Positions 1 through 58,621 of a stretch of DNA of 58,621 bases are shown piece after piece. The notes beneath the pieces are model-generated. The model saw only the letters and a list, made by a program, of their open reading frames with translations. It had not been told where the DNA came from and searched no databases. The DNA is from Verrucomicrobium sp. BvORR034 (GTDB lineage Bacteria; Verrucomicrobiota; Verrucomicrobiia; Verrucomicrobiales; Verrucomicrobiaceae). The stretch lies in NCBI RefSeq assembly GCF_000739635.1, contig NZ_BATQ01000015.1:1-58621 (forward strand). The letters are read 5' to 3'. Every line of letters begins with the position of its first letter. Position 1 is the first letter of the stretch. The position numbers and the translations under genes are program-made.

Positions 1-189
1 AGCCGGGGACGGGGCGGTGGGGGCGGCAGCGGATGGCGCCGCAGGAACGGGTGAGCCGGCCGGTGCTGGAGCCTCAGGTGCGGCCGGCGCAGCGGGGGCT
101 GACGCGGGCTTCAGGTGCAGGGGATCACCCAGCAGCAGGACCGGGCCTGCGAGGGATGCAAGGGTGATAATAGCCTTCCAGACGGTCAT
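1..189 (-). CDS. Probable secretin-type protein of the pilus-like operon, N-terminus only
   Basis: The ATG at 189-187 overlaps the stop of the preceding gene (ATGA at 186-189), so the two are translationally coupled. The 63 visible codons begin with a short basic start, a hydrophobic segment (AIITLASLAGPVLLLG) that looks like a signal peptide, and then a long Ala/Pro-rich stretch; the gene runs off the left edge. A secretin (PilQ/GspD) is the component missing after the inner-membrane and pilotin-like genes of this operon, so that is the best guess from position. Nothing diagnostic of a secretin is inside the window. That a secreted or exported protein starts here is well supported; its identity is inference. 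Confidence 0.6.
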   Translation of the reverse strand, partial: MTVWKAIITLASLAGPVLLLGDPLHLKPASAPAAPAAPEAPAPAGSPVPAAPSAAAPTAPSPA

Positions 190-806
190 GGATTCGGGGT
201 GCTCGGGGGTTCGAGAGGGGCAAGATGGGCGTCCAGCCGGGGGGGCGTCGTCTGCATCGGTTCCAGCCGGAGATTGCGGACCATGGCGTGGGGCATCAAT
301 CCGGTTTCGGCCCTGTCGATGTCCCGGAAGACCACCGCAGTGGCCCCCACCTCCACCACCAGGGCACGGAAGAGTTCGCCGCGGAATGAGAGTTCGATGA
401 CATCACCTTCGAACACGCTGCGTGCTCCGATGATGAACTCCTTGGTGTCCAGATTGACGGCGTTGAGCTTCAGGGTCTGCAGCGCCTGGTTCAAGGTAAG
501 TTTTGGCGTCGGCCGGGCGGGATCCTCCTCCACAATGAGAGGGAGGGTGTCTTCGCGGGGAAAGGTCGGCACGCCAAAGGGGTCCACATTCCTCACGCGG
601 GAGCCGAGGCGCTGGGCGAGCACTTCCACATCGCCGGCCTTGGGCAGGCTGGGTGCCTTGGGCAGCCAGGTGGCGGTGTCGATGCCAAAGAAGAGGGGCT
701 TGGCCTTCTCTGCGGACTTCGTGGCAGGAGCCTTGGGGGTGGGGGCGCCCAAGGTGGTGACCGCCGTGGCAAGGGCCACTGCGGTGAGGGAGCGCAAGAA
801 CTTCAC
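186..806 (-). CDS. PilP/GspC-like periplasmic protein of the pilus-like operon
   Basis: This 206-residue exported protein probably links the inner-membrane platform to the secretin, as PilP or GspC does. I chose the GTG at 806 because it overlaps the upstream stop as GTGA and starts directly at a signal peptide (VKFLRSLTAVALATAVTTLG); the longer ATG start at 833 would add nine residues before it. A Pro/Ala/Lys-rich linker follows. The C-terminal 90 residues contain a compact beta-rich stretch (GDVIELSFRGELFRALVVEVGATAVVFRD) of the kind seen in PilP/GspC homology-region domains. The assignment rests on this pattern and on gene order, not on a strong family motif. Confidence 0.6.
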   Translation of the reverse strand: MKFLRSLTAVALATAVTTLGAPTPKAPATKSAEKAKPLFFGIDTATWLPKAPSLPKAGDVEVLAQRLGSRVRNVDPFGVPTFPREDTLPLIVEEDPARPTPKLTLNQALQTLKLNAVNLDTKEFIIGARSVFEGDVIELSFRGELFRALVVEVGATAVVFRDIDRAETGLMPHAMVRNLRLEPMQTTPPRLDAHLAPLEPPSTPNP

Positions 807-1366
807 GGACGAGCCTCCCCTGCCTTCCAGCATGCGTGGGTGGTGTCGATCACGAGGTAGTCAGGCCGCTTCATGAGCAGGTCGGACTTCCGCGTGATCT
901 TGAGTTCCTCAAGCATGGCCTGGGGCATCAGGCTCTCAACCTGGAGGAGGGATTCCTGCATGGGGCCGATGCCGCCCTGGTAGCTGGCCTTCACGCGGAT
1001 GACGTCGCACTTCACGCTTTTGGCGACCTTGCCGCGGTCCTGCGGGAAGATGAGGCTGCTGCGTTCCAGTTCGATGTCCTTGTACCGCGGCAGTGCGGTG
1101 TCGAGGATCTTGGTGTAGAGCTGGCCGGGATCTGCCCCGAGCATCTTCTTCTGATCTTCAAAGGCTTTGCGTCGCGGGGCGATCCGGGCTTCCAGCACCT
1201 TCATGCCAGCAATTCGCTTGGTCTCTTCATCATAGCGCAGCTCCTTTTCCGCCCGGACGGAGGTGAGCTTGGCCGTGCCTGCTGCGACACCGGCCAGCAG
1301 GACGCAGTTGAAGATGGCCGGGGTGACCAGACCGAATCGGATGATGGGTTTGGTGTAGGCGCTCAT
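803..1366 (-). CDS. PilO/GspM-like inner-membrane protein
   Basis: A 187-residue protein with one membrane segment at about residues 10-32 (FGLVTPAIFNCVLLAGVAAG), then a charged, probably coiled-coil stretch (about 38-75) and a small C-terminal domain that ends with Cys-Trp near the C-terminus. This is the layout of PilO/GspM, which form the periplasmic part of the pilus or type II secretion platform with PilN/GspL. It starts 3 bases after the stop of the PilM/PilN-like gene and overlaps the next gene by 4 bases, so it is part of one operon. Sequence similarity to PilO is not obvious by eye; topology and context carry the call. Confidence 0.6.
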   Translation of the reverse strand: MSAYTKPIIRFGLVTPAIFNCVLLAGVAAGTAKLTSVRAEKELRYDEETKRIAGMKVLEARIAPRRKAFEDQKKMLGADPGQLYTKILDTALPRYKDIELERSSLIFPQDRGKVAKSVKCDVIRVKASYQGGIGPMQESLLQVESLMPQAMLEELKITRKSDLLMKRPDYLVIDTTHACWKAGEARP

Positions 1367-1369
1367 GGT

Positions 1370-3247
1370 CTAGAACGGCTTGGCGATCGGCACTGCGAGG
1401 GGGTCCTTTTCCGAGAGGGTCTGGACGATGGTGGCCTCGAAGGTGTAGGAGAAGGAGAGCGAAGGATCGCGGGCCACATCGGCAGCGCTGGCGGCGGCGG
1501 TGTAGCGGGGGTTCCGGTTCTGAGTGAGAGTAATCCGGAACTGACGTTCGGCGCTGGGGGCGAAGCTGGTGTCCTGAGTGACCTCGGCGATGTTCGCAAA
1601 GAAGGCGGTGAGTCCGCGCTGGCTGTTCAAGTTGTTGAGCAGATCCAGCCCCTTGGCTTTGGCCAGCCCCTTGAAGGTCCACTCCCGCTCCAGGCCGACC
1701 GACTCTTTCGATGCCGCAGCGCCACCTTGTTGCGGGCCCGATGGCACGGCGCTGTTCAAGATGTAGCTGAAGGACTCCAGCCTCACTCCGGATTCCTCCG
1801 GGAAGAGTTGCAGAAGAAGCTCCACATTCGTCCAGCCTTTGGAGCGGGGCAGGAGCAGGCGCTCCGTCACGTTGATCTGCCGCTCTTCGGTGATCAGCTT
1901 GGCGTGATTGGCTTCAGTCAGTTTCACCTGTTCCGGAGTCAGGTGCCAGGAGGGATGGTTCATCGCGGCGAACAGCGAGAAGGTGGTGTACCCTCCGAGG
2001 CCGATGAGAAGGAATCCGAGGATGTAAACAAACCAGGTGGAAAGCTTCAGCAGGCGGAGGTCCGCCAGGGAAGGGTAGAGGGCGTCCAGCTTCGCCGTGT
2101 GAAAGAAATTCTGCGAAGCCCAGCCGTCCCAGAGATTCTTGAAGGTCTCCGTCCTGGCCAGCGCAGATTGACCGCCAGCCATGGCCTGGCTCATCTTGGG
2201 GTCGTAAAGCAGAAATTCGGGGCGGTGGCCGGGGAGTGACTCCGTCGTAGGAAGACTGCCCAGCTCCAACTTCCGGCAATCGAGCTTCTGCCGCGAAAGG
2301 GAGTAGATCTCCAGATCCCGCATCGCTTCCTCCAGGGAAGTGGGGTTCGATGAAGCAATGATGATTTTTGGCGGAACGGGACCAGACTCACCCGAGGTCA
2401 CCAGCTCGGCTCCTACGGCGATGTTCCAAAGGAGGTCACCGAAACTGGCGGGTACGGTATTGTTGCCGCGATGAGAAAGGCTTCGGGCGGACCGGAGCTC
2501 CCCCGACGGGGTGAGCGCGAAAACAGCGGTGAACTTCAAGTAGGGCAGCACCACCAGACAGCCGCCGGAAAGCTCAGGCATGACCACGGCCATGGCGGCA
2601 AATGCTTCGGCAGGGGCGCTGGTAACAGAGACGCGAACCGGGAGGCGCAGTTGCTCACCGCTTTCCACAAGCCGGTTGAGAAAGGATTCACGCTGCCGGG
2701 GCAGGGCCATGGCCGCGGATCGCTGCTGGCCTGCCGCCGCACCCCAAAAAGGGAGCAGTCTCCAGGAGATGGTATCCACGGAAACCTCGCGGTCGGCCAG
2801 CGTTTCCTTGGGAGCGTCCACCAGGTTGTACCGGATCAGTCCGAATTCGTCCGAAGCGTCTCCAGCGGAATCCGTGAAGGCGGCTACCTCCGCGAGGGAG
2901 AAGTCATCGGCCACGTGGAGGATCACCCCCAGTGCCTTGGGTCGTGTCCCAAAGTACTCAGCCGAGAGCAGGTTCCCGAGCATTTCGGGCATGCCCTCGG
3001 CGGTGGTCAGGCTGGCCAGCGGCAGGGATGGCCCCTGCCGCCAGCGTCCTTCAGAACGGGAGAAGGTGGCGGAACACACCTCCCTCCCCCCGTCGAACCA
3101 GAGATGCCACTGGAAGGCGATCTCCCCAGGTTCCTTGTACCAGTTGCCGTCAGATGCCCGACTCGTCTTGGACGCCACCATCCGAGCCTGGCGATAGACA
3201 TCGGCAGGCTTCAGATCATAGGGGTCCGAGATGGAAAAGGCAGCCAC
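1370..3247 (-). CDS. GspL-like (PilM-PilN fusion-like) assembly protein
   Basis: A 625-residue single-pass protein: a large cytoplasmic region of about 400 residues, one membrane segment at about 402-424 (TWFVYILGFLLIGLGGYTTF), and a periplasmic region of about 200 residues beginning with a likely helical stretch (LTPEQVKLTEANHAKLITEE). This matches GspL, or a PilM-like cytoplasmic domain fused to PilN, as the inner-membrane platform of a pilus or type II secretion machine. It lies 46 bases after the prepilin gene and 3 bases before the PilO-like gene. The cytoplasmic part shows no clear actin-like ATPase motifs by eye, so the PilM relation is inferred from position and topology. Confidence 0.6.
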   Translation of the reverse strand: MAAFSISDPYDLKPADVYRQARMVASKTSRASDGNWYKEPGEIAFQWHLWFDGGREVCSATFSRSEGRWRQGPSLPLASLTTAEGMPEMLGNLLSAEYFGTRPKALGVILHVADDFSLAEVAAFTDSAGDASDEFGLIRYNLVDAPKETLADREVSVDTISWRLLPFWGAAAGQQRSAAMALPRQRESFLNRLVESGEQLRLPVRVSVTSAPAEAFAAMAVVMPELSGGCLVVLPYLKFTAVFALTPSGELRSARSLSHRGNNTVPASFGDLLWNIAVGAELVTSGESGPVPPKIIIASSNPTSLEEAMRDLEIYSLSRQKLDCRKLELGSLPTTESLPGHRPEFLLYDPKMSQAMAGGQSALARTETFKNLWDGWASQNFFHTAKLDALYPSLADLRLLKLSTWFVYILGFLLIGLGGYTTFSLFAAMNHPSWHLTPEQVKLTEANHAKLITEERQINVTERLLLPRSKGWTNVELLLQLFPEESGVRLESFSYILNSAVPSGPQQGGAAASKESVGLEREWTFKGLAKAKGLDLLNNLNSQRGLTAFFANIAEVTQDTSFAPSAERQFRITLTQNRNPRYTAAASAADVARDPSLSFSYTFEATIVQTLSEKDPLAVPIAKPF

Positions 3248-3293
3248 GACAAATGGGGGCGGAGAGGTCTGAGAGAGGCTTCCAGAGGGCGGC

Positions 3294-3701
3294 TCACCAG
3301 TCGGCGATGGTGCCGGCGACCAAGGCGTGGGTCGGAGGACCCGTCACGGCGCAAGTCGCGAAAGCGGTGCCAATCGCGGGAACCGTGCCAGTCACTGTAG
3401 GAAGGGAGCCATCGCTGGGGCACGGAGGAAGGGCTTCCATGTAGCTGCCAGGACCAGCGGCGGGCACCGGGTCAGTCACGGCCAGGTTGTTGTAGTTGGC
3501 GTAGGAACGCACCGCCTTCTGGATCGTGGCGAGCTGCATTCTGCACTTGGCCTGATCGGCTCCTTTGCGGTAGGCACCGAGACCGAGGAAGACCACGGCG
3601 ATGAGGCCAAGCAGAAGGGCGATGACCAAGCTAACTTCAATGAGGGTGAAGCCAGCAGCGCGCTTGAAACGACGGGTATTGTGGAGTTGATGGATTTTCA
3701 T
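3294..3701 (-). CDS. Type IV pilin-like prepilin / pseudopilin
   Basis: A 135-residue protein with a textbook class III signal: basic leader of 17 residues ending in Gly17, then FTLIEVSLVIALLLGLIAVVFL. Prepilin peptidase would cut after Gly17 and methylate Phe18; Glu22 is the conserved mature Glu5. The hydrophobic helix continues into a polar alpha-1 segment, followed by a short C-terminal domain with Cys residues (CRMQ, PPCPSDG, ATCAVTG) that could form disulfides. It is the first gene of the minus-strand operon and has an AT-rich leader with several hairpins. It could be a major pilin or a pseudopilin; its position at the head of the operon favours a major subunit. Confidence 0.88.
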   Translation of the reverse strand: MKIHQLHNTRRFKRAAGFTLIEVSLVIALLLGLIAVVFLGLGAYRKGADQAKCRMQLATIQKAVRSYANYNNLAVTDPVPAAGPGSYMEALPPCPSDGSLPTVTGTVPAIGTAFATCAVTGPPTHALVAGTIADW

Positions 3702-3817
3702 GGCGTTAGATTATTTGCAGCACGCCATAAATTATTTAGAAATTATAGAAAAAGCAATTTATCCGTGCTGCTTACGGACGTTGCAATTGCATGAAAAAAA
3801 TTCGCTTGACGCTCTAG

Positions 3818-3835
3818 CCCTTATATTTCTAAGGG
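3818..3835. promoter_or_regulatory. Hairpin in the prepilin leader (6-bp stem)
   Basis: CCCTTA (3818-3823) and TAAGGG (3830-3835) are perfect reverse complements around a 6-nt loop. It lies about 120 bases upstream of the prepilin start and could be part of the 5' leader RNA or an operator. Confidence 0.4.
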
Positions 3836-3839
3836 AAAA

Positions 3840-3865
3840 TTTCTATGCCAAAACGGGCATAGAAA
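3840..3865. promoter_or_regulatory. Hairpin or operator in the prepilin leader (10-bp stem)
   Basis: TTTCTATGCC (3840-3849) and GGCATAGAAA (3856-3865) form a perfect 10-bp inverted repeat with a 6-nt centre. Such an AT-rich dyad could be a regulator site or an mRNA stem; only the inverted repeat itself is seen. Confidence 0.5.
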
Positions 3866-3926
3866 CTAATTTTCTAGCGAACAATGGACAAAAAATAGCC
3901 ATTTTCCGCGAACAAATAGTGCAATT

Positions 3927-3945
3927 TGGGGCCAAAATGGCCCCA
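3927..3945 (-). terminator. Possible terminator after the gene ending at 3980
   Basis: GGGGCCA (3928-3934) and TGGCCCC (3938-3944) pair around a 3-nt loop, extended by one A-T pair. On the minus strand the stem lies 35 bases past the stop at 3980 and is followed by AAATTGC rather than a clear U run, so it is a weak terminator candidate; it could equally belong to the prepilin leader. Confidence 0.4.
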
Positions 3946-3979
3946 TTTCACTACCAGATTTTTTGGAGTTTCCTGAAAA

Positions 3980-4468
3980 TTACAGATCCGATGGAAGCCC
4001 TACTCCTTCAAGCTCCTTGTTGGTCACGGACATCAATTTCCAGTCGGACGGCTTCCAACCTTCCTTTTTCCAGGTGAAAACCCAGGGCTCCTGCATCTGG
4101 TTGACCTTGGTCATGACCATCTGGCTGACACCCATGCCATTGCCTTCAATCCGTGCGTGACCGCGGACTTTGACGATGGTGTCATTGGCGGAGATGTCGG
4201 TGTCCTCCCACTTGATCTCCAGGATGATGAAGCCTGCCATCAGGTCGCGGGCCAGATCCAGGGCTTCAGCAGGGCGGCTACCCCACTGATCCTCGTAGTT
4301 GTGGGAGAGGAATTTCCCCGCCGTTTTCCAGTCGCGTTTGGAGGCGAACTTGAAGAGTTCCAGGTGTCGGGCTTTGGCCTGTTTTTCAGCAGACTGCAGA
4401 TAGGGCCAGGCCAGCCAGCCCAGGACGAGGACAACAACAACGACGGCAATACGAATGATAAGACGCAT
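3980..4468 (-). CDS. Small membrane-anchored protein, function unknown
   Basis: I place the start at the ATG at 4468, which puts a strongly hydrophobic anchor at residues 2-21 (RLIIRIAVVVVVLVLGWLAW); a longer frame from 4522 only adds an unlikely N-terminus. The 162-residue product then has a helical region (SAEKQAKARHLELFKFASKRDW) and a C-terminal part rich in Trp and charged residues (EPWVFTWKKEGWKPSDWKLMSV), which resembles the cone-shaped NTF2/SnoaL-type domains that end in beta strands. No catalytic motif is visible. It stands alone between the dehydrogenase and the prepilin operon on the same strand. Confidence 0.7.
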   Translation of the reverse strand: MRLIIRIAVVVVVLVLGWLAWPYLQSAEKQAKARHLELFKFASKRDWKTAGKFLSHNYEDQWGSRPAEALDLARDLMAGFIILEIKWEDTDISANDTIVKVRGHARIEGNGMGVSQMVMTKVNQMQEPWVFTWKKEGWKPSDWKLMSVTNKELEGVGLPSDL

Positions 4469-4569
4469 GGGTTTTTTTATGGGGTTTGGGGTACCCCATT
4501 TCAACACGATACCCGCCTGCATGGCAAAACCAATCGCAGGTCAGGCTGGCAATGCGTCATCTCAAAGGA

Positions 4570-5544
4570 TTACATCACCCTGTTGTTCAGGGGTTTGCCA
4601 GCGAGGTAGCGTTCGAGATTGTCCAGAAAGTGCCGGAATACCGTGTGCAGTTCATCGTGGTGTCCCCCGGCAATATGCGGTGTGATGAAGCAGTTCGGCA
4701 GCTCGCGGAGCGGGTGACCTTCGGGAAGAGGCTCGGGGTCAGTCACATCCAACCAGGCGGCGGCGGGCTTGCCGGATTGCAAGGCGTTGGCGAGGGCAGT
4801 TTGATCCACGGTAGTCCCGCGCCCGATGTTGTAGAAAATGGCCCCCGGCTTCATGGCCGCGAAGTGGGCGGTCCCAAAAAGCCCGCGGGACTCGGCGTTT
4901 TCCGGGAGGATGTTGATGACGTGATCGGCCGCAGGCAACTCAGACAGAAGGGCCTCGGGAGGGATGACGCGGATGCCTTCGTCGCCCCGGGCGGTCCGGC
5001 GCATCGCGGTGATCTTCATGTCGAACGGGGCCAGCATCTTCACGAGCTTGGCGGCGATGGCTCCGTACCCGGCGATAAGTACGGATTGCCCATGAAGGCT
5101 GCGACACCCGTTGCGCAGCGCCATCCATTCGGCCCGGCCATTGGGGAAATGAGAGCCCAGCGATTGGGGGAGGAGACGGGCCTGGGCCAGCATGAACGCG
5201 AAGACGTGTTCCGCACAGGCCTGATCATAGACGCCGGAGCTGTTGGTCACGGTGAGGCCTCGGGACTGTGCTGCGAGCCGGAACTCGGGCGTGTCATAGC
5301 GGGTAAAGCCCGCGGAACTGACCTGGAGCCAGGAGGCTTTGGATGAGGCAAGAACGCCCTCCGTCCGTGGTTGCCCCAGAATGATGTCAGCCTCCGCCAT
5401 GAGAGGATCGACCGGAGCTTCTGCCAACACCGAGGCCCCCGGCTGGGTGGGGAGGATGAGTTGATGGGGCTGGATTTGTTCCTGGAACCAGGTCAGCAAT
5501 TCTACAGGAGCTTTGATGTCGGTGAAGATCTTGAGGGGAGTCAT
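4570..5544 (-). CDS. D-2-hydroxyacid dehydrogenase family protein
   Basis: A 324-residue cytoplasmic NAD(P)-dependent oxidoreductase that reduces 2-oxo acids or oxidises D-2-hydroxy acids. The nucleotide-binding segment (VLIAGYGAIAAKLVKML, near residue 155) has GYGAIA, where the third Gly of the GxGxxG turn is Ala. Further family marks are FYNIGRGTTVDQTALANAL, LDVTDPEPLPEGHPLRELPNC and the catalytic-His region ITPHIAGGHH. Length is normal for the family. Substrate cannot be told from sequence; glyoxylate/hydroxypyruvate reductase-like enzymes are the closest type. It ends the minus-strand run that begins with lrgA, 39 bases after lrgB, and may be cotranscribed with it. Confidence 0.88.
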   Translation of the reverse strand: MTPLKIFTDIKAPVELLTWFQEQIQPHQLILPTQPGASVLAEAPVDPLMAEADIILGQPRTEGVLASSKASWLQVSSAGFTRYDTPEFRLAAQSRGLTVTNSSGVYDQACAEHVFAFMLAQARLLPQSLGSHFPNGRAEWMALRNGCRSLHGQSVLIAGYGAIAAKLVKMLAPFDMKITAMRRTARGDEGIRVIPPEALLSELPAADHVINILPENAESRGLFGTAHFAAMKPGAIFYNIGRGTTVDQTALANALQSGKPAAAWLDVTDPEPLPEGHPLRELPNCFITPHIAGGHHDELHTVFRHFLDNLERYLAGKPLNNRVM

Positions 5545-5583
5545 CAGGCTGAAAAGGGTGGAGTGAAACCAATACGACTGCCA

Positions 5584-6288
5584 TCAGGCAATGCGGGGGA
5601 AGATTGCCAGAAGGATCGTGATGCCCACGACATTGAGCAGCCCCGCCATGATCATGATCACCCCTGCCACCGCGCCTTCCTCCCGGCCCAATTCGTAGGC
5701 CTTGGCGGTGCCAGCTCCATGGGCACCCATACCGAGCATGGCACCCCTGGCGAACGCGGTACGAAGGGGGAGCCAGGAGATGAGGGCCTCGCCCATGGCT
5801 GCGCCGAAAAGGCCGGTCACCGCCACCAGACACGCAGTGAGCTCCGGCATGCCGCCGATCTCCCGGGACACGGCCTGTGCAAACGGCGTGGTGACCGAGT
5901 GCGGCAGCAGGCTGGCCTGCCATTCCGGGGAAAAGTGCAGGACCTTGGCCAGGATCCACGCACTGGCCAGCGCCAGCAGGCTGCCGAAAACCACCCCGAC
6001 CGCGAGTGTGCCCCAGTGCTTGCGGATCAACTGCCGATGCTCATGCACCACCACGGCAAAGGCCACGGTGGCGGGGCCGAGCAGGCTGCCCAGCCACCAG
6101 GTGCCGCGCAGGTACTCGCCATAGGGAATGCCAGTGAGCAGCAATAGGGCGCCGCAGCCCACCCAGGCGATCACCATGGGAGAGGTCCACCAGCGTGGGA
6201 GACGCTGGTAAAGCTGGCGTCCACCAGCGTAGAGTCCCAGGGTTACCCCGGCCCAGAGGCCCGGCGACAGGTCAATTTCCATCGCCAT
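5584..6288 (-). CDS. lrgB: LrgB/CidB-type membrane protein
   Basis: A 234-residue polytopic inner-membrane protein of the LrgB family. Family marks seen are LLGPATVAFAVVVHEHR, LPHSVTTPFAQAVSREIGG and GAHGAGTAKAYELGREEGA near the C-terminus. LrgAB/CidAB proteins are known as holin/antiholin-like pairs and, in some bacteria, as pyruvate or glycolate transporters. The gene overlaps lrgA by 17 bases, the usual arrangement. The divergent LysR-type regulator nearby resembles the cidR-cidAB pairing. Whether this pair acts in autolysis or in carboxylate transport is not decided by the sequence; the adjacent 2-hydroxyacid dehydrogenase slightly favours a metabolic role. Confidence 0.93.
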   Translation of the reverse strand: MAMEIDLSPGLWAGVTLGLYAGGRQLYQRLPRWWTSPMVIAWVGCGALLLLTGIPYGEYLRGTWWLGSLLGPATVAFAVVVHEHRQLIRKHWGTLAVGVVFGSLLALASAWILAKVLHFSPEWQASLLPHSVTTPFAQAVSREIGGMPELTACLVAVTGLFGAAMGEALISWLPLRTAFARGAMLGMGAHGAGTAKAYELGREEGAVAGVIMIMAGLLNVVGITILLAIFPRIA

Positions 6289-6646
6289 GACGCAACCTCC
6301 ACCGCAGGCTGGTTTCCACCACGAGGGCAGTTCCGATCATCACGGTCAACGTGCCCGCGATGGTTGCGAACACCAGTTTCAGGCCATCGAAGCTCACGAG
6401 TTCCTTGTACTTCACCACGGCGAGCATCGCCGGAACGAAGAACAGGGAGAGGTGCTTCAGCATGCCCGTGGAGCCGTGCTGCACCCAGGAAACGGGAATC
6501 CAGCGGAAAAGCAGGCAGATCAGGAGGCCGAAGAATCCGAGCACGCTGCCGGGCACGGGAAGGTGAAGCGCCTTGACGATCATCTCGCCAGCCAGCCAGA
6601 AGGCCACGAGGACCAGACATTGCAGGAGGACGAGGGATTGGCGCAT
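6272..6646 (-). CDS. lrgA: LrgA/CidA-type membrane protein
   Basis: I start this 124-residue protein at the ATG at 6646 (MRQSLVLLQCLVLVAFWLAG), which gives the usual family length and begins at the first membrane helix; the ATG at 6679 would add 11 residues without hydrophobicity. Family marks are LHLPVPGSVLGFFGLLICLLF and LSLFFVPAMLAVVKY. It has about four membrane helices and is the partner of LrgB encoded just downstream with a 17-base overlap. It is divergently placed from a LysR regulator, with an inverted repeat in the 81-base gap between the two starts. Confidence 0.92.
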   Translation of the reverse strand: MRQSLVLLQCLVLVAFWLAGEMIVKALHLPVPGSVLGFFGLLICLLFRWIPVSWVQHGSTGMLKHLSLFFVPAMLAVVKYKELVSFDGLKLVFATIAGTLTVMIGTALVVETSLRWRLRHGDGN

Positions 6647-6682
6647 CGCGGAGCATCCCTCACCTCTTTGAATAGACAAAAT

Positions 6683-6708
6683 GAATCCATGGAATACTTT
6701 GGATTCCA
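6683..6708. promoter_or_regulatory. Candidate LysR-type operator between lrgA and its regulator
   Basis: Two nested inverted repeats lie in the divergent gap: GAATCCA (6683-6689) with TGGATTC (6700-6706), and TGGAAT (6690-6695) with ATTCCA (6703-6708). AT-rich dyads at this position are where LysR regulators usually bind to control themselves and the divergent operon. The site covers an alternative ATG at 6689, which argues for the later regulator start at 6728. Confidence 0.5.
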
Positions 6709-6727
6709 GTTTAGAATGCAGAGCGCT

Positions 6728-7606
6728 ATGGAATCACGGGCTTTGGCCGTCTTTGCGGAAGTCGTGCGGCAGAAGAGCTTCTCTGCGGCGGGCAAGGTCT
6801 TGGGGTTGACCCAGCCCACGATTAGCAAGGCGGTGCAGCAACTGGAACACGACTGCGGTTGCCTCCTTTTTGACAGACAGGGGAAGAAGTTCAGCCTGAC
6901 CGCCGCTGGCGAGGTGGTGTACCAGCGTGCGCAGGTCATCCTCAAGGAACACGAGCGCCTTCGAGACGAACTCGCTGGCATTCATGGGCTGGAGCGTGGC
7001 CGGCTCCGGTTGGGGTTGCCTTCCTTGGGCAGCAGCCTGCTGTTCGCGCCTCATGTGGCCAGCTTCCGCCGCCAGCATCCAGGGATCGAGATTGAGCTCC
7101 ATGAGCAGGGCAGCTTGCATCTCCAGGAGCGGGTACGCGCCGGCGAGATTGAGGTGGGAGTGTCTTTGGGCCCGGTGCCAGAGGAGTTCGACTGGCAGCC
7201 GGTGAGTGATGAGCCGCTGGTGGCGCTGCTGCCTGCAGGACATCCCCTGGAGCGAGAGGCCAGCCTGGAACTGGCGGATCTGAAGGACACACCGTTCGTA
7301 CTTTTCGAGCCCGGTTTTTCCCTGAACGCGGTGATCCTCGATGCCTGCCGGATGCGGGGTTTTGTTCCCGTGGAAGCGGCCCGCAGCGGGCACGTGGATT
7401 TCATCATTGCCTTGGTAGCGGCGGGACTGGGCGTGGCGCTTCTGCCCAGGCTGATTGTGGATTCGAGGGAACAACGCGTCTGCACCGTGGTGCCGCTGCG
7501 TGATGAAGACCTGCGCTGGCGTCTGGGTTTGATCTGGAGGCGGGGCGGGGATCTGTCGCCAGCCGCGAGGCGCTGGCTGGAGGTGGTACGGGAAGGGGTG
7601 GGGTGA
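6728..7606 (+). CDS. LysR-family transcriptional regulator (CidR-like by position)
   Basis: A 292-residue regulator with a LysR winged helix-turn-helix at about residues 4-62 (ALAVFAEVVRQKSFSAAG, then LTQPTISKAVQQLE) and a substrate-binding-type effector domain (GRLRLGLPSLGSSLLFAPHV, VSLGPVPEEFDWQPV, AAGLGVALLPRLIVDS). I chose the ATG at 6728 because the family motif starts there and the upstream ATG at 6689 lies inside a likely operator. It is divergent from lrgAB, the same pairing as cidR with cidAB, so it probably controls that operon in response to a small carboxylate. The effector is not known from sequence. Confidence 0.92.
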   Translation: MESRALAVFAEVVRQKSFSAAGKVLGLTQPTISKAVQQLEHDCGCLLFDRQGKKFSLTAAGEVVYQRAQVILKEHERLRDELAGIHGLERGRLRLGLPSLGSSLLFAPHVASFRRQHPGIEIELHEQGSLHLQERVRAGEIEVGVSLGPVPEEFDWQPVSDEPLVALLPAGHPLEREASLELADLKDTPFVLFEPGFSLNAVILDACRMRGFVPVEAARSGHVDFIIALVAAGLGVALLPRLIVDSREQRVCTVVPLRDEDLRWRLGLIWRRGGDLSPAARRWLEVVREGVG

Positions 7607-7739
7607 AGTGCCAGGCGTCTGGCGGCCTGTGCTGGAGAAGCCAGGGGAGCGCACGCATCTTGCGTGCTGTTTCCGGCATCTTGCCGGGAACGTCAGTCAG
7701 CGGGTGACCTCGCGAAGTGCAACCAAACCTTCGAACGAT

Positions 7740-7895
7740 GTGGAGGTGTTGATGGCGATGGGGAGAAAGCGGATGCTGTCGGCTTTCCCACCTGATCCTC
7801 CTTCGCGGAGGTGCCCAGGGTTGACTCGTCTTGCCTTGCGGGACTCGTCCAACCACTGGGCTGTGCTAGAAATCCCCTTCGGGGATTAACTGCGG
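7740..7895 (+). repeat. Intergenic structured repeat, family A copy 1
   Basis: About 150 bases closely match 16465-16613. Three hairpins are seen: CCTCC-ttcgc-GGAGG (7797-7811); a larger one closed by CCCAG (7814-7818) and CTGGG (7856-7860) with inner GGTTG/CAACC pairs; and AATCCCC-TTC-GGGGATT (7871-7887). The last stem differs from copy 2 at two base pairs, and both differences are compensated. Reading frames differ between the copies because of an indel, so it is not a gene. Confidence 0.85.
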
Positions 7896-7917
7896 ACTGA
7901 GCAGGTGCCATCCACTC

Positions 7918-8074
7918 GCTCAGTTGAAGTTCTTCCTCGAAGAGGATGGGGCTACAAGCCCAACGTTGACGAGCTTCCAGCGAGTCTACGTTGGGTACGG
8001 GTGTGGGAGGTCTTTACTCCGAAGGAGTTGTGGCGGTCTGAGAGCCTTTCGCATCCAAGGTTCCTTGGCAGGCA
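7918..8074 (-). repeat. Intergenic structured repeat, family B copy 1
   Basis: Inverted relative to copy 2 at 18928-19087, with a core of about 80 bases nearly identical. Hairpins: TCCTC-GAA-GAGGA (7934-7946); CCCAACGT (7959-7966) paired with ACGTTGGG (7988-7995) around a 21-nt loop; and ACTCC-GAA-GGAGT (8016-8028). Spacers are 12 and 20 nt. Orientation is set by the loop motif, which reads ACTCGCT...GCTCG on the minus strand. Confidence 0.85.
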
Positions 8075-8187
8075 CAAACTTTCCCGTATGCGATGTCTGT
8101 ATCGTGGAGTGCAACCACTTGCCCAAGAGGTGCTATGGCCGTGGACGGGCTCCGATCAAGGACCAGGGTTTAAGAATATAACGTGAG

Positions 8188-8235
8188 CCGCGAAAGCGGT
8201 GTCGAGCCACCGGCACTCCAAGACGCTTCGCGAAG
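8188..8235 (+). repeat. Hairpin cluster resembling the tripartite repeats
   Basis: CCGC-GAAA-GCGG (8188-8199) is followed by a partly paired segment (GTGTCG with CGGCAC, one T-G wobble, 8199-8216) and the palindrome CTTCGCGAAG (8226-8235). The order of small, middle and small hairpins recalls families A, B and D, but there is no second copy in the window to prove that it is a repeat. Confidence 0.35.
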
Positions 8236-8389
8236 TTGAAGGCGGTGAGGCTGTTGGCTGACAGCAGTCGGTTGGTGGTCAGCTCGTCTGGCTCATTCTC
8301 TTCTGCTTCGTCAGCAGACGCGCGACTGAACGGGGATGGAATCCCCTGCTCCTTTTTGCAAGGGTCGCGCGCCTCCTGGCGGAGGTAAG

Positions 8390-10582
8390 TTATTTCATCT
8401 TCACCAGCACACGCAGGCGCTTGTAGAGGTAAGTGGAGGCATTCTGGGTGAAGGTCCAGTCCTTGGTCTGGCCGGGGCTGTTGCCAATGCCGATGTCGGC
8501 CTGAGGGCCGGCACCCCAGTGGTTGATGGCGATCAGCGTGGTCTTGGCTCCGTGGTGGTTCACCTGCATGGAGCCATAGCCGTCAACCAACTCGGTGAGC
8601 TGGTCGCCGGTGTCAAACTCGGCGTCGGAGGCGCCGGGCACGGCGGCGGTGTTGGCAGGGCCGTAGTTGTCGGGCCAGAACTCGAGGTTCAGGGCATCAC
8701 CTGCCGGACCGTTGGGCACGCCGGGCACGTTGCTCAGGATGACGGCGTTTTTCACCGGGATCTGGAATTTGGCTCCAGAGGCGGAGGTGGGCACGCCCAG
8801 CTTCTTGAGCTCGCTGGTGAAGCCATCCACGGAGACGAAGCAGTACTTGGCGGGGCTGGAGGGCTCCTTGAGTTCGAGGAGCCACGCCACCTTTTCCACG
8901 GTACCCTTCAGGGTGTCGGCGTTATTCACCTCGTAGGCGGGGGTGTTGCTGAGCTTGGACAAGTCCAAGTCATAGAGCACCTGATAACCCGCAGTTTCAG
9001 GGAGCTTCTTCGCCAGCAGATCAAAGACGGAAACCTTGCCCCCCTGAAAGGGGTAAGCAGGCCATCCGGCCCCGTTCACGAGGTTAGGTTCGGCGAGCTT
9101 GTTCCAGCCAAAGCGGACTGCGGTCGGCTTGGGCACCCCGGGGGCAGTGAGGACCACGGCGTTGCCTTCAATGGTCGCCTGGGCTTTCACATAGGCCGTG
9201 TCCTCGCCAATCACCTCGAACCAGTCGAGAGGCTGGCCATTGCGGGACTTGAGTCCGCCGTCGGCGTGGTCAAAAGTCACCCGCAGTCGGCCTTCTTCAG
9301 GCTGTACGGATTTGACGATGGGGCCGGAGGCAACCACGTCCGTCTTGCCATAGGTGTGCTTGAGCGCCTGCTGGGCCAGACGGCGGCCCACCTCTTGTTT
9401 GTTCTTGGGGTGGATGTCGTTCAGCTCGGCAATGTCTGTGGTGGGTACGATGCCGGTGTTGGGGATGGAGAGCGCCGCGTACTGGGCCTCCCAGAAGGAA
9501 GCCAGGACCTCTGGCGGCTCCTGGCCATACTGGAACGGGGCGATCTGCACGTAGTAGAACGGGAAGTCGCCTTGACCCCAGGCCTTGCGCCAGCCACCGA
9601 CGAGGGCCTTCATCTTCTCAGTGTAGAGGGTGCCTTCGCCGTGGTTGGATTCGCCCTGGTACCAGATGGCTCCGCGGATGGGAAAGCCCACATAGGGATG
9701 GATCATCGCGTTGTAGAGCGTGGTTGGATCGCCATGGGTGGCAAAAGGTGTCAGCTCGCCGGGGAAGGTTGGGCTGGGCGAGACACCGTTGCCAGAATCC
9801 AGCGCGCCGGGGACGGTTTTGGTCCAGGCTTCAATGTCTGCCACATGCTTCAAGACGCGCTCGCGGTACTGGGGATTCCCAGGTTGTTTGAGCTTCACCT
9901 GGGCGGCGAGGTCACGGAGCCGCTCCAGCCCCTCGAAGCCAGCGGCCGGAACCCAGGGTTCAATCCGGGTGCCACCCCAGGAGGCGTTGATCAAGCCCAC
10001 CGGCACCTTCAGGTGCTTCTGCAGCTCGCGGGCCATGAAATAACCGGCGGCGGTGAACCCGCCCACCGTGGCCGGGCTGGCGGTCTGCCAGGAGCCGTTG
10101 AAATCATCCTGGGGCACGGGCTTGGGAACCAGCGGCACTTTGATGTGGCGGATGGTGGGATCATTGGCCGCCGCGATTTCCTGGGCACTGTTCAGACTGT
10201 TTTGTACTACCCACTCCATGTTGGACTGGCCGGAGCAGAGCCAGACCTCTCCCACCAGGATGTCGCGCACCGCGACGGTGTTGGAGGCGGTCACGTTCAA
10301 CTCCAGGGGGCCGCCACCGGCAGCCAGGGCTGGCAATTCCACGCGCCACTTGCCGTCCTTGCCCGCAGTGGTTTCCACCGGAGCTGTCTGGCCCAGTTTT
10401 ACCGAAACCTTTTCGCCCGGGTCCGCCCAGCCCCAGACTGGGATCTTCACGTCCCGCTGGAGCACCATGTGGTCCGTGAAAATATGCGGCAGTTTGACTG
10501 CGGCCGGGGCGAGGGTGGGCAGGAGGCCCGCCAGCGCCAGCAGCGCCAGGGATCCGCGTTGAGAGAGGGTGAGTGAGAGCAT
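8390..10582 (-). CDS. Sialate O-acetylesterase-like secreted esterase
   Basis: A 730-residue exported SGNH-type esterase. A signal peptide occupies about residues 1-28 (SLALLALAGLLPTLAPAAV). Family marks follow in order: FTDHMVLQRDVKIPVWGWADPGEKV (beta domain), LCSGQSNMEW with the likely nucleophile Ser120, VGLINASWGGTRIEPW, RGAIWYQGESN, and the DIHPKNKQEVGRRLA block with the catalytic Asp-x-His. Such enzymes remove acetyl groups from sialic acids or plant polysaccharides such as xylan. The protein is longer than usual: after about residue 500 comes an extra domain with no motif I recognise. It forms a possible operon with the secreted protein encoded upstream, 107 bases away. Confidence 0.88.
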   Translation of the reverse strand: MLSLTLSQRGSLALLALAGLLPTLAPAAVKLPHIFTDHMVLQRDVKIPVWGWADPGEKVSVKLGQTAPVETTAGKDGKWRVELPALAAGGGPLELNVTASNTVAVRDILVGEVWLCSGQSNMEWVVQNSLNSAQEIAAANDPTIRHIKVPLVPKPVPQDDFNGSWQTASPATVGGFTAAGYFMARELQKHLKVPVGLINASWGGTRIEPWVPAAGFEGLERLRDLAAQVKLKQPGNPQYRERVLKHVADIEAWTKTVPGALDSGNGVSPSPTFPGELTPFATHGDPTTLYNAMIHPYVGFPIRGAIWYQGESNHGEGTLYTEKMKALVGGWRKAWGQGDFPFYYVQIAPFQYGQEPPEVLASFWEAQYAALSIPNTGIVPTTDIAELNDIHPKNKQEVGRRLAQQALKHTYGKTDVVASGPIVKSVQPEEGRLRVTFDHADGGLKSRNGQPLDWFEVIGEDTAYVKAQATIEGNAVVLTAPGVPKPTAVRFGWNKLAEPNLVNGAGWPAYPFQGGKVSVFDLLAKKLPETAGYQVLYDLDLSKLSNTPAYEVNNADTLKGTVEKVAWLLELKEPSSPAKYCFVSVDGFTSELKKLGVPTSASGAKFQIPVKNAVILSNVPGVPNGPAGDALNLEFWPDNYGPANTAAVPGASDAEFDTGDQLTELVDGYGSMQVNHHGAKTTLIAINHWGAGPQADIGIGNSPGQTKDWTFTQNASTYLYKRLRVLVKMK

Positions 10583-10689
10583 GGTAAGGAGATGACAGTG
10601 AACGGGCGTGAGGTCCCGGAATCGCCGACCATACAGAAATCCATGGCCGAACAGTACAAAAATCCTCGGGACAGAAACGAAGGTCCGGA

Positions 10690-11976
10690 TCAGAGGAGGC
10701 CTTCCCGGCGGGCCTTCCAGTACATGGCAATGTGATAGACGATCCCGCAGCTGGACATGTGGGCGTAGTCAGACTGAACCAGGAACTTCCGCATCCACTC
10801 CTGCTGGGCGACGGGGATTTTAGGATCGTTCACCATCATCGGCACCAGTGCGGACTCGCCCGCCTCGCGGATGTTGTGCCAGACCTTGCGGTACTCGCCC
10901 CACTGCGGGTTCATGTAGCCTTTCTGGTTCTTCCATTCCGGAACGTGACGCCAGTCGGGGCCAACCATGGCCAGCATCTCCGGGCTCATCTGGGCGAGGC
11001 GTGCTCCCGTTTCGGCCGTGCGTTTCATGGCAATTTCGCCCACGTGCACCATCGTTTCGCGGATGCGCGTTTTGAGGGCGGCATCGGTCTCAAGGTGATA
11101 GAGCACCTCGAGCGAGCACTGCATCTGGAGCATGGCGTAGGCGGGTTTCTTCTCGTCGGGATGGGCCGATTGCTCCACGGCAGGCACCACGTAGCGGCGG
11201 TATTCCTGATGAAACGCTTCGTTGCCGGTGACATCCCAGGCCACGGCATAGATCATGGGCAGGCGGGCCGCTTCATGAGCCTGCACCTCCCACATCTTGC
11301 AGATGCCGAGCCCGCAGGGTTGGTCATCGGCGCGCAGGAAGTCGTAGCCATTCTCCGGAGTGACGTTCTTGATCATCCGGTTGGCGATGGCGGTCATGAG
11401 GCTGCGGATCTCCACCTTGGTCGGCTCGTCGCAGAGCGGGCTGTGATAGTAGCGCCAGAGACCATGCACGCAGTGGGTGACTTGGTCCCGGGAAGAGTTG
11501 ATGTACACGCCTCCGAGATAGTTCGGGCTGATGCCCCGGGCGACGAAGCCTTCTTTGCCATGCACGGTGACGCAGGCCTTGATCCCGCTGAAAACGCGAC
11601 GCGCGTCGGCTTTCAGCGAAGTCTCTTGTGTGACGTCATACCGGTCGCTCAGCACGCTGAGCATCGCTCCCCCCAGGATCATGCAGTCTTCCATGCCCGT
11701 GCCGTAGCCGCAGGGGTTGGGGTACTGGCGTTTCACTTCGTCTGCGGTCGGCAGATGCGTGAGTTCCTGGCCGGGTTCGTAGCTGCTCAGGTAGTCGTAA
11801 AAGAGCTCGGTCTTGGGGTTGAAAAACCGCTGCCAGGCGATGTTCCAGGCCTTTTCTGCCTGCGGAGCGAGCTGTTGGGGGGATTCATTCACGAGCGCCG
11901 CGCCTGAAAGCGTCGCCGCAGAGAGGGTGACCAGAGCAAAAACGGAGATGAGCAGAGACAAGAAGGGGTTCGGCAT
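10690..11976 (-). CDS. Secreted protein of unknown function, probably helical
   Basis: A 428-residue protein with a signal peptide at about residues 1-27 (LLISVFALVTLSAATLSGAA). The rest is rich in aromatic and His residues and contains repeated helical stretches, e.g. AWNIAWQRFFNPKTELFYDY, GYGTGMEDCMILGGAMLSVL and HCVHGLWRYYHSPLCDEP. This pattern resembles the (alpha/alpha)6-barrel of carbohydrate-active enzymes that act on unsaturated or rhamnogalacturonan oligosaccharides, but no family-defining catalytic motif is certain. It lies upstream of the sialate esterase gene on the same strand and divergent from the PVC cytochrome protein, which fits a role in polysaccharide use. Treat the function as unknown. 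Confidence 0.75.
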   Translation of the reverse strand: MPNPFLSLLISVFALVTLSAATLSGAALVNESPQQLAPQAEKAWNIAWQRFFNPKTELFYDYLSSYEPGQELTHLPTADEVKRQYPNPCGYGTGMEDCMILGGAMLSVLSDRYDVTQETSLKADARRVFSGIKACVTVHGKEGFVARGISPNYLGGVYINSSRDQVTHCVHGLWRYYHSPLCDEPTKVEIRSLMTAIANRMIKNVTPENGYDFLRADDQPCGLGICKMWEVQAHEAARLPMIYAVAWDVTGNEAFHQEYRRYVVPAVEQSAHPDEKKPAYAMLQMQCSLEVLYHLETDAALKTRIRETMVHVGEIAMKRTAETGARLAQMSPEMLAMVGPDWRHVPEWKNQKGYMNPQWGEYRKVWHNIREAGESALVPMMVNDPKIPVAQQEWMRKFLVQSDYAHMSSCGIVYHIAMYWKARREGLL

Positions 11977-12129
11977 AGGGGAGAGGGAATCAAACGGCAG
12001 GTGAAAGGGTTTTTTGACCGGAAGGCGTCCACTACGGAGTGGGAAGAGGAAAAAATCCTTGTTTTTGATGTCTCAACCCAGTCAGCATCCGCCATTGCTC
12101 CACCCAAGCCGCCTTTACTCAATTCTTCC

Positions 12130-15100
12130 ATGATCCGAAAACTCATCCCCTTCACCGTTTTCGTCGCTCTGGCGGCGTCTGCGGTCGCCCAGGAGACCTT
12201 GCACTTTCCCGCCAAATCCGGTGTGGGAGCGGGCAATGGCAAACGTGTCGTCCTTGTCTCGGGAGACGAAGAATACCGCACGGAGGAGAGCTTCCCCATG
12301 CTCGCGAAGATTCTCAGCCAGAAGCACGGTTTCGACTGCACGGTGCTCTTCGCGATCAATCCCGAGGGCGGCTACATCGATCCCAACTTCCAGAAAAACA
12401 TCCCGGGCACCGCGACTTTGGACAAGGCGGATCTCCTGATCATTGGCACCCGGTTCCGCCAGTTGCCTGACAACCAGCTCGCCCCCTTTGCCGCGTACTT
12501 GAATGCGGGCAAGCCAGTGATCGGCTTCCGCACCGCCACACATGCCTTCACGGGCGGAGCTGCCACCGGGGACTTCAAGTGGGCGGAGTTCGGTCTCAAG
12601 GTCTTGGGCGAGAAATGGGTGAATCACCACGGTGCCCACGGCAAACAGGGCACCAAGTCGGTGGTGGAGCAGGCCAATGCCTCCAATGAGGTGCTGCAGG
12701 GGGTGGGTGAGATCTTTGCGCCTACGGATGTGTATGGCATCGCCAATCTGGACCAAAAGGCGGCGACCATCCTCCTGCGTGGAGCGGTGACGGAGTCGCT
12801 CGATCCCACCTCGAAAGCGATCGAAGGACCCAAGAACAATCCCATGATGCCGCTGGCCTGGCTGCGGGAGTACACCGCCCCCAATGGCACGGCCAAAGGG
12901 CGCGCCTTCTGCACCACGCTCGGTGCTTCCTCGGACTTCGTGGATGAAGATCTTCGCCGGCTCGCGGTCAACGTTTCCTATGCCCTGCTCGGACTCAAAG
13001 TGCCGGACAAGGCGGATGTCGCCTATGTGGATGCCTTCGAGCCGACCTTCTACGGCAACAACAGCAGCGATTACTACAAGACGCTGAACCGGAAGCCCGG
13101 TGACTATGTTCTGGGCAAGAGCCCGGCAACCGGTAAAGGCGCTGCCAAACCGGCGGCCAAGCCTGCGGCCGCGAAGCCCGCAGCAGAGAAGAAGGACGAG
13201 GTGCCTCCGCACGCCTTCAATGCCGAGCCTGCCCCCGCCAAGGCCAAACGTGATCAATCCGTGGCAGCTCCTGCCAAGGGCGAACGCATTGTGCTGGTCG
13301 GCAACGGTCTGGCAGAGCGCGACGTTTACTACGGTCGGATCGAAACGGAACTGAACCTGCGCTATCCTGAGAAGGAGTTGTTCTTCCGCAACATGGGCCA
13401 CGTGGGAGACACCCCCGGATTCCGCCCGCACCCTGCCCGCGTTTCGCAGTGGGCCTTCCCCGGGGCTGAGAAGTTTCATCCAGACAAGAACGTGCATCAT
13501 GGCAAGGGGTTCTTCCCCACGCCGGACCAGTGGCTCACCCATCTGAAAGCCGACACCATTGTCGGGTTCTTCGGTTACAATGAGTCCTTCGACGGTGCCA
13601 GCAAGGTGGGCAACTTTGAAGCGGAGATTGATGCCTGGGTGGCTCACACCCTGAGCAAGGCCTACAACGGCAAAGAAGCCCCCCGTGTGGTGCTCGTGTC
13701 TCCGATCGCCTATGAAGATCAGAGCGCCAAGCGCGATCTGCCGGATGGCCATGCAGAGAACGCCAACCTGCTGCTCTACGCCGCCGCCATGGAGAAGGTG
13801 GCCAAGAAATACGGGGTGACCTATATCGACCTTTTCACGCCCACCAAGGAGATCTATGCCAAGGGTGGACCGGTCTTCACCACGGGTGGTTTCATCCCCA
13901 CCAGTGAGGGTTACAAGACCATCGCTGACGTGCTCGCCACAGGCCTCTATGGCCATCAGTCCCGCGTCTCCAAGGCAGATCCGGAGAAAGTGCATGAAGC
14001 TGTTCAGCAGAAGCAGTGGTTCTGGAACACGGACTACAACATCCTCAACGGAGTGCACACCCACGGTCAGCGGTACAATCCCTATGGCCCGCAGAACTAT
14101 CCGGACGAGGTGAAGAAGTCCCGAGAGATGACCGCGCTGCGCGACCAACTCATCCATGACCTGGCCAGCGGCCGGAAGAACGACCTCGTGGTGGATGATT
14201 CCAAGACGCATGTGCTGCCTCCGGTTCCCACCAACTACCAGCCGAGCGCCAAGAACGGCAGTGAGAAGTATCTGTACGGCGATGAGGCGCTCAAGACCCT
14301 GTCGGTGCCGGAAGGCTACAAGGTGGAGCTCTTTGCCAGTGAGAAGGAGTTCCCCAATCTGGCCAACCCCATGCAGCTCTCCTTCGACGACAAGGGTCGT
14401 CTCTGGGTGGCCGTGATGCCGACCTATCCCCACTATCGTCCCGGCGACGCGTTGCCGAACGACAAGCTCCTCATCTATGAGGACACCAACGGCGACGGCA
14501 AGGCGGACAAGGAAACAGTTTTTGCGGATCACCTCCATCTGCCCATCGGGTTCGAGTTCGCCCCGGAAGGCGTCTATGTCTCCCAAGAGCCCAACCTCGT
14601 CCTGCTGCGCGATACCAATGGCGATGACAAGGCCGACAGCTCCGAGATCATTCTGGGCGGGTTTGACTCGCACGACACCCACCACGCGATCAGCGCTTAC
14701 ACAGCGGATCCCAGCGGTGCCTTCATCCTCTGTGAAGGGGTGTTCCTGCACTCCAATGTCGAGACCCCTTATGGCCCGGTGCGCTGTGTGGACGGCGGTT
14801 TCCTCCGCTACAGCCCGCAGCGCGGTCATCTGGAGCGCACGGCGCAGCTTTCCATCCCAAACCCCTGGGGAGTGGTGTTCGACAAGTGGGGCCAGGATTT
14901 CTTCCTGCACACCTCTGGTCCGAGCATGAACTGGATGCTGCCCGTCTCGGTGAAGCCCGCCTTCGGTAGCAAGACCCCTTCGACCCCGGACCTCATCCCC
15001 AAAGGACAGTCGGTCCGCCCCACGACCGGTCTAGAGATTGTTTCCTCACGCCACTTCCCGGATGAAGTGCAGGGCGATCTTATCCTCTGCAACGCCATCG

Positions 15101-16338
15101 GCTTCCTGGGCATCAAACAGCACCAGATCCAGGACGAAGGCACCGGCTGGAAGACCTCCTTCCGTCATGACTTGTTGAAGAGCACGGACGGGAACTTCCG
15201 CCCGGCGGATTTGGAGTTTGCCCCGGATGGTTCATTGTATGTGCTGGACTGGCACAACGTCTTGATCGGTCACATGCAGCACAACGCCCGTGACCCGCTC
15301 CGCGACCACGTGCATGGCCGCATCTACCGCATCACCTATCCCTCCCGCCCGCTGGTAAAGCCAGCCCAGGTGGCAGGAGCCTCCGTGCAGACCCTGCTCA
15401 ACAACCTCAAGGAGCCTGAACTGCGCACCCGCTACCGCTCCCGCCGTGCCCTGCGCAGCCATCCGGCGAGCGAGGTCCTGCCAGCGGTGAAGGCCTGGGT
15501 TGCCGGGCTCGACAAGAACGACGCACAGTACGAGCACAACGTGCTGGAAGCCCTCTGGGTGACCTGGGGCATGAACGAGGCGGATGAAACCCTGCTGCGT
15601 CAGACGCTTAATGCCAAAGACTTCCACGCTCGCGCCGGCGCGGTACGGGTTCTGAGGTATAACACCCATCGTGTGGCGGACCATGTGGCCCTGCTGGAGA
15701 AGGCGGCCGCCGATGAACACGGCCGCGTGCGTTTGGAAGCGATCGTCGCGGCCTCCTGGCTGCCCAACACGGCCGCTGCCAAGAACATCGTCGCCATCGG
15801 TTCCAAACAACCGCTGGATGAGTGGAGCAAGAACGCCGCAAAGACGGCCGCCGACCGGCTTGCCGGGGTGGCAGAAGTGGCCGCACCGGAGCACCCTGTG
15901 ATTGCGGCTCCGGCCGATCTCTCGCCCGAGGCGAAGAAGCAGTTCATGCTGGGCCAGGAAGTTTACTTCCGTGAAGGGCACTGCACCACCTGCCACCAGC
16001 CCCACGGTGGTGGCCTGGATCCTGCCTTCCCCTCGCTTCAGAAGAGCCCCTGGGTCACTGGGGACCGGGATCGCCTGATCAAGCTGGTGCTCTACGGATT
16101 GATCGGACCCATTGAAGTGGACGGCAAGCAGTACAACGGCCAGGTGCCTATGACCCCCTTTGGCGGCATGCTGAAGGACGAGGAAGTTGCGGCGGTGATC
16201 ACGTTCGTGCGCAACCATTTCGGCAACAAGGCCGAACCGGTGACCACGAAGGACGTGAAGGCCATTCGCGATGCCAATCCTGGACGCATGATGTTCTACA
16301 CGGTTGAAGAGCTGCTGAAGCAGCATCCGATGAAATAG
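12130..16338 (+). CDS. Multidomain PVC-type dehydrogenase/cytochrome c protein with ThuA and SGNH domains
   Basis: A 1402-residue exported protein. I start at the ATG at 12130, which opens a signal peptide (MIRKLIPFTVFVALAASAVA). Domains in order: ThuA-like (about 35-280; RVVLVSGDEEYRTEESFPML, VIGFRTATHAF); a Lys/Ala/Pro-rich linker (about 334-378); an SGNH hydrolase-like domain (about 384-615; ERIVLVGNGLAERDVYYGR, GFFGYNESFDG); a PVC-type beta-propeller dehydrogenase domain (about 720-1075; LSVPEGYKVELFAS, DTNGDGKADKETVF, YVLDWHNVLIGHMQ); HEAT-like helices (about 1080-1260); and a C-terminal cytochrome c with C1285-T-T-C-H1289. It is likely a periplasmic redox enzyme for sugars or alcohols, with electrons leaving through the heme. 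Substrate is unknown. Confidence 0.92.
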   Translation: MIRKLIPFTVFVALAASAVAQETLHFPAKSGVGAGNGKRVVLVSGDEEYRTEESFPMLAKILSQKHGFDCTVLFAINPEGGYIDPNFQKNIPGTATLDKADLLIIGTRFRQLPDNQLAPFAAYLNAGKPVIGFRTATHAFTGGAATGDFKWAEFGLKVLGEKWVNHHGAHGKQGTKSVVEQANASNEVLQGVGEIFAPTDVYGIANLDQKAATILLRGAVTESLDPTSKAIEGPKNNPMMPLAWLREYTAPNGTAKGRAFCTTLGASSDFVDEDLRRLAVNVSYALLGLKVPDKADVAYVDAFEPTFYGNNSSDYYKTLNRKPGDYVLGKSPATGKGAAKPAAKPAAAKPAAEKKDEVPPHAFNAEPAPAKAKRDQSVAAPAKGERIVLVGNGLAERDVYYGRIETELNLRYPEKELFFRNMGHVGDTPGFRPHPARVSQWAFPGAEKFHPDKNVHHGKGFFPTPDQWLTHLKADTIVGFFGYNESFDGASKVGNFEAEIDAWVAHTLSKAYNGKEAPRVVLVSPIAYEDQSAKRDLPDGHAENANLLLYAAAMEKVAKKYGVTYIDLFTPTKEIYAKGGPVFTTGGFIPTSEGYKTIADVLATGLYGHQSRVSKADPEKVHEAVQQKQWFWNTDYNILNGVHTHGQRYNPYGPQNYPDEVKKSREMTALRDQLIHDLASGRKNDLVVDDSKTHVLPPVPTNYQPSAKNGSEKYLYGDEALKTLSVPEGYKVELFASEKEFPNLANPMQLSFDDKGRLWVAVMPTYPHYRPGDALPNDKLLIYEDTNGDGKADKETVFADHLHLPIGFEFAPEGVYVSQEPNLVLLRDTNGDDKADSSEIILGGFDSHDTHHAISAYTADPSGAFILCEGVFLHSNVETPYGPVRCVDGGFLRYSPQRGHLERTAQLSIPNPWGVVFDKWGQDFFLHTSGPSMNWMLPVSVKPAFGSKTPSTPDLIPKGQSVRPTTGLEIVSSRHFPDEVQGDLILCNAIGFLGIKQHQIQDEGTGWKTSFRHDLLKSTDGNFRPADLEFAPDGSLYVLDWHNVLIGHMQHNARDPLRDHVHGRIYRITYPSRPLVKPAQVAGASVQTLLNNLKEPELRTRYRSRRALRSHPASEVLPAVKAWVAGLDKNDAQYEHNVLEALWVTWGMNEADETLLRQTLNAKDFHARAGAVRVLRYNTHRVADHVALLEKAAADEHGRVRLEAIVAASWLPNTAAAKNIVAIGSKQPLDEWSKNAAKTAADRLAGVAEVAAPEHPVIAAPADLSPEAKKQFMLGQEVYFREGHCTTCHQPHGGGLDPAFPSLQKSPWVTGDRDRLIKLVLYGLIGPIEVDGKQYNGQVPMTPFGGMLKDEEVAAVITFVRNHFGNKAEPVTTKDVKAIRDANPGRMMFYTVEELLKQHPMK

Positions 16339-16362
16339 CTGTGCTGTAGTTGTTTTGCGCGG

Positions 16363-16401
16363 CCCGCTTCGCCATCGTCAGGTGGTTGAAGCGGGTTGTT
16401 T
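16363..16401 (+). terminator. Rho-independent terminator after the PVC cytochrome gene
   Basis: CCCGCTTC (16363-16370) pairs perfectly with GAAGCGGG (16388-16395), with inner CCA/TGG pairing possible in the 17-nt loop. The stem is followed by TTGTTTGTTATT. It lies 24 bases after the stop codon. Confidence 0.65.
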
Positions 16402-16464
16402 GTTATTGGGGACGAAAAGGTGTGGTCTCCAACAGTGCCTGCCGAGGAATTTGGCGGGGCTGAC

Positions 16465-16613
16465 GTGGAGGCGTTGATTGCGGTGGGGAGAAAGCAGATG
16501 CTGTCGGCTTTCCCACCTGATCATCCTCCGCGGAGGTACCCAGGGTTGACTCGCTTGAGGCTCGTCCAACCACTGGGCTGTGCTACAGATCCCATACTGG
16601 GATCAACTTCGGT
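16465..16613 (+). repeat. Intergenic structured repeat, family A copy 2
   Basis: Closely matches 7740-7895. Hairpins: the perfect palindrome CCTCCGCGGAGG (16525-16536); CCCAG (16539-16543) with CTGGG (16573-16577) plus inner GGTTG/CAACC; and GATCCCA-TAC-TGGGATC (16588-16604). Upstream, GAAAGC and GCTTTC (about 16488-16512) make a further imperfect stem. The loop of the larger hairpin carries ACTCGCTTGAGGCTCG, shared with families B and D. Confidence 0.85.
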
Positions 16614-16913
16614 CTGAGGCGGGCACCTCAAGGTGGTTCCTTGGTAGCCACCCCAAAACGCGCGCGATTGGTCGGTTCTCCTCGCATATTTCCCGGTATG
16701 TGGTGATGTGGCCGGGAGAGAGGGGCATAGGGCCAAGGGGAACGCTGGGATGAATGGTGGCGGGGCGTTGGGCAGGTGAAAGACGATCGCGGGATGACGC
16801 CGTAGACGCTTCAGTTAGTGTCTCCTCACGTCGTCAGCTACGCCGGTGTTGAGAGTGGTCTGGCAGAAGGGAGTGGAGCTGGAGCTGTTGTTGCTTGAGG
16901 CATGCTGATGGGA

Positions 16914-16985
16914 TTGGCTGGCGCAATTCCGCCAACGTGGGATCTGTAGGCTCGTCCTCTTCGAGAAGAACTTCGATTGAGTTCT
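16914..16985 (+). repeat. Diverged family-B-like intergenic repeat
   Basis: The segment CCAACGTGGGATCTGTAGG followed by CTCGTCCTCTTCGAGAAG and AACTTCGA aligns with the 3' half of repeat B2 (19034-19080). Hairpins: TTGGC with GCCAA (16914-16935) and TCTTC-GA-GAAGA (16958-16969). The 5' part and the loop motif of the larger hairpin are lost or replaced, so this is a partial or decayed copy. Confidence 0.6.
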
Positions 16986-17019
16986 GACCGGGCCAGGACC
17001 GGTTGCTCGTCCGCCCCGC

Positions 17020-17649
17020 TTACTTGCTGGTCGCCAGCCTCAAGCCGAGCAACACCAACAAGGCGCCCGCCGTGCGATTCAGCCAGGTGCCGAAGCCGGG
17101 GCGCTCGCGCAAATGCCGTCCGAGGGAGGCGGCAAAAAGGGCGAGGAAAAAACACCAGATCGTGCCGGTGGTCACAAAGGTGAGCCCCAGCAGGATGAAG
17201 GCAGCGAAGGGGTTGCCGCTGTCCTTCGCGATGAACTGGGGGACAAAGGCGAGAAAGAAGAGCGCCACCTTGGGGTTGAGCACGTTGGTGAGCAGCCCCT
17301 GTCGGTAAACCTTCCCAAACGAGGAGGCTGGGGGTGCGTTTGAAACAAGGGAGTTGTCCTGCTTGGGGGAAAGCAGCATGCGGATGCCCAGCCAGATGAG
17401 ATAAGCCGCGCCCGCGAACTTGATGACCGTGAAGGCCGTGGCTGAAGCCGCCACTACGGCAGACAGCCCAAGAGCTGCAGCCAGGCTGTGCACCAGAGCT
17501 CCACTGGATATGCCCAGCACCGATGCCATGCCCGCCGACCGACCCTGTGCCATGCTGCGACCCAGGATGTAGAACGTGTCCTGCCCCGGGGTCAGATTGA
17601 GCAGAATGCAGGTGCCCACATAGAGGCCAAAGTCGTGGATGCCGTACAT
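17020..17649 (-). CDS. LysE/RhtB-family amino acid exporter
   Basis: A 209-residue inner-membrane protein with about six helices. Family marks: LNLTPGQDTFYILGRSMAQGRSAGMASVLGI near the N-terminus, FAGAAYLIWLGIRMLL in the middle, and FRQ-like GKVYRQGLLTNVLNPKVALFFLAFVPQFI, the typical LysE block. These proteins export amino acids or related metabolites. The gene begins 5 bases after the stop of a 62-codon antitoxin-like ORF on the same strand, which is an unusual neighbour. Substrate is not decided by sequence. Confidence 0.92.
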   Translation of the reverse strand: MYGIHDFGLYVGTCILLNLTPGQDTFYILGRSMAQGRSAGMASVLGISSGALVHSLAAALGLSAVVAASATAFTVIKFAGAAYLIWLGIRMLLSPKQDNSLVSNAPPASSFGKVYRQGLLTNVLNPKVALFFLAFVPQFIAKDSGNPFAAFILLGLTFVTTGTIWCFFLALFAASLGRHLRERPGFGTWLNRTAGALLVLLGLRLATSK

Positions 17650-17654
17650 GGGTT

Positions 17655-17843
17655 TTAGGAGAGACGTTCCTCTAGTTCATCAATGGTCAACCATTGCGCT
17701 GATTCCGAATCGGCAATCTTCGCTCGCACAGCTAAGACCTCTTCGTGCCAAGCTGGTGAAACGCGGTTGGACGCTTCTTGATCCGGTGATCCGCCGAGTT
17801 GCTCAATCGTGGCCATCTCTGCCATCCGTTTAGACGCCGACAT
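17655..17843 (-). CDS. Orphan addiction-module component (antitoxin-like) small protein
   Basis: The 62-residue frame from the ATG at 17843 ends in SPAWHEEVLAVRAKIADSES followed by AQWLTIDELEERLS. This matches the pattern of the putative addiction-module component family (LSPAWHREVLEERLAKIESG..., WEEVKERL), short antitoxins normally followed by a RelE/ParE toxin. Here the next gene on the strand, 5 bases away, encodes a LysE-type exporter, and no toxin ORF is seen on either side. It may be a leftover of a degraded toxin-antitoxin pair, or an antitoxin acting on a toxin encoded elsewhere. The family pattern is seen; the orphan status is clear; activity is not known. Confidence 0.7.
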   Translation of the reverse strand: MSASKRMAEMATIEQLGGSPDQEASNRVSPAWHEEVLAVRAKIADSESAQWLTIDELEERLS

Positions 17844-17887
17844 GATCGAATACTGTGCGAAGGTCACGCGGAGATCAAGTGGGCGGT

Positions 17888-18886
17888 TCAACCCGCCGCT
17901 CGCATGGAGGACCAGAGGCCGAGCTGTTCCATGACCTGATAGCCCGAGTCTTCCTCCTCGCGCACTTGTACGGTTGGGGAAGGAATTGGGACGGGTGTCG
18001 GAGCGGGGGCTGGGTTCAACGCTTGCTCCAGATCCTCCACCACTGGAGCGACCTCCAGGGACGGGACGACAACCGTTGGGGCCAAGGCTGCATTGGCCCG
18101 TCGGGCGACTTCCAGCCAGGGGAGGGGCCCGTGGCGGTTCGCGCAATGCACTTGGGCAGTGGTGACGCCAGCGGAGTGCAATGCGGCCGTGATCTTTTGG
18201 CGGGCGACGTTGGGGCAGTTGCAGTCCTCGCTCAGGTGTCCCAGAATCACGTGCTGAAGATGCTCGTGCGCGAGGTGTTGCACGAGCTCGGCGGCCTGCT
18301 CATTGGAAAGGTGGCCGTGCCGACCACTGATGCGCTGTTTCGTAGCCCAGGGGCGCTTGGTGTCGGCTTCCAACAGTGGGCCGTCGTAGTTGGCCTCCAT
18401 GAAGAGGGTGTGTACTCCCTTCAACCGGTCACGGATGAGGTTGGTGATGAAGCCCACATCGCTGAGCACTCCCAAGCGGGAATCTTCGTCCTGAATGAGG
18501 AAGCCGACAGGATCTACCGCGTCGTGCGGGACTGGGAAACACTCGATGTGGAGATCTTGAAACTGGAAGGCCGCGCCGGTTTGCATGATCCGCCAGCGGG
18601 GCCTGGCTTTCTCAAAGCCACTCATCAGAGTTTCCTGGGTGAGCGGGGTGCAGAAGAGAGGCACCTCATGCTTCCGGCAAAGAACCTCCAGACCGGCGGT
18701 GTGGTCGCCATGCTCGTGGGTGAGCAGGATGCCATCGAGCTGTCCGACGTTCAGCCCGACCTGCTCCAGACGCTGCGTGATGCGGCGTGCGCTCAGCCCG
18801 GCGTCCACGAGCAGGCAGGTGCGCTCTGTGCGGAGCACTGCACAATTGCCTGAACTGCCGCTGCCGAGCACCGTGAGGGAAAGCAT
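17888..18886 (-). CDS. WalJ/YycJ-type MBL-fold metallo-hydrolase
   Basis: I start at the ATG at 18886 (MLSLTVLGSGSSGNCAVL), the standard family N-terminus; upstream codons to 18937 add nothing typical. The 332-residue protein has the metallo-beta-lactamase metal site H57-x-H59-x-D61-H62 (LLTHEHGDHTAGL), then VPHDAVDPVGFLI, LGVLSDVG, MEANYD and the second His region HGHLSNEQAAEL and ILGHLSEDCN. WalJ proteins are exonuclease-like enzymes linked to coordination of cell division with replication. The C-terminal 80 residues, with a Pro-rich part (PAPAPTPVPIPSP), are an extra tail beyond the usual ~260 residues. Confidence 0.9.
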   Translation of the reverse strand: MLSLTVLGSGSSGNCAVLRTERTCLLVDAGLSARRITQRLEQVGLNVGQLDGILLTHEHGDHTAGLEVLCRKHEVPLFCTPLTQETLMSGFEKARPRWRIMQTGAAFQFQDLHIECFPVPHDAVDPVGFLIQDEDSRLGVLSDVGFITNLIRDRLKGVHTLFMEANYDGPLLEADTKRPWATKQRISGRHGHLSNEQAAELVQHLAHEHLQHVILGHLSEDCNCPNVARQKITAALHSAGVTTAQVHCANRHGPLPWLEVARRANAALAPTVVVPSLEVAPVVEDLEQALNPAPAPTPVPIPSPTVQVREEEDSGYQVMEQLGLWSSMRAAG

Positions 18887-18927
18887 GGCCGAGCTTAGCG
18901 GGAGATGGCCGCCGTGAAAAGCAGAAA

Positions 18928-19087
18928 TGCCCGCCAAGGAACCTCAAGGGGCGATCACGAATCAGACCGCCCAAACTCCCCTTCGGAGTAAATTCAACAC
19001 TCGCACCTACCCAACGTAGACTCGCTGGAAGCTCGCCAACGTTGGGTTTGTAGCCACATCCTCTTCGAGGAAGAGCTTCGACCGAGC
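18928..19087 (+). repeat. Intergenic structured repeat, family B copy 2
   Basis: Reverse-complement match to 7918-8074. On the plus strand: ACTCC-CCTTC-GGAGT (18975-18989), 20-nt spacer, CCCAACGT (19010-19017) paired with ACGTTGGG (19039-19046) around a 21-nt loop, 12-nt spacer, TCCTC-TTC-GAGGA (19059-19071). The loop holds ACTCGCTGGAAGCTCG. It fills most of the gap between the WalJ gene and the divergent AsmA-like gene. Confidence 0.87.
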
Positions 19088-19156
19088 ACAGCAGTTTGGT
19101 CAGTTCTCCTCAGGTCCAGAGCAGATTCTTTGCACCCGTAGAAAGGGCAGGCTATC

Positions 19157-21871
19157 ATGGCGGGAATGTATGTGTGGATCCGCCGACTGATCTTGCTGGT
19201 GCTGCTGGGCTCCGGCATCTCGGCGGCTGGCTATGTGCGCAGCGATGGGTTCTCGCGTAAGTGGCGCGAGTTCGTGATCGAGCAGTTCAAGCACCGCGGG
19301 GTGTACCTGACCCTCGACCGTCTGACGCTGGATCCCTTCGAAGGCGTGGTGGCGCGCGGCATCACGGTGTTTCAGGACGCTGATCGCAAGAGCGTCGTCG
19401 CCGAGGTGGACCGGCTCCACCTGGATTTGGACTACGGGAAGATGCTCCGCAACGAGCTCTTCCTCGAAGGCGTGGACTTGCGGGAGGCGAACCTGTCCTT
19501 CGCCGTGGATCCCGAAGAGACGGATTCGGAAGTCATCAAGCTCGAAGACATCAGTGCCCGTCTCTATATGATCGGGGATCGCATTGAGGTGCGGAAAGCG
19601 GAAGCGAAGCTCTTTGGCCTGGCCCTGCATCTCCGGGGATCGGTGTTGAAGCCCAAGTTCACTGGTCAGAGTGAGGACCCTGCCGCAGTAGAAGAGCGCA
19701 AGCGTCGGCGTATGGCTTTGCTAAAGGCCCGGCGTGGCTTGATTCTGGACACGGCCCGCGTGCTCAAGCACTTCGAGACCGCAGTAGCTCCAAATCTGGA
19801 TGTGGAGATCACCGGGGATCTGGCCAAGCCAGAAGAGATGAATGCCACCATGCACCTCCGGGCGAGCGACCTCCGGCATGGCACCTATGTGTGTGAGGAT
19901 CTGGATGTCCTGGCCAGCTACTCAGGGGAGACCGTGGACCTTTCCCACTTGCGGGTGCGGGATCGTCTGGGGCAGCTGGAGCTGGCGGCGGCATGGACCT
20001 TGGGGGGCCAGGATGTGGATTTCCACTTCCGCTCCACCGCAGATCTTCCCGGCTTGTGTGCAGCGGTCTTTGAAAAAGAGGCGTTTCGCGAAGTGGTCTT
20101 CTATGAGCCCGTGAGTGTGCGGGCAGAGGGCATCTATCACCTCAACCAGCCGACGGCGGAAGGGGGCGGTCTGCCCGTGAACTGCGTGGGGAGTGTGGAT
20201 GCTGGACGGTTCGCCACCCGGGGAGAGATGCTGGAGGGGCTCTCCGGCAGCTTTGGGCTTGCTCCGGAGGGGTGGTATGTGCGGGATGTGCGGTTGCGGC
20301 ATTCCACTGGGAGCCTCGGGCTGCAGGCCATGTGGCGTCAGGGGGAGGGCTTCAAGTATCGGGCGCTGCTTCAGATGGATCCCCATGTGTTCCTGCCCTT
20401 CGCCAAGCTCCCGCAGACGCAGGAGATCATCAAGCGCTTCAAGTTCCGGCACGAGTCCAGCATTTTTGCCGAGGTGGAAGGGTCTGGGCCGAATCCAGAC
20501 ATTGCGAAGTGCGTCAACCAAGGGCGGGCCGAATTGCACAACTTTGCGTACCGCGGTCAGGAGTTCGAGCGCTTGAGCGCGGATGTCCAGTTCAGCGGGC
20601 CGAGGCACAACTACACAAACGTCGAGATCGAGCGTAAAGAGGGCCGTGCCACCGCCCGGGAAGTGCGCTGTGACGATGTGGCCAAAACGGTGCAGCTGAC
20701 CGGGGTGCTGGCAGATCTGGACCCCGTGGCGCTGACCAGTTGCTTCAATGAGCAGACGGCGGCGGTGATCAAGCGCTACCGTTTTGACAAACATCCCCGT
20801 GTGGAGCTGGACGGGCTGATTGGCTACAAGTATGGCAACAGTGACTTCAAGGTGAAGTTCAAGTCCACGGGCACCGCGCACTACGTGCTGTGGGATGAGG
20901 ACTACACAATCCATCTGCCCGCCGGGGAACTGAAGTTCAAGGGCCGTCAGCTCGGCTATGCGGTGACGGGAAAAGTCTTTGGCCAGGACATGGCTTGCCG
21001 GGGCACCGCCGACCTCACCCCGGATGTGCATGACTACACGGTGTCCTTCCAGTCTGGTAGCTTTCCCTATGGCGTTTTTGGCAAGCCATTGCCTTTTGAG
21101 CGGGTCTCTGCGGAGGTCGTGTGCAAAAAGGGCGTGGCAACCTTCAACGCTGGGGCGCGGCTCTTCAACGGCAGCTTCACGCTCAAGGGGAAGATCAACG
21201 ACGCCATTCGCCAGCCCGCCTACGAGGGCGAACTGCGCATGAACGGCCTGAGTTTCAAGCGCTTCGCCCGCGTTTATTCACCCTCCAACGACACCGAAGG
21301 GGACCTGACCGGCCATTTCATCTTCTCGGGCAAACTGGGTGACTGGCGGACGCTGAAGGGACGTGGGGCCCTCATCATTCTCAACGGCAACCTCTATGCG
21401 GTGCCCATCCTCGGCCCGCTCACTCCCCTGATAGGGGCTCTGCTGCCCCGCCCCATGAGCGGCTACAACCTTGCCAAAGAGGCGGATTGCACCTTCCAGG
21501 TTGCCGACGGTTTTGTGCGGACCGACGATCTGGAGGCCCTCACTGGTGTATTCAGGCTGGTTTCGAAAGGGCAGGTCGACTTCCTGGAGGACCGCATCAA
21601 GTTCGAGGCCCAGGTGAAGTTCCGAGGTTTGCCGGGACTGGTGCTCTTCCCGGTCAGTGAGATCTTTGAGTATGTGGGAGAGGGGAGCGTGGGGGAACCC
21701 ATGTGGCGGCCCCGCTACTTCAGCACCACCCAGGAGAAGGAAAAATTTCGCAAGCCCGGTGAAGCTCCGGATGTGGAGCCCGCTGCTGGATCGGTGCCCA
21801 GGGCCATCCCCGTCGGACCGCCCACCCGCAACGGGCGCGGCGCTGGCAGCCCCGCCCGCAAGAATCCCTGA
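19157..21871 (+). CDS. AsmA-like envelope protein
   Basis: A 904-residue protein with one N-terminal membrane anchor (residues about 6-27, WIRRLILLVLLGSGISAAGY) and a long periplasmic beta-rich body. The start (SRKWREFVIEQFKHRGVYLTLDRLTLDP) and the C-terminal region (NLAKEADCTFQVADGFVRTDDLEAL, VDFLEDRIKFEAQVKFRGLPG) follow the pattern of AsmA/YhdP-type proteins, which bridge inner and outer membranes and are linked to phospholipid transport. The last about 50 residues are a Pro/Arg-rich tail. The start is the ATG at 19157; an ATG at 19166 is also possible. It is followed by a NusG paralogue 71 bases on. Confidence 0.8.
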   Translation: MAGMYVWIRRLILLVLLGSGISAAGYVRSDGFSRKWREFVIEQFKHRGVYLTLDRLTLDPFEGVVARGITVFQDADRKSVVAEVDRLHLDLDYGKMLRNELFLEGVDLREANLSFAVDPEETDSEVIKLEDISARLYMIGDRIEVRKAEAKLFGLALHLRGSVLKPKFTGQSEDPAAVEERKRRRMALLKARRGLILDTARVLKHFETAVAPNLDVEITGDLAKPEEMNATMHLRASDLRHGTYVCEDLDVLASYSGETVDLSHLRVRDRLGQLELAAAWTLGGQDVDFHFRSTADLPGLCAAVFEKEAFREVVFYEPVSVRAEGIYHLNQPTAEGGGLPVNCVGSVDAGRFATRGEMLEGLSGSFGLAPEGWYVRDVRLRHSTGSLGLQAMWRQGEGFKYRALLQMDPHVFLPFAKLPQTQEIIKRFKFRHESSIFAEVEGSGPNPDIAKCVNQGRAELHNFAYRGQEFERLSADVQFSGPRHNYTNVEIERKEGRATAREVRCDDVAKTVQLTGVLADLDPVALTSCFNEQTAAVIKRYRFDKHPRVELDGLIGYKYGNSDFKVKFKSTGTAHYVLWDEDYTIHLPAGELKFKGRQLGYAVTGKVFGQDMACRGTADLTPDVHDYTVSFQSGSFPYGVFGKPLPFERVSAEVVCKKGVATFNAGARLFNGSFTLKGKINDAIRQPAYEGELRMNGLSFKRFARVYSPSNDTEGDLTGHFIFSGKLGDWRTLKGRGALIILNGNLYAVPILGPLTPLIGALLPRPMSGYNLAKEADCTFQVADGFVRTDDLEALTGVFRLVSKGQVDFLEDRIKFEAQVKFRGLPGLVLFPVSEIFEYVGEGSVGEPMWRPRYFSTTQEKEKFRKPGEAPDVEPAAGSVPRAIPVGPPTRNGRGAGSPARKNP

Positions 21872-21942
21872 CCTGGCCGACTGCAAGATAGCTCTTGCAT
21901 CCCCCTGCGGACGGGATGATGCACCCCAGCAGATCACCCACG

Positions 21943-22494
21943 ATGCCCGAGACTGAGACAGCCCATTGGTATTGCGTTCATACTAAACCGAAGTGTGAAC
22001 ACATCGCGGCAGCCTCGATGCGTCAGTTGGAGCATGTGGAGACCTTCTGCCCCCGCATCCGCTTCCAGCGCAGCACGCCGCGGGGGAAGGTGTGGTTTGT
22101 GGAAGCCCTCTTCCCCAGCTACTTCTTTGCGCACTTCGTGTACTCGGAAGCGCACCGGGCGGTGAAGCACACCCACAACGTCATCCGGATCGTGGGATTT
22201 GGCGGTGATCCGGCTCCGATCCCGGACTTCACCATCGAGAGTCTGCGGGAGGAGATGCAAGGGGCCGAACTCCGTGAAGTGAAATACGGGGTGGAGGTGG
22301 GTGATACCGTGGAAGTGGCGGAAGGCCCCATGCGCGGTTTGAAAGGGATCGTGGAGAGCCTGGCCAACGGGGAACAGCGCGTGAAACTCCTCCTCGAGTT
22401 TCTAGGCCGCCAAAGTCTGGTGGAGGTGCAGGCGTCGAAATTGCTAAGTGAAAAAGCCCCTCGCGACGTGATGGCAGTCAAAAAAGGCTTGTGA
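21943..22494 (+). CDS. NusG-family antiterminator paralogue (RfaH/UpxY-like)
   Basis: I use the ATG at 21943 (MPETETAHWYCVHTKPKCE), which begins just before the NusG N-terminal (NGN) domain; the 183-residue length fits RfaH-like paralogues. Seen: WYCVHTKPKCEHIAAASMRQ, FVEALFPSYFFAHF (NGN core), VKHTHNVIRIVGFG and a C-terminal KOW-type domain (VEVGDTVEVAEGPMRGLKGIVES). Specialised NusG proteins act at chosen long operons, often LPS or capsule clusters, to stop early termination. A 33-kb polysaccharide gene array begins about 1.5 kb downstream, so that is the likely target. It is not housekeeping NusG, because it lacks the secE-nusG-rplK context. Confidence 0.85.
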   Translation: MPETETAHWYCVHTKPKCEHIAAASMRQLEHVETFCPRIRFQRSTPRGKVWFVEALFPSYFFAHFVYSEAHRAVKHTHNVIRIVGFGGDPAPIPDFTIESLREEMQGAELREVKYGVEVGDTVEVAEGPMRGLKGIVESLANGEQRVKLLLEFLGRQSLVEVQASKLLSEKAPRDVMAVKKGL

Positions 22495-22511
22495 GCCACC
22501 CTTGCGGCTCA
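22492..22511 (+). terminator. Weak terminator-like hairpin after the NusG paralogue
   Basis: TGAGCC (22492-22497, including the stop codon) pairs with GGCTCA (22506-22511) around an 8-nt loop, followed by TTTCG. The stem is short and the U run poor, so termination here is uncertain. Confidence 0.35.
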
Positions 22512-22914
22512 TTTCGCTATCCGGTCTCGAAAGTACCGCTTGCAAAGCAGGGGTGGGAATTTTTTATTTTCGCCGACTTTTTAACTTTGCAAAGTGCCTT
22601 GCCGTTATAGAATTACCATAATTGTGATGATTTCCGAATTTGAGAGAGGGTGGACGTTTCCCATGTCCTCAGGCTCTCAGAAGGAGATCAGCCGCGAGTC
22701 CCACTTTTCCAGTGCGCCTTGCCAGTGAAAACGAACGATGTGCTGACGATAACGGTTCTGGCGTGGCCCAGTTGACCGGGGGCGGCAGCTTGATCAGGAG
22801 GGAAGCCTCCTCCCTCGATCGCGGCAGAAGTCACGCTGAGATTCTGACGAATCACTTGCGCGTCGGCCCCACCCGCGGACTTTGGCCATCCCCCTTTCCA
22901 CAGGGGACCCGATC
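22495..22914 (+). promoter_or_regulatory. 420-bp gene-free leader upstream of the DAHP synthase gene
   Basis: No gene is supported here; the plus-strand frame from 22640 has no protein-like features. The part at 22555-22640 is AT-rich (TTTTTTATTTTCGCC, TTATAGAATTACCATAATTG) and is where I would expect the promoter, with TATAGAAT a possible -10. Further on, GATC-AG-GAGGG pairs with CCCTC-GATC (22792-22820). If transcription starts in the AT-rich part, the DAHP synthase mRNA has a leader of about 270 nt, which could carry regulation; no known riboswitch or leader peptide was recognised. Confidence 0.45.
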
Positions 22915-23991
22915 ATGAGTGACAAGCACCGTACAGACGACCTTCGCATCGAGCATATTCGCGACCTCGTGTCGCCGAGCATCTTCATGGACCAGATTCC
23001 CTTGGGGGAGGCCCACGAAGACTTTGTGACGGGTTCGCGTCAGTCGGCAGAAGACATTCTCATGGGACGCAGCGACCGTCTGCTGGTGGTGGCAGGCCCG
23101 TGCTCCATTCACGATCCCAAGTCTGCCCTGGAGTATGCCGAGCTGCTGAAGGGTGCCCGTGAGAAGTACGCTGGGGAGCTGGAACTGGTGATGCGTGTCT
23201 ATTTTGAGAAGCCGCGGACCACCGTCGGCTGGAAGGGCTTCATCAATGATCCCGGCTTGGACGAGAGCTTCGACATCAACACCGGTCTGCGGGAAGGCCG
23301 CAAGCTGTTGGTGAAGATCGCGGAGATGGGCGTGCCCGCTGGCACGGAGTTTCTGGATGTGATCACCCCGCAGTACATTGCGGATGTCGTGAGTTGGGGG
23401 GCCATTGGTGCCCGCACCACGGAGAGCCAGGTGCACCGCCAGCTCGCCTCCGGCCTGTCCATGCCGGTAGGCTTCAAGAACGGCACGGACGGCAATATCC
23501 AGATCGCACTGGACGCCATTGCGGCAGCGCAGGGTTCGCATGTTTTTCTCTCTGTGACCAAGCACGGCACCGCAGCGATCGTCCAGACCAAAGGAAACAA
23601 CGCCTGCCACGTGATCCTGCGTGGGGGCAAGGCCTCACCCAACTACGATGCGGCCAGCGTGAGCAACGCGGTGGAGCAGCTTCGTTCGCGCGGTCTGCCT
23701 CCGCACCTGATGGTGGACTGCAGCCATGGCAACAGCCTGAAGGACTACAGCCGCCAGCCGCTGGTGGCCAAGGATGTCGCCTCCCAAATCGCCTCCGGAA
23801 GCACCGGGGTGACGGGGGTCATGATTGAGAGCCACCTCTGTGGCGGTCGCCAGGATGTGAAGCCAGGTCAGGAGCTCACCTACGGTCAGAGCATCACGGA
23901 CGCCTGCGTCTCCTGGGAGACCACCCTGGAGATGTTTGACGATCTTGCCGCGGCAGTCCAGGCACGGCGTGCACTTGCAGCGAAGGCTTAA
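22915..23991 (+). CDS. aroF: 3-deoxy-7-phosphoheptulonate (DAHP) synthase, class I (AroF/G/H type)
   Basis: A 358-residue enzyme that condenses phosphoenolpyruvate and erythrose 4-phosphate, the first step of the shikimate pathway. Start at the ATG at 22915. Family marks: RLLVVAGPCSIHDPKSALEYA, RVYFEKPRTTVGWKGFINDP, GARTTESQVHRQLASGLSMP, VGFKNGTDGN, MVDCSHGNSLKDY and ESHLCGGRQDVKPG. Length and motifs match the E. coli type with feedback control; which aromatic amino acid inhibits it cannot be read, so the symbol is a family label. It sits alone between the NusG paralogue and the heptose kinase gene, 50 bases before the latter's GTG start. Confidence 0.92.
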   Translation: MSDKHRTDDLRIEHIRDLVSPSIFMDQIPLGEAHEDFVTGSRQSAEDILMGRSDRLLVVAGPCSIHDPKSALEYAELLKGAREKYAGELELVMRVYFEKPRTTVGWKGFINDPGLDESFDINTGLREGRKLLVKIAEMGVPAGTEFLDVITPQYIADVVSWGAIGARTTESQVHRQLASGLSMPVGFKNGTDGNIQIALDAIAAAQGSHVFLSVTKHGTAAIVQTKGNNACHVILRGGKASPNYDAASVSNAVEQLRSRGLPPHLMVDCSHGNSLKDYSRQPLVAKDVASQIASGSTGVTGVMIESHLCGGRQDVKPGQELTYGQSITDACVSWETTLEMFDDLAAAVQARRALAAKA

Positions 23992-24041
23992 AGGGGCCGC
24001 ACCCCGGCCGCCCAGACAGTGATTCAGACTCCCGCCACCGC

Positions 24042-25028
24042 GTGACCTCAGCCGACCTCGACCGCTTCCGCCAGACCCGCATCCTCGTCATCGGGGATGT
24101 GATGCTCGACCACTTCGTCCGGGGCAACGTGCGCCGGATCTCCCCGGAGGCCCCTGTGCCGGTGGTGGAGGTGACGGAGGAGACGTTCAATCCGGGTGGT
24201 GCGGCCAATGTGGCCTGCAACATCGCCGGCTTCTCCAACCAGGTGTCTTTGATGGGACGGATCGGACGAGACCATGCTGCGGATCATCTGGGGCGCCTGC
24301 TCCAGAGTGAAGGCGTGGGCACCCAGTCCATGCTGGTGAGCAACACGATCCCGACGATCTCGAAGGCGCGCGTGGTGGCCCGACAGCAACAGATTGTACG
24401 GGTGGACCGCGAGAAGCTCGTGGCCCTGACCGCTGAGGAGCTCGAAGAGGTGGAACAGAAGCTGAGCGCAGCCGCTGGCGAACTGGACGCGATCATTCTG
24501 GAGGACTACGGCAAGGGATTCATCACTGAGCCATTGATGCGCTCAGTGACTCGCATCGCCCAGGCCTCCAACATTTTGGTCACGGTGGATCCATCGCCTC
24601 GCAATCCGCTGCCCTGGAGTGGGGTGAGCCTGGTAAAGCCCAACCGGCTGGAGGCCTTTGCGGCCGCCGGACTTGAAGATCATCATCTGCCAGTGCCGGC
24701 AGAGCAGAACGAAGAACTGCTGCGGGTGGGGCAAACCCTCCTGGAGCGCTGGGATACGCCCATGGCACTGGTAACTCTGGGTGAGCAGGGTATGATGCTC
24801 TTCCGCCGCGATGAGGCACCGCATCACATTCCCACCCGGGCTCGTGAGGTCTATGACGTGAGCGGCGCGGGGGATACGGCCATTGCGGTGCTCACGATGG
24901 CGCTGGCCAGCGGGATGGACCCTGTGCAGGCTGCAGACGTGGCCAACCATGCCAGCGGCATCGTCGTGGGCAAGCTGGGCACCGCCTGCGTCACGCCCGA
25001 GGAGTTGCTGGCGGCTTACGATTCGTAG
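24042..25028 (+). CDS. hldA: D-glycero-beta-D-manno-heptose-7-phosphate kinase (kinase domain only)
   Basis: A 328-residue PfkB-fold sugar kinase with a GTG start at 24042. Marks: LVIGDVMLDHFVRGNVRRIS, PEAPVPVVEV, NPGGAANVACNIA, VTVDPSPRNPLPW, and DVSGAGDTAIAVL with catalytic Asp278. It phosphorylates heptose 7-phosphate at O-1 in ADP-heptose synthesis for the LPS inner core. It has no C-terminal nucleotidyltransferase domain, so it corresponds to the separate HldA (RfaE1) type and needs HldC (RfaE2) from outside the window. gmhA, the first step of the path, is three genes downstream. It appears to open the long polysaccharide gene run. Confidence 0.9.
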   Translation: MTSADLDRFRQTRILVIGDVMLDHFVRGNVRRISPEAPVPVVEVTEETFNPGGAANVACNIAGFSNQVSLMGRIGRDHAADHLGRLLQSEGVGTQSMLVSNTIPTISKARVVARQQQIVRVDREKLVALTAEELEEVEQKLSAAAGELDAIILEDYGKGFITEPLMRSVTRIAQASNILVTVDPSPRNPLPWSGVSLVKPNRLEAFAAAGLEDHHLPVPAEQNEELLRVGQTLLERWDTPMALVTLGEQGMMLFRRDEAPHHIPTRAREVYDVSGAGDTAIAVLTMALASGMDPVQAADVANHASGIVVGKLGTACVTPEELLAAYDS

Positions 25029-25080
25029 CGCCGCCGCATGCGCGTATCAGGACGTCGCTTCCTGAAACCCAATCCGGATC

Positions 25081-26034
25081 ATGAACTACGTGTTTGCCAA
25101 GGAGGTGGGCCCGGTCCGCTATGTCTGGAGGCGCTGCCTCTGGCGGCTGCTGCAATCTCTGGGGGGGCGTCCTACGGACTACCTGCTTCCCACTGGCCTC
25201 CGGCTTCCCCTGCCCAAGGGGAACTATTTTGCCTCGGACGTCTTCGTCACCCAGGCCTCGGTGGACTGGCATGCCGAGCACATTCTGGCGCGGTATCTGA
25301 TGGAGCATCCCGGTAGCAGGCAGGGTGATTTCCTCGATGTGGGCTCGCACATCGGATACTACGCGCTGCTTCTGGCTCCGCTCGTGCGACGGGTGTATGC
25401 CTTTGAGCCTGATCCGAGAAACCGTGAGGCGATGGCCCGTACGGCCGCCCGTGCGGCCAACGTGGAGGTGGTGGAAAGGGCGGTGGCCGACCAGGACGGC
25501 CAGGTGGGTTTCTGCGAAGGAGAGGCCTCCTCAGTCAGCCATCTCGCCGACAAGGCGGAAGACGCCCAGCAGTTGGTGGAGGCGGTGACGCTGGATCGAT
25601 TTGTGGAAGAGCGGCAACTTCGGCCCCTGGCGGTGAAGGTGGACATCGAGGGCTTCGACATTCTCGCCCTGGAAGGCGCGCGTCTGACGGCCCGTCGGCA
25701 CCGGCCCGTCTTTCTGGTGGAGTTCAACCTGGAAGACGAGCGGCCCAATTCCCACGAACGCCTCGGAACCTTTTTGGAGGAGGTGGGCTATGAGCTCCTG
25801 GCCATCGTCAGAACGGAGGCCGGTCCCTTTCGTTGTGAATACGAGTTCAAGAAACTGTCTGCCTCTGAGGTGGCGGCCGCCCACACGAAAATGTTGTTCC
25901 TTGTTCCCGCAGGCGATCGATGGTTCGCAGCGTGCCTGCAGCGCCGCCCTCGCTGGAGTTCCCTCGAACTCCGGCCCGTAGGAGTGGCCCGTGTGCTGAC
26001 GGAAAGCGTGCAACCCTCCAACCCCAAAAACTGA
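25081..26034 (+). CDS. FkbM-family methyltransferase
   Basis: A 317-residue class I SAM-dependent methyltransferase of the FkbM type. Marks: FLDVGSHIGYYALLLAPLV (SAM motif I), YAFEPDPRNREAM, and VKVDIEGFDILALEGARLT, typical of the family. FkbM proteins in polysaccharide loci usually O-methylate sugars. The stop overlaps the start of the next glycosyltransferase by one base (TGATG at 26032-26036), so the two are coupled. The acceptor sugar is unknown. Confidence 0.88.
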   Translation: MNYVFAKEVGPVRYVWRRCLWRLLQSLGGRPTDYLLPTGLRLPLPKGNYFASDVFVTQASVDWHAEHILARYLMEHPGSRQGDFLDVGSHIGYYALLLAPLVRRVYAFEPDPRNREAMARTAARAANVEVVERAVADQDGQVGFCEGEASSVSHLADKAEDAQQLVEAVTLDRFVEERQLRPLAVKVDIEGFDILALEGARLTARRHRPVFLVEFNLEDERPNSHERLGTFLEEVGYELLAIVRTEAGPFRCEYEFKKLSASEVAAAHTKMLFLVPAGDRWFAACLQRRPRWSSLELRPVGVARVLTESVQPSNPKN

Positions 26035-26879
26035 TGAAAGGTTTGACGGATGAAGCCCAGCCGGCGGTCCCCAAGGCGCCTGTGACAGGTGTGGTGGTGA
26101 GCTTCAACGAGGCGGATCTTCTGGAACGCTGTCTGCCCTCGCTCTCCTTCTGTGATGAGGTGCTGGTGGTGAACATGGAGTGCACGGATGCCACACCGGA
26201 GGTGACTGCCCGGCATGGAGCCCGGATGGTGGAGCACCATCGTGTGCCCACCGTGGAGCTGGTGCTGGAGTGGGCCTCCACCCAGGCGCGGAATGACTGG
26301 ATCCTGAGCATCGATCCCGACGAGGTGGTGGACCCCAAGCTGGGGCGTCAGATCACCGAACTGGTGACAGGGCCGGAGGAGCCCAAGATTGCGAGGGTGG
26401 AGCTGCCCTGGTTGTTCTACTTCAAAGACCACGCCCTGAAGGGCACCTACTGGGGCGGGGAGAACTACAAGCGGGGCACGATGTACCACCGCCACCGCGT
26501 CACCCATGTGCATCATGTCCACCATCGCCCCACTGCAAATGAGGGGTTCGAGTCCCGTGTCATTCCGTGGGAGGGGGACAATGTCCTACATCACTACTGG
26601 ATGACCAGCTACGCCAAGTTCGTGGAGAAGCACCTCCGCTACATCAAACTCGAGGGACCCCGCCGCAAGCACGCCGGGGACAAGTTCTCGTGGTGGAAGA
26701 CCATTTGGGACACGGGCTTCTCCTTCGCGTGGTCGGTCATCCGACGTCGCGGTTATAAAGACGGCATGGTAGGCCTGGGACTGAGCGGTCTGTACGCGTG
26801 GTATGTCGGATCTAGCTGGCTCTCCCTGCGGCGGCTGGAGAAAGAATTGAAAGCTTCCCAGACGGCTCCTAAGGCGTAG
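26034..26879 (+). CDS. Glycosyltransferase family 2 (WaaE/KdtX-like)
   Basis: A 281-residue GT-A enzyme starting at the ATG at 26034 that overlaps the preceding stop. Marks: TGVVVSFNEADLLERCLPSL, VDEVLVVN-like CDEVLVVNMECTDATPEV, and DWILSIDPDEVVDPKL with the DPDE metal-binding motif. The layout matches WaaE-type enzymes that add a beta-linked hexose to LPS core heptose, which fits between the heptose kinase and gmhA. A Trp-rich C-terminal region with a likely membrane-associated helix (WSVIRRRGYKDGMVGLGLSG) follows. Donor and acceptor are inferred from context only. Confidence 0.87.
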   Translation: MKGLTDEAQPAVPKAPVTGVVVSFNEADLLERCLPSLSFCDEVLVVNMECTDATPEVTARHGARMVEHHRVPTVELVLEWASTQARNDWILSIDPDEVVDPKLGRQITELVTGPEEPKIARVELPWLFYFKDHALKGTYWGGENYKRGTMYHRHRVTHVHHVHHRPTANEGFESRVIPWEGDNVLHHYWMTSYAKFVEKHLRYIKLEGPRRKHAGDKFSWWKTIWDTGFSFAWSVIRRRGYKDGMVGLGLSGLYAWYVGSSWLSLRRLEKELKASQTAPKA

Positions 26880-26907
26880 ATTCCGGCCTGCCATCCCATC
26901 CCATTTC

Positions 26908-27516
26908 ATGAAAGTTGCTGACCCTTCCGTTGAATCTGAATCTCTGATCCTGAACCATTTGGAGGATCATCTTGCCGTGGTCGCGGCGCTGAAGTCGTTC
27001 ACGCCGCTCATCGATACCCTGTACCGTCGTATCATCGAGAGCCTGGAAGCAGGCGGGAAAGTCCTTTTCTTTGGCAATGGCGGCAGCGCCGCAGACGCCC
27101 AGCATCTGGCTGCGGAGTTTGTGGTGCGTTTCCGGCAGAACCGTCGGGCCCTGGCCGGAATCGCCCTGACGACGGATACCAGCATCCTGACGGCAGGCGG
27201 GAATGACTTTGGTTTTGAGAGCATCTACGCCCGTCAAGTGGAGGCGCTGGCCCGGCCTGGAGATGTGGTGATTGGCCTCTCCACGTCAGGCAACAGTGCA
27301 AACGTGCTGGCGGGGCTGGAGGAAGCCAGGAAGCAAAGGTGTTTCACCGTGGCATTCACCGCCTTGGGAGGCGGACGGTGCGCGGAAGTGGCTGATCTGG
27401 CGTTCAAGGCCCCGTCACCCACCACGGCCCGCGCCCAGGAGTGCCACCTGCTGGTGGGCCACATTCTGTGCGATCTCATTGAAGAGCACCTGCTGGCGCA
27501 AGAGCGCGGCAACTGA
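26908..27516 (+). CDS. gmhA: Phosphoheptose isomerase
   Basis: A 202-residue SIS-fold isomerase that turns sedoheptulose 7-phosphate into D-glycero-D-manno-heptose 7-phosphate, the first step of ADP-heptose synthesis. Marks: GGKVLFFGNGGSAADAQHLA, AEFVVRFRQNRRALAGIALTTD, GLSTSGNSANVLAGLEEAR and the C-terminal ECHLLVGHILCDLIEEHL. Length fits GmhA. With the hldA-type kinase nearby it shows the organism makes heptose-containing LPS or glycan. It is in a tight plus-strand run, 28 bases after the glycosyltransferase gene. Confidence 0.93.
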   Translation: MKVADPSVESESLILNHLEDHLAVVAALKSFTPLIDTLYRRIIESLEAGGKVLFFGNGGSAADAQHLAAEFVVRFRQNRRALAGIALTTDTSILTAGGNDFGFESIYARQVEALARPGDVVIGLSTSGNSANVLAGLEEARKQRCFTVAFTALGGGRCAEVADLAFKAPSPTTARAQECHLLVGHILCDLIEEHLLAQERGN

Positions 27517-27526
27517 TCTCGATGAA

Positions 27527-27541
27527 GGGGCGTTTTGCCCC
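27527..27541 (+). promoter_or_regulatory. GGGGC-gtttt-GCCCC hairpin over a possible TTG start
   Basis: GGGGC (27527-27531) pairs with GCCCC (27537-27541). The loop and stem include the TTG at 27535-27537 that is the first possible start of the next gene, so the structure could hide that start or act as a weak transcript end after gmhA. There is no U run. Confidence 0.3.
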
Positions 27542-28434
27542 AGGATTTCGAGTTTTTAGCTGATCTGAAATCCCCAAGCCAATCTGTCTGGATGGTGATC
27601 CCGGTGTTCAACCGCCGGGAGATCACCTTGGGCTGCCTGGAGCACCTGCAAGCCATCGGCGTCACGGGGTGGTGCCAGGTGGTGGTGACGGATGGGGGCT
27701 CCTCAGACGGAACCGTGCAGGCCATCCGGAGCCGCTTCCCTGAAGTGGCGGTGCTGGAAGGCCGGTGGTGGTGGATGGAGGGGATCCGCGCAGGTATGGA
27801 GCACGCGCAAAACCAGGGTGCCGACATGTATGTCTGGCTCAATGACGACTGCCGCCCTACGGCGGGCAGTGTGGAGGCCCTGGTGGATCGGGCTCGGACC
27901 ACGGGCCATGTCTGCGGTGGCGTGACGCGATCCCCGCTGGGGGCGTATGCGGGCATGCGAAAGACTTCCTTCGGTCTGCGGCCGTTGGATGTCTCCACCT
28001 TGATGCCGGGGAAAGTGTTGCCGGGAGATTCGCTGGTGGGGAACTTTGTCGCCTGGCCAGGAGAGGTGGTGGCTGCCACAGGACTCCCGGATGCGGTGAT
28101 GTTTCCCCATCTCTGCGCGGATCACTACTACACGTTGGAAGCCGGCCGGCATGGTTTTCCGTGCGAACTGGTGGGCGGGGTGGAGGCTGAAGACGTTCAT
28201 CCCGACATGGGATGGGCCCGGCAGTCCATCCTGCGTGGCGATCAACCGGTGGGATTTGTCGCCAAGTGGCTGCTCCAGTGGAATCCCCGGGCCGGTCTGC
28301 TGCCGGAGCTGCGATTGCACCGCCGCTTCTGGGGGCCGGCGGGCGTGCTGATCCCACTGGGACCCTGGTTGAAAAAGTGGATTCTCCTTTCCCTGCGCAT
28401 CGTTTTGCCAAAGGCGGTGCGGTCACGGCTCTAG
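27535..28434 (+). CDS. Glycosyltransferase family 2
   Basis: A GT-A fold glycosyltransferase: VWMVIPVFNRREITLGCLEHL, VVVTDGGSSDGTVQAI, MYVWLNDDCRPTAGSVEALV with the NDD metal site, and VHPDMGWARQSILRGDQPVG. Two starts are possible: TTG at 27535 (299 residues) or ATG at 27592 (280 residues), which begins right at the family's first strand. GAAGGGG lies before the TTG but is very close to it and within a hairpin. The donor sugar is unknown. It sits in the LPS/EPS gene run between gmhA and an acyltransferase. Confidence 0.86.
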   Translation: MPQDFEFLADLKSPSQSVWMVIPVFNRREITLGCLEHLQAIGVTGWCQVVVTDGGSSDGTVQAIRSRFPEVAVLEGRWWWMEGIRAGMEHAQNQGADMYVWLNDDCRPTAGSVEALVDRARTTGHVCGGVTRSPLGAYAGMRKTSFGLRPLDVSTLMPGKVLPGDSLVGNFVAWPGEVVAATGLPDAVMFPHLCADHYYTLEAGRHGFPCELVGGVEAEDVHPDMGWARQSILRGDQPVGFVAKWLLQWNPRAGLLPELRLHRRFWGPAGVLIPLGPWLKKWILLSLRIVLPKAVRSRL

Positions 28435-28446
28435 CCATTCTATTTC

Positions 28447-29568
28447 ATGAACCCGGTCAAACATGATGCCAGAAGGCTGCCTTCCCTGGACGGTCTGCGG
28501 GCGGTGGCGGCGATGATGGTGGTTTTCGCCCATTGTCAGGCCACACAGGGCTGGCCGGACTGGCGGCTCCTCAATGAAGCCATCAAAACCGCCTCGGGAT
28601 TTCTGGGGGTTCAGGTGTTCTTTGTGATCAGCGGCTTCATCATCACCCGCCTGCTGCTGTTGGAAAAACTAGATGCCGGGGCGGTTTCTCTCCCGCGCTT
28701 CTGGTCACGGCGGTTCCTCCGGATCATCCCGCCACTGGCGGTGTACCTGCTCTGTTTGTCCTTGTTGAAGGCTCAGGGGGCGGTCTCTTTGACGACGCTC
28801 TCCCAGGTGGGCAGTCTCTTCTTCTTCCGGAACCATCTTCCGGAGGCGGACGGCCTCAATGCCCACTGCTGGTCCCTGTCTGTGGAGGAGCAGTTCTACC
28901 TGGCCTGGCCGTTCTGCGTGGCGTTTCTGCAGTTGAAGCACCTGCGTACGGTGGCGTTGACGGTCATGGTGATCTCACTGGTGGCACGGACGGCCACGAA
29001 TGCGCTTGGTGGCACGGAGTGGCGCTGGCTGATTTATCATGCGGACTGCCTGATGGCCGGGGCGCTGGCCGCCATCTGGCTCCAGGAGAAAGGGTTCGAG
29101 GTGATCAAACCGCTCAAACGCAGCGGCATCATCTGGCATTTTGTAGGACTGATGGGGATGCTGATCCTCAGCCGCGCCTGTGCCACGAATCTGTCCCGCT
29201 TCTTTGCGCCGATCCAGCCCACCTTCGTGGCGGTGTTTGTGGCCTGGTGGATACTCCGCCTCGTGAGTGTGCGGGAGGGGGTGACGTATGCCATCCTGAA
29301 CACCCGGGTGGCGATCTGGCTGGGGGCGATTTCCTACAGCACCTATCTCTGGCAGCAACTGGTGAGCGCCCCGGCCAAGAGCTGGCATCACGGCACACCC
29401 TGGTTTGCCCATTTTCCTCTCAATGTGCCCATGTGCATTGTGGCGGGGGCTCTGAGTTACTATCTCCTGGAAAAGCCCCTCCAGAACCTCCGCCGGCGCT
29501 GGGATGCCTGGATGGGCATCAAATCCAAGACCCTCCCCACGGCCCCGGTCGAGCCGGCGGGAAACTGA
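28447..29568 (+). CDS. Acyltransferase family 3 membrane protein (OafA/YrhL-like)
   Basis: A 373-residue integral membrane O-acyltransferase. Marks: RLPSLDGLRAVAAMMVVFAHC (catalytic His), FLGVQVFFVISGFIITRLLL, FWSRRFLRIIPPL and NAHCWSLSVEEQFYLAWPF. Such proteins acetylate sugars of O-antigen or exopolysaccharide on the outer face of the inner membrane. About ten helices are visible. It lacks the C-terminal SGNH domain found in longer OafA proteins. It lies in the polysaccharide run, 12 bases after the glycosyltransferase stop. Confidence 0.92.
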   Translation: MNPVKHDARRLPSLDGLRAVAAMMVVFAHCQATQGWPDWRLLNEAIKTASGFLGVQVFFVISGFIITRLLLLEKLDAGAVSLPRFWSRRFLRIIPPLAVYLLCLSLLKAQGAVSLTTLSQVGSLFFFRNHLPEADGLNAHCWSLSVEEQFYLAWPFCVAFLQLKHLRTVALTVMVISLVARTATNALGGTEWRWLIYHADCLMAGALAAIWLQEKGFEVIKPLKRSGIIWHFVGLMGMLILSRACATNLSRFFAPIQPTFVAVFVAWWILRLVSVREGVTYAILNTRVAIWLGAISYSTYLWQQLVSAPAKSWHHGTPWFAHFPLNVPMCIVAGALSYYLLEKPLQNLRRRWDAWMGIKSKTLPTAPVEPAGN

Positions 29569-29620
29569 GTGCGCCATCGTCACGGTCGCCGCGTCAAAAC
29601 AAGATCAACTGTTATTTCCT

Positions 29621-30310
29621 ATGGCTGAGAACCCGCTTGAAAAACACTGGTTGATGTCCAACCCCCTCTTGCGCGTCATCCGCAAGGTGGCCGCCCGGAT
29701 CTACTATGACACCCTCATCCGCAAGACCCAGACTTTTGGTGATGTGACCTGGCTGGGAAGGCCGGTGTGGCAGAACGTGCAGGACCTGTGGACGCTGCAG
29801 GAGGTGATCTGCCGGATCAAACCCTCGCTCATCATCGAGTGCGGGACGAATCGCGGGGGCTCCTCCTTCTTCTTTGCGACCCTCTTCGACCTGATGGGGA
29901 CGGACGGGAAGATCGTCACGGTCGATGTTGAGAAGCTGCACGACATGAGCCATCCACGCATCACGTACCTGCTGGGCAGTTCCACCTCGGACGAGATCTA
30001 CAAGCAGATCAAGGCGATGGCTGATGGGGTGACGGGACCGATTCTGGTCATGCTGGACAGTGACCACTCCCAGAAGCATGTGGCCGGGGAACTGGAGCGT
30101 TACGCGCCCCTGGCGACGGTGGGGAGCTACTGCTTCGTGCAGGACGGCTGCATCGATACCGAATTCATGTACCGCAAGGCGCGACCGGGTCCGCTGCCAG
30201 CCATCGAGGAGTACGTAGCCGCCCATCCGGAGTTTCAGGTGGATCATGCGCTGTGTGAGCGGTTCGTGGTAACACATCATCCTCTGGGCTGGTTGAAACG
30301 GGTCGCCTGA
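29621..30310 (+). CDS. Cephalosporin hydroxylase-like (CmcI-type) protein
   Basis: I start at the ATG at 29621 (MAENPLEKHWLMSN). The 229-residue product has a Rossmann-type SAM-binding core: LIIECGTNRGGSSFFFATLF, GKIVTVDVEKLH, ILVMLDSDHSQKHVAGELE and FVQDGCID. This is the pattern of the cephalosporin hydroxylase/rhamnosyl O-methyltransferase family, which despite the name are mostly sugar O-methyltransferases. In this locus an O-methylation of a glycan sugar is the likely role. Substrate is inference. Confidence 0.86.
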   Translation: MAENPLEKHWLMSNPLLRVIRKVAARIYYDTLIRKTQTFGDVTWLGRPVWQNVQDLWTLQEVICRIKPSLIIECGTNRGGSSFFFATLFDLMGTDGKIVTVDVEKLHDMSHPRITYLLGSSTSDEIYKQIKAMADGVTGPILVMLDSDHSQKHVAGELERYAPLATVGSYCFVQDGCIDTEFMYRKARPGPLPAIEEYVAAHPEFQVDHALCERFVVTHHPLGWLKRVA

Positions 30311-30338
30311 GGCGACGCCGCGCCGACATCCCCGCCTC

Positions 30339-31700
30339 ATGGAAGAATCCGCTCCAGCGCCCGCCAAGCCGCAGTCATTTCTCGCCTGGTTCCGCAAGAG
30401 CCGCGGGACGACGGTGGTGAAGAACATCGGCTGGCAGTTTGCGACCAAGGTGGTTACCACCCTGCTGGCACTGGCGGCGGCGGGGTTCGTGGCGAGAGCA
30501 CTGGGTCCAGAAGGCATGGGGCTCTACCGGAACGGGCAGGCGGTGGCGGGGCTCCTTGCTTCCGTGGGCGTAGTGGTGTCCCAGCAGGTGCTCATCCACC
30601 GCATGCTGACGCATCCCGATCGTGAAAGCAGCTACCTGGGCTCGGCCATGGTGCTGGTGGGTGTGGGGGGGCTGGTGGCGATGCTGGTGGGGGCTTTGGT
30701 ACCCTGGAGTTTCGAGGGGACGAGTGGTCGGTTGGTGGTCATGGCGGCGACCTCGTACTTTGTAGTGCTGTTCATGGTGCCCATGGCCGCCTGGTTTGAG
30801 TCCCGCATGGCCGGGCGTGTCTTGGCGGTGTCCAATATGGCGGGGCTCGCCCTGACACGGGTGTGGGAGATCGGCTGCTCGGTGCTGGGGGTTGGGGTCG
30901 TGACCTTTGCGTTCTCGCAGCCCTTGGGCATGGTAATGATGTCGGCGCTGGTCGTGCTGGCTTATCGGCGGCGCAACGACCGGCCTGCCCACTTGCAGTG
31001 GGACCGGACGGCAGCCCGGGACATGCTTACAGCGTCGCTGGCCTGGGCGGGGCTCGGAGTGGTCAATCATGCCCAGTTGCGGTGTGAACTGTTTTTCCTG
31101 ACCGGGATGAAGGGTACGGCTGCCGGTGGGCAGTACAGTGCGGCCAGCGAGCTGGTGCAGCCCTTCCTGGTTATACCCGGGTTCATGATGTCATCGCTCT
31201 TTCCCAGCGTGGTGCGATCCTATGCTGCGGATCATGATCTGGGGCAGGCAAGGCTGGTGCAGTACCTCAGGCTCAGCGCTGCGTTGGGGCTGCTCAGCGC
31301 GCTGTCCATTTCCGTGGCGGGTCCTTTCCTGGCCCATTTGATCTACGGACCCAAATTTGATGCCGTGGCTCCCATGATCCGGATCCTGGGGTGGTATCTG
31401 GTCCCGGCGTTCCTCGCCCCACCCTGTGTGGCGTGGATGGTGAAGGAGAACCTCGGGTGGCTGGCAGCCATCTATTCGGTGGCTGGCCTGCTGCTTACGG
31501 TGGCCATTGATTTGACTTTGATTCCTGTGGCGGGCGCCATCGGGGCGGCGATCGCGACACCATTGGCGGCCTTGTTGATTGGGACGGCGCTGCCGCTTCT
31601 CCATGGACGGACGCGGTGGCTGGCGGCGACCCAATGGCGGGCGCTTTTCTGGCCGATACCGGACCTGCAGGCGATCATTCCAAAGGAAAACAGAACCTGA
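30339..31700 (+). CDS. Polysaccharide flippase (Wzx/MOP-type)
   Basis: A 453-residue polytopic membrane protein of the MOP exporter group. It opens with NIGWQFATKVVTTLLALAAA and GFVARALGPEGMGLYRNGQA, the standard N-terminal blocks of Wzx/O-antigen flippases, and has roughly twelve membrane helices, with MIRILGWYLVPAFLAPPCVAW in the second half. It would move lipid-linked repeat units across the inner membrane for the polymer made by this cluster. It is followed 3 bases later by a methyltransferase-like gene. Confidence 0.88.
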   Translation: MEESAPAPAKPQSFLAWFRKSRGTTVVKNIGWQFATKVVTTLLALAAAGFVARALGPEGMGLYRNGQAVAGLLASVGVVVSQQVLIHRMLTHPDRESSYLGSAMVLVGVGGLVAMLVGALVPWSFEGTSGRLVVMAATSYFVVLFMVPMAAWFESRMAGRVLAVSNMAGLALTRVWEIGCSVLGVGVVTFAFSQPLGMVMMSALVVLAYRRRNDRPAHLQWDRTAARDMLTASLAWAGLGVVNHAQLRCELFFLTGMKGTAAGGQYSAASELVQPFLVIPGFMMSSLFPSVVRSYAADHDLGQARLVQYLRLSAALGLLSALSISVAGPFLAHLIYGPKFDAVAPMIRILGWYLVPAFLAPPCVAWMVKENLGWLAAIYSVAGLLLTVAIDLTLIPVAGAIGAAIATPLAALLIGTALPLLHGRTRWLAATQWRALFWPIPDLQAIIPKENRT

Positions 31701-31703
31701 TCT

Positions 31704-32591
31704 ATGGGCATTGATCTCAATACGGTGCGCTTTCTCACCTGGACCATGAGCCGGGGAGTATCGTTCCGCAAAACGGCCATGCTGGGACGCCAGGGGTTCA
31801 TGGGAGTGAGACCGTCCCAGCTTGCCAAATGGCAGGCGGCAGCACCGGAGGGTGCCCGGCCCGGGGTGGAGATTCTGACGGATCCCCGGCAGTACTGCGA
31901 GCCGCTCTTCAAGGCGTTGAAGGCGGAAACAGTTCACAGCTACGACTTCAGCAGCTACGAGCACGCCACCCATCTTTGGGACCTCAATGAAGCGCCACCT
32001 GCGGCGGCGCTAGGCGCCTATTCCGTGGTGTTTGACGGGGGAACGCTGGAGCATGTGTTTGATTTTCCCCGGGCACTTCAGGGGGCGCTTCAACTCCTCG
32101 AACCTGGCGGGCACTACATCTCCGTGACTCCGGCCAGTGGATGGTTCGGGCACGGGTTCTACCAGTTCAGCGCGGAACTTTTCCAGCAGATCTTCACCGC
32201 AGGCAACGGCTGTGAACTCACGGCTCTGATGATGTTTGAGGATCGGGAGGACGCGCCAATCTATGAGGTGCTGCCTCCCGGACTGGGTCATGAGCGGCAC
32301 AAGTTTGCCTCCCTGCGACCGGCGTCTCTCGCGGTCGTGGCGCGGCGGGTTGGGCCCGTGCCTGATCGCTTGCGGGCGCAGCAGTCGGACTATGTCGCCG
32401 CTTGGGAGACGAGTTCTGCGGGTGCTGGCGACCAAGCGCCGACGATGGCGGGACCTGCCAGATCTCCGTTGGCAAGCCTGGCTGGCGGGCGATGGGGCGC
32501 GGTCATGCGCCGTTGGCTGAAGGGCAGGTACCTGGCAATGGGGGGGAACCCTTTCTTTGACTCCAGCATGTACCGGAAAGTGGAAATGTAA
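31704..32591 (+). CDS. Putative SAM-dependent methyltransferase
   Basis: A 295-residue protein. It lacks a clear glycine-rich SAM motif I, but the block YSVVFDGGTLEHVFDFPRAL followed by LQLLEPGGHYISVTPASGW is the post-I/motif III arrangement of class I methyltransferases. The N-terminal KTAMLGRQGFMGV and the C-terminal charged tail are unassigned. In this cluster a sugar-modifying role is likely. It may be a methyltransferase with an altered cofactor site or an inactive homologue. It starts 3 bases after the flippase stop. Confidence 0.7.
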   Translation: MGIDLNTVRFLTWTMSRGVSFRKTAMLGRQGFMGVRPSQLAKWQAAAPEGARPGVEILTDPRQYCEPLFKALKAETVHSYDFSSYEHATHLWDLNEAPPAAALGAYSVVFDGGTLEHVFDFPRALQGALQLLEPGGHYISVTPASGWFGHGFYQFSAELFQQIFTAGNGCELTALMMFEDREDAPIYEVLPPGLGHERHKFASLRPASLAVVARRVGPVPDRLRAQQSDYVAAWETSSAGAGDQAPTMAGPARSPLASLAGGRWGAVMRRWLKGRYLAMGGNPFFDSSMYRKVEM

Positions 32592-32622
32592 GCCCGCGAG
32601 GGGGAGGTTATATCGACATCAC

Positions 32623-34161
32623 ATGAACAACCGGCTCATCACAGTCTTTGTCATGGTCCTGGGGCTGATCTGCAGCATCTTTGTGATCCTGCAGATCATC
32701 TTCAACCCCACCGGGGGGCTGGCAGGGCTGCTCAAGTACGTGGCGGTGCCGCTCGTGTTGATCAGTTTCCTGACACCGAAAACGGGGCTCGTTCTGCTCT
32801 GCTGGGTCAATTTCTACGCGGACTACTACAAGAAACTGGCCGTGTACTACGGCACCTCCAGCATGATGACGGTGATGGAGGTGCTGGCGCTCTCCATGGC
32901 CATGGTGGGGGCCATTCTGCTGGGTACGACGGCCCAGTCTCTGTTGCGCGGACCCGTGCCGGACCGGACGTCGATCATCATCTCCATCGTTTCTGCGGTC
33001 ATGACCGCGATGCTGTTCTTCTCTGACTCCAGCGGGGGCATGAGCGGGCGGGTGCAGTATGCAATCAACGGCGGTCTCTATCTGGGGCTGTCTGCGGTCA
33101 TGTGCTACCTGCTGCCCGACAAGGAGGCGGCCATGAGGCTGTGCCGGTTGCAGTTTTGGCTGGGTGTGCCCTGGGTCCTCTGGGCCATGCGCCAGTATAT
33201 CTGGGGTTTCACCGAGATGGAATGGTTCTACGCCCGGAAGGGCTTTTCGCCGGTGCTGTCCGGTCAGATGCTGGGAGCGGGGGAGGAGGCCCGGCCTTAT
33301 GGGTTTGCCGGGAGTTCCTCCGCATTCGGCGTCATCACCTACCTCTTCATGTTCGGCGTGTGGCATGCCATCCGCTATGAGAAGATGCGGGCGCTGTTCT
33401 GGCTTGGCTCCATCATTTATTTCATCGGACTGGTTGTGTCCACGCAGCGGACGATTCTGATTTTGCCGTTCATCACCTTTGGGGCGTACCTGTTGTTCCG
33501 CACCCCGGCTGGGACGAAGTTTTTCTACGGCGCGACGGCCGTGGCCCTGCTGTCAGGCATTCTGGCCTCAGACTTTCTCCTGGCGCGGCTCGGCGATGCC
33601 AATGACAGCATGCGCATTGAAGGGAGCGGCTGGGCGTCCAAGGTGGTGCAGGTGGGAACCTTTGCCGACCGCCTCAAGGGCTGGACCCGGTTGAAAAAAG
33701 CCAAGTCGTACAGCCTGTTTGGGAAGGGTAACGCGATCGTGGCCTTCGACAGCGATGACTACAGTCATGACGTCATCAACCGCATCCTGATCGACTTTGG
33801 CGTTGTGGGGCTGACGATCAGCATGGGCTTCCTCATCTGGATGGCCAAGACGGTGCACACCTTCACGTTCCGCATTCGTGATCCAGTGAACCGGGATGTG
33901 ATCATCTTTGTGGTGGCGGTGGTGGGCGTGAACGGCATCGGCACGCTCATGTCGGGGAACAACACCCACACCGTTCCCATCAACCTGGTGCTGGCCACGC
34001 TCGTGGGGCTGGCCGCAGTGGTGTACCGTCGTGGTCAGGAAGCAGAGGCGGAAGAAGCTGCGCTGGAGCCAGCTGTCGCCCCGCTGCCCAAAGGCCTGCC
34101 GTTGGCAGGCGTGTCCAGAGAGGAGCGGGCTCGCATCCGCATGCGTCCGAACCGTCGGTGA
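32623..34161 (+). CDS. O-antigen polymerase/ligase-like membrane protein
   Basis: I use the ATG at 32623 (MNNRLITVFVMVLGLICSIF), with GGGAGG about 15 bases upstream. The 512-residue product has about ten to twelve membrane helices and a large periplasmic loop between them (DSMRIEGSGWASKVVQVG, GKGNAIVAFDSDDYSHDVIN), the layout of Wzy polymerases and O-antigen ligases. GSSSAFGVITYLFMFGVWHA and VVSTQRTILILPFITF are typical helical blocks. Wzy or WaaL cannot be told apart by sequence. A second ligase-like gene lies at 54737, so the two may share the tasks. Confidence 0.8.
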   Translation: MNNRLITVFVMVLGLICSIFVILQIIFNPTGGLAGLLKYVAVPLVLISFLTPKTGLVLLCWVNFYADYYKKLAVYYGTSSMMTVMEVLALSMAMVGAILLGTTAQSLLRGPVPDRTSIIISIVSAVMTAMLFFSDSSGGMSGRVQYAINGGLYLGLSAVMCYLLPDKEAAMRLCRLQFWLGVPWVLWAMRQYIWGFTEMEWFYARKGFSPVLSGQMLGAGEEARPYGFAGSSSAFGVITYLFMFGVWHAIRYEKMRALFWLGSIIYFIGLVVSTQRTILILPFITFGAYLLFRTPAGTKFFYGATAVALLSGILASDFLLARLGDANDSMRIEGSGWASKVVQVGTFADRLKGWTRLKKAKSYSLFGKGNAIVAFDSDDYSHDVINRILIDFGVVGLTISMGFLIWMAKTVHTFTFRIRDPVNRDVIIFVVAVVGVNGIGTLMSGNNTHTVPINLVLATLVGLAAVVYRRGQEAEAEEAALEPAVAPLPKGLPLAGVSREERARIRMRPNRR

Positions 34162-35294
34162 TGGCACGTGAACCTTTGCCAATGAATCGTCCCGTCAGAC
34201 TGCTCCTGGTCTCCTTCACCCTGCCGCAAGTGGGCGGGCTGGAGACCATGATCAGGTTGATTGCCCGTGAGTTCGTACGGCTCGCGGAGGTGGAGATCCG
34301 CATTGTGACACCCACAGCAGGTGAATGGGATCCGCAGTTGCCCGGCGTTACCGTGCACCGTCAGCTTTCACTGATGCAACTTCACAGCCACTACCAGTGG
34401 GCAGATGCGGTGTTCTTCAATCACTTCTATCTGAAGTTTGCCCTGCCCTTGTTCTGGATGCCGTCCAAGCCTGCGGTGCTGTCCATCTCCGGATACACGC
34501 CTCCTGCGCAGGTGGAGCACTGGAAGCACCGCTGGATGGGCAGACTGATGCTGGCATTGCTGTATCGGGCCCATGCCGTGATTGCGTGCAATGCCTGGTG
34601 CCGGGATCTGCTGCCGGTGGAATCCACCATCGTGCGCAATCCCTATGACGAAGAACGGTTCGCACTGCATCCTGTGGAAGGGGCCCGCCCGGGCGATGTG
34701 CTGTTTGCCGGGAGGATCACATGGTCAAAGGGATGCGAAGAGTTGATTGAAGCGTTTGCGGAGATTCTAGGGCCATCACCGGCGGACGACTCGCCCCGGC
34801 TTACTCTGGTGGGGGATGGCGAACTGCGAGAAGTGCTGATCGCCCGCGCAGCCAGCTTGGGAATTGCCCGTTGGGTGACCTTCACCGGACCCATGGATGG
34901 TGAAGGCGTGGTGCGGGAAATGCGCCGCCATCGCATCTTGGTGGTGCCATCCCGGTATCAGGAGCCGGTGGGTATCGTGGCGCTGGAAGGCATCGCCTCC
35001 GGCTGCGTGGTGGTGGGCTCTGAGGGCGGCGGGCTGGCGGAGACCATCGGGCCATACGGATTCACTTTTCCCAATCGCGATGTGCCAGGGCTGATTCGGG
35101 CGCTGAAAGCGGCGCTGGCGTTGTCTCCAGCAGAGCGCACGGAGCGTTTGCAGGGGCGTGAGTTGTACCTGAAACCCTACCGCGCCGGCGAGGTGGCCCG
35201 CGGTTATTTGAGAGTAGTGTCCGGCGTTTTGCCGCCGGATTTGCGAATGAGTTTCCCCGCTCTGTTCGCGGGCCCTCCATCATCCCTCCATTGA
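34161..35294 (+). CDS. Glycosyltransferase family 4
   Basis: A 377-residue GT-B retaining glycosyltransferase. The ATG at 34161 overlaps the upstream stop by one base; a GTG at 34158 and an ATG at 34182 are alternatives. Marks: LLLVSFTLPQVGGLETMIRL (N-terminal GGLE), DVLFAGRITWSKGCEELIEAF, TLVGDGELREVL and the EX7E motif in SRYQEPVGIVALEGIASG. It transfers a sugar from a nucleotide donor to the growing glycan. Donor and linkage are unknown. Confidence 0.88.
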   Translation: MAREPLPMNRPVRLLLVSFTLPQVGGLETMIRLIAREFVRLAEVEIRIVTPTAGEWDPQLPGVTVHRQLSLMQLHSHYQWADAVFFNHFYLKFALPLFWMPSKPAVLSISGYTPPAQVEHWKHRWMGRLMLALLYRAHAVIACNAWCRDLLPVESTIVRNPYDEERFALHPVEGARPGDVLFAGRITWSKGCEELIEAFAEILGPSPADDSPRLTLVGDGELREVLIARAASLGIARWVTFTGPMDGEGVVREMRRHRILVVPSRYQEPVGIVALEGIASGCVVVGSEGGGLAETIGPYGFTFPNRDVPGLIRALKAALALSPAERTERLQGRELYLKPYRAGEVARGYLRVVSGVLPPDLRMSFPALFAGPPSSLH

Positions 35295-35303
35295 GTTTTT
35301 CCC

Positions 35304-35993
35304 ATGTTGCGATCCCTCTTCCGAAGATTTTGCTACACCCAGAACACCATCCGCTACCGGGTGGAGTGGCCCCGCCTGCGTGATGCTTTTGAAAAGATTC
35401 CCCGGGCGGGTGTGTTGTTTGACGGTGGTGCCGGTTCGGGTGAATTCATGCGAAAGGCGCTCGTGGGCGGCTATGCGGAGAAGGGGATCGCGCTGGAGTT
35501 TGATGAGCCAACCTTTCAGGTGATGCGCGGCAATCTGGGGCGGCGTCCGGATGCAACGCTGATCCAGGGCTCCCTGCTGGAGGTGCCGCTGCCTGATCAC
35601 ACCGCAGACGTGGTGATGTCCACCCAGGTGCTGGAGCACATCGAAGATCACCAGAAGGCGGCTTCGGAGCTCATCCGGGTGCTCAAGCCGGGCGGCCACG
35701 CCATCATCACCGTGCCGCATCCACCGGAGCCCTTTCCGAATGACGGGCATGTGCGGGAGGGCTACACCGAGGCGGATCTGCGGGCGCTGTTTGAGCCGCT
35801 GGGCATGACCCTGCTGCATACGGATTATTTCCTCACCCGGGGCACGGTGAACCGGTTCATGAAGGCAGACAAGCTGCCGGTGCACGGGGCGTTTGTACCG
35901 GTGGCGCTCATTGACGCGGAGACCTCCCTGGGGCCGGAAGACCGCCGCGCTGACCTTCCCTTTGGGATTCTGGGCTTGTTTAAGAAGGCATGA
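35304..35993 (+). CDS. Class I SAM-dependent methyltransferase
   Basis: A 229-residue methyltransferase: VLFDGGAGSGEFMRKALVGG (SAM motif I), GIALEFDEPTFQVM, DVVMSTQVLEHIEDHQKA and RVLKPGGHAIITVPHPPEPF, which is the Methyltransf_11/UbiE-like pattern. It is tightly packed, with an ATGA overlap into the next glycosyltransferase gene. It probably methylates a sugar or carrier-linked intermediate in the same pathway; the acceptor is unknown. Confidence 0.87.
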   Translation: MLRSLFRRFCYTQNTIRYRVEWPRLRDAFEKIPRAGVLFDGGAGSGEFMRKALVGGYAEKGIALEFDEPTFQVMRGNLGRRPDATLIQGSLLEVPLPDHTADVVMSTQVLEHIEDHQKAASELIRVLKPGGHAIITVPHPPEPFPNDGHVREGYTEADLRALFEPLGMTLLHTDYFLTRGTVNRFMKADKLPVHGAFVPVALIDAETSLGPEDRRADLPFGILGLFKKA

Positions 35994-37162
35994 AGCTGCT
36001 CATCGTCGATCCCAATGTCAGTCTGACCAGCCCCTCCATGAAGGGCGTGGTGCGGTCCCTGCCGCGGTTCAAGGAACTGGGCTTTGAGATCGAGGTCTGG
36101 TGCTGGTACTGTGATGATGGGTTGCCGATTGACCGGATCGTGAAACTCCCCACTCTGGGGCGGCTGCACACCATTGGCGGTTATGTCTTTGCCCTCTGGG
36201 CGCGGCTGCGTGCCTGGTGGTTGTTCCAAAAGAAGCGTCAGCCTCGCCCCGATCTCGTGTACACCATTGCATGGTATCTGCCGGATTGTGACGTGTGCCA
36301 TGTGCAGTTTTCCCCATTCGACTGGGAGCTGCGTCAGCGGGTGCTGGGCATCAAGTCCCTGCGGGATGTGTACGAGCGCGTGGTGAACCTCGTGACCCTG
36401 GTGATGGCCCGGCATTTCTTGAAGACCACCACGGCCCGCCTCTTCATCCCGGCGTCGGATGCGGTGGCGAATGATCTGCGTGAGGAAGGCCTGGAGACTC
36501 GCATCCAGGTGCTGCCGAACTCCTACGACGCCGCGCGGTTCCATGAAGGGGTGCGGGCCCCGTATCGTGAGGCGACAAGGAAACAACTAAGCCTGCAGCC
36601 GGGTGACCGGGTCTTTGTGTTCGCCAGCGCCGGGCACTACCGTCGCAAGGGATTCTTCCTGGCAGTGGAGGCGCTCAAGATCGTGCGCCAGCGGCACCCG
36701 CAGGTGAAACTGCTTGTGGTCGGTGGCACGCCGGCAAGACTTCAGGCCCTGCACGATTCCCTGGACAAGTCACATCCCGACTGGCGGGAGTGGATGGTGT
36801 TCTGCGGCATGGTGTCAGATGTGGAGCGCTACTATGCAGCGGGGGATGCCTTTCTGTTCCCTTCGTACTCCGAGGCTTTTGCCTTGGTGGAGGTCGAGGC
36901 CGCAGCGTCGGGGCTGCCGCTCTTTCTCACCCGTCATCATGGCTCTGAGATGATCCTGGATGACGGGCGCAACGGCCGGTTCATGGAGTTTGACCCGGTG
37001 CAAATGGCGGAAGTGATTGAGCCTTTTGTGACGGGGGCGTGGCAGCCCGGAGATCTGCACGTGCATGCGGCCATGGACAGCGAGACGTATGCCCGCCGTC
37101 TGGCGGACGAACTGGTGATGACGGCGGCCACCAAACCGAGGAATGAGGTGCAGGATGTCTGA
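35990..37162 (+). CDS. Glycosyltransferase family 4
   Basis: A 390-residue GT-B enzyme that overlaps the preceding gene by 4 bases. Marks: IVDPNVSLTSPSMKGVVRSL, an acceptor-domain stretch with WYLPDCDVCHVQFSPFDWEL, IQVLPNSYDAARFHEG, FVFASAGHYRRKGFFLAVEAL and the EX7E motif in SYSEAFALVEVEAAASGLP. Predicted to be cytoplasmic or membrane-associated. The specific sugar is unknown. Confidence 0.87.
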   Translation: MKLLIVDPNVSLTSPSMKGVVRSLPRFKELGFEIEVWCWYCDDGLPIDRIVKLPTLGRLHTIGGYVFALWARLRAWWLFQKKRQPRPDLVYTIAWYLPDCDVCHVQFSPFDWELRQRVLGIKSLRDVYERVVNLVTLVMARHFLKTTTARLFIPASDAVANDLREEGLETRIQVLPNSYDAARFHEGVRAPYREATRKQLSLQPGDRVFVFASAGHYRRKGFFLAVEALKIVRQRHPQVKLLVVGGTPARLQALHDSLDKSHPDWREWMVFCGMVSDVERYYAAGDAFLFPSYSEAFALVEVEAAASGLPLFLTRHHGSEMILDDGRNGRFMEFDPVQMAEVIEPFVTGAWQPGDLHVHAAMDSETYARRLADELVMTAATKPRNEVQDV

Positions 37163-38351
37163 ACCGACGGTGGCCATCGTGACCAAGGCTCGCGGTACCT
37201 TTTTCAAGCCGCTGTACGAAGCCTTTTCCCAGGCTCAGCCGGAGGGCTGGCGCACGATGCTGCTCTGGCCGGCGGAGCACGGCAGCGAACATCCCGAGGA
37301 ACTGGTGACACCTCGTGCTGACAACCTCGATATCGTGCCGTTGCATTCGACGAGTCATGACCTGAAGGCCAATGATGCCGCTCTGGAGGGACGGGCCACG
37401 CGATACCAGACACAGCTGCCAGCCCGGGAGATGTGGGCCCGGCTCGCGGAGCGCGATGTGCGGGGCATCTTGATCCATGAGTTCTCGCCCTTCACGTTGC
37501 AGGCCCTTCTGTACGCCCGGTGGCACCGGATTCCTGTCTGTGTCTCCACCGAGGTGGGGCGGGGGAATGCGCAGTTCTTCGGGCGTCGCACCCGCTGGTG
37601 GCATGCCTTGTGGGGCAGGCTGGTAAATGGTGTGGTGGCGTGTTGCCCCGCCGCGCATCAGCCGCTGAGCCGGAAACACGTGCCGACGATCTCGACCTAT
37701 CATGCGGTGGACAGCCGTCTCTATGTGCCGGTTGACCATGCTCCAAGCCAGGTGGTGACCTTTGCCTATCTGGGCCAGTTGATTCGTCGCAAGGGCCTGG
37801 ACCTGCTTCTGCAGGCCGCCGCCCGCATGAAGGAGAACGGAGAGAACCGCTTCCGGATCCGGCTCATTGGAGGAGGGGATGCGGGTTGGCTCCATGAACT
37901 CGCCCACGCCCTGGGCCTGCGGGAGCACGTGGAGTTTACCGGGTTTCTGAGCGGAGCGGCCATCCGCGAAGCGCTGGCCAGTGCCGATGTCTTTGTGCTG
38001 CCCACCCGTCAGGACACCTACGCTGCCGTGGTGCACGAGGCCGCCTGCCTGGGGCTGCCCTTGCTCATCAGCAAGCACGCCGGAGCGGCAGAGGCGCTCG
38101 TGAAGCCCGGCCAGAACGGATACATTTTTGACCCTGAGGACACTGCCTCCTTTGCCGCGAAGATGCAGTCGCTCATGCCCGCCCGGGTGAGGGAGCCGAT
38201 GCGGAAGATCTCCCGCGAAGTGGGCGAGGCCCATAGCGCGCATGCCCGGGGTGCCGCCCTCTGGCAATGGATGGTGGATCATGCCCTGGTCACCACGCGG
38301 CACGGGGAAGCGACGCTGGAGCGTCACGTCATCCAGGAGGCCGGACTTTAG
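37155..38351 (+). CDS. Glycosyltransferase family 4
   Basis: I start at the ATG at 37155, preceded by GAGG at 37145-37148; it overlaps the preceding gene by 8 bases. The 398-residue product has VAIVTKARGTFFKPLYEAF, FAYLGQLIRRKGLDLLLQA, FRIRLIGGGDAGWLHELA, EFTGFLSG and the donor-site block RQDTYAAVVHEAACLGLP, where the first Glu of EX7E is Asp. That change is tolerated in some GT4 enzymes. The gene continues the glycosyltransferase run; the donor is unknown. Confidence 0.87.
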   Translation: MSEPTVAIVTKARGTFFKPLYEAFSQAQPEGWRTMLLWPAEHGSEHPEELVTPRADNLDIVPLHSTSHDLKANDAALEGRATRYQTQLPAREMWARLAERDVRGILIHEFSPFTLQALLYARWHRIPVCVSTEVGRGNAQFFGRRTRWWHALWGRLVNGVVACCPAAHQPLSRKHVPTISTYHAVDSRLYVPVDHAPSQVVTFAYLGQLIRRKGLDLLLQAAARMKENGENRFRIRLIGGGDAGWLHELAHALGLREHVEFTGFLSGAAIREALASADVFVLPTRQDTYAAVVHEAACLGLPLLISKHAGAAEALVKPGQNGYIFDPEDTASFAAKMQSLMPARVREPMRKISREVGEAHSAHARGAALWQWMVDHALVTTRHGEATLERHVIQEAGL

Positions 38352-38357
38352 GACAAC

Positions 38358-39482
38358 ATGGCTGTGAATCACCCTACCATCCTGCTGGCTCCCGTGCTCC
38401 GTGCGGAGAAGTGGACCAGCATCGACCTGCACAAGGCAAACACGCTGGAGCAGTACGCCCGTTCTGCGCCGGACTGGCGGGTCGTGGACATCGCCCCGGA
38501 GGAGGGGTTGGCCAGTCTCCCGTTTGGCAAGCGGATCATTCGTGATTTCCTTTATCCGTGGCGTGCCCGTCGTATGGGGGCGCAATACAACCAGAACGGA
38601 ACCCGGCCGATCCTGCATGTCATTGACCACAGCTATGGCCACCTCTGTGCCGCGTGGCAGCCCAGTGTGGTGACCTGCCATGACCTGAACCACTTCACGG
38701 CGCCGACCCTCACGGGACCCGCCCTGCATGCCTGGAGGCTGCGGGTGAGCATGATGAAGCGGGCAGAGCGCATCTTTACTGTGAGCGAGACTCTCGCCAG
38801 GGAAGTGCGTCACCATCTGGATCTGCCCGATGAGAAAGTCGTGGTGGCCTACAATGGCATCGATACCGATGTGTTTCGTCCCCTGCCGCGCGAGCAGGCA
38901 GCGGCAAGGTTCCCGGAACTGGCGGCGCTGGCGGAGAAGAATCTGCTGGTGCTGAACATTGGGAACAACATCGAGCGGAAGAATCTGCCGACGCTGCTGA
39001 AAGCGGTGGCCCATCTTCGGAAGGAAAGGGACCTGCCGGTCCAGCTCGTGAAAGTGGGACCCAATCTGCGGGGAGATGGCTTTGGGCCGATGATCGATGA
39101 ACTGGGAATCGCGGAGGCGATCATTGATTTGGGAGTGATCCCGCCTGCGGATGTGGCGCTGATCTGTCAGCTTTGTCACGCGCTTTCCTTCCCCAGTACG
39201 TATGAAGGATTTGGGAGACCCACTCTCGAAGCCCAGGCGTGTCGTCTGCCCGCTGTGCTGGCAGATGCTTCCTGCATGAAGGAGGTGGGGGGCGCAGGAG
39301 CCCTGTACCACGAGCCAAAAAACCCAGTGCAACTTTCACAATTTCTGGAAAAAGTAATGACGGATGCAGCCGTTCGTGAAAGGCTTTGCGATGAAGGGGA
39401 AAAAAACATCCAGGGCTTTACCTGGGAGGCGCATGTGAAAAAGCTGGTATCCGTTTACGAAGAGATCGCCGCCAAGGCATGA
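38358..39482 (+). CDS. Glycosyltransferase family 4
   Basis: A 374-residue GT-B enzyme. Marks: VVTCHDLNHFTAP, FTVSETLAREVRHHLDLPD, VVVAYNGIDTDVFRPLP, LNIGNNIERKNLPTLLKAV and the EX7E motif in PSTYEGFGRPTLEAQACRLP. The pattern is that of mannosyltransferase-like GT4 proteins, though the donor cannot be fixed. Its last 4 bases overlap the start of the exosortase gene (ATGA at 39479-39482), linking glycan and exosortase expression. Confidence 0.88.
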   Translation: MAVNHPTILLAPVLRAEKWTSIDLHKANTLEQYARSAPDWRVVDIAPEEGLASLPFGKRIIRDFLYPWRARRMGAQYNQNGTRPILHVIDHSYGHLCAAWQPSVVTCHDLNHFTAPTLTGPALHAWRLRVSMMKRAERIFTVSETLAREVRHHLDLPDEKVVVAYNGIDTDVFRPLPREQAAARFPELAALAEKNLLVLNIGNNIERKNLPTLLKAVAHLRKERDLPVQLVKVGPNLRGDGFGPMIDELGIAEAIIDLGVIPPADVALICQLCHALSFPSTYEGFGRPTLEAQACRLPAVLADASCMKEVGGAGALYHEPKNPVQLSQFLEKVMTDAAVRERLCDEGEKNIQGFTWEAHVKKLVSVYEEIAAKA

Positions 39483-40471
39483 GCACCCTCTCGGACACTT
39501 CCGCCGCAGCGCCCTCAGCCTCCCGGGCTGAGTCAGATGGTTCATGGAAGCGGTGGATCCCATTAGGGCTGGTGATGCTGCCGCTCTTCTGGCTGGTTTT
39601 CATGCTGCCGTATGCGGCAGGCTACGGAGACTTCCGCCGCACCATCTTCAAGATGTTGCTGAATTCGTGGTCGGACCCCACCTGGCAGCATGGTGCGCTC
39701 GCGCTGCCCCTGGCGGTCTTTCTGGGCTGGCGCCGGAGAAAGGAACTGGAGTTGTTGCCCGAGCAGCCGTCTGTGTGGGGGCTGGTGGTGGCTTTTCTGG
39801 CCATGGCGATGTACTGGGCGGGCTATCGGGGGAACTTTTACTACTTTGGCTACGCCAGCATTCAGCTCTTCGTGGCGGCCATCATCCTGTGGCTCTGGGG
39901 ATGGCGGCAATTTCGCGTTCTCGTGTTTGCCTGGTTCATCCTGGGATTTGCCTGGCCCTATCTGTTTCTGGAAGACACGCTGGCCTTCAAGCTCCGGTAC
40001 CTGATGGTCACGGTGACGGCCAAGGTACTAAACTTTTTCTCTGTGGACACTGTGCAGGATGGCACCCGGCTCATCTCGGCGGCCACGCCCACCCGTCTGG
40101 AGGGAAGCTGGTTTCGCCTGAATGTGGACGGGCCCTGCAGCGGTCTGCGGTCACTCTTCGCGCTCATCATGGTCTCGGCTTTGTTTGCCTACTTTCGCCA
40201 GCGGACGTTCTGGCGTCAGGCGGTGCTTTTTGCCATGAGCATTCCTCTGGCGATCGTGGCGAACATGATCCGGATCCTGGCCCTGATCGGTGCGACGATG
40301 TTGTTCGGGCAGGAGTTCGCCTTGGGCAAAGGGGAGGAATACACCTCCAACTTTCACCTCATCACTGGAGTGGCTGTCTTCATTCTCGCTATCGCTGGCC
40401 TGATGGGGGTGGAAACACTGCTCAATCGGGTACTGGGTCCGGAGAAACCGCGTTCCTACTGGAAAGATTGA
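39479..40471 (+). CDS. Exosortase (Xrt family transpeptidase-like)
   Basis: A 330-residue integral membrane protein with about eight helices. The exosortase signature is complete: Cys220 in DGPCSGLRSLFALI, Arg265 in ANMIRILALIG and His293 in SNFHLITGVAVF. Exosortases cut and sort proteins bearing PEP-CTERM-like C-terminal signals and are nearly always next to extracellular polysaccharide genes, as here. A cytoplasmic N-terminal extension of about 25 polar residues precedes the first helix. An EpsI-like partner follows 13 bases later. No PEP-CTERM substrate is seen in the window. Confidence 0.93.
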   Translation: MSTLSDTSAAAPSASRAESDGSWKRWIPLGLVMLPLFWLVFMLPYAAGYGDFRRTIFKMLLNSWSDPTWQHGALALPLAVFLGWRRRKELELLPEQPSVWGLVVAFLAMAMYWAGYRGNFYYFGYASIQLFVAAIILWLWGWRQFRVLVFAWFILGFAWPYLFLEDTLAFKLRYLMVTVTAKVLNFFSVDTVQDGTRLISAATPTRLEGSWFRLNVDGPCSGLRSLFALIMVSALFAYFRQRTFWRQAVLFAMSIPLAIVANMIRILALIGATMLFGQEFALGKGEEYTSNFHLITGVAVFILAIAGLMGVETLLNRVLGPEKPRSYWKD

Positions 40472-40484
40472 GAGGCCTGATGCC

Positions 40485-41234
40485 ATGATCTACCGCGCCC
40501 TCATCATCAGCTTGTTCCTCACCGCCACCGTGGTGGTGTGTGTCTATTCCCCCGAGATCCGGGGTGGGCAGGAGTCGGGTGTGATCATGACGCTGCCTGA
40601 GGATTTGACCAAGTTTGTGGCAGAGATGGAGGAGCCGGATCCGGTGGAAAAGGCCCTTTTGCCGGAAGATACGGAGTTTGCCAAAGCGAAGTATTACACG
40701 CCGACGTTGGACCTGAATCGACGCGACATCGCCCACTGTTCCATTGTGCTCAGTGGTGCGGAACGCAAGAGCATCCACCGTCCGGAAGTGTGTCTCCAGG
40801 GACAGGGCTGGAACCTGATGGAGAGCCGCATCATTCAGGTGGAGATGGGCGAAGGGAAGCGGCTGCGGGTGAAGGATCTGTACATCGAAAAGCCCATCAC
40901 GATGTCAGACGGCACCAAACGCCAGTTGCGCGGGCACTATCTCTACTGGTTCGTGGGCACCGATGTCACCACACCCAGCAACAGCGAACGCATCTGGCTG
41001 ACCCTCTGGGACAATGTGGCCCGCAACATCAATCACCGTTGGGCCTATCCGTCGTTGATGGCCATCGTGACGGAGGACTTCACCCCGGAAGAGGTGGGGC
41101 AGCGGCGTCGAAACAGTGATGAGACCGTGGCGATGCTGGCGGACCTGATCCGGCAGCTGGCACCCAAGTTTCAAAAAGGATTGATGCCAGACGGGCCTGA
41201 CAAGGGCCATACGGCCATGAGTCATGGGAAATAA
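40485..41234 (+). CDS. EpsI-like exosortase-associated protein
   Basis: A 249-residue protein with one N-terminal membrane segment (ALIISLFLTATVVVCVY) and a periplasmic domain with the family mark ERKSIHRPEVCLQGQGWNLM (HRPE-C-GW), as in EpsI (DUF3485) proteins that accompany exosortases. KRQLRGHYLYWFVGTD is the second conserved block. EpsI proteins are sometimes fused to the exosortase; here they are separate, adjacent genes. The exact biochemical role is not known. The stop overlaps the start of larE. Confidence 0.88.
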   Translation: MIYRALIISLFLTATVVVCVYSPEIRGGQESGVIMTLPEDLTKFVAEMEEPDPVEKALLPEDTEFAKAKYYTPTLDLNRRDIAHCSIVLSGAERKSIHRPEVCLQGQGWNLMESRIIQVEMGEGKRLRVKDLYIEKPITMSDGTKRQLRGHYLYWFVGTDVTTPSNSERIWLTLWDNVARNINHRWAYPSLMAIVTEDFTPEEVGQRRRNSDETVAMLADLIRQLAPKFQKGLMPDGPDKGHTAMSHGK

Positions 41235-42075
41235 CGGAACCGGCGACCTGCTCATGGGGAAGCTGGACGCGCTGCGCCACCATCTGGCGGAGATGAAGCA
41301 GGCGGCGGTCGCTTTCTCGGGCGGGGTGGACAGCTCCCTGTTGCTCAAGGTGGCAGTGGATGTGCTTGCGGATGAGGCTGTGGGAGTCGTAGCGGTGTCT
41401 GCCAGCCTGCCCAGACAGGAACGCGACGATGCTGCTGAACTGGCGAGGTCCATGGGAGCCAGGCTGGTGTTCCTTGAGACCCTGGAGGTGCATGATCCGG
41501 CCTATGCGGCGAATGCCCCCAACCGTTGTTTTCACTGCAAGGATCATGTCTACGCCGCCCTGTTGAACTACGCCCGGGAGCAGGGCATACCCCACATCCT
41601 GGATGGCATGAACTCCGAGGACACGCTTGATTTGAGGCCGGGGCGGGCTGCGGCGAAGAAGCATGGTGTGTCGAGTCCCCTGCATGAACTGGGCTTCAGC
41701 AAGGCGGAAGTCCGCGCTGCTGCAAAGCACCTTGGTCTGCCAAACTGGGACAAACCTGCCGCTGCCTGCCTCTCCTCGCGCATTCCGTATGGCACCGCGG
41801 TCACCAGCAGCCTTCTGGCGAGGATCGAGGCTGCAGAGATGTTTGTCAGGTCACTCGGTTTCCGCGAACTTCGCGTCCGTCACCATGGCGACATCGCACG
41901 CCTGGAGGTGCCCTCGTCAAGTTTCGCCCGTGTTTTGGAACGTCAGGCTGAATTGGTCGGTGGACTCAAGGCGCTGGGATGGGTGTACGTCACCCTGGAT
42001 CTGGACGGACTTTCCATGGGCAGCATGAACAAAGTGTTGAAGACGGGCCGTGGTGCCGCGATGCAAGATCCCTGA
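41224..42075 (+). CDS. larE: LarE: ATP-dependent sacrificial sulfur transferase of nickel pincer cofactor synthesis
   Basis: A 283-residue PP-loop enzyme. Marks: AVAFSGGVDSSLLLKVAVD (PP-loop), NRCFHCKDHVYAALL, LDGMNSEDTLDLRPGRAAA and KPAAACLSSRIPYG, with Cys182 at the position of the sacrificial cysteine that gives up its sulfur in single-Cys LarE proteins. It adds sulfur to pyridinium-dicarboxylate mononucleotide. Start at 41224 overlaps the EpsI-like gene by 11 bases; ATG at 41254 is an alternative. larB and larC follow after one methyltransferase gene. It is an unexpected gene inside a polysaccharide cluster. Confidence 0.9.
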   Translation: MGNNGTGDLLMGKLDALRHHLAEMKQAAVAFSGGVDSSLLLKVAVDVLADEAVGVVAVSASLPRQERDDAAELARSMGARLVFLETLEVHDPAYAANAPNRCFHCKDHVYAALLNYAREQGIPHILDGMNSEDTLDLRPGRAAAKKHGVSSPLHELGFSKAEVRAAAKHLGLPNWDKPAAACLSSRIPYGTAVTSSLLARIEAAEMFVRSLGFRELRVRHHGDIARLEVPSSSFARVLERQAELVGGLKALGWVYVTLDLDGLSMGSMNKVLKTGRGAAMQDP

Positions 42076-42113
42076 CGGCTCAGTTCCACAGACATCCTTA
42101 AAGTTGTCTCCTT

Positions 42114-43025
42114 ATGAGCTCGCTAAACCCACCTTCCCAACCGTCGCCTGAATCAGACGATCAGGCCCGGGCTATTGAAAAATGGGGCACGCAGCGGACG
42201 ACGAATCTCAATCACGAGATCGAAGCGTCGGACCTGGCGGTGAACGAGAAGAACCGGGTCTGGTGGGAGAATCTTCCCATGACCTATGCGGACTGGGAAT
42301 CGCAACAGCGTGAACCGGTGACCGCAGAGGACTTTGAACGGACGGACGGGTTCTATTTTGGCACCAATCCCTACATCCGGGAACAAGTCGACTTCACTTC
42401 CCTTGCGGGCAAGCAGGTGCTGGAAATTGGCTGCGGCGCGGGTTCTGCCGCCTGCGCCTTTGCCCGGGCGGGAGCCCATGTCACCGCGGTGGACATCACA
42501 GAACAGGCGGTAAAGCTCACCCGGAGAAATGCCGAGCTCAAAGGCATCACCAACCTGGAGGTGCGGCAGATGGATGCGGAGAAGCTGGACGGGCTTGCAG
42601 ACGGGCGTTTTGATTTTGTGTACTCCTGGGGGGTGCTTCATCACAGCAGCAACCCTGAGCAGTGCTATCAGCAAGTGGCCCGGGTGATGAAACCCGGGGG
42701 CACCGGTCTCATCATGGTGTACCATCGCAACAGCATGCGCTACTGGTTGAAGGGGCTGTACTGGCTGGTGGTCAAGGGCAAGGTCCTGCAGGGACATTCG
42801 TTCCCCAGTGTCCAGCGCTTCTACACGGACGGGTATTATCACAAGCACTATTCCGCCAGCCAGTTTGCCGAATCCCTGCATCAGGCGGGGTTGGTGACGG
42901 AGCGCACTGCGGTCACGCACATGAGCTCCCGCATGATCCCGTTTGTGCCTGAAGGACTTCGCCAGTGGTTGAAGTCCCGGATCGGCTGGCTGCTGGTGGC
43001 CCATGTGAAAAAGGCAGGCTCATGA
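42114..43025 (+). CDS. Class I SAM-dependent methyltransferase (UbiG-like)
   Basis: A 303-residue methyltransferase: KQVLEIGCGAGSAACAFARAG (motif I), VTAVDITEQAVKLTRRNAEL, DFVYSWGVLHHSSNPEQCY and RVMKPGGTGLIMVYHRNSMR. The N-terminal 90 residues (WGTQRTTNLNHEIEASDLAV onward) are an extension before the fold. It overlaps larB by 4 bases (ATGA), so it is translated together with the cofactor genes, though a methyl transfer step is not part of known nickel pincer synthesis. A sugar or glycan acceptor is the simplest view. Confidence 0.87.
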   Translation: MSSLNPPSQPSPESDDQARAIEKWGTQRTTNLNHEIEASDLAVNEKNRVWWENLPMTYADWESQQREPVTAEDFERTDGFYFGTNPYIREQVDFTSLAGKQVLEIGCGAGSAACAFARAGAHVTAVDITEQAVKLTRRNAELKGITNLEVRQMDAEKLDGLADGRFDFVYSWGVLHHSSNPEQCYQQVARVMKPGGTGLIMVYHRNSMRYWLKGLYWLVVKGKVLQGHSFPSVQRFYTDGYYHKHYSASQFAESLHQAGLVTERTAVTHMSSRMIPFVPEGLRQWLKSRIGWLLVAHVKKAGS

Positions 43026-43774
43026 GCAACGGCTGGAACATTGAGGAACTCTTGCAGGGGGTCGCTGCGGGGCGGGTTGGGATTGAGGAAGCAACGGAGC
43101 GTCTCCGCTCGCTGCCTTTCAGTGAGTCACCTGGCTTGTCGCTCGATACGCACCGTGTGCTGCGGCTGGGCCTGCCCGAGGTGGTCTATGGCCGGCACAA
43201 GAACGAGGCGCAAATCCGGGCGGCCCTGGAGGGCCTGGTGGCGGCGCATGGCTGTGCACTGGCCACCTGGGTCTCTGAGGCGCATGCAGCAGGTCTTCTG
43301 AGCGTCTTCCCGGACGGCGAGTATGATCCAACCTCACGGTTGTTTCAGATCGGACGGATGCCAGTGCCTGCAGCAGTGAAGACGGTGGCGGTGGTGTGTG
43401 CTGGCACGTCGGATCTTTCCGTGGCGGAGGAGGCGGCGCGGACGGTGGAGTTTGCGGGACATCACGCTCTGCGGGTTCACGATGTGGGCGTGGCGGGATT
43501 GCATCGCCTGCTGGCCCGGCTGGACGATTTGAAAACAGCCCAGGTCATCATTGCTGTTGCAGGGATGGAGGGTGCCCTGCCCAGTGTGCTGGCGGGGCTG
43601 GTCCGGCCCCCAGTCATCGCGGTGCCGACCAGCGTGGGATACGGCACCAATCTCGGTGGGCTCACGGCGCTCATGGCCATGCTCACCTCCTGCTCCACCG
43701 GCATCGGTGTGGTGAATGTGGACAATGGCTTTGGTGCGGCGATGCTGGCGCTGCGTATCGTACAAGGGGATTGA
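43022..43774 (+). CDS. larB: LarB: nicotinic acid adenine dinucleotide carboxylase/hydrolase
   Basis: The ATG at 43022 overlaps the previous stop. The 250-residue product shows the LarB layout: an N-terminal helical part (IEELLQGVAAGRVGIEEATE), LPEVVYGRHKNEAQIRAAL, and a PurE-like C-terminal domain (VAVVCAGTSDLSVAEEAART, VGVAGLHRLLARLDDL, AVAGMEGALPSVLAGLVRPP, VIAVPTSVGYGTNLGGLTAL). LarB carboxylates the nicotinate ring and hydrolyses the dinucleotide, the first step of nickel pincer nucleotide synthesis. It is followed 37 bases later by larC. Confidence 0.93.
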   Translation: MSNGWNIEELLQGVAAGRVGIEEATERLRSLPFSESPGLSLDTHRVLRLGLPEVVYGRHKNEAQIRAALEGLVAAHGCALATWVSEAHAAGLLSVFPDGEYDPTSRLFQIGRMPVPAAVKTVAVVCAGTSDLSVAEEAARTVEFAGHHALRVHDVGVAGLHRLLARLDDLKTAQVIIAVAGMEGALPSVLAGLVRPPVIAVPTSVGYGTNLGGLTALMAMLTSCSTGIGVVNVDNGFGAAMLALRIVQGD

Positions 43775-43811
43775 GACTGACCCCCAGACCTGCCAGTTCT
43801 CCAATTAGTTC

Positions 43812-45008
43812 ATGAAAACCGCCTACTTTGACTGCATTGCCGGAGCCAGTGGCGACATGCTCCTGGGCGCGCTGCTGGATGCTGGCTTGCAAGAAGCCGA
43901 CCTGCGGGCGGAACTGGCCAAGCTCCCCATCAGCGGCTGGGACATTCGTGTCCGCCGCGTGGACAAGAACTGCTTCACCGCCACCAAGGTGGACGTGCTC
44001 GTGAGTCCCCAGCCTCATTCACGGCCACTGCCCGAGATCGAGCGGGTGGTGCGGGAGAGCACGTTGAGCGACGCGGTCAAACAGCAGGCTCTGCAGGTGA
44101 TCCGCATCATCGCTGCCGAGGAGGCTCGCATTCACGGCATGCCGGTGGAGGAGGTGCATCTGCATGAGGTAAGTGGTGAAGACGCCATCATTGATATCGT
44201 GGGCACCATCGCGGGCATCGAGCTCATGGGGATTGACCGCGTGCACTGCAGTCCGCTGCCTTTGGGGCGTGGTTTCATCCAGGGGGCCCATGGCTCCATT
44301 CCGCTGCCTTCACCGGCCACGGTGGGCATCTTGAAAGGCGTGCCCATTGTGGGATCGCCTATTCAGGCGGAACTCGTGACTCCTACGGGAGCGGCCTTGC
44401 TGAAACATTTGTCTTCGCATTTTGGTGAGTTGCCGGCCATGCGTCTGGATGCGGTGGGTTATGGTGCGGGCACCTGGGATCTTGCCATCCCGAATCTCTG
44501 CCGGGTGTTCATTGGCGAAGGTGCTGGCGATTTAAAGTTCGACACAGACACCGTGGCGGTGCTGGAGACCAACATCGACGATCAGACGGCGGAAGAACAT
44601 GGCCACATCATGGAGCGGTTGCTGGAGGCTGGAGCCCTGGATGTGACCATGACGCCCACGCACATGAAGAAGAACCGTCCGGGCGTGATCTTGAATGTGA
44701 TCGCCAAGCCGGAGGACCAGCCGGCCATGCGGGACCTGATTCTCACGGAGACGAGCTCTCTGGGGGTGCGTGAGCAGAGCATGCAGCGCAGCACCCTGCC
44801 GCGGGACTGCATCCGGGTGAAGACCCAGTTTGGCGAGGCCATTGTCAAAGTCTCCCATCTTCCCGGAGGGGCGCACAAGTATGCGCCGGAGTTCGAGGAA
44901 TGTCGCATCCTGGCCCGCAAGGCCGGGGTGCCTCTACGCGACGTTTATGTCGCGGCCGAGGCGGCAGCACGGTCGGTGCATGAAGGGGCGCATGGTCACA
45001 AACACTGA
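43812..45008 (+). CDS. larC: LarC: nickel insertase (cyclometallase) of nickel pincer cofactor synthesis
   Basis: A 398-residue protein: YFDCIAGASGDMLLGALLDAG, EEVHLHEVSGEDAIIDIVG, HCSPLPLGRGFIQGAHG, ELVTPTGAALLKHL, LETNIDDQTAEEHGHIMERL and a C-terminal His-rich tail (HEGAHGHKH) that may bind nickel. LarC inserts Ni into the pincer nucleotide. Here it is one unbroken frame, unlike the frameshifted larC of Lactiplantibacillus plantarum. larE, larB and larC thus make a complete cofactor path, but larA, the usual user enzyme, is not in the window. Confidence 0.94.
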   Translation: MKTAYFDCIAGASGDMLLGALLDAGLQEADLRAELAKLPISGWDIRVRRVDKNCFTATKVDVLVSPQPHSRPLPEIERVVRESTLSDAVKQQALQVIRIIAAEEARIHGMPVEEVHLHEVSGEDAIIDIVGTIAGIELMGIDRVHCSPLPLGRGFIQGAHGSIPLPSPATVGILKGVPIVGSPIQAELVTPTGAALLKHLSSHFGELPAMRLDAVGYGAGTWDLAIPNLCRVFIGEGAGDLKFDTDTVAVLETNIDDQTAEEHGHIMERLLEAGALDVTMTPTHMKKNRPGVILNVIAKPEDQPAMRDLILTETSSLGVREQSMQRSTLPRDCIRVKTQFGEAIVKVSHLPGGAHKYAPEFEECRILARKAGVPLRDVYVAAEAAARSVHEGAHGHKH

Positions 45009-45009
45009 C

Positions 45010-46407
45010 ATGGGAACTCCGGCTGACTTGATTCCTGGTTTCGGTGTCCCTCTGGTCTCGGTGGAGCAGGGGGCTGCCACCTATGCAGACGGCCCAGAAG
45101 TGGTGGCGATGACGCGACGGGCGCTGGCGGCGCTTGATCTGGCACCGGACTTCATCCGGCCTGACGAGAAGGTCGTGCTCAAGCCCAACTGGGTGAAGGA
45201 GCATGACGAACGTCATCCTGGCCCGGATCAATGGGAGCATGTGGTGACCCATCCCGCCGTGATCGAAGGAGTCATCCGTTGGGTGGCACCGTTGTTGCGT
45301 GAGAGCGGCTCCATCATCATCTGCGATGCTCCTCAGACGGACTCATCCTTCGCGACCCTGCGCAAGTATTGCCGGCTGGATGAAATGGTGGCCCGCTGCC
45401 AGCAGGATTTCCCGGGGGTGAAGATTGCCTTGCTGGACCTGCGACCCGAGGAGTGGCATGCGGTGGACGGTGTGACGGTCAGCAAGACGGAGCTTCCGGG
45501 TGACCCGCTGGGCTCCACCCATGTGCGGTTGAATGCGGACAGTGAGTTCGTTCTTTTCCACGGGCTCGGGAAGCTCTACGGGGCCTCCTACAACATGGCC
45601 GAGACAAATGAACGCCATCAGGAGGAGACGCATGAGTACATGCTCTGCCGCACGCCGATGGATGCGGACGTGCTCATCAACATCCCGAAGCTCAAGTGCC
45701 ACAAGAAGGTCGGGCTCACCTGTGCGCTGAAGAACTTAGTGGGCATCAACGCCAACAAAAACTGGCTGCCTCACCATACTGAGGGCACGCCCGATCAAGG
45801 CGGAGACCAGTTCCCCGCAGCGACAGTGAAGGCGAAGCTGGAACACTCCCTGATGGGCAAGATCAAGAAGGTGCTCTTTGGGAAACACCTCCTGAGCAAG
45901 CTCTTTGTCCCGTTGAAGAAAGTGGGGCGTCTCATTTTCGGTGACACCCAGAAGGTGGTGCGATCCGGCAACTGGCATGGCAATGACACCTGCTGGCGCA
46001 TGGTCGTGGACCTGAACAAGTGCCTCTTCTATTTCGATGGTTCTGGCGCACCCCGCACGAGCCCCCGTCGCTATCTCGCGGTGGTGGATGGCATTGTGGG
46101 CGGGGAGGGGAATGGCCCGATGGCCCCTGATCCCAAAGCCTGCGGCGTGATCGTGGCCGGACAAAATCCGCTGGCCGTGGATACCGTGTGCGCGGGGTTG
46201 ATGGGCTTCGACTGGCAAAAGGTGCGCATGCTGGCCGGAGCGTTTGAGGTGAGTCGCAAGCCGGTGTCCGGATTTGGGTTCGATGACATCACCGTGCGGT
46301 CCAACGACCCGCGCTGGAGCCGCGCCCTGAGCCGGTTCGAAGCGGCGGATACCTATCATTTCAAGCCGCACTTCGGCTGGGTAAACCATGTGGAGCGGAA
46401 GTCGTAG
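45010..46407 (+). CDS. DUF362-domain protein
   Basis: I start at the ATG at 45010, one base after the larC stop. The 465-residue product carries the DUF362 pattern: VVLKPNWVKEHDERHP, VTHPAVIEGVIRWVAPLL, ADVLINIPKLKCHKKVGLTC followed by ALKNLVGIN, and RYLAVVDGIVGGEGNGPMAP followed by GVIVAGQNPLAVDTVCAGLM. No ferredoxin-type CxxCxxC cluster is present, unlike some family members. Function of the family is unknown. Its placement directly behind larC makes a link to the nickel cofactor worth considering, but nothing in the sequence proves it. Confidence 0.85.
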   Translation: MGTPADLIPGFGVPLVSVEQGAATYADGPEVVAMTRRALAALDLAPDFIRPDEKVVLKPNWVKEHDERHPGPDQWEHVVTHPAVIEGVIRWVAPLLRESGSIIICDAPQTDSSFATLRKYCRLDEMVARCQQDFPGVKIALLDLRPEEWHAVDGVTVSKTELPGDPLGSTHVRLNADSEFVLFHGLGKLYGASYNMAETNERHQEETHEYMLCRTPMDADVLINIPKLKCHKKVGLTCALKNLVGINANKNWLPHHTEGTPDQGGDQFPAATVKAKLEHSLMGKIKKVLFGKHLLSKLFVPLKKVGRLIFGDTQKVVRSGNWHGNDTCWRMVVDLNKCLFYFDGSGAPRTSPRRYLAVVDGIVGGEGNGPMAPDPKACGVIVAGQNPLAVDTVCAGLMGFDWQKVRMLAGAFEVSRKPVSGFGFDDITVRSNDPRWSRALSRFEAADTYHFKPHFGWVNHVERKS

Positions 46408-46423
46408 CACTCCTGCCTGACTC

Positions 46424-47800
46424 ATGTCCCTGGAAGACAAGCTCTACCCGCTCCTGCGAGTTTACGAGGCGGCCCCCCAGCCGGTGAAATCGCTGGTGGG
46501 ACGGGCCTACCGGGCTATTCCGGCCCGACTGCGTCACGGCAAGGAGTATGAGCGCTTCCAGCGCGAGGCTGCGGCGTCGGAAGGCTGGTCCCAGGAAGAG
46601 ATCGCGAAGTATCAGGTGAAGGAGTTGCGGGAGACGTTGCTCGCGGCCGGTGAGTCTTCCTTTTACCGGGAGAGCTTTCTGGCGGCAGGGGTGGATCCCC
46701 GGAAGCTGGAGTCGCTGGATCAGTTGAAGGACTATCCGCTGCTCACCAAACAGGATCTGATCGCGAGTCGCGAGGAGATGGTGAATCCGCGCTACGGTGC
46801 GGCAGACCGGCTCTACATCACCACCGGCGGAAGCAGCGGCGTCCCTGTCGGTTTTTATCTGCAAAAGGGAGTCAGCCGTCCCAAGGAACAGGCCTATCTG
46901 GAGGCACAGTGGTCCCGGCGTGGCTACCGCGTGGGGGACAAGGTGGCAGTGGTCCGGGGAATGGTGACCTCATCCAAGGCCCGCGGCGGCATCAGCTACT
47001 ATGATGCCACGCGGAACTGGCTGGTGCTTTCATCGTACCACCTGACTCCGGAGCGCATGGATGAGTATGTGACCGCGCTGAACCGGTTTCAGCCGCGCCA
47101 TCTGCACATGTATCCTTCGGCGGCGCTGATCCTGGCCAGGTTGCTGGAGCAGAAAGGGGTGCAGCTTGCGTTCAAGCCGGTGTCGCTGCTCTGTGGTTCC
47201 GAAAAGCTGACGCAGGAAGCCCAACAGTATCTGGAGGGCGTGTTCGGTGCTCCAGTGTTCCATTGGTATGGGCACAGTGAGCGGGCAGTGCTGGCGGGGC
47301 AGGGCCGACAGTCCAACTTGCTCCATTTCTGGCCGGGCTATGGGTATGTGGAGTTCGGAGCGCCCAATGAAGAAGGGTTTCAGGAAGTGATCGGCACCAC
47401 GTTTCACAATCATGTCATGCCCTTGGTGCGCTACCGGACGGGCGACTATGTGAAGGTGGCGTCCCAAGGCGCAGGGGAGCGGCCGTGGCCCTCTGTGGAA
47501 GCCGTGGCTGGCCGGGAGTATGAGTTTCTTGTCAGTGCCACGGGCCGGCAGATTTCTTTGACCGCCATCAACATGCACGATCGCATCTTCGACGGCCTGT
47601 GCGCTGTGCAGTTTTGCCAGGCCGAGCCCGGGAGAGTGGAGTTGCGGTATCAAACCGGCCCGGGATGGACCGGGGCCACCCGCGGCATCCAGGAAGGTTT
47701 GAGCCGGAAGTTGGGCGATGATTTTGAGCTGGTGATGCGTGAGGTTCAGGAAGTGGAAAAGACCGCCGCAGGGAAGCACAAATGGTTGGTGAAGAAGTAG
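46424..47800 (+). CDS. PaaK/CapK-like adenylate-forming enzyme
   Basis: A 458-residue protein of the phenylacetate-CoA ligase/CapK group. Marks: LDQLKDYPLLTKQDLIAS, LYITTGGSSGVPVGFYL (the ATP-binding P-loop), YPSAALILARLLEQ, SLLCGSEKLTQEAQQYLE, VFHWYGHSERAVLAGQ and LVRYRTGDYVKVA. Relatives in polysaccharide clusters are thought to activate a carboxylic acid for transfer, e.g. to an amino sugar; the substrate here is unknown. It closes the first polysaccharide gene run and is followed by a 383-bp gap. Confidence 0.86.
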   Translation: MSLEDKLYPLLRVYEAAPQPVKSLVGRAYRAIPARLRHGKEYERFQREAAASEGWSQEEIAKYQVKELRETLLAAGESSFYRESFLAAGVDPRKLESLDQLKDYPLLTKQDLIASREEMVNPRYGAADRLYITTGGSSGVPVGFYLQKGVSRPKEQAYLEAQWSRRGYRVGDKVAVVRGMVTSSKARGGISYYDATRNWLVLSSYHLTPERMDEYVTALNRFQPRHLHMYPSAALILARLLEQKGVQLAFKPVSLLCGSEKLTQEAQQYLEGVFGAPVFHWYGHSERAVLAGQGRQSNLLHFWPGYGYVEFGAPNEEGFQEVIGTTFHNHVMPLVRYRTGDYVKVASQGAGERPWPSVEAVAGREYEFLVSATGRQISLTAINMHDRIFDGLCAVQFCQAEPGRVELRYQTGPGWTGATRGIQEGLSRKLGDDFELVMREVQEVEKTAAGKHKWLVKK

Positions 47801-47906
47801 CGGAATGCGGAAGACGAGGCCTTGTGGAAGAAAGCGGGCTTGGTCTTGAATCCGGCGTATGAGTTCTGAGGATATGGCGTCAGGGACGGGCAAGGCGATG
47901 GGCGAA

Positions 47907-48000
47907 CCGCTCCGCGGCTCAGGTGCGCAGACGCCAACCATAGGTAGTCCTCGCTACGCTCGGCCGACCTATGGCTATTCATGGTGAACCCTCCGGGTTC
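47907..48000 (+). repeat. Intergenic structured repeat, family D
   Basis: CCGC-TCC-GCGG (47907-47917), 20-nt spacer, CCATAGGT (47938-47945) paired with ACCTATGG (47967-47974) around a 21-nt loop, 11-nt spacer, GAACCC-TCC-GGGTTC (47986-48000). The larger hairpin has exactly the size of the family B hairpin (37 nt, 8-bp stem), and its loop has CTCGCTACGCTCG, like families A and B. There is only one copy in this window; the shared plan is what marks it as an element of the same kind. Confidence 0.65.
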
Positions 48001-48095
48001 GAGTTCCGATGCGTCGAATGGATTGGATTACCCCAGTGACTCCTGTCGATTGGATCTGAGATGAAATCATGCAAGTTCTGTCCTAACCTCACCCG

Positions 48096-48111
48096 CCCCC
48101 CCCAAAAAAAA
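48096..48111. repeat. Adjacent C8 and A8 homopolymer tracts
   Basis: Eight C (48096-48103) followed by eight A (48104-48111), 73 bases upstream of the TTG start at 48184. Such tracts can slip during replication and change promoter spacing or leader structure. Only the tract itself is seen. Confidence 0.7.
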
Positions 48112-48183
48112 CACCCCATCCTGTTAATCTCTAAAAATCTTGTAAATCCTGTCTGAAGGAACGTCCTTTCACCACTTCCCACT

Positions 48184-50349
48184 TTGAAACAACTCGCACA
48201 ATACCAGGACGGCCGGCTTGAACTTCAGGAGGTGCCTGCGCCGACGCCTCCTCCCGGGGGTATCCTGGTGCGGGTCACGCACTCGGTGATCAGCCCGGGT
48301 ACGGAAAAGATGAAGGTGGAGCAGGCTCGCATGTCGCTGCTGCAAAAGGCGAAGGCGCGGCCGGACCAGGTGAAGAAGGTGCTGGACACGGCCCGCACCC
48401 TGGGCTGGAGGGCGGCGATGGAGAAGGTGAAGAACCGTCTCGAATCGCCTTCGCCGCTCGGTTATAGCGCGGCAGGGGAGGTCATCGCAGTGGACGAAGG
48501 CAACTCCCGGTTCCGCGTGGGCGATCGCGTAGCCTGTGGTGGGGCAGAGTGCGCGTTTCACGCCGAACTCGTGGCGGTGCCGGATCTTCTGGCGGCTCCG
48601 GTTCCGGATGGGGTAGCAGGCTGGCAGGCGGCTTACACCACGCTGACCTCCATTTCCATGCAAGCCGTCCGGCAGGCAGACGTAAAACTGGGAGACCGCG
48701 TGCTGGTCATGGGCCAGGGGCTGGTGGGTCAACTGGCCACGTCTCTCCTCGCTGCTAGCGGCGCGCGCGTCATGGGCGTGGACTACGTCGCTTCCCGTCT
48801 CGATGTGGCAAAACAAATGGGCGCGGAGCGCGTGGTGCATCCCGGTCAGACGAAGGTCGAAGATGCAGTGCGCGAATGGACGGAAGGCCTGGGTGTGGAC
48901 GCGGTGCTGCTCTGCGTGGGGGGCAAGTCTCCGGCTCCAGCCGAGCAGGCGATCACGTGCCTGCGGGATCGCGGCACCATGGTGATCGTCGGCATCTACG
49001 ATGCCACCCTGGAGTGGAAGACCGCGTACATGAAAGACATTCAAGTGCGCTATTCCCGCAGCTATGGCCCGGGGCGTTACGATCCCCAATATGAATGGGG
49101 TGGTCGGGATTACCCGGTGGGCTATGTGCGGTGGACAGAGAACCGCAACTTTGAAGCGGCGTTGCACTTGATGAAGTCCGGCGGATTGAATCTGTCACCC
49201 GTGACCACCCGACGGGCAGCCTTTCATGATGCCGTTTCGGTGTACAACGATCTGATGGCGTCGGATAACGCAGACATTGGCGTGGTCCTGGAGTACGCAT
49301 CGTCCTCATCGGCTACAGAAGAGATCGTGCCAACCATCCACACCCGCCTGGCCCCTGAGGTTCGAGGAGAGAAGAAGCCGACAGGGTCTGTGCCCGCGCT
49401 TCACGTCATCGGGGCGGGCAACTTCGCCCGTACCATGCTGCTGCCGCATCTGAAAGGGCGGGTGCCCTTCGGAACCATTGTCAACCAGACCAGTCTGAGT
49501 GCCCGGCATGTGAAGGAGAAGTTCGGCTTTGCTGAGGCGGCGACCGATGCCGCCTCCGTGCTGGCCGCCTCGTCTGAAAACGCGGGCGTGGTGATTGCCA
49601 CCCGACACCACCTGCACGCGCCCTTGGTGCTGCAGGCACTGGCAAAGCAAGCGCACGTCTTCGTGGAGAAGCCGTTGTGCCTCACTCGTCAGGAGCTTGC
49701 GGAGATTGATGCGGCCATGGAATCTTCCACCGGCAGCGTCCTGGTGGGTTTCAACCGTCGTTTTGCCCCGGCCACAGCGGAAGTGAAAAAAGCTCTCTCT
49801 GGCATTCCTGGGCCAAAGACGCTGGCCTTCCATGTCTTCGCGGGCAAGCTGGCCCCAGATCATTGGTATGCGAACTTGGATGAAAGCGGCGGTCGGGTGT
49901 TGGGGGAGGCGTGCCACTTCTTTGACTTTGCCTGCCACCTCTTGGGGCGTCCCGTTCAGGTCACGGCACAGACGGTCTGGCCGGTGCGAGGAAGCCACAG
50001 CTTCCCAGACTCTGTTACGGCACAGATCGCCTTCGAGGACGGCTCTTGTGCCCAGATCATCTACACGGCGGAAGGCGACTACGCGTTCCCCAAGGAGACG
50101 TTCCGCGTTTTTGCTTCGGGTCTGGTGGCGGAGTGCGAGAACTTCCAGAAGCTGACGCTGTACAAGGGGCGTAAGGCCGTGACCCACAAGTACGGTTCCA
50201 AGGGCCATGCGGAGGAGATGCAGCAGTGGGCCGCTTTCCTGAGCGGCGGCGCTCCTCATCCGCTGCCCTATGCGGACTCGCGCCAGAGCATGTTGCTGAC
50301 CTTTGGTGTGCTGGAGAGCCTCCAGCAGAATGCGCCAGTCAAGCTGTAG
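48184..50349 (+). CDS. Two-domain oxidoreductase (zinc-type MDR dehydrogenase fused to Gfo/Idh/MocA)
   Basis: A 721-residue fusion with a TTG start. Residues about 1-380 are an MDR alcohol dehydrogenase-like domain (SPGTEKMKVEQARMSLLQKA, PLGYSAAGEVIAVDEGNSRF, VLVMGQGLVGQLATSLLAAS). Residues about 390-721 are a Gfo/Idh/MocA-type domain (ALHVIGAGNFARTMLLPHL, GVVIATRHHLHAPLVLQAL, HVFVEKPLCLT, GFNRRFAPAT, GEACHFFDFACHLLG). Such fusions are found next to heparinase-like genes in polysaccharide clusters and probably oxidise or epimerise a nucleotide- or lipid-linked sugar. Reaction unknown. It opens the second gene run. Confidence 0.9.
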   Translation: MKQLAQYQDGRLELQEVPAPTPPPGGILVRVTHSVISPGTEKMKVEQARMSLLQKAKARPDQVKKVLDTARTLGWRAAMEKVKNRLESPSPLGYSAAGEVIAVDEGNSRFRVGDRVACGGAECAFHAELVAVPDLLAAPVPDGVAGWQAAYTTLTSISMQAVRQADVKLGDRVLVMGQGLVGQLATSLLAASGARVMGVDYVASRLDVAKQMGAERVVHPGQTKVEDAVREWTEGLGVDAVLLCVGGKSPAPAEQAITCLRDRGTMVIVGIYDATLEWKTAYMKDIQVRYSRSYGPGRYDPQYEWGGRDYPVGYVRWTENRNFEAALHLMKSGGLNLSPVTTRRAAFHDAVSVYNDLMASDNADIGVVLEYASSSSATEEIVPTIHTRLAPEVRGEKKPTGSVPALHVIGAGNFARTMLLPHLKGRVPFGTIVNQTSLSARHVKEKFGFAEAATDAASVLAASSENAGVVIATRHHLHAPLVLQALAKQAHVFVEKPLCLTRQELAEIDAAMESSTGSVLVGFNRRFAPATAEVKKALSGIPGPKTLAFHVFAGKLAPDHWYANLDESGGRVLGEACHFFDFACHLLGRPVQVTAQTVWPVRGSHSFPDSVTAQIAFEDGSCAQIIYTAEGDYAFPKETFRVFASGLVAECENFQKLTLYKGRKAVTHKYGSKGHAEEMQQWAAFLSGGAPHPLPYADSRQSMLLTFGVLESLQQNAPVKL

Positions 50350-50364
50350 GTCGGGTTTCAAATC

Positions 50365-52188
50365 ATGTCGATAGGATGGTATCTGCATCGCCTCCGGGCG
50401 ATGAGCGTCCCCGAGCTTTGGCACCGGGTGACGGAGCGCTGGAAACACCGGTCTGACGCGGGTTTCGCAGCGCGTGTTCGCCCTGTGAGAACAGGTGAGT
50501 GTGTGCCGGGTGTTCCTCATTTGCCAGAGGCTGGCGATGCTCCGCCATCGTTGAAACAACGGCTTGCCGAAGATGCCGCCAGCCTGCGGGCTGGACGATG
50601 GCATCTCTTTGGCTGGCGGGAGGTGCAACTTGCCTGTCCGCCTTCATGGCATCGGGATCCCTTGGGCGATCTTGTGACGCCCAAGGAGAGACTGGCACAT
50701 CAATTGAATCACCGGTCGCTGCCCGCCGGAGTGGATGTGCGCACCCTGTGGGAGATCAGCCGGTGGTCAGAGATGGTGCGTCTGGCCATGCACGGTTGGC
50801 TGAGTCAAGATGCTACGGCCATCTCGACTGCCCAGGACTGGCTGGAGGACTGGGTTCAGGAAAATCCGGTGGGCTACGGCATTCACTGGACGAGCCCGCT
50901 GGAGGCAGGGCTGAGGCTTATCAATTTCACCTGGTTCGATGCCCTGGTGCAGGCAAGTGGCAACGCGGCCGTGCAGGAGAGTCAGTCCCGGCTTGTCCAG
51001 CAGGTGGTGGCACCTCACGCCCTGTGGATCTGGCGCTACCTGTCCTTCGGCTCCTCTGCCAACAACCACTTGCTGGGCGAGCTGGCGGGGCTGCTGCACG
51101 CGGTGAAACGCTGGCCGGATCTTGAGGTGGTGGTCTGCCCGGCCGGACGGCTGTGGTCCGAGGTGGAGCGTTGTGTCCTCGAACAGTTTGCGCCGGATGG
51201 AGGCAACCGTGAACAGGCGCTGCACTACCACCTCTTTGCGTGGGAGATGGCGTGGCACTGCGCCCGCCTCATGAAGGTGGAGCGCGGTGAGGCCTGGAAC
51301 CGGCTGCTGCGGGCGGCCTCATTCTTTGTACATGCGGTGCAGCCCACCGAACCCTGGCACTATGGCGACTCTGACGACGCCGAAGTGGTGCCCCTGTGCC
51401 TGGACCGGCATCTGGCGGAGGGCGAGTGGCAGGCCTGGCTGATGGGCCGGACGTCTGGGGAATCCCTGCGCTTTTGGCTGGGGGCCTCGCCCAAGGCCTC
51501 GACGACCACTTCAGGATGGTGGGTGGCTCCGGACAGCGGAATGGCGACCTATGAAAACCACGGGTGGAAGCTGCGGGTGGATGCCTCGCCGCTCGGGTTC
51601 GGGGCCATGGCCGCCCATGGGCATGGGGATGCGTTGCACGTCTCCGTATGGGATGGGGATCTGGCGCTGGTCATTGATCCAGGCACAGGTGGCTACTACG
51701 GCATGAAAGAGCAGCGCGCGGCTCTGGCCGCCTGGGAAGCCCACAATGGCCCGCAGCCCGCGGAAGGCTTCCAAACCCCGCGCCGCTTGGGCACGTTTCT
51801 CCTTCTGGACCACCATGTGGCTCCCCGATTGGAGGATGAAGGCGGCAGATTGACCGCCAGTCTATGTCACGAAGGCAGGGATTGGAAACGGTCCGTGACG
51901 ATCGTCGGAGATGACCGGGTCTGCATTGAGGACACCGTGACGGGAGGCTCCGCTTTTGACCTGCGGACCCGCTGGCATCTCGCTCCTGAGGTGGAGGTGA
52001 CCCCTGCCGGTGAGGCTGAATTCCTGCTACAGCGGCAGGGCAGGCGCTGGCGGGTGACGTTTGAAAACGCCACCTCCTGCACTTTGATGACCGGGATGGC
52101 GTCCCGTCGTTATGGCAGGTTTGAGGACTGCCAGGTGATTGAGGTGGTCGGAGAATTGAACGTAAAAAGTGTTTGGACGCGGGAGTGA
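50365..52188 (+). CDS. Heparinase II/III-family protein
   Basis: A 607-residue protein with the alginate lyase/heparinase II/III layout: an N-terminal alpha/alpha toroid (WHRVTERWKHRSDAGFAARV start, WEISRWSEMVRLAM, YGIHWTSPLEAGLRLINFTW, FGSSANNHLLGELAGLLHAV, REQALHYHLFAWEMAWHCAR) and a C-terminal beta-sandwich (AMAAHGHGDALHVSVWDGDL, ALVIDPGTGGYYG, SFDLRTRWHL-like FDLRTRWHLAPEV). No signal peptide is seen, as in other cluster-linked members. It may be a polysaccharide lyase that trims the polymer or a synthesis factor. It is next to the two-domain oxidoreductase, a common pairing. Confidence 0.88.
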   Translation: MSIGWYLHRLRAMSVPELWHRVTERWKHRSDAGFAARVRPVRTGECVPGVPHLPEAGDAPPSLKQRLAEDAASLRAGRWHLFGWREVQLACPPSWHRDPLGDLVTPKERLAHQLNHRSLPAGVDVRTLWEISRWSEMVRLAMHGWLSQDATAISTAQDWLEDWVQENPVGYGIHWTSPLEAGLRLINFTWFDALVQASGNAAVQESQSRLVQQVVAPHALWIWRYLSFGSSANNHLLGELAGLLHAVKRWPDLEVVVCPAGRLWSEVERCVLEQFAPDGGNREQALHYHLFAWEMAWHCARLMKVERGEAWNRLLRAASFFVHAVQPTEPWHYGDSDDAEVVPLCLDRHLAEGEWQAWLMGRTSGESLRFWLGASPKASTTTSGWWVAPDSGMATYENHGWKLRVDASPLGFGAMAAHGHGDALHVSVWDGDLALVIDPGTGGYYGMKEQRAALAAWEAHNGPQPAEGFQTPRRLGTFLLLDHHVAPRLEDEGGRLTASLCHEGRDWKRSVTIVGDDRVCIEDTVTGGSAFDLRTRWHLAPEVEVTPAGEAEFLLQRQGRRWRVTFENATSCTLMTGMASRRYGRFEDCQVIEVVGELNVKSVWTRE

Positions 52189-52223
52189 TCTCTTGATGGT
52201 GGGCGCGAGCACTTCACAGCACT

Positions 52224-53525
52224 ATGCAGGTTAGCATCTTTGGACTCGGATATGTCGGCGCCGTCACCGCAGCCTGTCTTGCGGACAAAGGTCATGGAGT
52301 CATTGGAGCCGATGTGCAACAGGCCAAGGTGGATGCCTTCAATGCCGGGGAGTCGCCCATTGTCGAGCCCGGTCTGGATGCGCTGATGCAGGCTGCCCGG
52401 CAGAGCGGGCGTCTGCGGGCCACCACCGATGTGACGGAGGCGGTTTCCGAGTCAGAGGTCTCCATCGTCTGTGTGGGCACCCCGTCGCTGGAATCCGGGC
52501 GTCTGAATCTGGACTTCGTGCGCAAGGTCTCCCAGCAACTGGTGGACGCGGTCAAGGAAAAGGACGCGGCTCACACCATCATCTTTCGCAGCACCATGCT
52601 GCCCGGGAGCACCCGTACGATGGTGCACGACTTCTTCCAGCCGCTGCTCGATGCCGGGCTGGTGACGATCTACTACTGTCCGGAATTCCTGCGGGAAGGC
52701 ACGGCGGTACGGGATTTCCGTGAACCCTCCCTTTGCGTGGTGGGCACCCATGACGGAGCGCCTCCGACTGGCACAGAGCCGTTTGAGCTTCTCGGCGAGA
52801 ATGCCGAGATCCTCGCCTGGGAAGGGGCGGAGACCATCAAGTACGCCTGCAACTACTTCCACGCGCTCAAGGTGGGGTTTGCCAACGAGATCGGCCGCGT
52901 CAGCAAGCACCTGGGGGTGGATGGCAGCCGCATCATGGATGTGGTCTGCCGGGATGAGAAGCTGAACATCTCCCGTTATTACATGAAGCCCGGCAACCCC
53001 TTTGGCGGCTCCTGTCTGCCGAAGGATGTCAGCGCGTTGAGCTCCTTCGCCCGCATGGAAGGGGTGAGCCTGCCGGTGCTGGACAGTGTGCTGAGCAGCA
53101 ACCAGTCGCACCTGGATGCGCTGTTGAAGCTCATCACCAGCAAGGGTTCCCGGAAGGTGGGCATCCTGGGTCTGGCCTTCAAGTCGGATACGGATGACCT
53201 GCGGGGAAGCCCCATGGTGGCGGTGGCGGAGACGCTTCTGGGCCGGGGCTACCAGCTGAGCGTGTACGATCCGCAGCTCAATCTCTCCCGTCTGATGGGG
53301 GCCAACGAAGCAGAGATGCAGCGCCGCATGCCGCACCTGGCGCAACTCCTGCAGGCCACCGCAGCCGAGGTGGTGGCGCAGAGCGAGGTGGTGATCGCCG
53401 CGCAGAAGTGCGCGCCATTGGAGGAGCTGGCCACGGCGGCGACGGCAGACCATTGGGTCATCGATGTCAACGGATGGCGGGAGCTTGATACGCTGTCCTG
53501 GAAGTACGAGGGCAGCTGCTGGTAG
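52224..53525 (+). CDS. GDP-mannose/UDP-glucose 6-dehydrogenase family (AlgD-like)
   Basis: A 433-residue NAD-dependent nucleotide-sugar dehydrogenase. Marks: VSIFGLGYVGAVTAACLADK, SPIVEPGLDALM, VSIVCVGTPS, YCPEFLREGTAVRDFREPSL, ETIKYACNYFHALKVGFANE, GNPFGGSCLPKDVSAL with catalytic Cys264, and VGILGLAFKSDTDDLRGSP. The N-terminal part and the FGGSCLPKD block look more like GDP-mannose dehydrogenase (AlgD) than UDP-glucose dehydrogenase, so a mannuronate-type donor is my best guess. It supplies a uronic acid for the polymer of the second gene run. Confidence 0.9.
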   Translation: MQVSIFGLGYVGAVTAACLADKGHGVIGADVQQAKVDAFNAGESPIVEPGLDALMQAARQSGRLRATTDVTEAVSESEVSIVCVGTPSLESGRLNLDFVRKVSQQLVDAVKEKDAAHTIIFRSTMLPGSTRTMVHDFFQPLLDAGLVTIYYCPEFLREGTAVRDFREPSLCVVGTHDGAPPTGTEPFELLGENAEILAWEGAETIKYACNYFHALKVGFANEIGRVSKHLGVDGSRIMDVVCRDEKLNISRYYMKPGNPFGGSCLPKDVSALSSFARMEGVSLPVLDSVLSSNQSHLDALLKLITSKGSRKVGILGLAFKSDTDDLRGSPMVAVAETLLGRGYQLSVYDPQLNLSRLMGANEAEMQRRMPHLAQLLQATAAEVVAQSEVVIAAQKCAPLEELATAATADHWVIDVNGWRELDTLSWKYEGSCW

Positions 53526-53530
53526 AGCCC

Positions 53531-54721
53531 ATGTCGAAGCCCCTGCGCATCCTCATCATTGTCGAGAACCTGCCGGTGCCTCTGGATCGGCGGGTGTGGC
53601 AGGAGGCCTGCGCGCTGCGGGATGCCGGGCACGATGTCACGGTGATCTGTCCACAGATGCGGGGCTACACCACGCCCGAGGAGGTCCTGGATGGCATCCA
53701 GATCTACCGTCACTGGATTACCGAGGAGGCCAAGGGCATCAAGGGGTTCCTGGGAGAGTACGCCAGTGCGTTGTGGGGTGAGCTGGGCTGCGCGCTCAAG
53801 GCCTGGCGTCGCAAAGGGTTCGATGTAGTGCATCTCTGCAATCCGCCCGACCTGCTGTTCCTCGTAGCCCTGCCCTTCAAGTTGATCGGAGGGGTGAAGG
53901 TGATCTTCGATGTGCATGACCTTTGGCCGGAGATGTTCGAGGCCAAGTTTGGCCGGCGGGGGCTGCTCTACTGGGCGGTCCGGATTGCGGAGCGCTGTAC
54001 CCTGGCTGTCGCCGATGTGGTCATGGCCACGAACCAGAGCGTGCTGGCGGCGGTGAAGCATCGCGGCGGGAAAAAGGACGACGAGGTCTTTGTCGTCCGC
54101 ACCGCGCCGAACCGTCTCAACACCTCACTTCCCGCTGATGAGGGACTCAAGAAGGGCCGCAAGCATCTGGTGGGATACATCGGGGTGATGGGCAATGCCG
54201 ATGGCGTGAACTATCTGGTGGATGCCGCCCGCTACATCGTGCAGGACCGCAAGCGGAATGACGTGCAGTTCCTGCTGATGGGGTCTGGCCCCGAGCATGC
54301 AGATTTGGTGAAACAACGCGATGCGCTGGGCCTGCAGGGGCATGTGGACATGCCTGGGCGGGTCAGCAACGAGTTCCTTTTCACCGGGCTGAAGACGATG
54401 GACCTCGGTGTGGCGTGTGATCCCATCAATGACTACAACGACCATTGCACCATGAACAAGACGCTGGAGTACATGGCGTTTGGCAAGGCGCAGGTCATGT
54501 TCGGCACGAGGGAGGGGCGCTATTCTGCCGGAGGGGCGGCCCGTTATGTCATGGAGAACTCCGCGGAGCGTCTGGGGGATGCGATCCTGGAGATGCTGGA
54601 CGATCCTGTTGAGAGCGCCCAACTGGGGCGCATCGGCTACGACCGTCTGACCCGGGAGCTGAGCTGGGAAAAGTCCGTCGAGCAGTTGCTGGCGGCCTAT
54701 GAGCGGGCAGTACAGCCCTGA
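53531..54721 (+). CDS. Glycosyltransferase family 4 (WbuB-like)
   Basis: A 396-residue GT-B enzyme starting 5 bases after the dehydrogenase gene. Marks: ILIIVENLPVPLDRRVWQEA and CALRDAGHDVTVICP, VKVIFDVHDLWPEMFEAKFG, LVGYIGVMGNADGVNYLVDA, LLMGSGPEHADLVKQRDALG and the C-terminal CTMNKTLEYMAFGKAQVMF, the pattern of WbuB-like N-acetylaminosugar transferases. Donor is inferred only. It is the sole glycosyltransferase of the second run. Confidence 0.9.
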   Translation: MSKPLRILIIVENLPVPLDRRVWQEACALRDAGHDVTVICPQMRGYTTPEEVLDGIQIYRHWITEEAKGIKGFLGEYASALWGELGCALKAWRRKGFDVVHLCNPPDLLFLVALPFKLIGGVKVIFDVHDLWPEMFEAKFGRRGLLYWAVRIAERCTLAVADVVMATNQSVLAAVKHRGGKKDDEVFVVRTAPNRLNTSLPADEGLKKGRKHLVGYIGVMGNADGVNYLVDAARYIVQDRKRNDVQFLLMGSGPEHADLVKQRDALGLQGHVDMPGRVSNEFLFTGLKTMDLGVACDPINDYNDHCTMNKTLEYMAFGKAQVMFGTREGRYSAGGAARYVMENSAERLGDAILEMLDDPVESAQLGRIGYDRLTRELSWEKSVEQLLAAYERAVQP

Positions 54722-54736
54722 GGCGACAAAGGAACC

Positions 54737-56632
54737 ATGGCCGCACGATTCATCACTGCCGTCATCGTCGGGCTCTTCCTGCTGGGCCTGCTGCTGACGG
54801 GCGTGCTGGGCACGGAAACGCGCCTGCTCTTTTACTGGCCTGCCTGCGTGGCGCTGGGCCTCGCAGCCGTAGGGGCGTCACTGAGATGGCGCTGGCGGTT
54901 GAAGTTTGCGCCCGCCGATGTCTGCCTGGCATCAGTGCTGGTGCTGGCAGCCTATTTTGTCGGTCGGCAGCTGACATCGCCTGTGGTGACTCATGCGCGG
55001 GAGGATCTCTTCATCCTGTTGGGCTGTCTTGTCACCTACACGCTCTCGGCCACGGTGTTGAGCCATCCTGGAGCGAGGCTGTGGGTTCTAGGAGTGTTAC
55101 TGCTCACCACGCTGGGAAATCTGGTGGTGGGCTTCATTCATTTCTCGGGCCGGTGGTCGTTTCACGTGGTGCCCAGCTACATGCGTGCCTTCGGCGACGA
55201 GCATCGCATCGGCGGCTTTTACAACAATCCCAACCACCTTGCGGCCTTTCTGACGATGATGTCCCTGGTGCTGGCCGGGATGGCGTTGTTTGGCCGTGGA
55301 GGGGCGGCCAGGAAGCTGCTCCTCGGATTTGTCGCCCTGTCCGCCGCGATTGGCGTGGCGCTGACGGTCAGCCGTGGTGCCCTGGTGGGACTGGCAGCTG
55401 GCGGCGTGGTGCTGGCGGCGTTGAGCCTTTTCATCTTGTGGAAGACCTACCCGCATCTGGTCGGCAAGCTGCTGGTCGCGACGGCGGTGGTGCTGGCCAT
55501 GGGGGGCATGGTGCTCTTTGGCGTGTTCTCAGAGCAGTTGCAGCGTCGCTTTGGCATGTCGGCGTTTTCGGAGGGCGAGCCCCGCATGCAGATCTGGAAG
55601 GCGGCGCTGGAGCAGCATCAGACGCATCCTCTGATCGGTGCAGGGGCACGCATGTTCTATGAAGGCTGCGTGACCTACCGCCAGGCCATCGCGCCCCTCT
55701 GGCTTCAGGAGGCGGAGTTTGTGCACAATGAATGGCTTCAGACGCTGGCGGACTACGGCTGGGTGGGGCTGGTGCTGCTGCTCGCGGTTCTAGGCATTCA
55801 CCTGCGCAATGCGGCCGGATTTCTCCGATGGTTCGTCACTGACAAGTTCGACCGGACCGCCACGCTCATGAGCAACGGGCTCGGACTCGCCGTTGGTGCT
55901 GCGGCTGCCATTGTGGCCACCATGGCGCACGCGGGGTTCGAGTTTCACTTTCACGTGGCGGCACCGGCCCTGCTTGCTGCCTATCTTCTGGGGGTGCTGG
56001 CCAATCCGGGATTCTCTCCCGTGGGTCAGAAGCCGCTGAGGGTGCCGGGGTGCCGGCCGTTGTTGAAGTTCGCGCTCCTCGCCGCTGGAGCGGTCATGCT
56101 CTTCGGTTCATGGAAATATGGTCGCGCCGAATTCTACGCGGAAAAAGCCTCGCTGCTTGAGAAGGACAAGAGTCCGGAGGTGACGATGGAGCGGCTCGAC
56201 TGGCTGACCCGTGCGGCAGATCTCGATCCCGAGAACGGAGACTACTGGTACCAGCGCGGTCTGGTGCGGCTTGAGACGGCGGCTGGCCAGCCTGAGACCC
56301 TGGCAAAGAGTCTGTTGAAAAGAGGGGCCGAGGACCTGGATCGTGCGCACCGCCTCAATCCCTATAGCATGTACCCCTCCCTGGCGCTGGCCGACGCGTA
56401 CGACGCCCTTGATGAACCCACACGGGCGGTGCAGGCCATCGATGATGCACTCCGCGTCGCGCCGCTGTATGAGATGCCCCGGCTGGCCTATGCTTTGCAT
56501 CTGCACCGCCAGCAGCGCTGGGCAGAGGCGGAGGAGGCCTACTTCTGGGCTGATCAGGCGGCAGCCGGACGGACAGGGGAGGCGCATCCGTTTTACTTGA
56601 GGATGCTCAAGGACGCTGCCGCAGCGCCGTAG
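54737..56632 (+). CDS. O-antigen ligase-like protein with C-terminal TPR region
   Basis: A 631-residue protein with about ten to twelve membrane helices up to about residue 460 and a soluble C-terminal part of about 170 residues. The Wzy_C/ligase mark is HPLIGAGARMFYEGCVTYRQ with EFVHNEWLQTLADYGWVGLV; GGFYNNPNHLAAFLTMMSLV and VSRGALVGLAAGGVV are further family blocks. The C-terminus has TPR-like helices (DLDPENGDYWYQRGLVRLE, YPSLALADAYDALDEPTRAV, YALHLHRQQRWAEAEEAYFW). TPR-fused ligases occur in several phyla; the TPR part may bind a partner or glycoprotein acceptor. It ends just before a strong terminator. Confidence 0.87.
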   Translation: MAARFITAVIVGLFLLGLLLTGVLGTETRLLFYWPACVALGLAAVGASLRWRWRLKFAPADVCLASVLVLAAYFVGRQLTSPVVTHAREDLFILLGCLVTYTLSATVLSHPGARLWVLGVLLLTTLGNLVVGFIHFSGRWSFHVVPSYMRAFGDEHRIGGFYNNPNHLAAFLTMMSLVLAGMALFGRGGAARKLLLGFVALSAAIGVALTVSRGALVGLAAGGVVLAALSLFILWKTYPHLVGKLLVATAVVLAMGGMVLFGVFSEQLQRRFGMSAFSEGEPRMQIWKAALEQHQTHPLIGAGARMFYEGCVTYRQAIAPLWLQEAEFVHNEWLQTLADYGWVGLVLLLAVLGIHLRNAAGFLRWFVTDKFDRTATLMSNGLGLAVGAAAAIVATMAHAGFEFHFHVAAPALLAAYLLGVLANPGFSPVGQKPLRVPGCRPLLKFALLAAGAVMLFGSWKYGRAEFYAEKASLLEKDKSPEVTMERLDWLTRAADLDPENGDYWYQRGLVRLETAAGQPETLAKSLLKRGAEDLDRAHRLNPYSMYPSLALADAYDALDEPTRAVQAIDDALRVAPLYEMPRLAYALHLHRQQRWAEAEEAYFWADQAAAGRTGEAHPFYLRMLKDAAAAP

Positions 56633-56668
56633 CGGTCGCTTCAAGGTCTTCAACATCACACCCAAATA

Positions 56669-56694
56669 GGGCCGGGACTCTGCCCGGCCTTTTT
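56669..56694 (+). terminator. Strong rho-independent terminator after the second polysaccharide run
   Basis: GGCCGGG (56670-56676) and CCCGGCC (56683-56689) pair perfectly around a 6-nt loop and are followed by TTTTT (56690-56694). It is the best terminator in the window and separates the polysaccharide genes from prs. Confidence 0.9.
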
Positions 56695-56752
56695 CGTTTC
56701 CCTGCATCGCCGGGTTGATTTGTCAGGGAATCTTTGTTCACTGCCTCCGTTC

Positions 56753-57691
56753 ATGAACAACAAGCTCCGAATCCTCAGCGGTACCGCCCATCCTGCCTTG
56801 TCCCAAGCCATCGCGGACAACCTGGGGGTGCCCTTGGGTTCAGCAGTGGTTGAGACCTTCCCGGACGGCGAGACCTTCGTGCAGATCAACGAGAACATTC
56901 GTGGTCGTGATGTCTTCATCGTCCAGCCGACCTGCCCGCCGGCCAACCAGAACCTGATGGAGCTGCTGATCATGGTGGATGCCGTCCGCCGCGCCAGTGC
57001 GCACCGCATCACCGCCGTGCTGCCGTTCTTTGGCTACGCCCGTCAGGACCGCAAGGACCGCCCCCGCGTGCCCATTACCGCCAAGTTGGTGGCTAACCTC
57101 CTGGTGGCTGCCGGGGTGAACCGTGTGCTCACCATGGACCTGCACGCGGGCCAGATTCAGGGCTTCTTCGACATCCCTGTGGATCATCTGTATGCTTCCC
57201 CAGTGCTCATCAAGGCCATCCGCGAGCGGGGCTTGGAGGATATCGTCGTGGTGTCACCCGACGTCGGTGGTTTGAAGATGTCCCACGCCTATGCGAAGGC
57301 TCTGGGCGCCCCGTTTGCCATTGTCGCCAAAAATCGCATCAGCGCTGAGGAAGTCGAAGCCCTGAGCGTGATCGGTGACGTGAAGGATCGCAATGTCCTG
57401 CTGGTGGATGACCTCACGGAATCCGCGGGCACCCTCACCGCCGCCGCCCGGTTGCTGGCAGAGAAAGGGGCCAAGAACATCTACGCGGGCGTTTCCCACG
57501 GCGTCCTGAGCGAAAAAGGGCATGAACGCCTGAAAAATTCACCGATTATCGAGCTCTTTTCCACGGACTCCGTTCCGCAGGCGCATGGCAATAAAGTCAC
57601 CGTATTGAGCGTGGCACCGCTGTTGGGCGAGGCGATTAAACGCATCCATTCGGATGAGTCTGTGACGTCACTCTTTGACATCAGGGGTTGA
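56753..57691 (+). CDS. prs: Ribose-phosphate pyrophosphokinase
   Basis: A 312-residue cytoplasmic enzyme that makes PRPP from ribose 5-phosphate and ATP for nucleotide, His and Trp synthesis. I use the ATG at 56753 (MNNKLRILSGTAHPALSQAI). Marks: FPDGETFVQINENIRGRDVF, FGYARQDRKDRPRVPITAKL, MDLHAGQIQGFFDIPVDHLY, VVSPDVGGLKMSHAYAKALG and the PRPP loop VLLVDDLTESAGTLTAAARL, where the usual DD-x-x-DTAGT has Glu-Ser. Length is normal for class I enzymes. It is followed by rplY and pth, a common bacterial order. Confidence 0.95.
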   Translation: MNNKLRILSGTAHPALSQAIADNLGVPLGSAVVETFPDGETFVQINENIRGRDVFIVQPTCPPANQNLMELLIMVDAVRRASAHRITAVLPFFGYARQDRKDRPRVPITAKLVANLLVAAGVNRVLTMDLHAGQIQGFFDIPVDHLYASPVLIKAIRERGLEDIVVVSPDVGGLKMSHAYAKALGAPFAIVAKNRISAEEVEALSVIGDVKDRNVLLVDDLTESAGTLTAAARLLAEKGAKNIYAGVSHGVLSEKGHERLKNSPIIELFSTDSVPQAHGNKVTVLSVAPLLGEAIKRIHSDESVTSLFDIRG

Positions 57692-57715
57692 CAGTTTTCG
57701 GAAAGCGGGTAGCTT
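57688..57715 (+). promoter_or_regulatory. Candidate promoter for rplY-pth
   Basis: TTGACA (57688-57693, overlapping the prs stop codon) and TAGCTT (57710-57715) are spaced by 16 bases. The -35 is perfect and the -10 is only partly conserved. GCGGG (57705-57709) and CCCGC (57717-57721) followed by CCTTTT form a weak hairpin over the same DNA, so the site could also be a partial prs terminator. Confidence 0.35.
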
Positions 57716-57760
57716 CCCCGCCCTTTTCCCAAAACCGATATACCTCAGGAGACCTCGATC

Positions 57761-58435
57761 ATGGCCAAAATTCTCGATTTGCAAGCCAAGGTGCGCACCG
57801 CCGAAGGCACCAGTGCCGTTAAGCGCCTGCGCAAGGCCGGCAGCATCCCTGCCGTCATCTATGGCAAGAAGCACTCGAACGCCAAGGTCGAAGTGAACAG
57901 CAAGACGTTCACCGCCATCATCGAGCACAGCGCCTCCGACAACATCCTCGTCAACCTGAAGATCGACGGCGAAGCCAACGACGCTCTCGCCCTGGTTCAG
58001 GAAGTGCAGCACGACTACCTTCGTGGCGGCATCCTTCACGTTGACTTCCACGCCGTGGCTGCGGATGAAGACATTCACGCCTCCGTGCCAGTGGTGCTTA
58101 GCGGTATTGAAGCTGCTGAGAAAAAAGGCGGCAAGCTCGAGTTCGTGCTTCACAGCCTCGAAGTGCATTGCCTTCCCAAGGATCTTCCTGAGTCCATCGC
58201 TCTTGACGTGTCCTATCTGAACGTCGGCGAAGCCACTCACGTTAGCGAGCTTACCCTTCCTGAAGGCGTCTCCACCAAGCTGGAAGGCGACGTGGTCGTG
58301 GCCATCTTGAAAGAGCCTCTCGTGGCTGAAGAAGCTCCCGCTCCTGCCGCTGACGCCAAGGCTCCTGCCAAGGGCAAGGGTGCCCCGGCAGCCAAGGCTG
58401 CCGCTCCGGCTGCAAAGCCCGCCGGCAAGAAGTAA
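57761..58435 (+). CDS. rplY: 50S ribosomal protein L25 (CTC/TL5 type)
   Basis: A 224-residue protein with the L25 N-terminal 5S rRNA-binding domain (AKVRTAEGTSAVKRLRKAGS, IPAVIYGKKHSNAKVEV, HDYLRGGILHVDFHAV) and the C-terminal TL5/CTC domain (DLPESIALDVSYLNVGEATH, LPEGVSTKLEGDVVVAIL). The last about 35 residues are an Ala/Lys/Pro-rich tail, common in this family. A clear Shine-Dalgarno AGGAGA (57747-57752) lies 8 bases before the ATG, one of the few strong ones in the window. It is followed by pth, its usual neighbour. Confidence 0.95.
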   Translation: MAKILDLQAKVRTAEGTSAVKRLRKAGSIPAVIYGKKHSNAKVEVNSKTFTAIIEHSASDNILVNLKIDGEANDALALVQEVQHDYLRGGILHVDFHAVAADEDIHASVPVVLSGIEAAEKKGGKLEFVLHSLEVHCLPKDLPESIALDVSYLNVGEATHVSELTLPEGVSTKLEGDVVVAILKEPLVAEEAPAPAADAKAPAKGKGAPAAKAAAPAAKPAGKK

Positions 58436-58479
58436 TCATCTTCTTTTGACTGGATGTGTCCGGGGGTGGCCAAAAATTG

Positions 58480-58621
58480 TTGATACGGCCGAGATTGATT
58501 GTCGGCTTAGGCAACCCCGGACGCGAGTACGCCGATACGCGCCACAACATTGGATTCATGGTCGTGGACGCGCTCGCCGGTCAATTCTCCGCCTCTTGGG
58601 GGCACGAGAAGCGCTGGGATT
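58480..58621 (+). CDS. pth: Peptidyl-tRNA hydrolase, N-terminal part
   Basis: The frame reads [20 protein letters not shown] followed by [10 protein letters not shown], the invariant start of bacterial Pth, with the catalytic His in TRHN. The gene runs off the right edge after about 47 codons. No ATG precedes the motif; TTG codons at 58477 and 58480 are the possible starts, and I list 58480. The enzyme recycles peptidyl-tRNAs by cutting the ester bond. It is 44 bases after rplY and likely in its operon. Confidence 0.9.

Follow-up and report, generated by a model that had tools for sequence, protein, structure and literature searches.

The paired base changes that distinguish the third hairpin (H3) of two repeat copies in Verrucomicrobium sp. 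BvORR034 are real, and H3 is the final hairpin of a DNA repeat with three hairpins, of which this genome has more than 100 copies. H3 is probably part of a non-autonomous, REP-like element that spreads by means of a matched Y1 (HUH) transposase of the subclass 1.2 type. This reading rests on how many copies there are, on a fold that is conserved, on repeats set in inverted orientation around divergent transposase genes from several phyla, on the correlation between repeat and enzyme divergence, and on site polymorphism between sister genomes; if right, it explains a family of more than 100 repeats here and in the sister genomes.

Layout of the repeat and pairing in its third hairpin

In the window, the 58,621-nt stretch of DNA that was analysed, the repeat runs H1, about 21 nt, H2, 10 nt, H3, with the following copies and parts.

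7737–7901, plus strand: copy A1, core modelled by R1
7757–7792, plus strand: H1 equivalent of A1, about 21 nt before H2; one mismatch; ends set by eye, inner part consensus pairs
7814–7860, plus strand: H2 of A1, followed by CT and 10 nt from H3; the fold adds an outer pair, 7813–7861
7871–7887, plus strand: H3 of A1, reported in the first-pass annotation
7932–8028, minus strand: family B copy facing A1, forming a REPIN-like inverted pair with it; R1 model match at 7919–8088, minus strand
16412–16885, plus strand: 474-bp segment bearing A2; 52 bp in sister genome G002 (empty site)
16434–16683, plus strand: longer unit around A2, common to many copies in two sister genomes
16462–16618, plus strand: copy A2, core modelled by R1
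16482–16517, plus strand: H1 equivalent of A2, separated from H2 by 21 nt; ends placed by eye, inner part consensus pairs
16539–16577, plus strand: H2 of A2, followed by CT and 10 nt from H3
16588–16604, plus strand: H3 of A2, reported in the first-pass annotation
18974–19073, plus strand: second family B copy, recognised from an inverted repeat (H2 19010–19046, H3 19057–19073)

On either strand, H2 and H3 together folded as single-stranded DNA with z-scores between −3.9 and −4.5. Given this fold and its many matches in the genome, the repeat is no product of chance. The family B copy facing A1 (H3 7932–7948, H2 7959–7995, H1 8016–8028) is homologous to family A. Family A has an extra hairpin between H1 and H2, a small one at 7797–7811 in A1, which counts against the preferred reading.

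The first-pass annotation had presented H3 as a case of compensatory change, and its sequences, AATCCCC-TTC-GGGGATT in A1 and GATCCCA-TAC-TGGGATC in A2, are both exact. The outer pair changes from A-T to G-C and the innermost from C-G to A-T, each on both arms, within surroundings that are close to identical (91% over 92 nt; 86% over 58 nt with the hairpin included). The reading frame is not preserved, the copies being 165 and 157 nt long, a difference of 8 nt. Unmentioned in that annotation, H3 is one of several hairpins within a longer unit, and its loop also differs between the copies (TTC versus TAC); the two double changes are therefore linked and may be one event. The claim that the fold matters is backed by the upkeep of pairing in many copies, but calling two copies 'direct evidence' was too strong, because arms and loop switch as a block and hairpin exchange or template switching can mimic such a pattern.

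Maintenance of pairing in H3 across many copies is supported. In an alignment of 30 copies, 95.7% of 207 H3 stem cells are paired, 20 cells are changed on both sides (shuffle mean 4.9) and the covariation score is 0.280, compared with 0.094 in shuffles; 0 of 500 shuffles were as high for either. Because the changes are confined to two of the seven pairs, two of the five measures in this test did not exceed shuffles: 2 pairs carry a double change (308 of 500 shuffles were as high) and 6 additional pair types were counted (385 of 500 were as high). The larger count covered 110 own-genome copies with a complete H3, whose 770 stem cells comprise 703 Watson–Crick, 16 G.T, 16 A.C and 35 other combinations. 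Many uncompensated mismatches, the pattern that would speak against the fold, were not found, but mismatches do occur, in 51 of 770 cells. All four Watson–Crick types occur at the outer pair (GC 36, CG 29, AT 21, TA 9); the mismatches include A.A in 25 cells at pair 140–154, mostly in the subtype CATCCTC..GAGGAAG, and C.A in 10 cells at the innermost pair. On an inferred tree, 40 of 64 changes struck both H3 partners on one branch; in 42 column pairs that are not partners the figure was 49 of 559.

Genomic copies and flanked transposase genes

The repeat had at least 41 blastn matches in its own genome (40 of 117 candidates scored) and at least 131 matches to the R1 model at E ≤ 0.01 (150 of 3,570 candidates scored). 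R1 matches were present in 15 of 57 genomes, this one included; they were strong only here and in G002 and G003, at 1e-7 or weaker elsewhere, and absent from a genome of the same genus that is 76% complete (G001). G002 lacks copy A2, and no target duplication was recognised on comparing its 52-bp site with the 474 bp here; G002 could instead have lost the segment by deletion, a point that we count against the preferred reading. Copy pairs are convergent in 21 of 30 cases, with gaps of 24–57 bp in 16 of the 21. In G003, where dnaA lies at 5.086 Mb and the terminus was taken as opposite, the matches listed fall 9 plus and 16 minus on the right arm and 11 plus and 13 minus on the left; the 49 matches listed show no replication-strand bias (27 versus 22 by hand count), which, like the lack of a match in G001, counts against the preferred reading. 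Overlap with greedily called ORFs, a crude measure, was below 10% for 54 of 84 copies scored and at least 90% for 25, although the latter ORFs are possibly spurious in a GC-rich genome. Of the 43 contexts scored, 19 lie between convergent neighbours, the commonest setting.

Short Y1 transposase genes of the same genome sit between inverted copies of three-hairpin repeats. This is the REPtron arrangement, a transposase gene flanked on its two sides by a dispersed palindromic repeat in opposite orientations. Among six such genes whose flanks were read, five have repeats on both sides and L033, near which the contig ends, has them on one. R1 matches stand inverted on both sides of the gene at C185:107899; at C95:68043 weaker R1 matches adjoin the gene, and the repeats there read as family B. 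Two other Y1-domain loci of this genome, which score 45.0 and 28.5 for inverted repeats in longer flanks, count against the preferred reading.

Inverted flanks exceeded the 99% null at 47 of 78 loci, compared with 29 of 78 for direct orientation. At score 17, the three-hairpin layout was found on the left at 42 of the 78 loci, on the right at 44, on both sides at 30 and on either at 56, against 0 in shuffled sequence and 13 (left), 11 (right) and 3 (both) for the control read inward; the 22 of 78 loci with no match on either side at that score again count against our interpretation. Stricter scores left a match on either side at 33 of 78 loci (score 19; inward-read control 11 and 5) and 18 of 78 (score 21; control 6 and 1). 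The layout occurred in the near flanks of 59 loci 32 times on the left, 34 on the right and 22 on both sides, and in distal flanks 0, 0 and 0 times. CT, which the search did not require, followed H2 in 98 of 154 matches over 104 loci, and spacings were 18–25 nt in 78 of 93 matches and 10–13 nt in 85 of 93. Of 18 transposase matches from sister genomes, 17 had an inverted-flank score above 25, and at score 17 the layout was present on either side of 15 of the 18 and on both sides of 10. Repeat and transposase divergence were correlated (Mantel r 0.37, 0 of 500, n = 75). Dispersal of the flanking repeats was checked in this genome and three others; in B. xylanisolvens the flanking unit gave only 10 matches, another count against the preferred reading. 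Together, inverted three-hairpin repeats around these genes in several bacterial groups suggest what the substrate of this little-studied class of single-strand DNA transposase may be.

Alternative accounts of the repeat

The paired changes might also have arisen without selection, through recombination that swapped whole hairpins between repeat subfamilies or through palindrome correction by template switching, a possibility that we take seriously but do not favour. Arms and loop do recur as block types (GATCCCCGCTGGGGATC in 18, CATCCTCTTCGAGGAAG in 16, AATCCCCTTCGGGGATT in 11 and GATCCCATACTGGGATC in 7 of 100 A-like copies), the flanks of copies look mosaic, and the tree has more double than single changes (36 versus 10 + 17). 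However, many other combinations of arm and loop are seen once or a few times, most of them still paired, and exchange inside one genome cannot account for a layout kept across phyla with quite different sequence. Hairpin exchange can also explain the changes while the fold still matters. An element acting in RNA, as a transcript terminator, mRNA stabiliser or structured RNA whose fold is selected, appears improbable. It would fit the stable fold with its double changes and the prevalence of convergent neighbours, and it is because of a G.T excess in H1 that we keep it among the candidates: G.T outnumbers A.C 83 to 14 in family A's weak H1 and 102 to 5 in two loop-side H2 pairs. This excess favours folding of the plus strand rather than the strand proposed below for the AG at the foot of H2, which counts against the preferred reading, and would also fit RNA. 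By contrast, no such RNA-like excess is seen in H3 (16:16) or in the 13 outer H2 pairs (6:15), and as DNA both strands fold about equally well. No Rfam match reached the gathering score in the window; a sub-threshold search of 7600–8330 (E up to 1) returned nothing credible, at best a microRNA family at A1 (E 0.022, 25.6 bits versus a gathering score of 94). Neither intergenic region holds a promoter-like site, the sole terminator-like site (8277–8293) lies outside the repeats, and an RNA function would leave the inverted arrangement around transposase genes unexplained.

That arrangement could instead reflect IS200 insertion sequences of the ordinary kind, whose ends have decayed into MITE-like remnants, which we regard as unlikely. 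All five intact transposases exceed the IS200 model cut-off (56.8–74.3 versus 55 bits), and the transposase profile matches IS608 TnpA (2a6m, E 2.8e-10). Yet the five intact tnpA genes, among 15 Y1 matches in this genome in all, are only 40–48% identical to L031 and are not near-identical copies of one IS. IS200 ends lie on the same strand, unlike the inverted repeats here. Moreover, the Y---Q--HH motif is that of subclass 1.2, which PMC6006769 describes as without IS properties.

Proposed mechanism and known systems

Transposition of the repeat by the Y1 enzyme is what we infer. The enzyme would bind H2 as single-stranded DNA, perhaps on the strand 5′-H3-AG-H2-H1-3′, with the frequent AG at the H2 foot taking the place of the AG in the GTAG guide of classical REPs, and would cut in the linkers beside H1 and H3 to move the unit. 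IS608 cleaves 19 nt 5′ and 10 nt 3′, distances that the repeat spacings recall. H3 pairing might then be kept because the copies that fold are those that propagate. Whether this extends to the class is an evenly balanced question: subclass 1.2 Y1 proteins in several phyla may be transposases of distinct, widespread three-hairpin repeats, with the AG foot as a short guide and spacings that put H1 and H3 at the cleavage points, each repeat being a minimal single-strand transposon with the outer hairpins as its ends. For a subclass earlier described as without IS ends or REPs, the conserved inverted-flank repeat is a direct, testable candidate substrate, and adds a possible intermediate stage linking IS200 elements to domesticated REP systems. 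The layout also offers a reason why three-hairpin repeats would escape a search based on GT[AG]G feet. Among the titles and abstract openings listed from the open-licence literature, none describes a three-hairpin repeat with subclass 1.2, and the literal repeat strings were not found in open-licence literature.

The proteins resemble subclass 1.2 in carrying Y---Q--HH (85 of 86 relatives) and WQ (86 of 86), its signature, in their length of about 147–151 aa and in their divergent genes; DH[IVL]H is found in 74 of 86, the subclass HUH motif being DH[IV]H. Table 1 of Quentin et al. 2018 (PMC6006769) lists the subclass as REP 'no' and from Cyanobacteria/Bacteroidetes, and the text relates it to IS200 transposases but without IS properties, with no REPs and generally no IS200-type structures at the gene. 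Here, by contrast, many of the genes have flanking repeats, and the 80 loci, among matches listed for a verrucomicrobial query, come largely from Planctomycetota, Verrucomicrobiota and Bacteroidota.

A canonical GTAG REP/RAYT system was ruled out by protein model score and foot. Three of the five proteins score 23.5–30.3 bits against the RAYT model NCBIfam NF047646 (cut-off 80 bits) and the other two have no match to it among those listed; CTAC, which is GTAG on the complementary strand, follows H2 in 8 of 93 matches, and in A2 a GTAG lies 5 nt from H2, not directly at the foot. TnpAY1 class 3 and subclass 2.6 ('atypical secondary structures'), as described in PMC6006769, likewise have non-GTAG structures at the gene and high copy numbers in some genomes, but our proteins fit neither the YV[VI][AENY]EQ motif and CnGA foot of class 3 nor the Y---NP of subclass 2.6. 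The GTAG repeats of Opitutus terrae are also verrucomicrobial, abundant and arranged in inverted dimers, but PMC3733652 describes each as one palindrome tagged GTAG or GTGG. As described in PMC3733652, PMC8266576 and PMC6006769, GTAG REPs, BIMEs/REPINs and RAYT (TnpAREP) REPtrons share with our system many dispersed palindromic copies, inverted pairs, a Y1 transposase gene inversely flanked by them, different transposases with different repeats, and an AG often found at the central hairpin's foot, here on the complementary strand. Those REPs, however, are one palindrome of 20–40 nt and RAYTs carry Y---NP, whereas the repeat described here has three hairpins at near-constant spacing and its proteins carry Y---Q--HH.

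Repeat copies and pairing in the third hairpin

A1 and A2, the two family-A copies in the window, are both parts of a dispersed repeat with at least 41 blastn matches in the 8.58-Mb own genome (40 of 117 candidates scored). R1, a covariance model of the repeat core, gave at least 131 own-genome matches at E values up to 0.01 (150 of 3,570 candidates scored), of which the 30 copies used to build it match by construction. The features in the window are:

7737-7901: A1, with its third hairpin (H3) at 7871-7887
7919-8088, minus strand: model match of I1, an inverted repeat homologous to A
12001-16338: 1445-aa protein with ThuA, DUF7133 and cytochrome c domains, ending just upstream of A2
16462-16618: A2, with H3 at 16588-16604
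22900-47800, plus strand: a run of long ORFs; an acyltransferase, a group 1 glycosyltransferase and a nickel insertion protein are among those identified, and part of the stretch may be a surface polysaccharide region

The window copies run H1, about 21 nt, H2, 10 nt and H3 (spacings counted, H1 ends placed by eye), with one additional small hairpin between H1 and H2 in family A; the hairpin order of I1, read from the sequence, is that of A. In the flanks of loci L001-L030, copies are embedded in mosaics of other recurring pieces, with a CCAAGGAACC/GGTTCCTTGG pair surrounding the unit and a double hairpin, GCACGCATCTTGCGTGC plus CCGGCATCTTGCCGG, upstream.

The first-pass annotation had read two compensated base changes between the H3 stems of A1 and A2 as direct evidence that the fold matters. 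Coordinates and letters of both hairpins are as described there, and we carried out the alignment and count of stem changes that it had proposed. Across 30 aligned copies, 95.7% of 207 cells in the seven-pair stem were paired, and 20 cells carried changes on both sides, compared with a shuffle mean of 4.9 (0 of 500 shuffles as high); shifting the partner by 1-3 columns lowered pairing to 31-64%. In this set neither double-change pairs (two) nor pair types (six) were more numerous than in shuffles, because the changes are confined to two pairs. Adding 60 further own-genome stretches gave 169 nhmmer hits in 122 sequences; 125 of the hits were left once sequence duplicates were removed, and 110 of these had a complete H3. 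Among their 770 cells, 703 were Watson-Crick, 16 G.T, 16 A.C and 35 other. The outer pair was GC in 36 copies, CG in 29, AT in 21 and TA in 9; the innermost was CG in 68, AT in 16, TA in 12, CA in 10 and GT in 2; and the pair next to the innermost was CG in 81 and TA in 25. A tree was built from the 89 copies whose second part had over 75 letters, hairpin columns left out. On it, H3 underwent 36 pair-to-pair double changes, 10 single changes to a paired state and 17 to an unpaired one, and 40 of the 64 H3 changes altered both partners on the same branch, versus 49 of 559 for non-partner columns. H3 pairing is therefore maintained. Stems and loops change together as blocks, so whole-hairpin exchange is likely to account for part of the paired changes. 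A1 and A2 alone do not prove selection.

The equal G.T and A.C counts in H3 show no RNA-like or strand-specific constraint on this hairpin. In the 13 outer H2 pairs the G.T:A.C ratio was 6:15. Pointing the other way, G.T outnumbered A.C 102:5 at the two loop-side H2 pairs and 83:14 in family A's H1, a weaker hairpin that leans towards the plus strand.

Transposase genes flanked by three-hairpin repeats

The repeats are associated with Y1 transposase genes. A Y1_Tnp search of the own genome gave 15 matches, the best of which is adjoined on either side by a model match, two in all and inverted. Six short genes (L031-L036) have flanking repeats alike in layout and different in sequence: a short H1, about 20 nt, a longer H2, CT and about 10 nt in all, and a short H3 (read on one side of L033, which lies at a contig end). 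L035 (G000:C95:68043-68387), flanked by repeats of the type of the homologous family B, contains an in-frame TGA and has YILRQEEHL where relatives have Y---Q--HH, so the enzyme belonging to family B may have been lost from this genome. Seven other own-genome Y1-domain loci had no hit at score 17 to a slightly stricter form of the descriptor, a fixed three-hairpin search pattern, and two of them had inverted repeats within 1.5-kb flanks (scores 45.0 and 28.5). L037, L040, L041 and L043 form a second Y1-domain group with open frames of 361-368 aa, and three-hairpin flanks were not found there at score 17.

Scanning 84,980 species' genomes with an alignment of five proteins yielded at least 567 confirmed relatives. 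Together with the six own loci, the best 80 made a set of 86; for 78 of them at least 300 bp per side could be compared, counting 30 bp within the gene. The left flank, aligned locally with the right flank in reverse, scored above the 99th percentile of 464 mismatched pairings at 47 of 78 loci; direct-orientation similarity exceeded the null at 29, often due to clustered repeats. We composed the descriptor after inspecting the flanks, so its controls outweigh the raw counts.

Descriptor hits at 78 loci (left, right, both)
Score 15: either side 58, both 33; shuffled left 2, right 4
Score 17: 42, 44, 30, either side 56; inward-read flanks 13, 11, 3; dinucleotide shuffles 0, 0, 0
Score 19: either side 33, both 16; inward-read 11, 5, 2
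Score 21: either side 18, both 10; inward-read 6, 1, 0

The 400 bp adjoining the gene gave hits at 32 left, 34 right and 22 both of 59 loci, and the 400 bp at 950-1350 bp from the gene gave 0, 0 and 0. H1-H2 spacing was 18-25 nt in 78 of 93 hits and H2-H3 spacing 10-13 nt in 85; without a CT requirement, CT followed H2 in 98 of 154 hits (104 loci). Hit-bearing loci are labelled Verrucomicrobiota, Planctomycetota, Acidobacteriota, Armatimonadota, Bacteroidota, Lentisphaeria and, in one MAG, Deltaproteobacteria, MAG labels being possibly wrong; the complete sequence of Bacteroides xylanisolvens XB1A (L142) has the layout on both sides. Flanking units had 46 matches in a Gemmataceae MAG (many partial), 19 in Haloferula and 10 in B. 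xylanisolvens. Next to the transposase at L142, L156 and L092 are tandem repeats of the unit, whole or in part, as would result from piecewise amplification.

Divergence, site polymorphism and proposed mechanism

Related genomes G002, G003 and G004 had 7, 6 and 5 transposase matches. Inverted-flank scores exceeded 25 in 17 of these 18 (the exception is a partial match), the 25.0 threshold coming from the 78-locus null, computed with slightly longer flanks; the layout at score 17 was present on at least one side of 15 and on both sides of 10. Over 75 loci that have a descriptor hit and lack a stop, protein and repeat similarity are correlated (Spearman 0.37, 0 of 500 permutations as high), a correlation that still contains shared ancestry and base composition.

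Repeat sites are polymorphic. The A2 site spans 474 bp in the window versus 52 bp in G002, which is of the same genus; the A1 site spans 700 bp in the window, is 316 bp without the repeat in G002 and holds a related copy in G003. Strong model matches among related genomes occurred only within the genus (G002, G003); G001 (76% complete) had none, and 12 more had matches at E 1e-7 or weaker. The G002 gene L230 has flanking hairpins identical to those of L077 in Verrucomicrobium sp. BvORR106, so Verrucomicrobium is the probable genus of G002 and of the window's genome.

We propose that the transposase would recognise H2 as single-strand DNA and cut in the linkers, and that the repeat unit would thereby move. 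The G.T excess in H1 makes this proposal slightly less likely. PMC8266576 describes TnpAREP cleavage at CT and a proposal, supported for one enzyme, that the AG of GTAG chooses the CT cut site; the frequent AG at the complementary-strand foot of H2 fits this AG-guide scheme.

Enzyme class and known systems

Three proteins tested scored 85.2-93.7 bits with Pfam Y1_Tnp, five of five exceeded the NCBIfam IS200 cut-off, and the protein profile matched IS608 TnpA (2a6m, E 2.8e-10). The five own-genome proteins fell below the cut-off of the NCBIfam RAYT model, and RAYT identity was rejected on that basis; the tests made also rejected a GTAG REP identity. Our searches of open-licence papers found no description of a three-hairpin repeat with these transposases.

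Transposase gene and repeats are arranged as in a REPtron. WQ occurs in 86 of 86 proteins and Y---Q--HH in 85, the latter being the motif of subclass 1.2, for which Table 1 of PMC6006769 lists length 148, DH[IV]H, WQ, YIKNQKEHH and REP 'no'; B. xylanisolvens belongs to one of the subclass's two phyla. Among 30 neighbour pairs of own-genome copies within 400 bp, 21 are convergent, 4 divergent and 5 tandem, a predominance of convergent pairs like that of REPINs.
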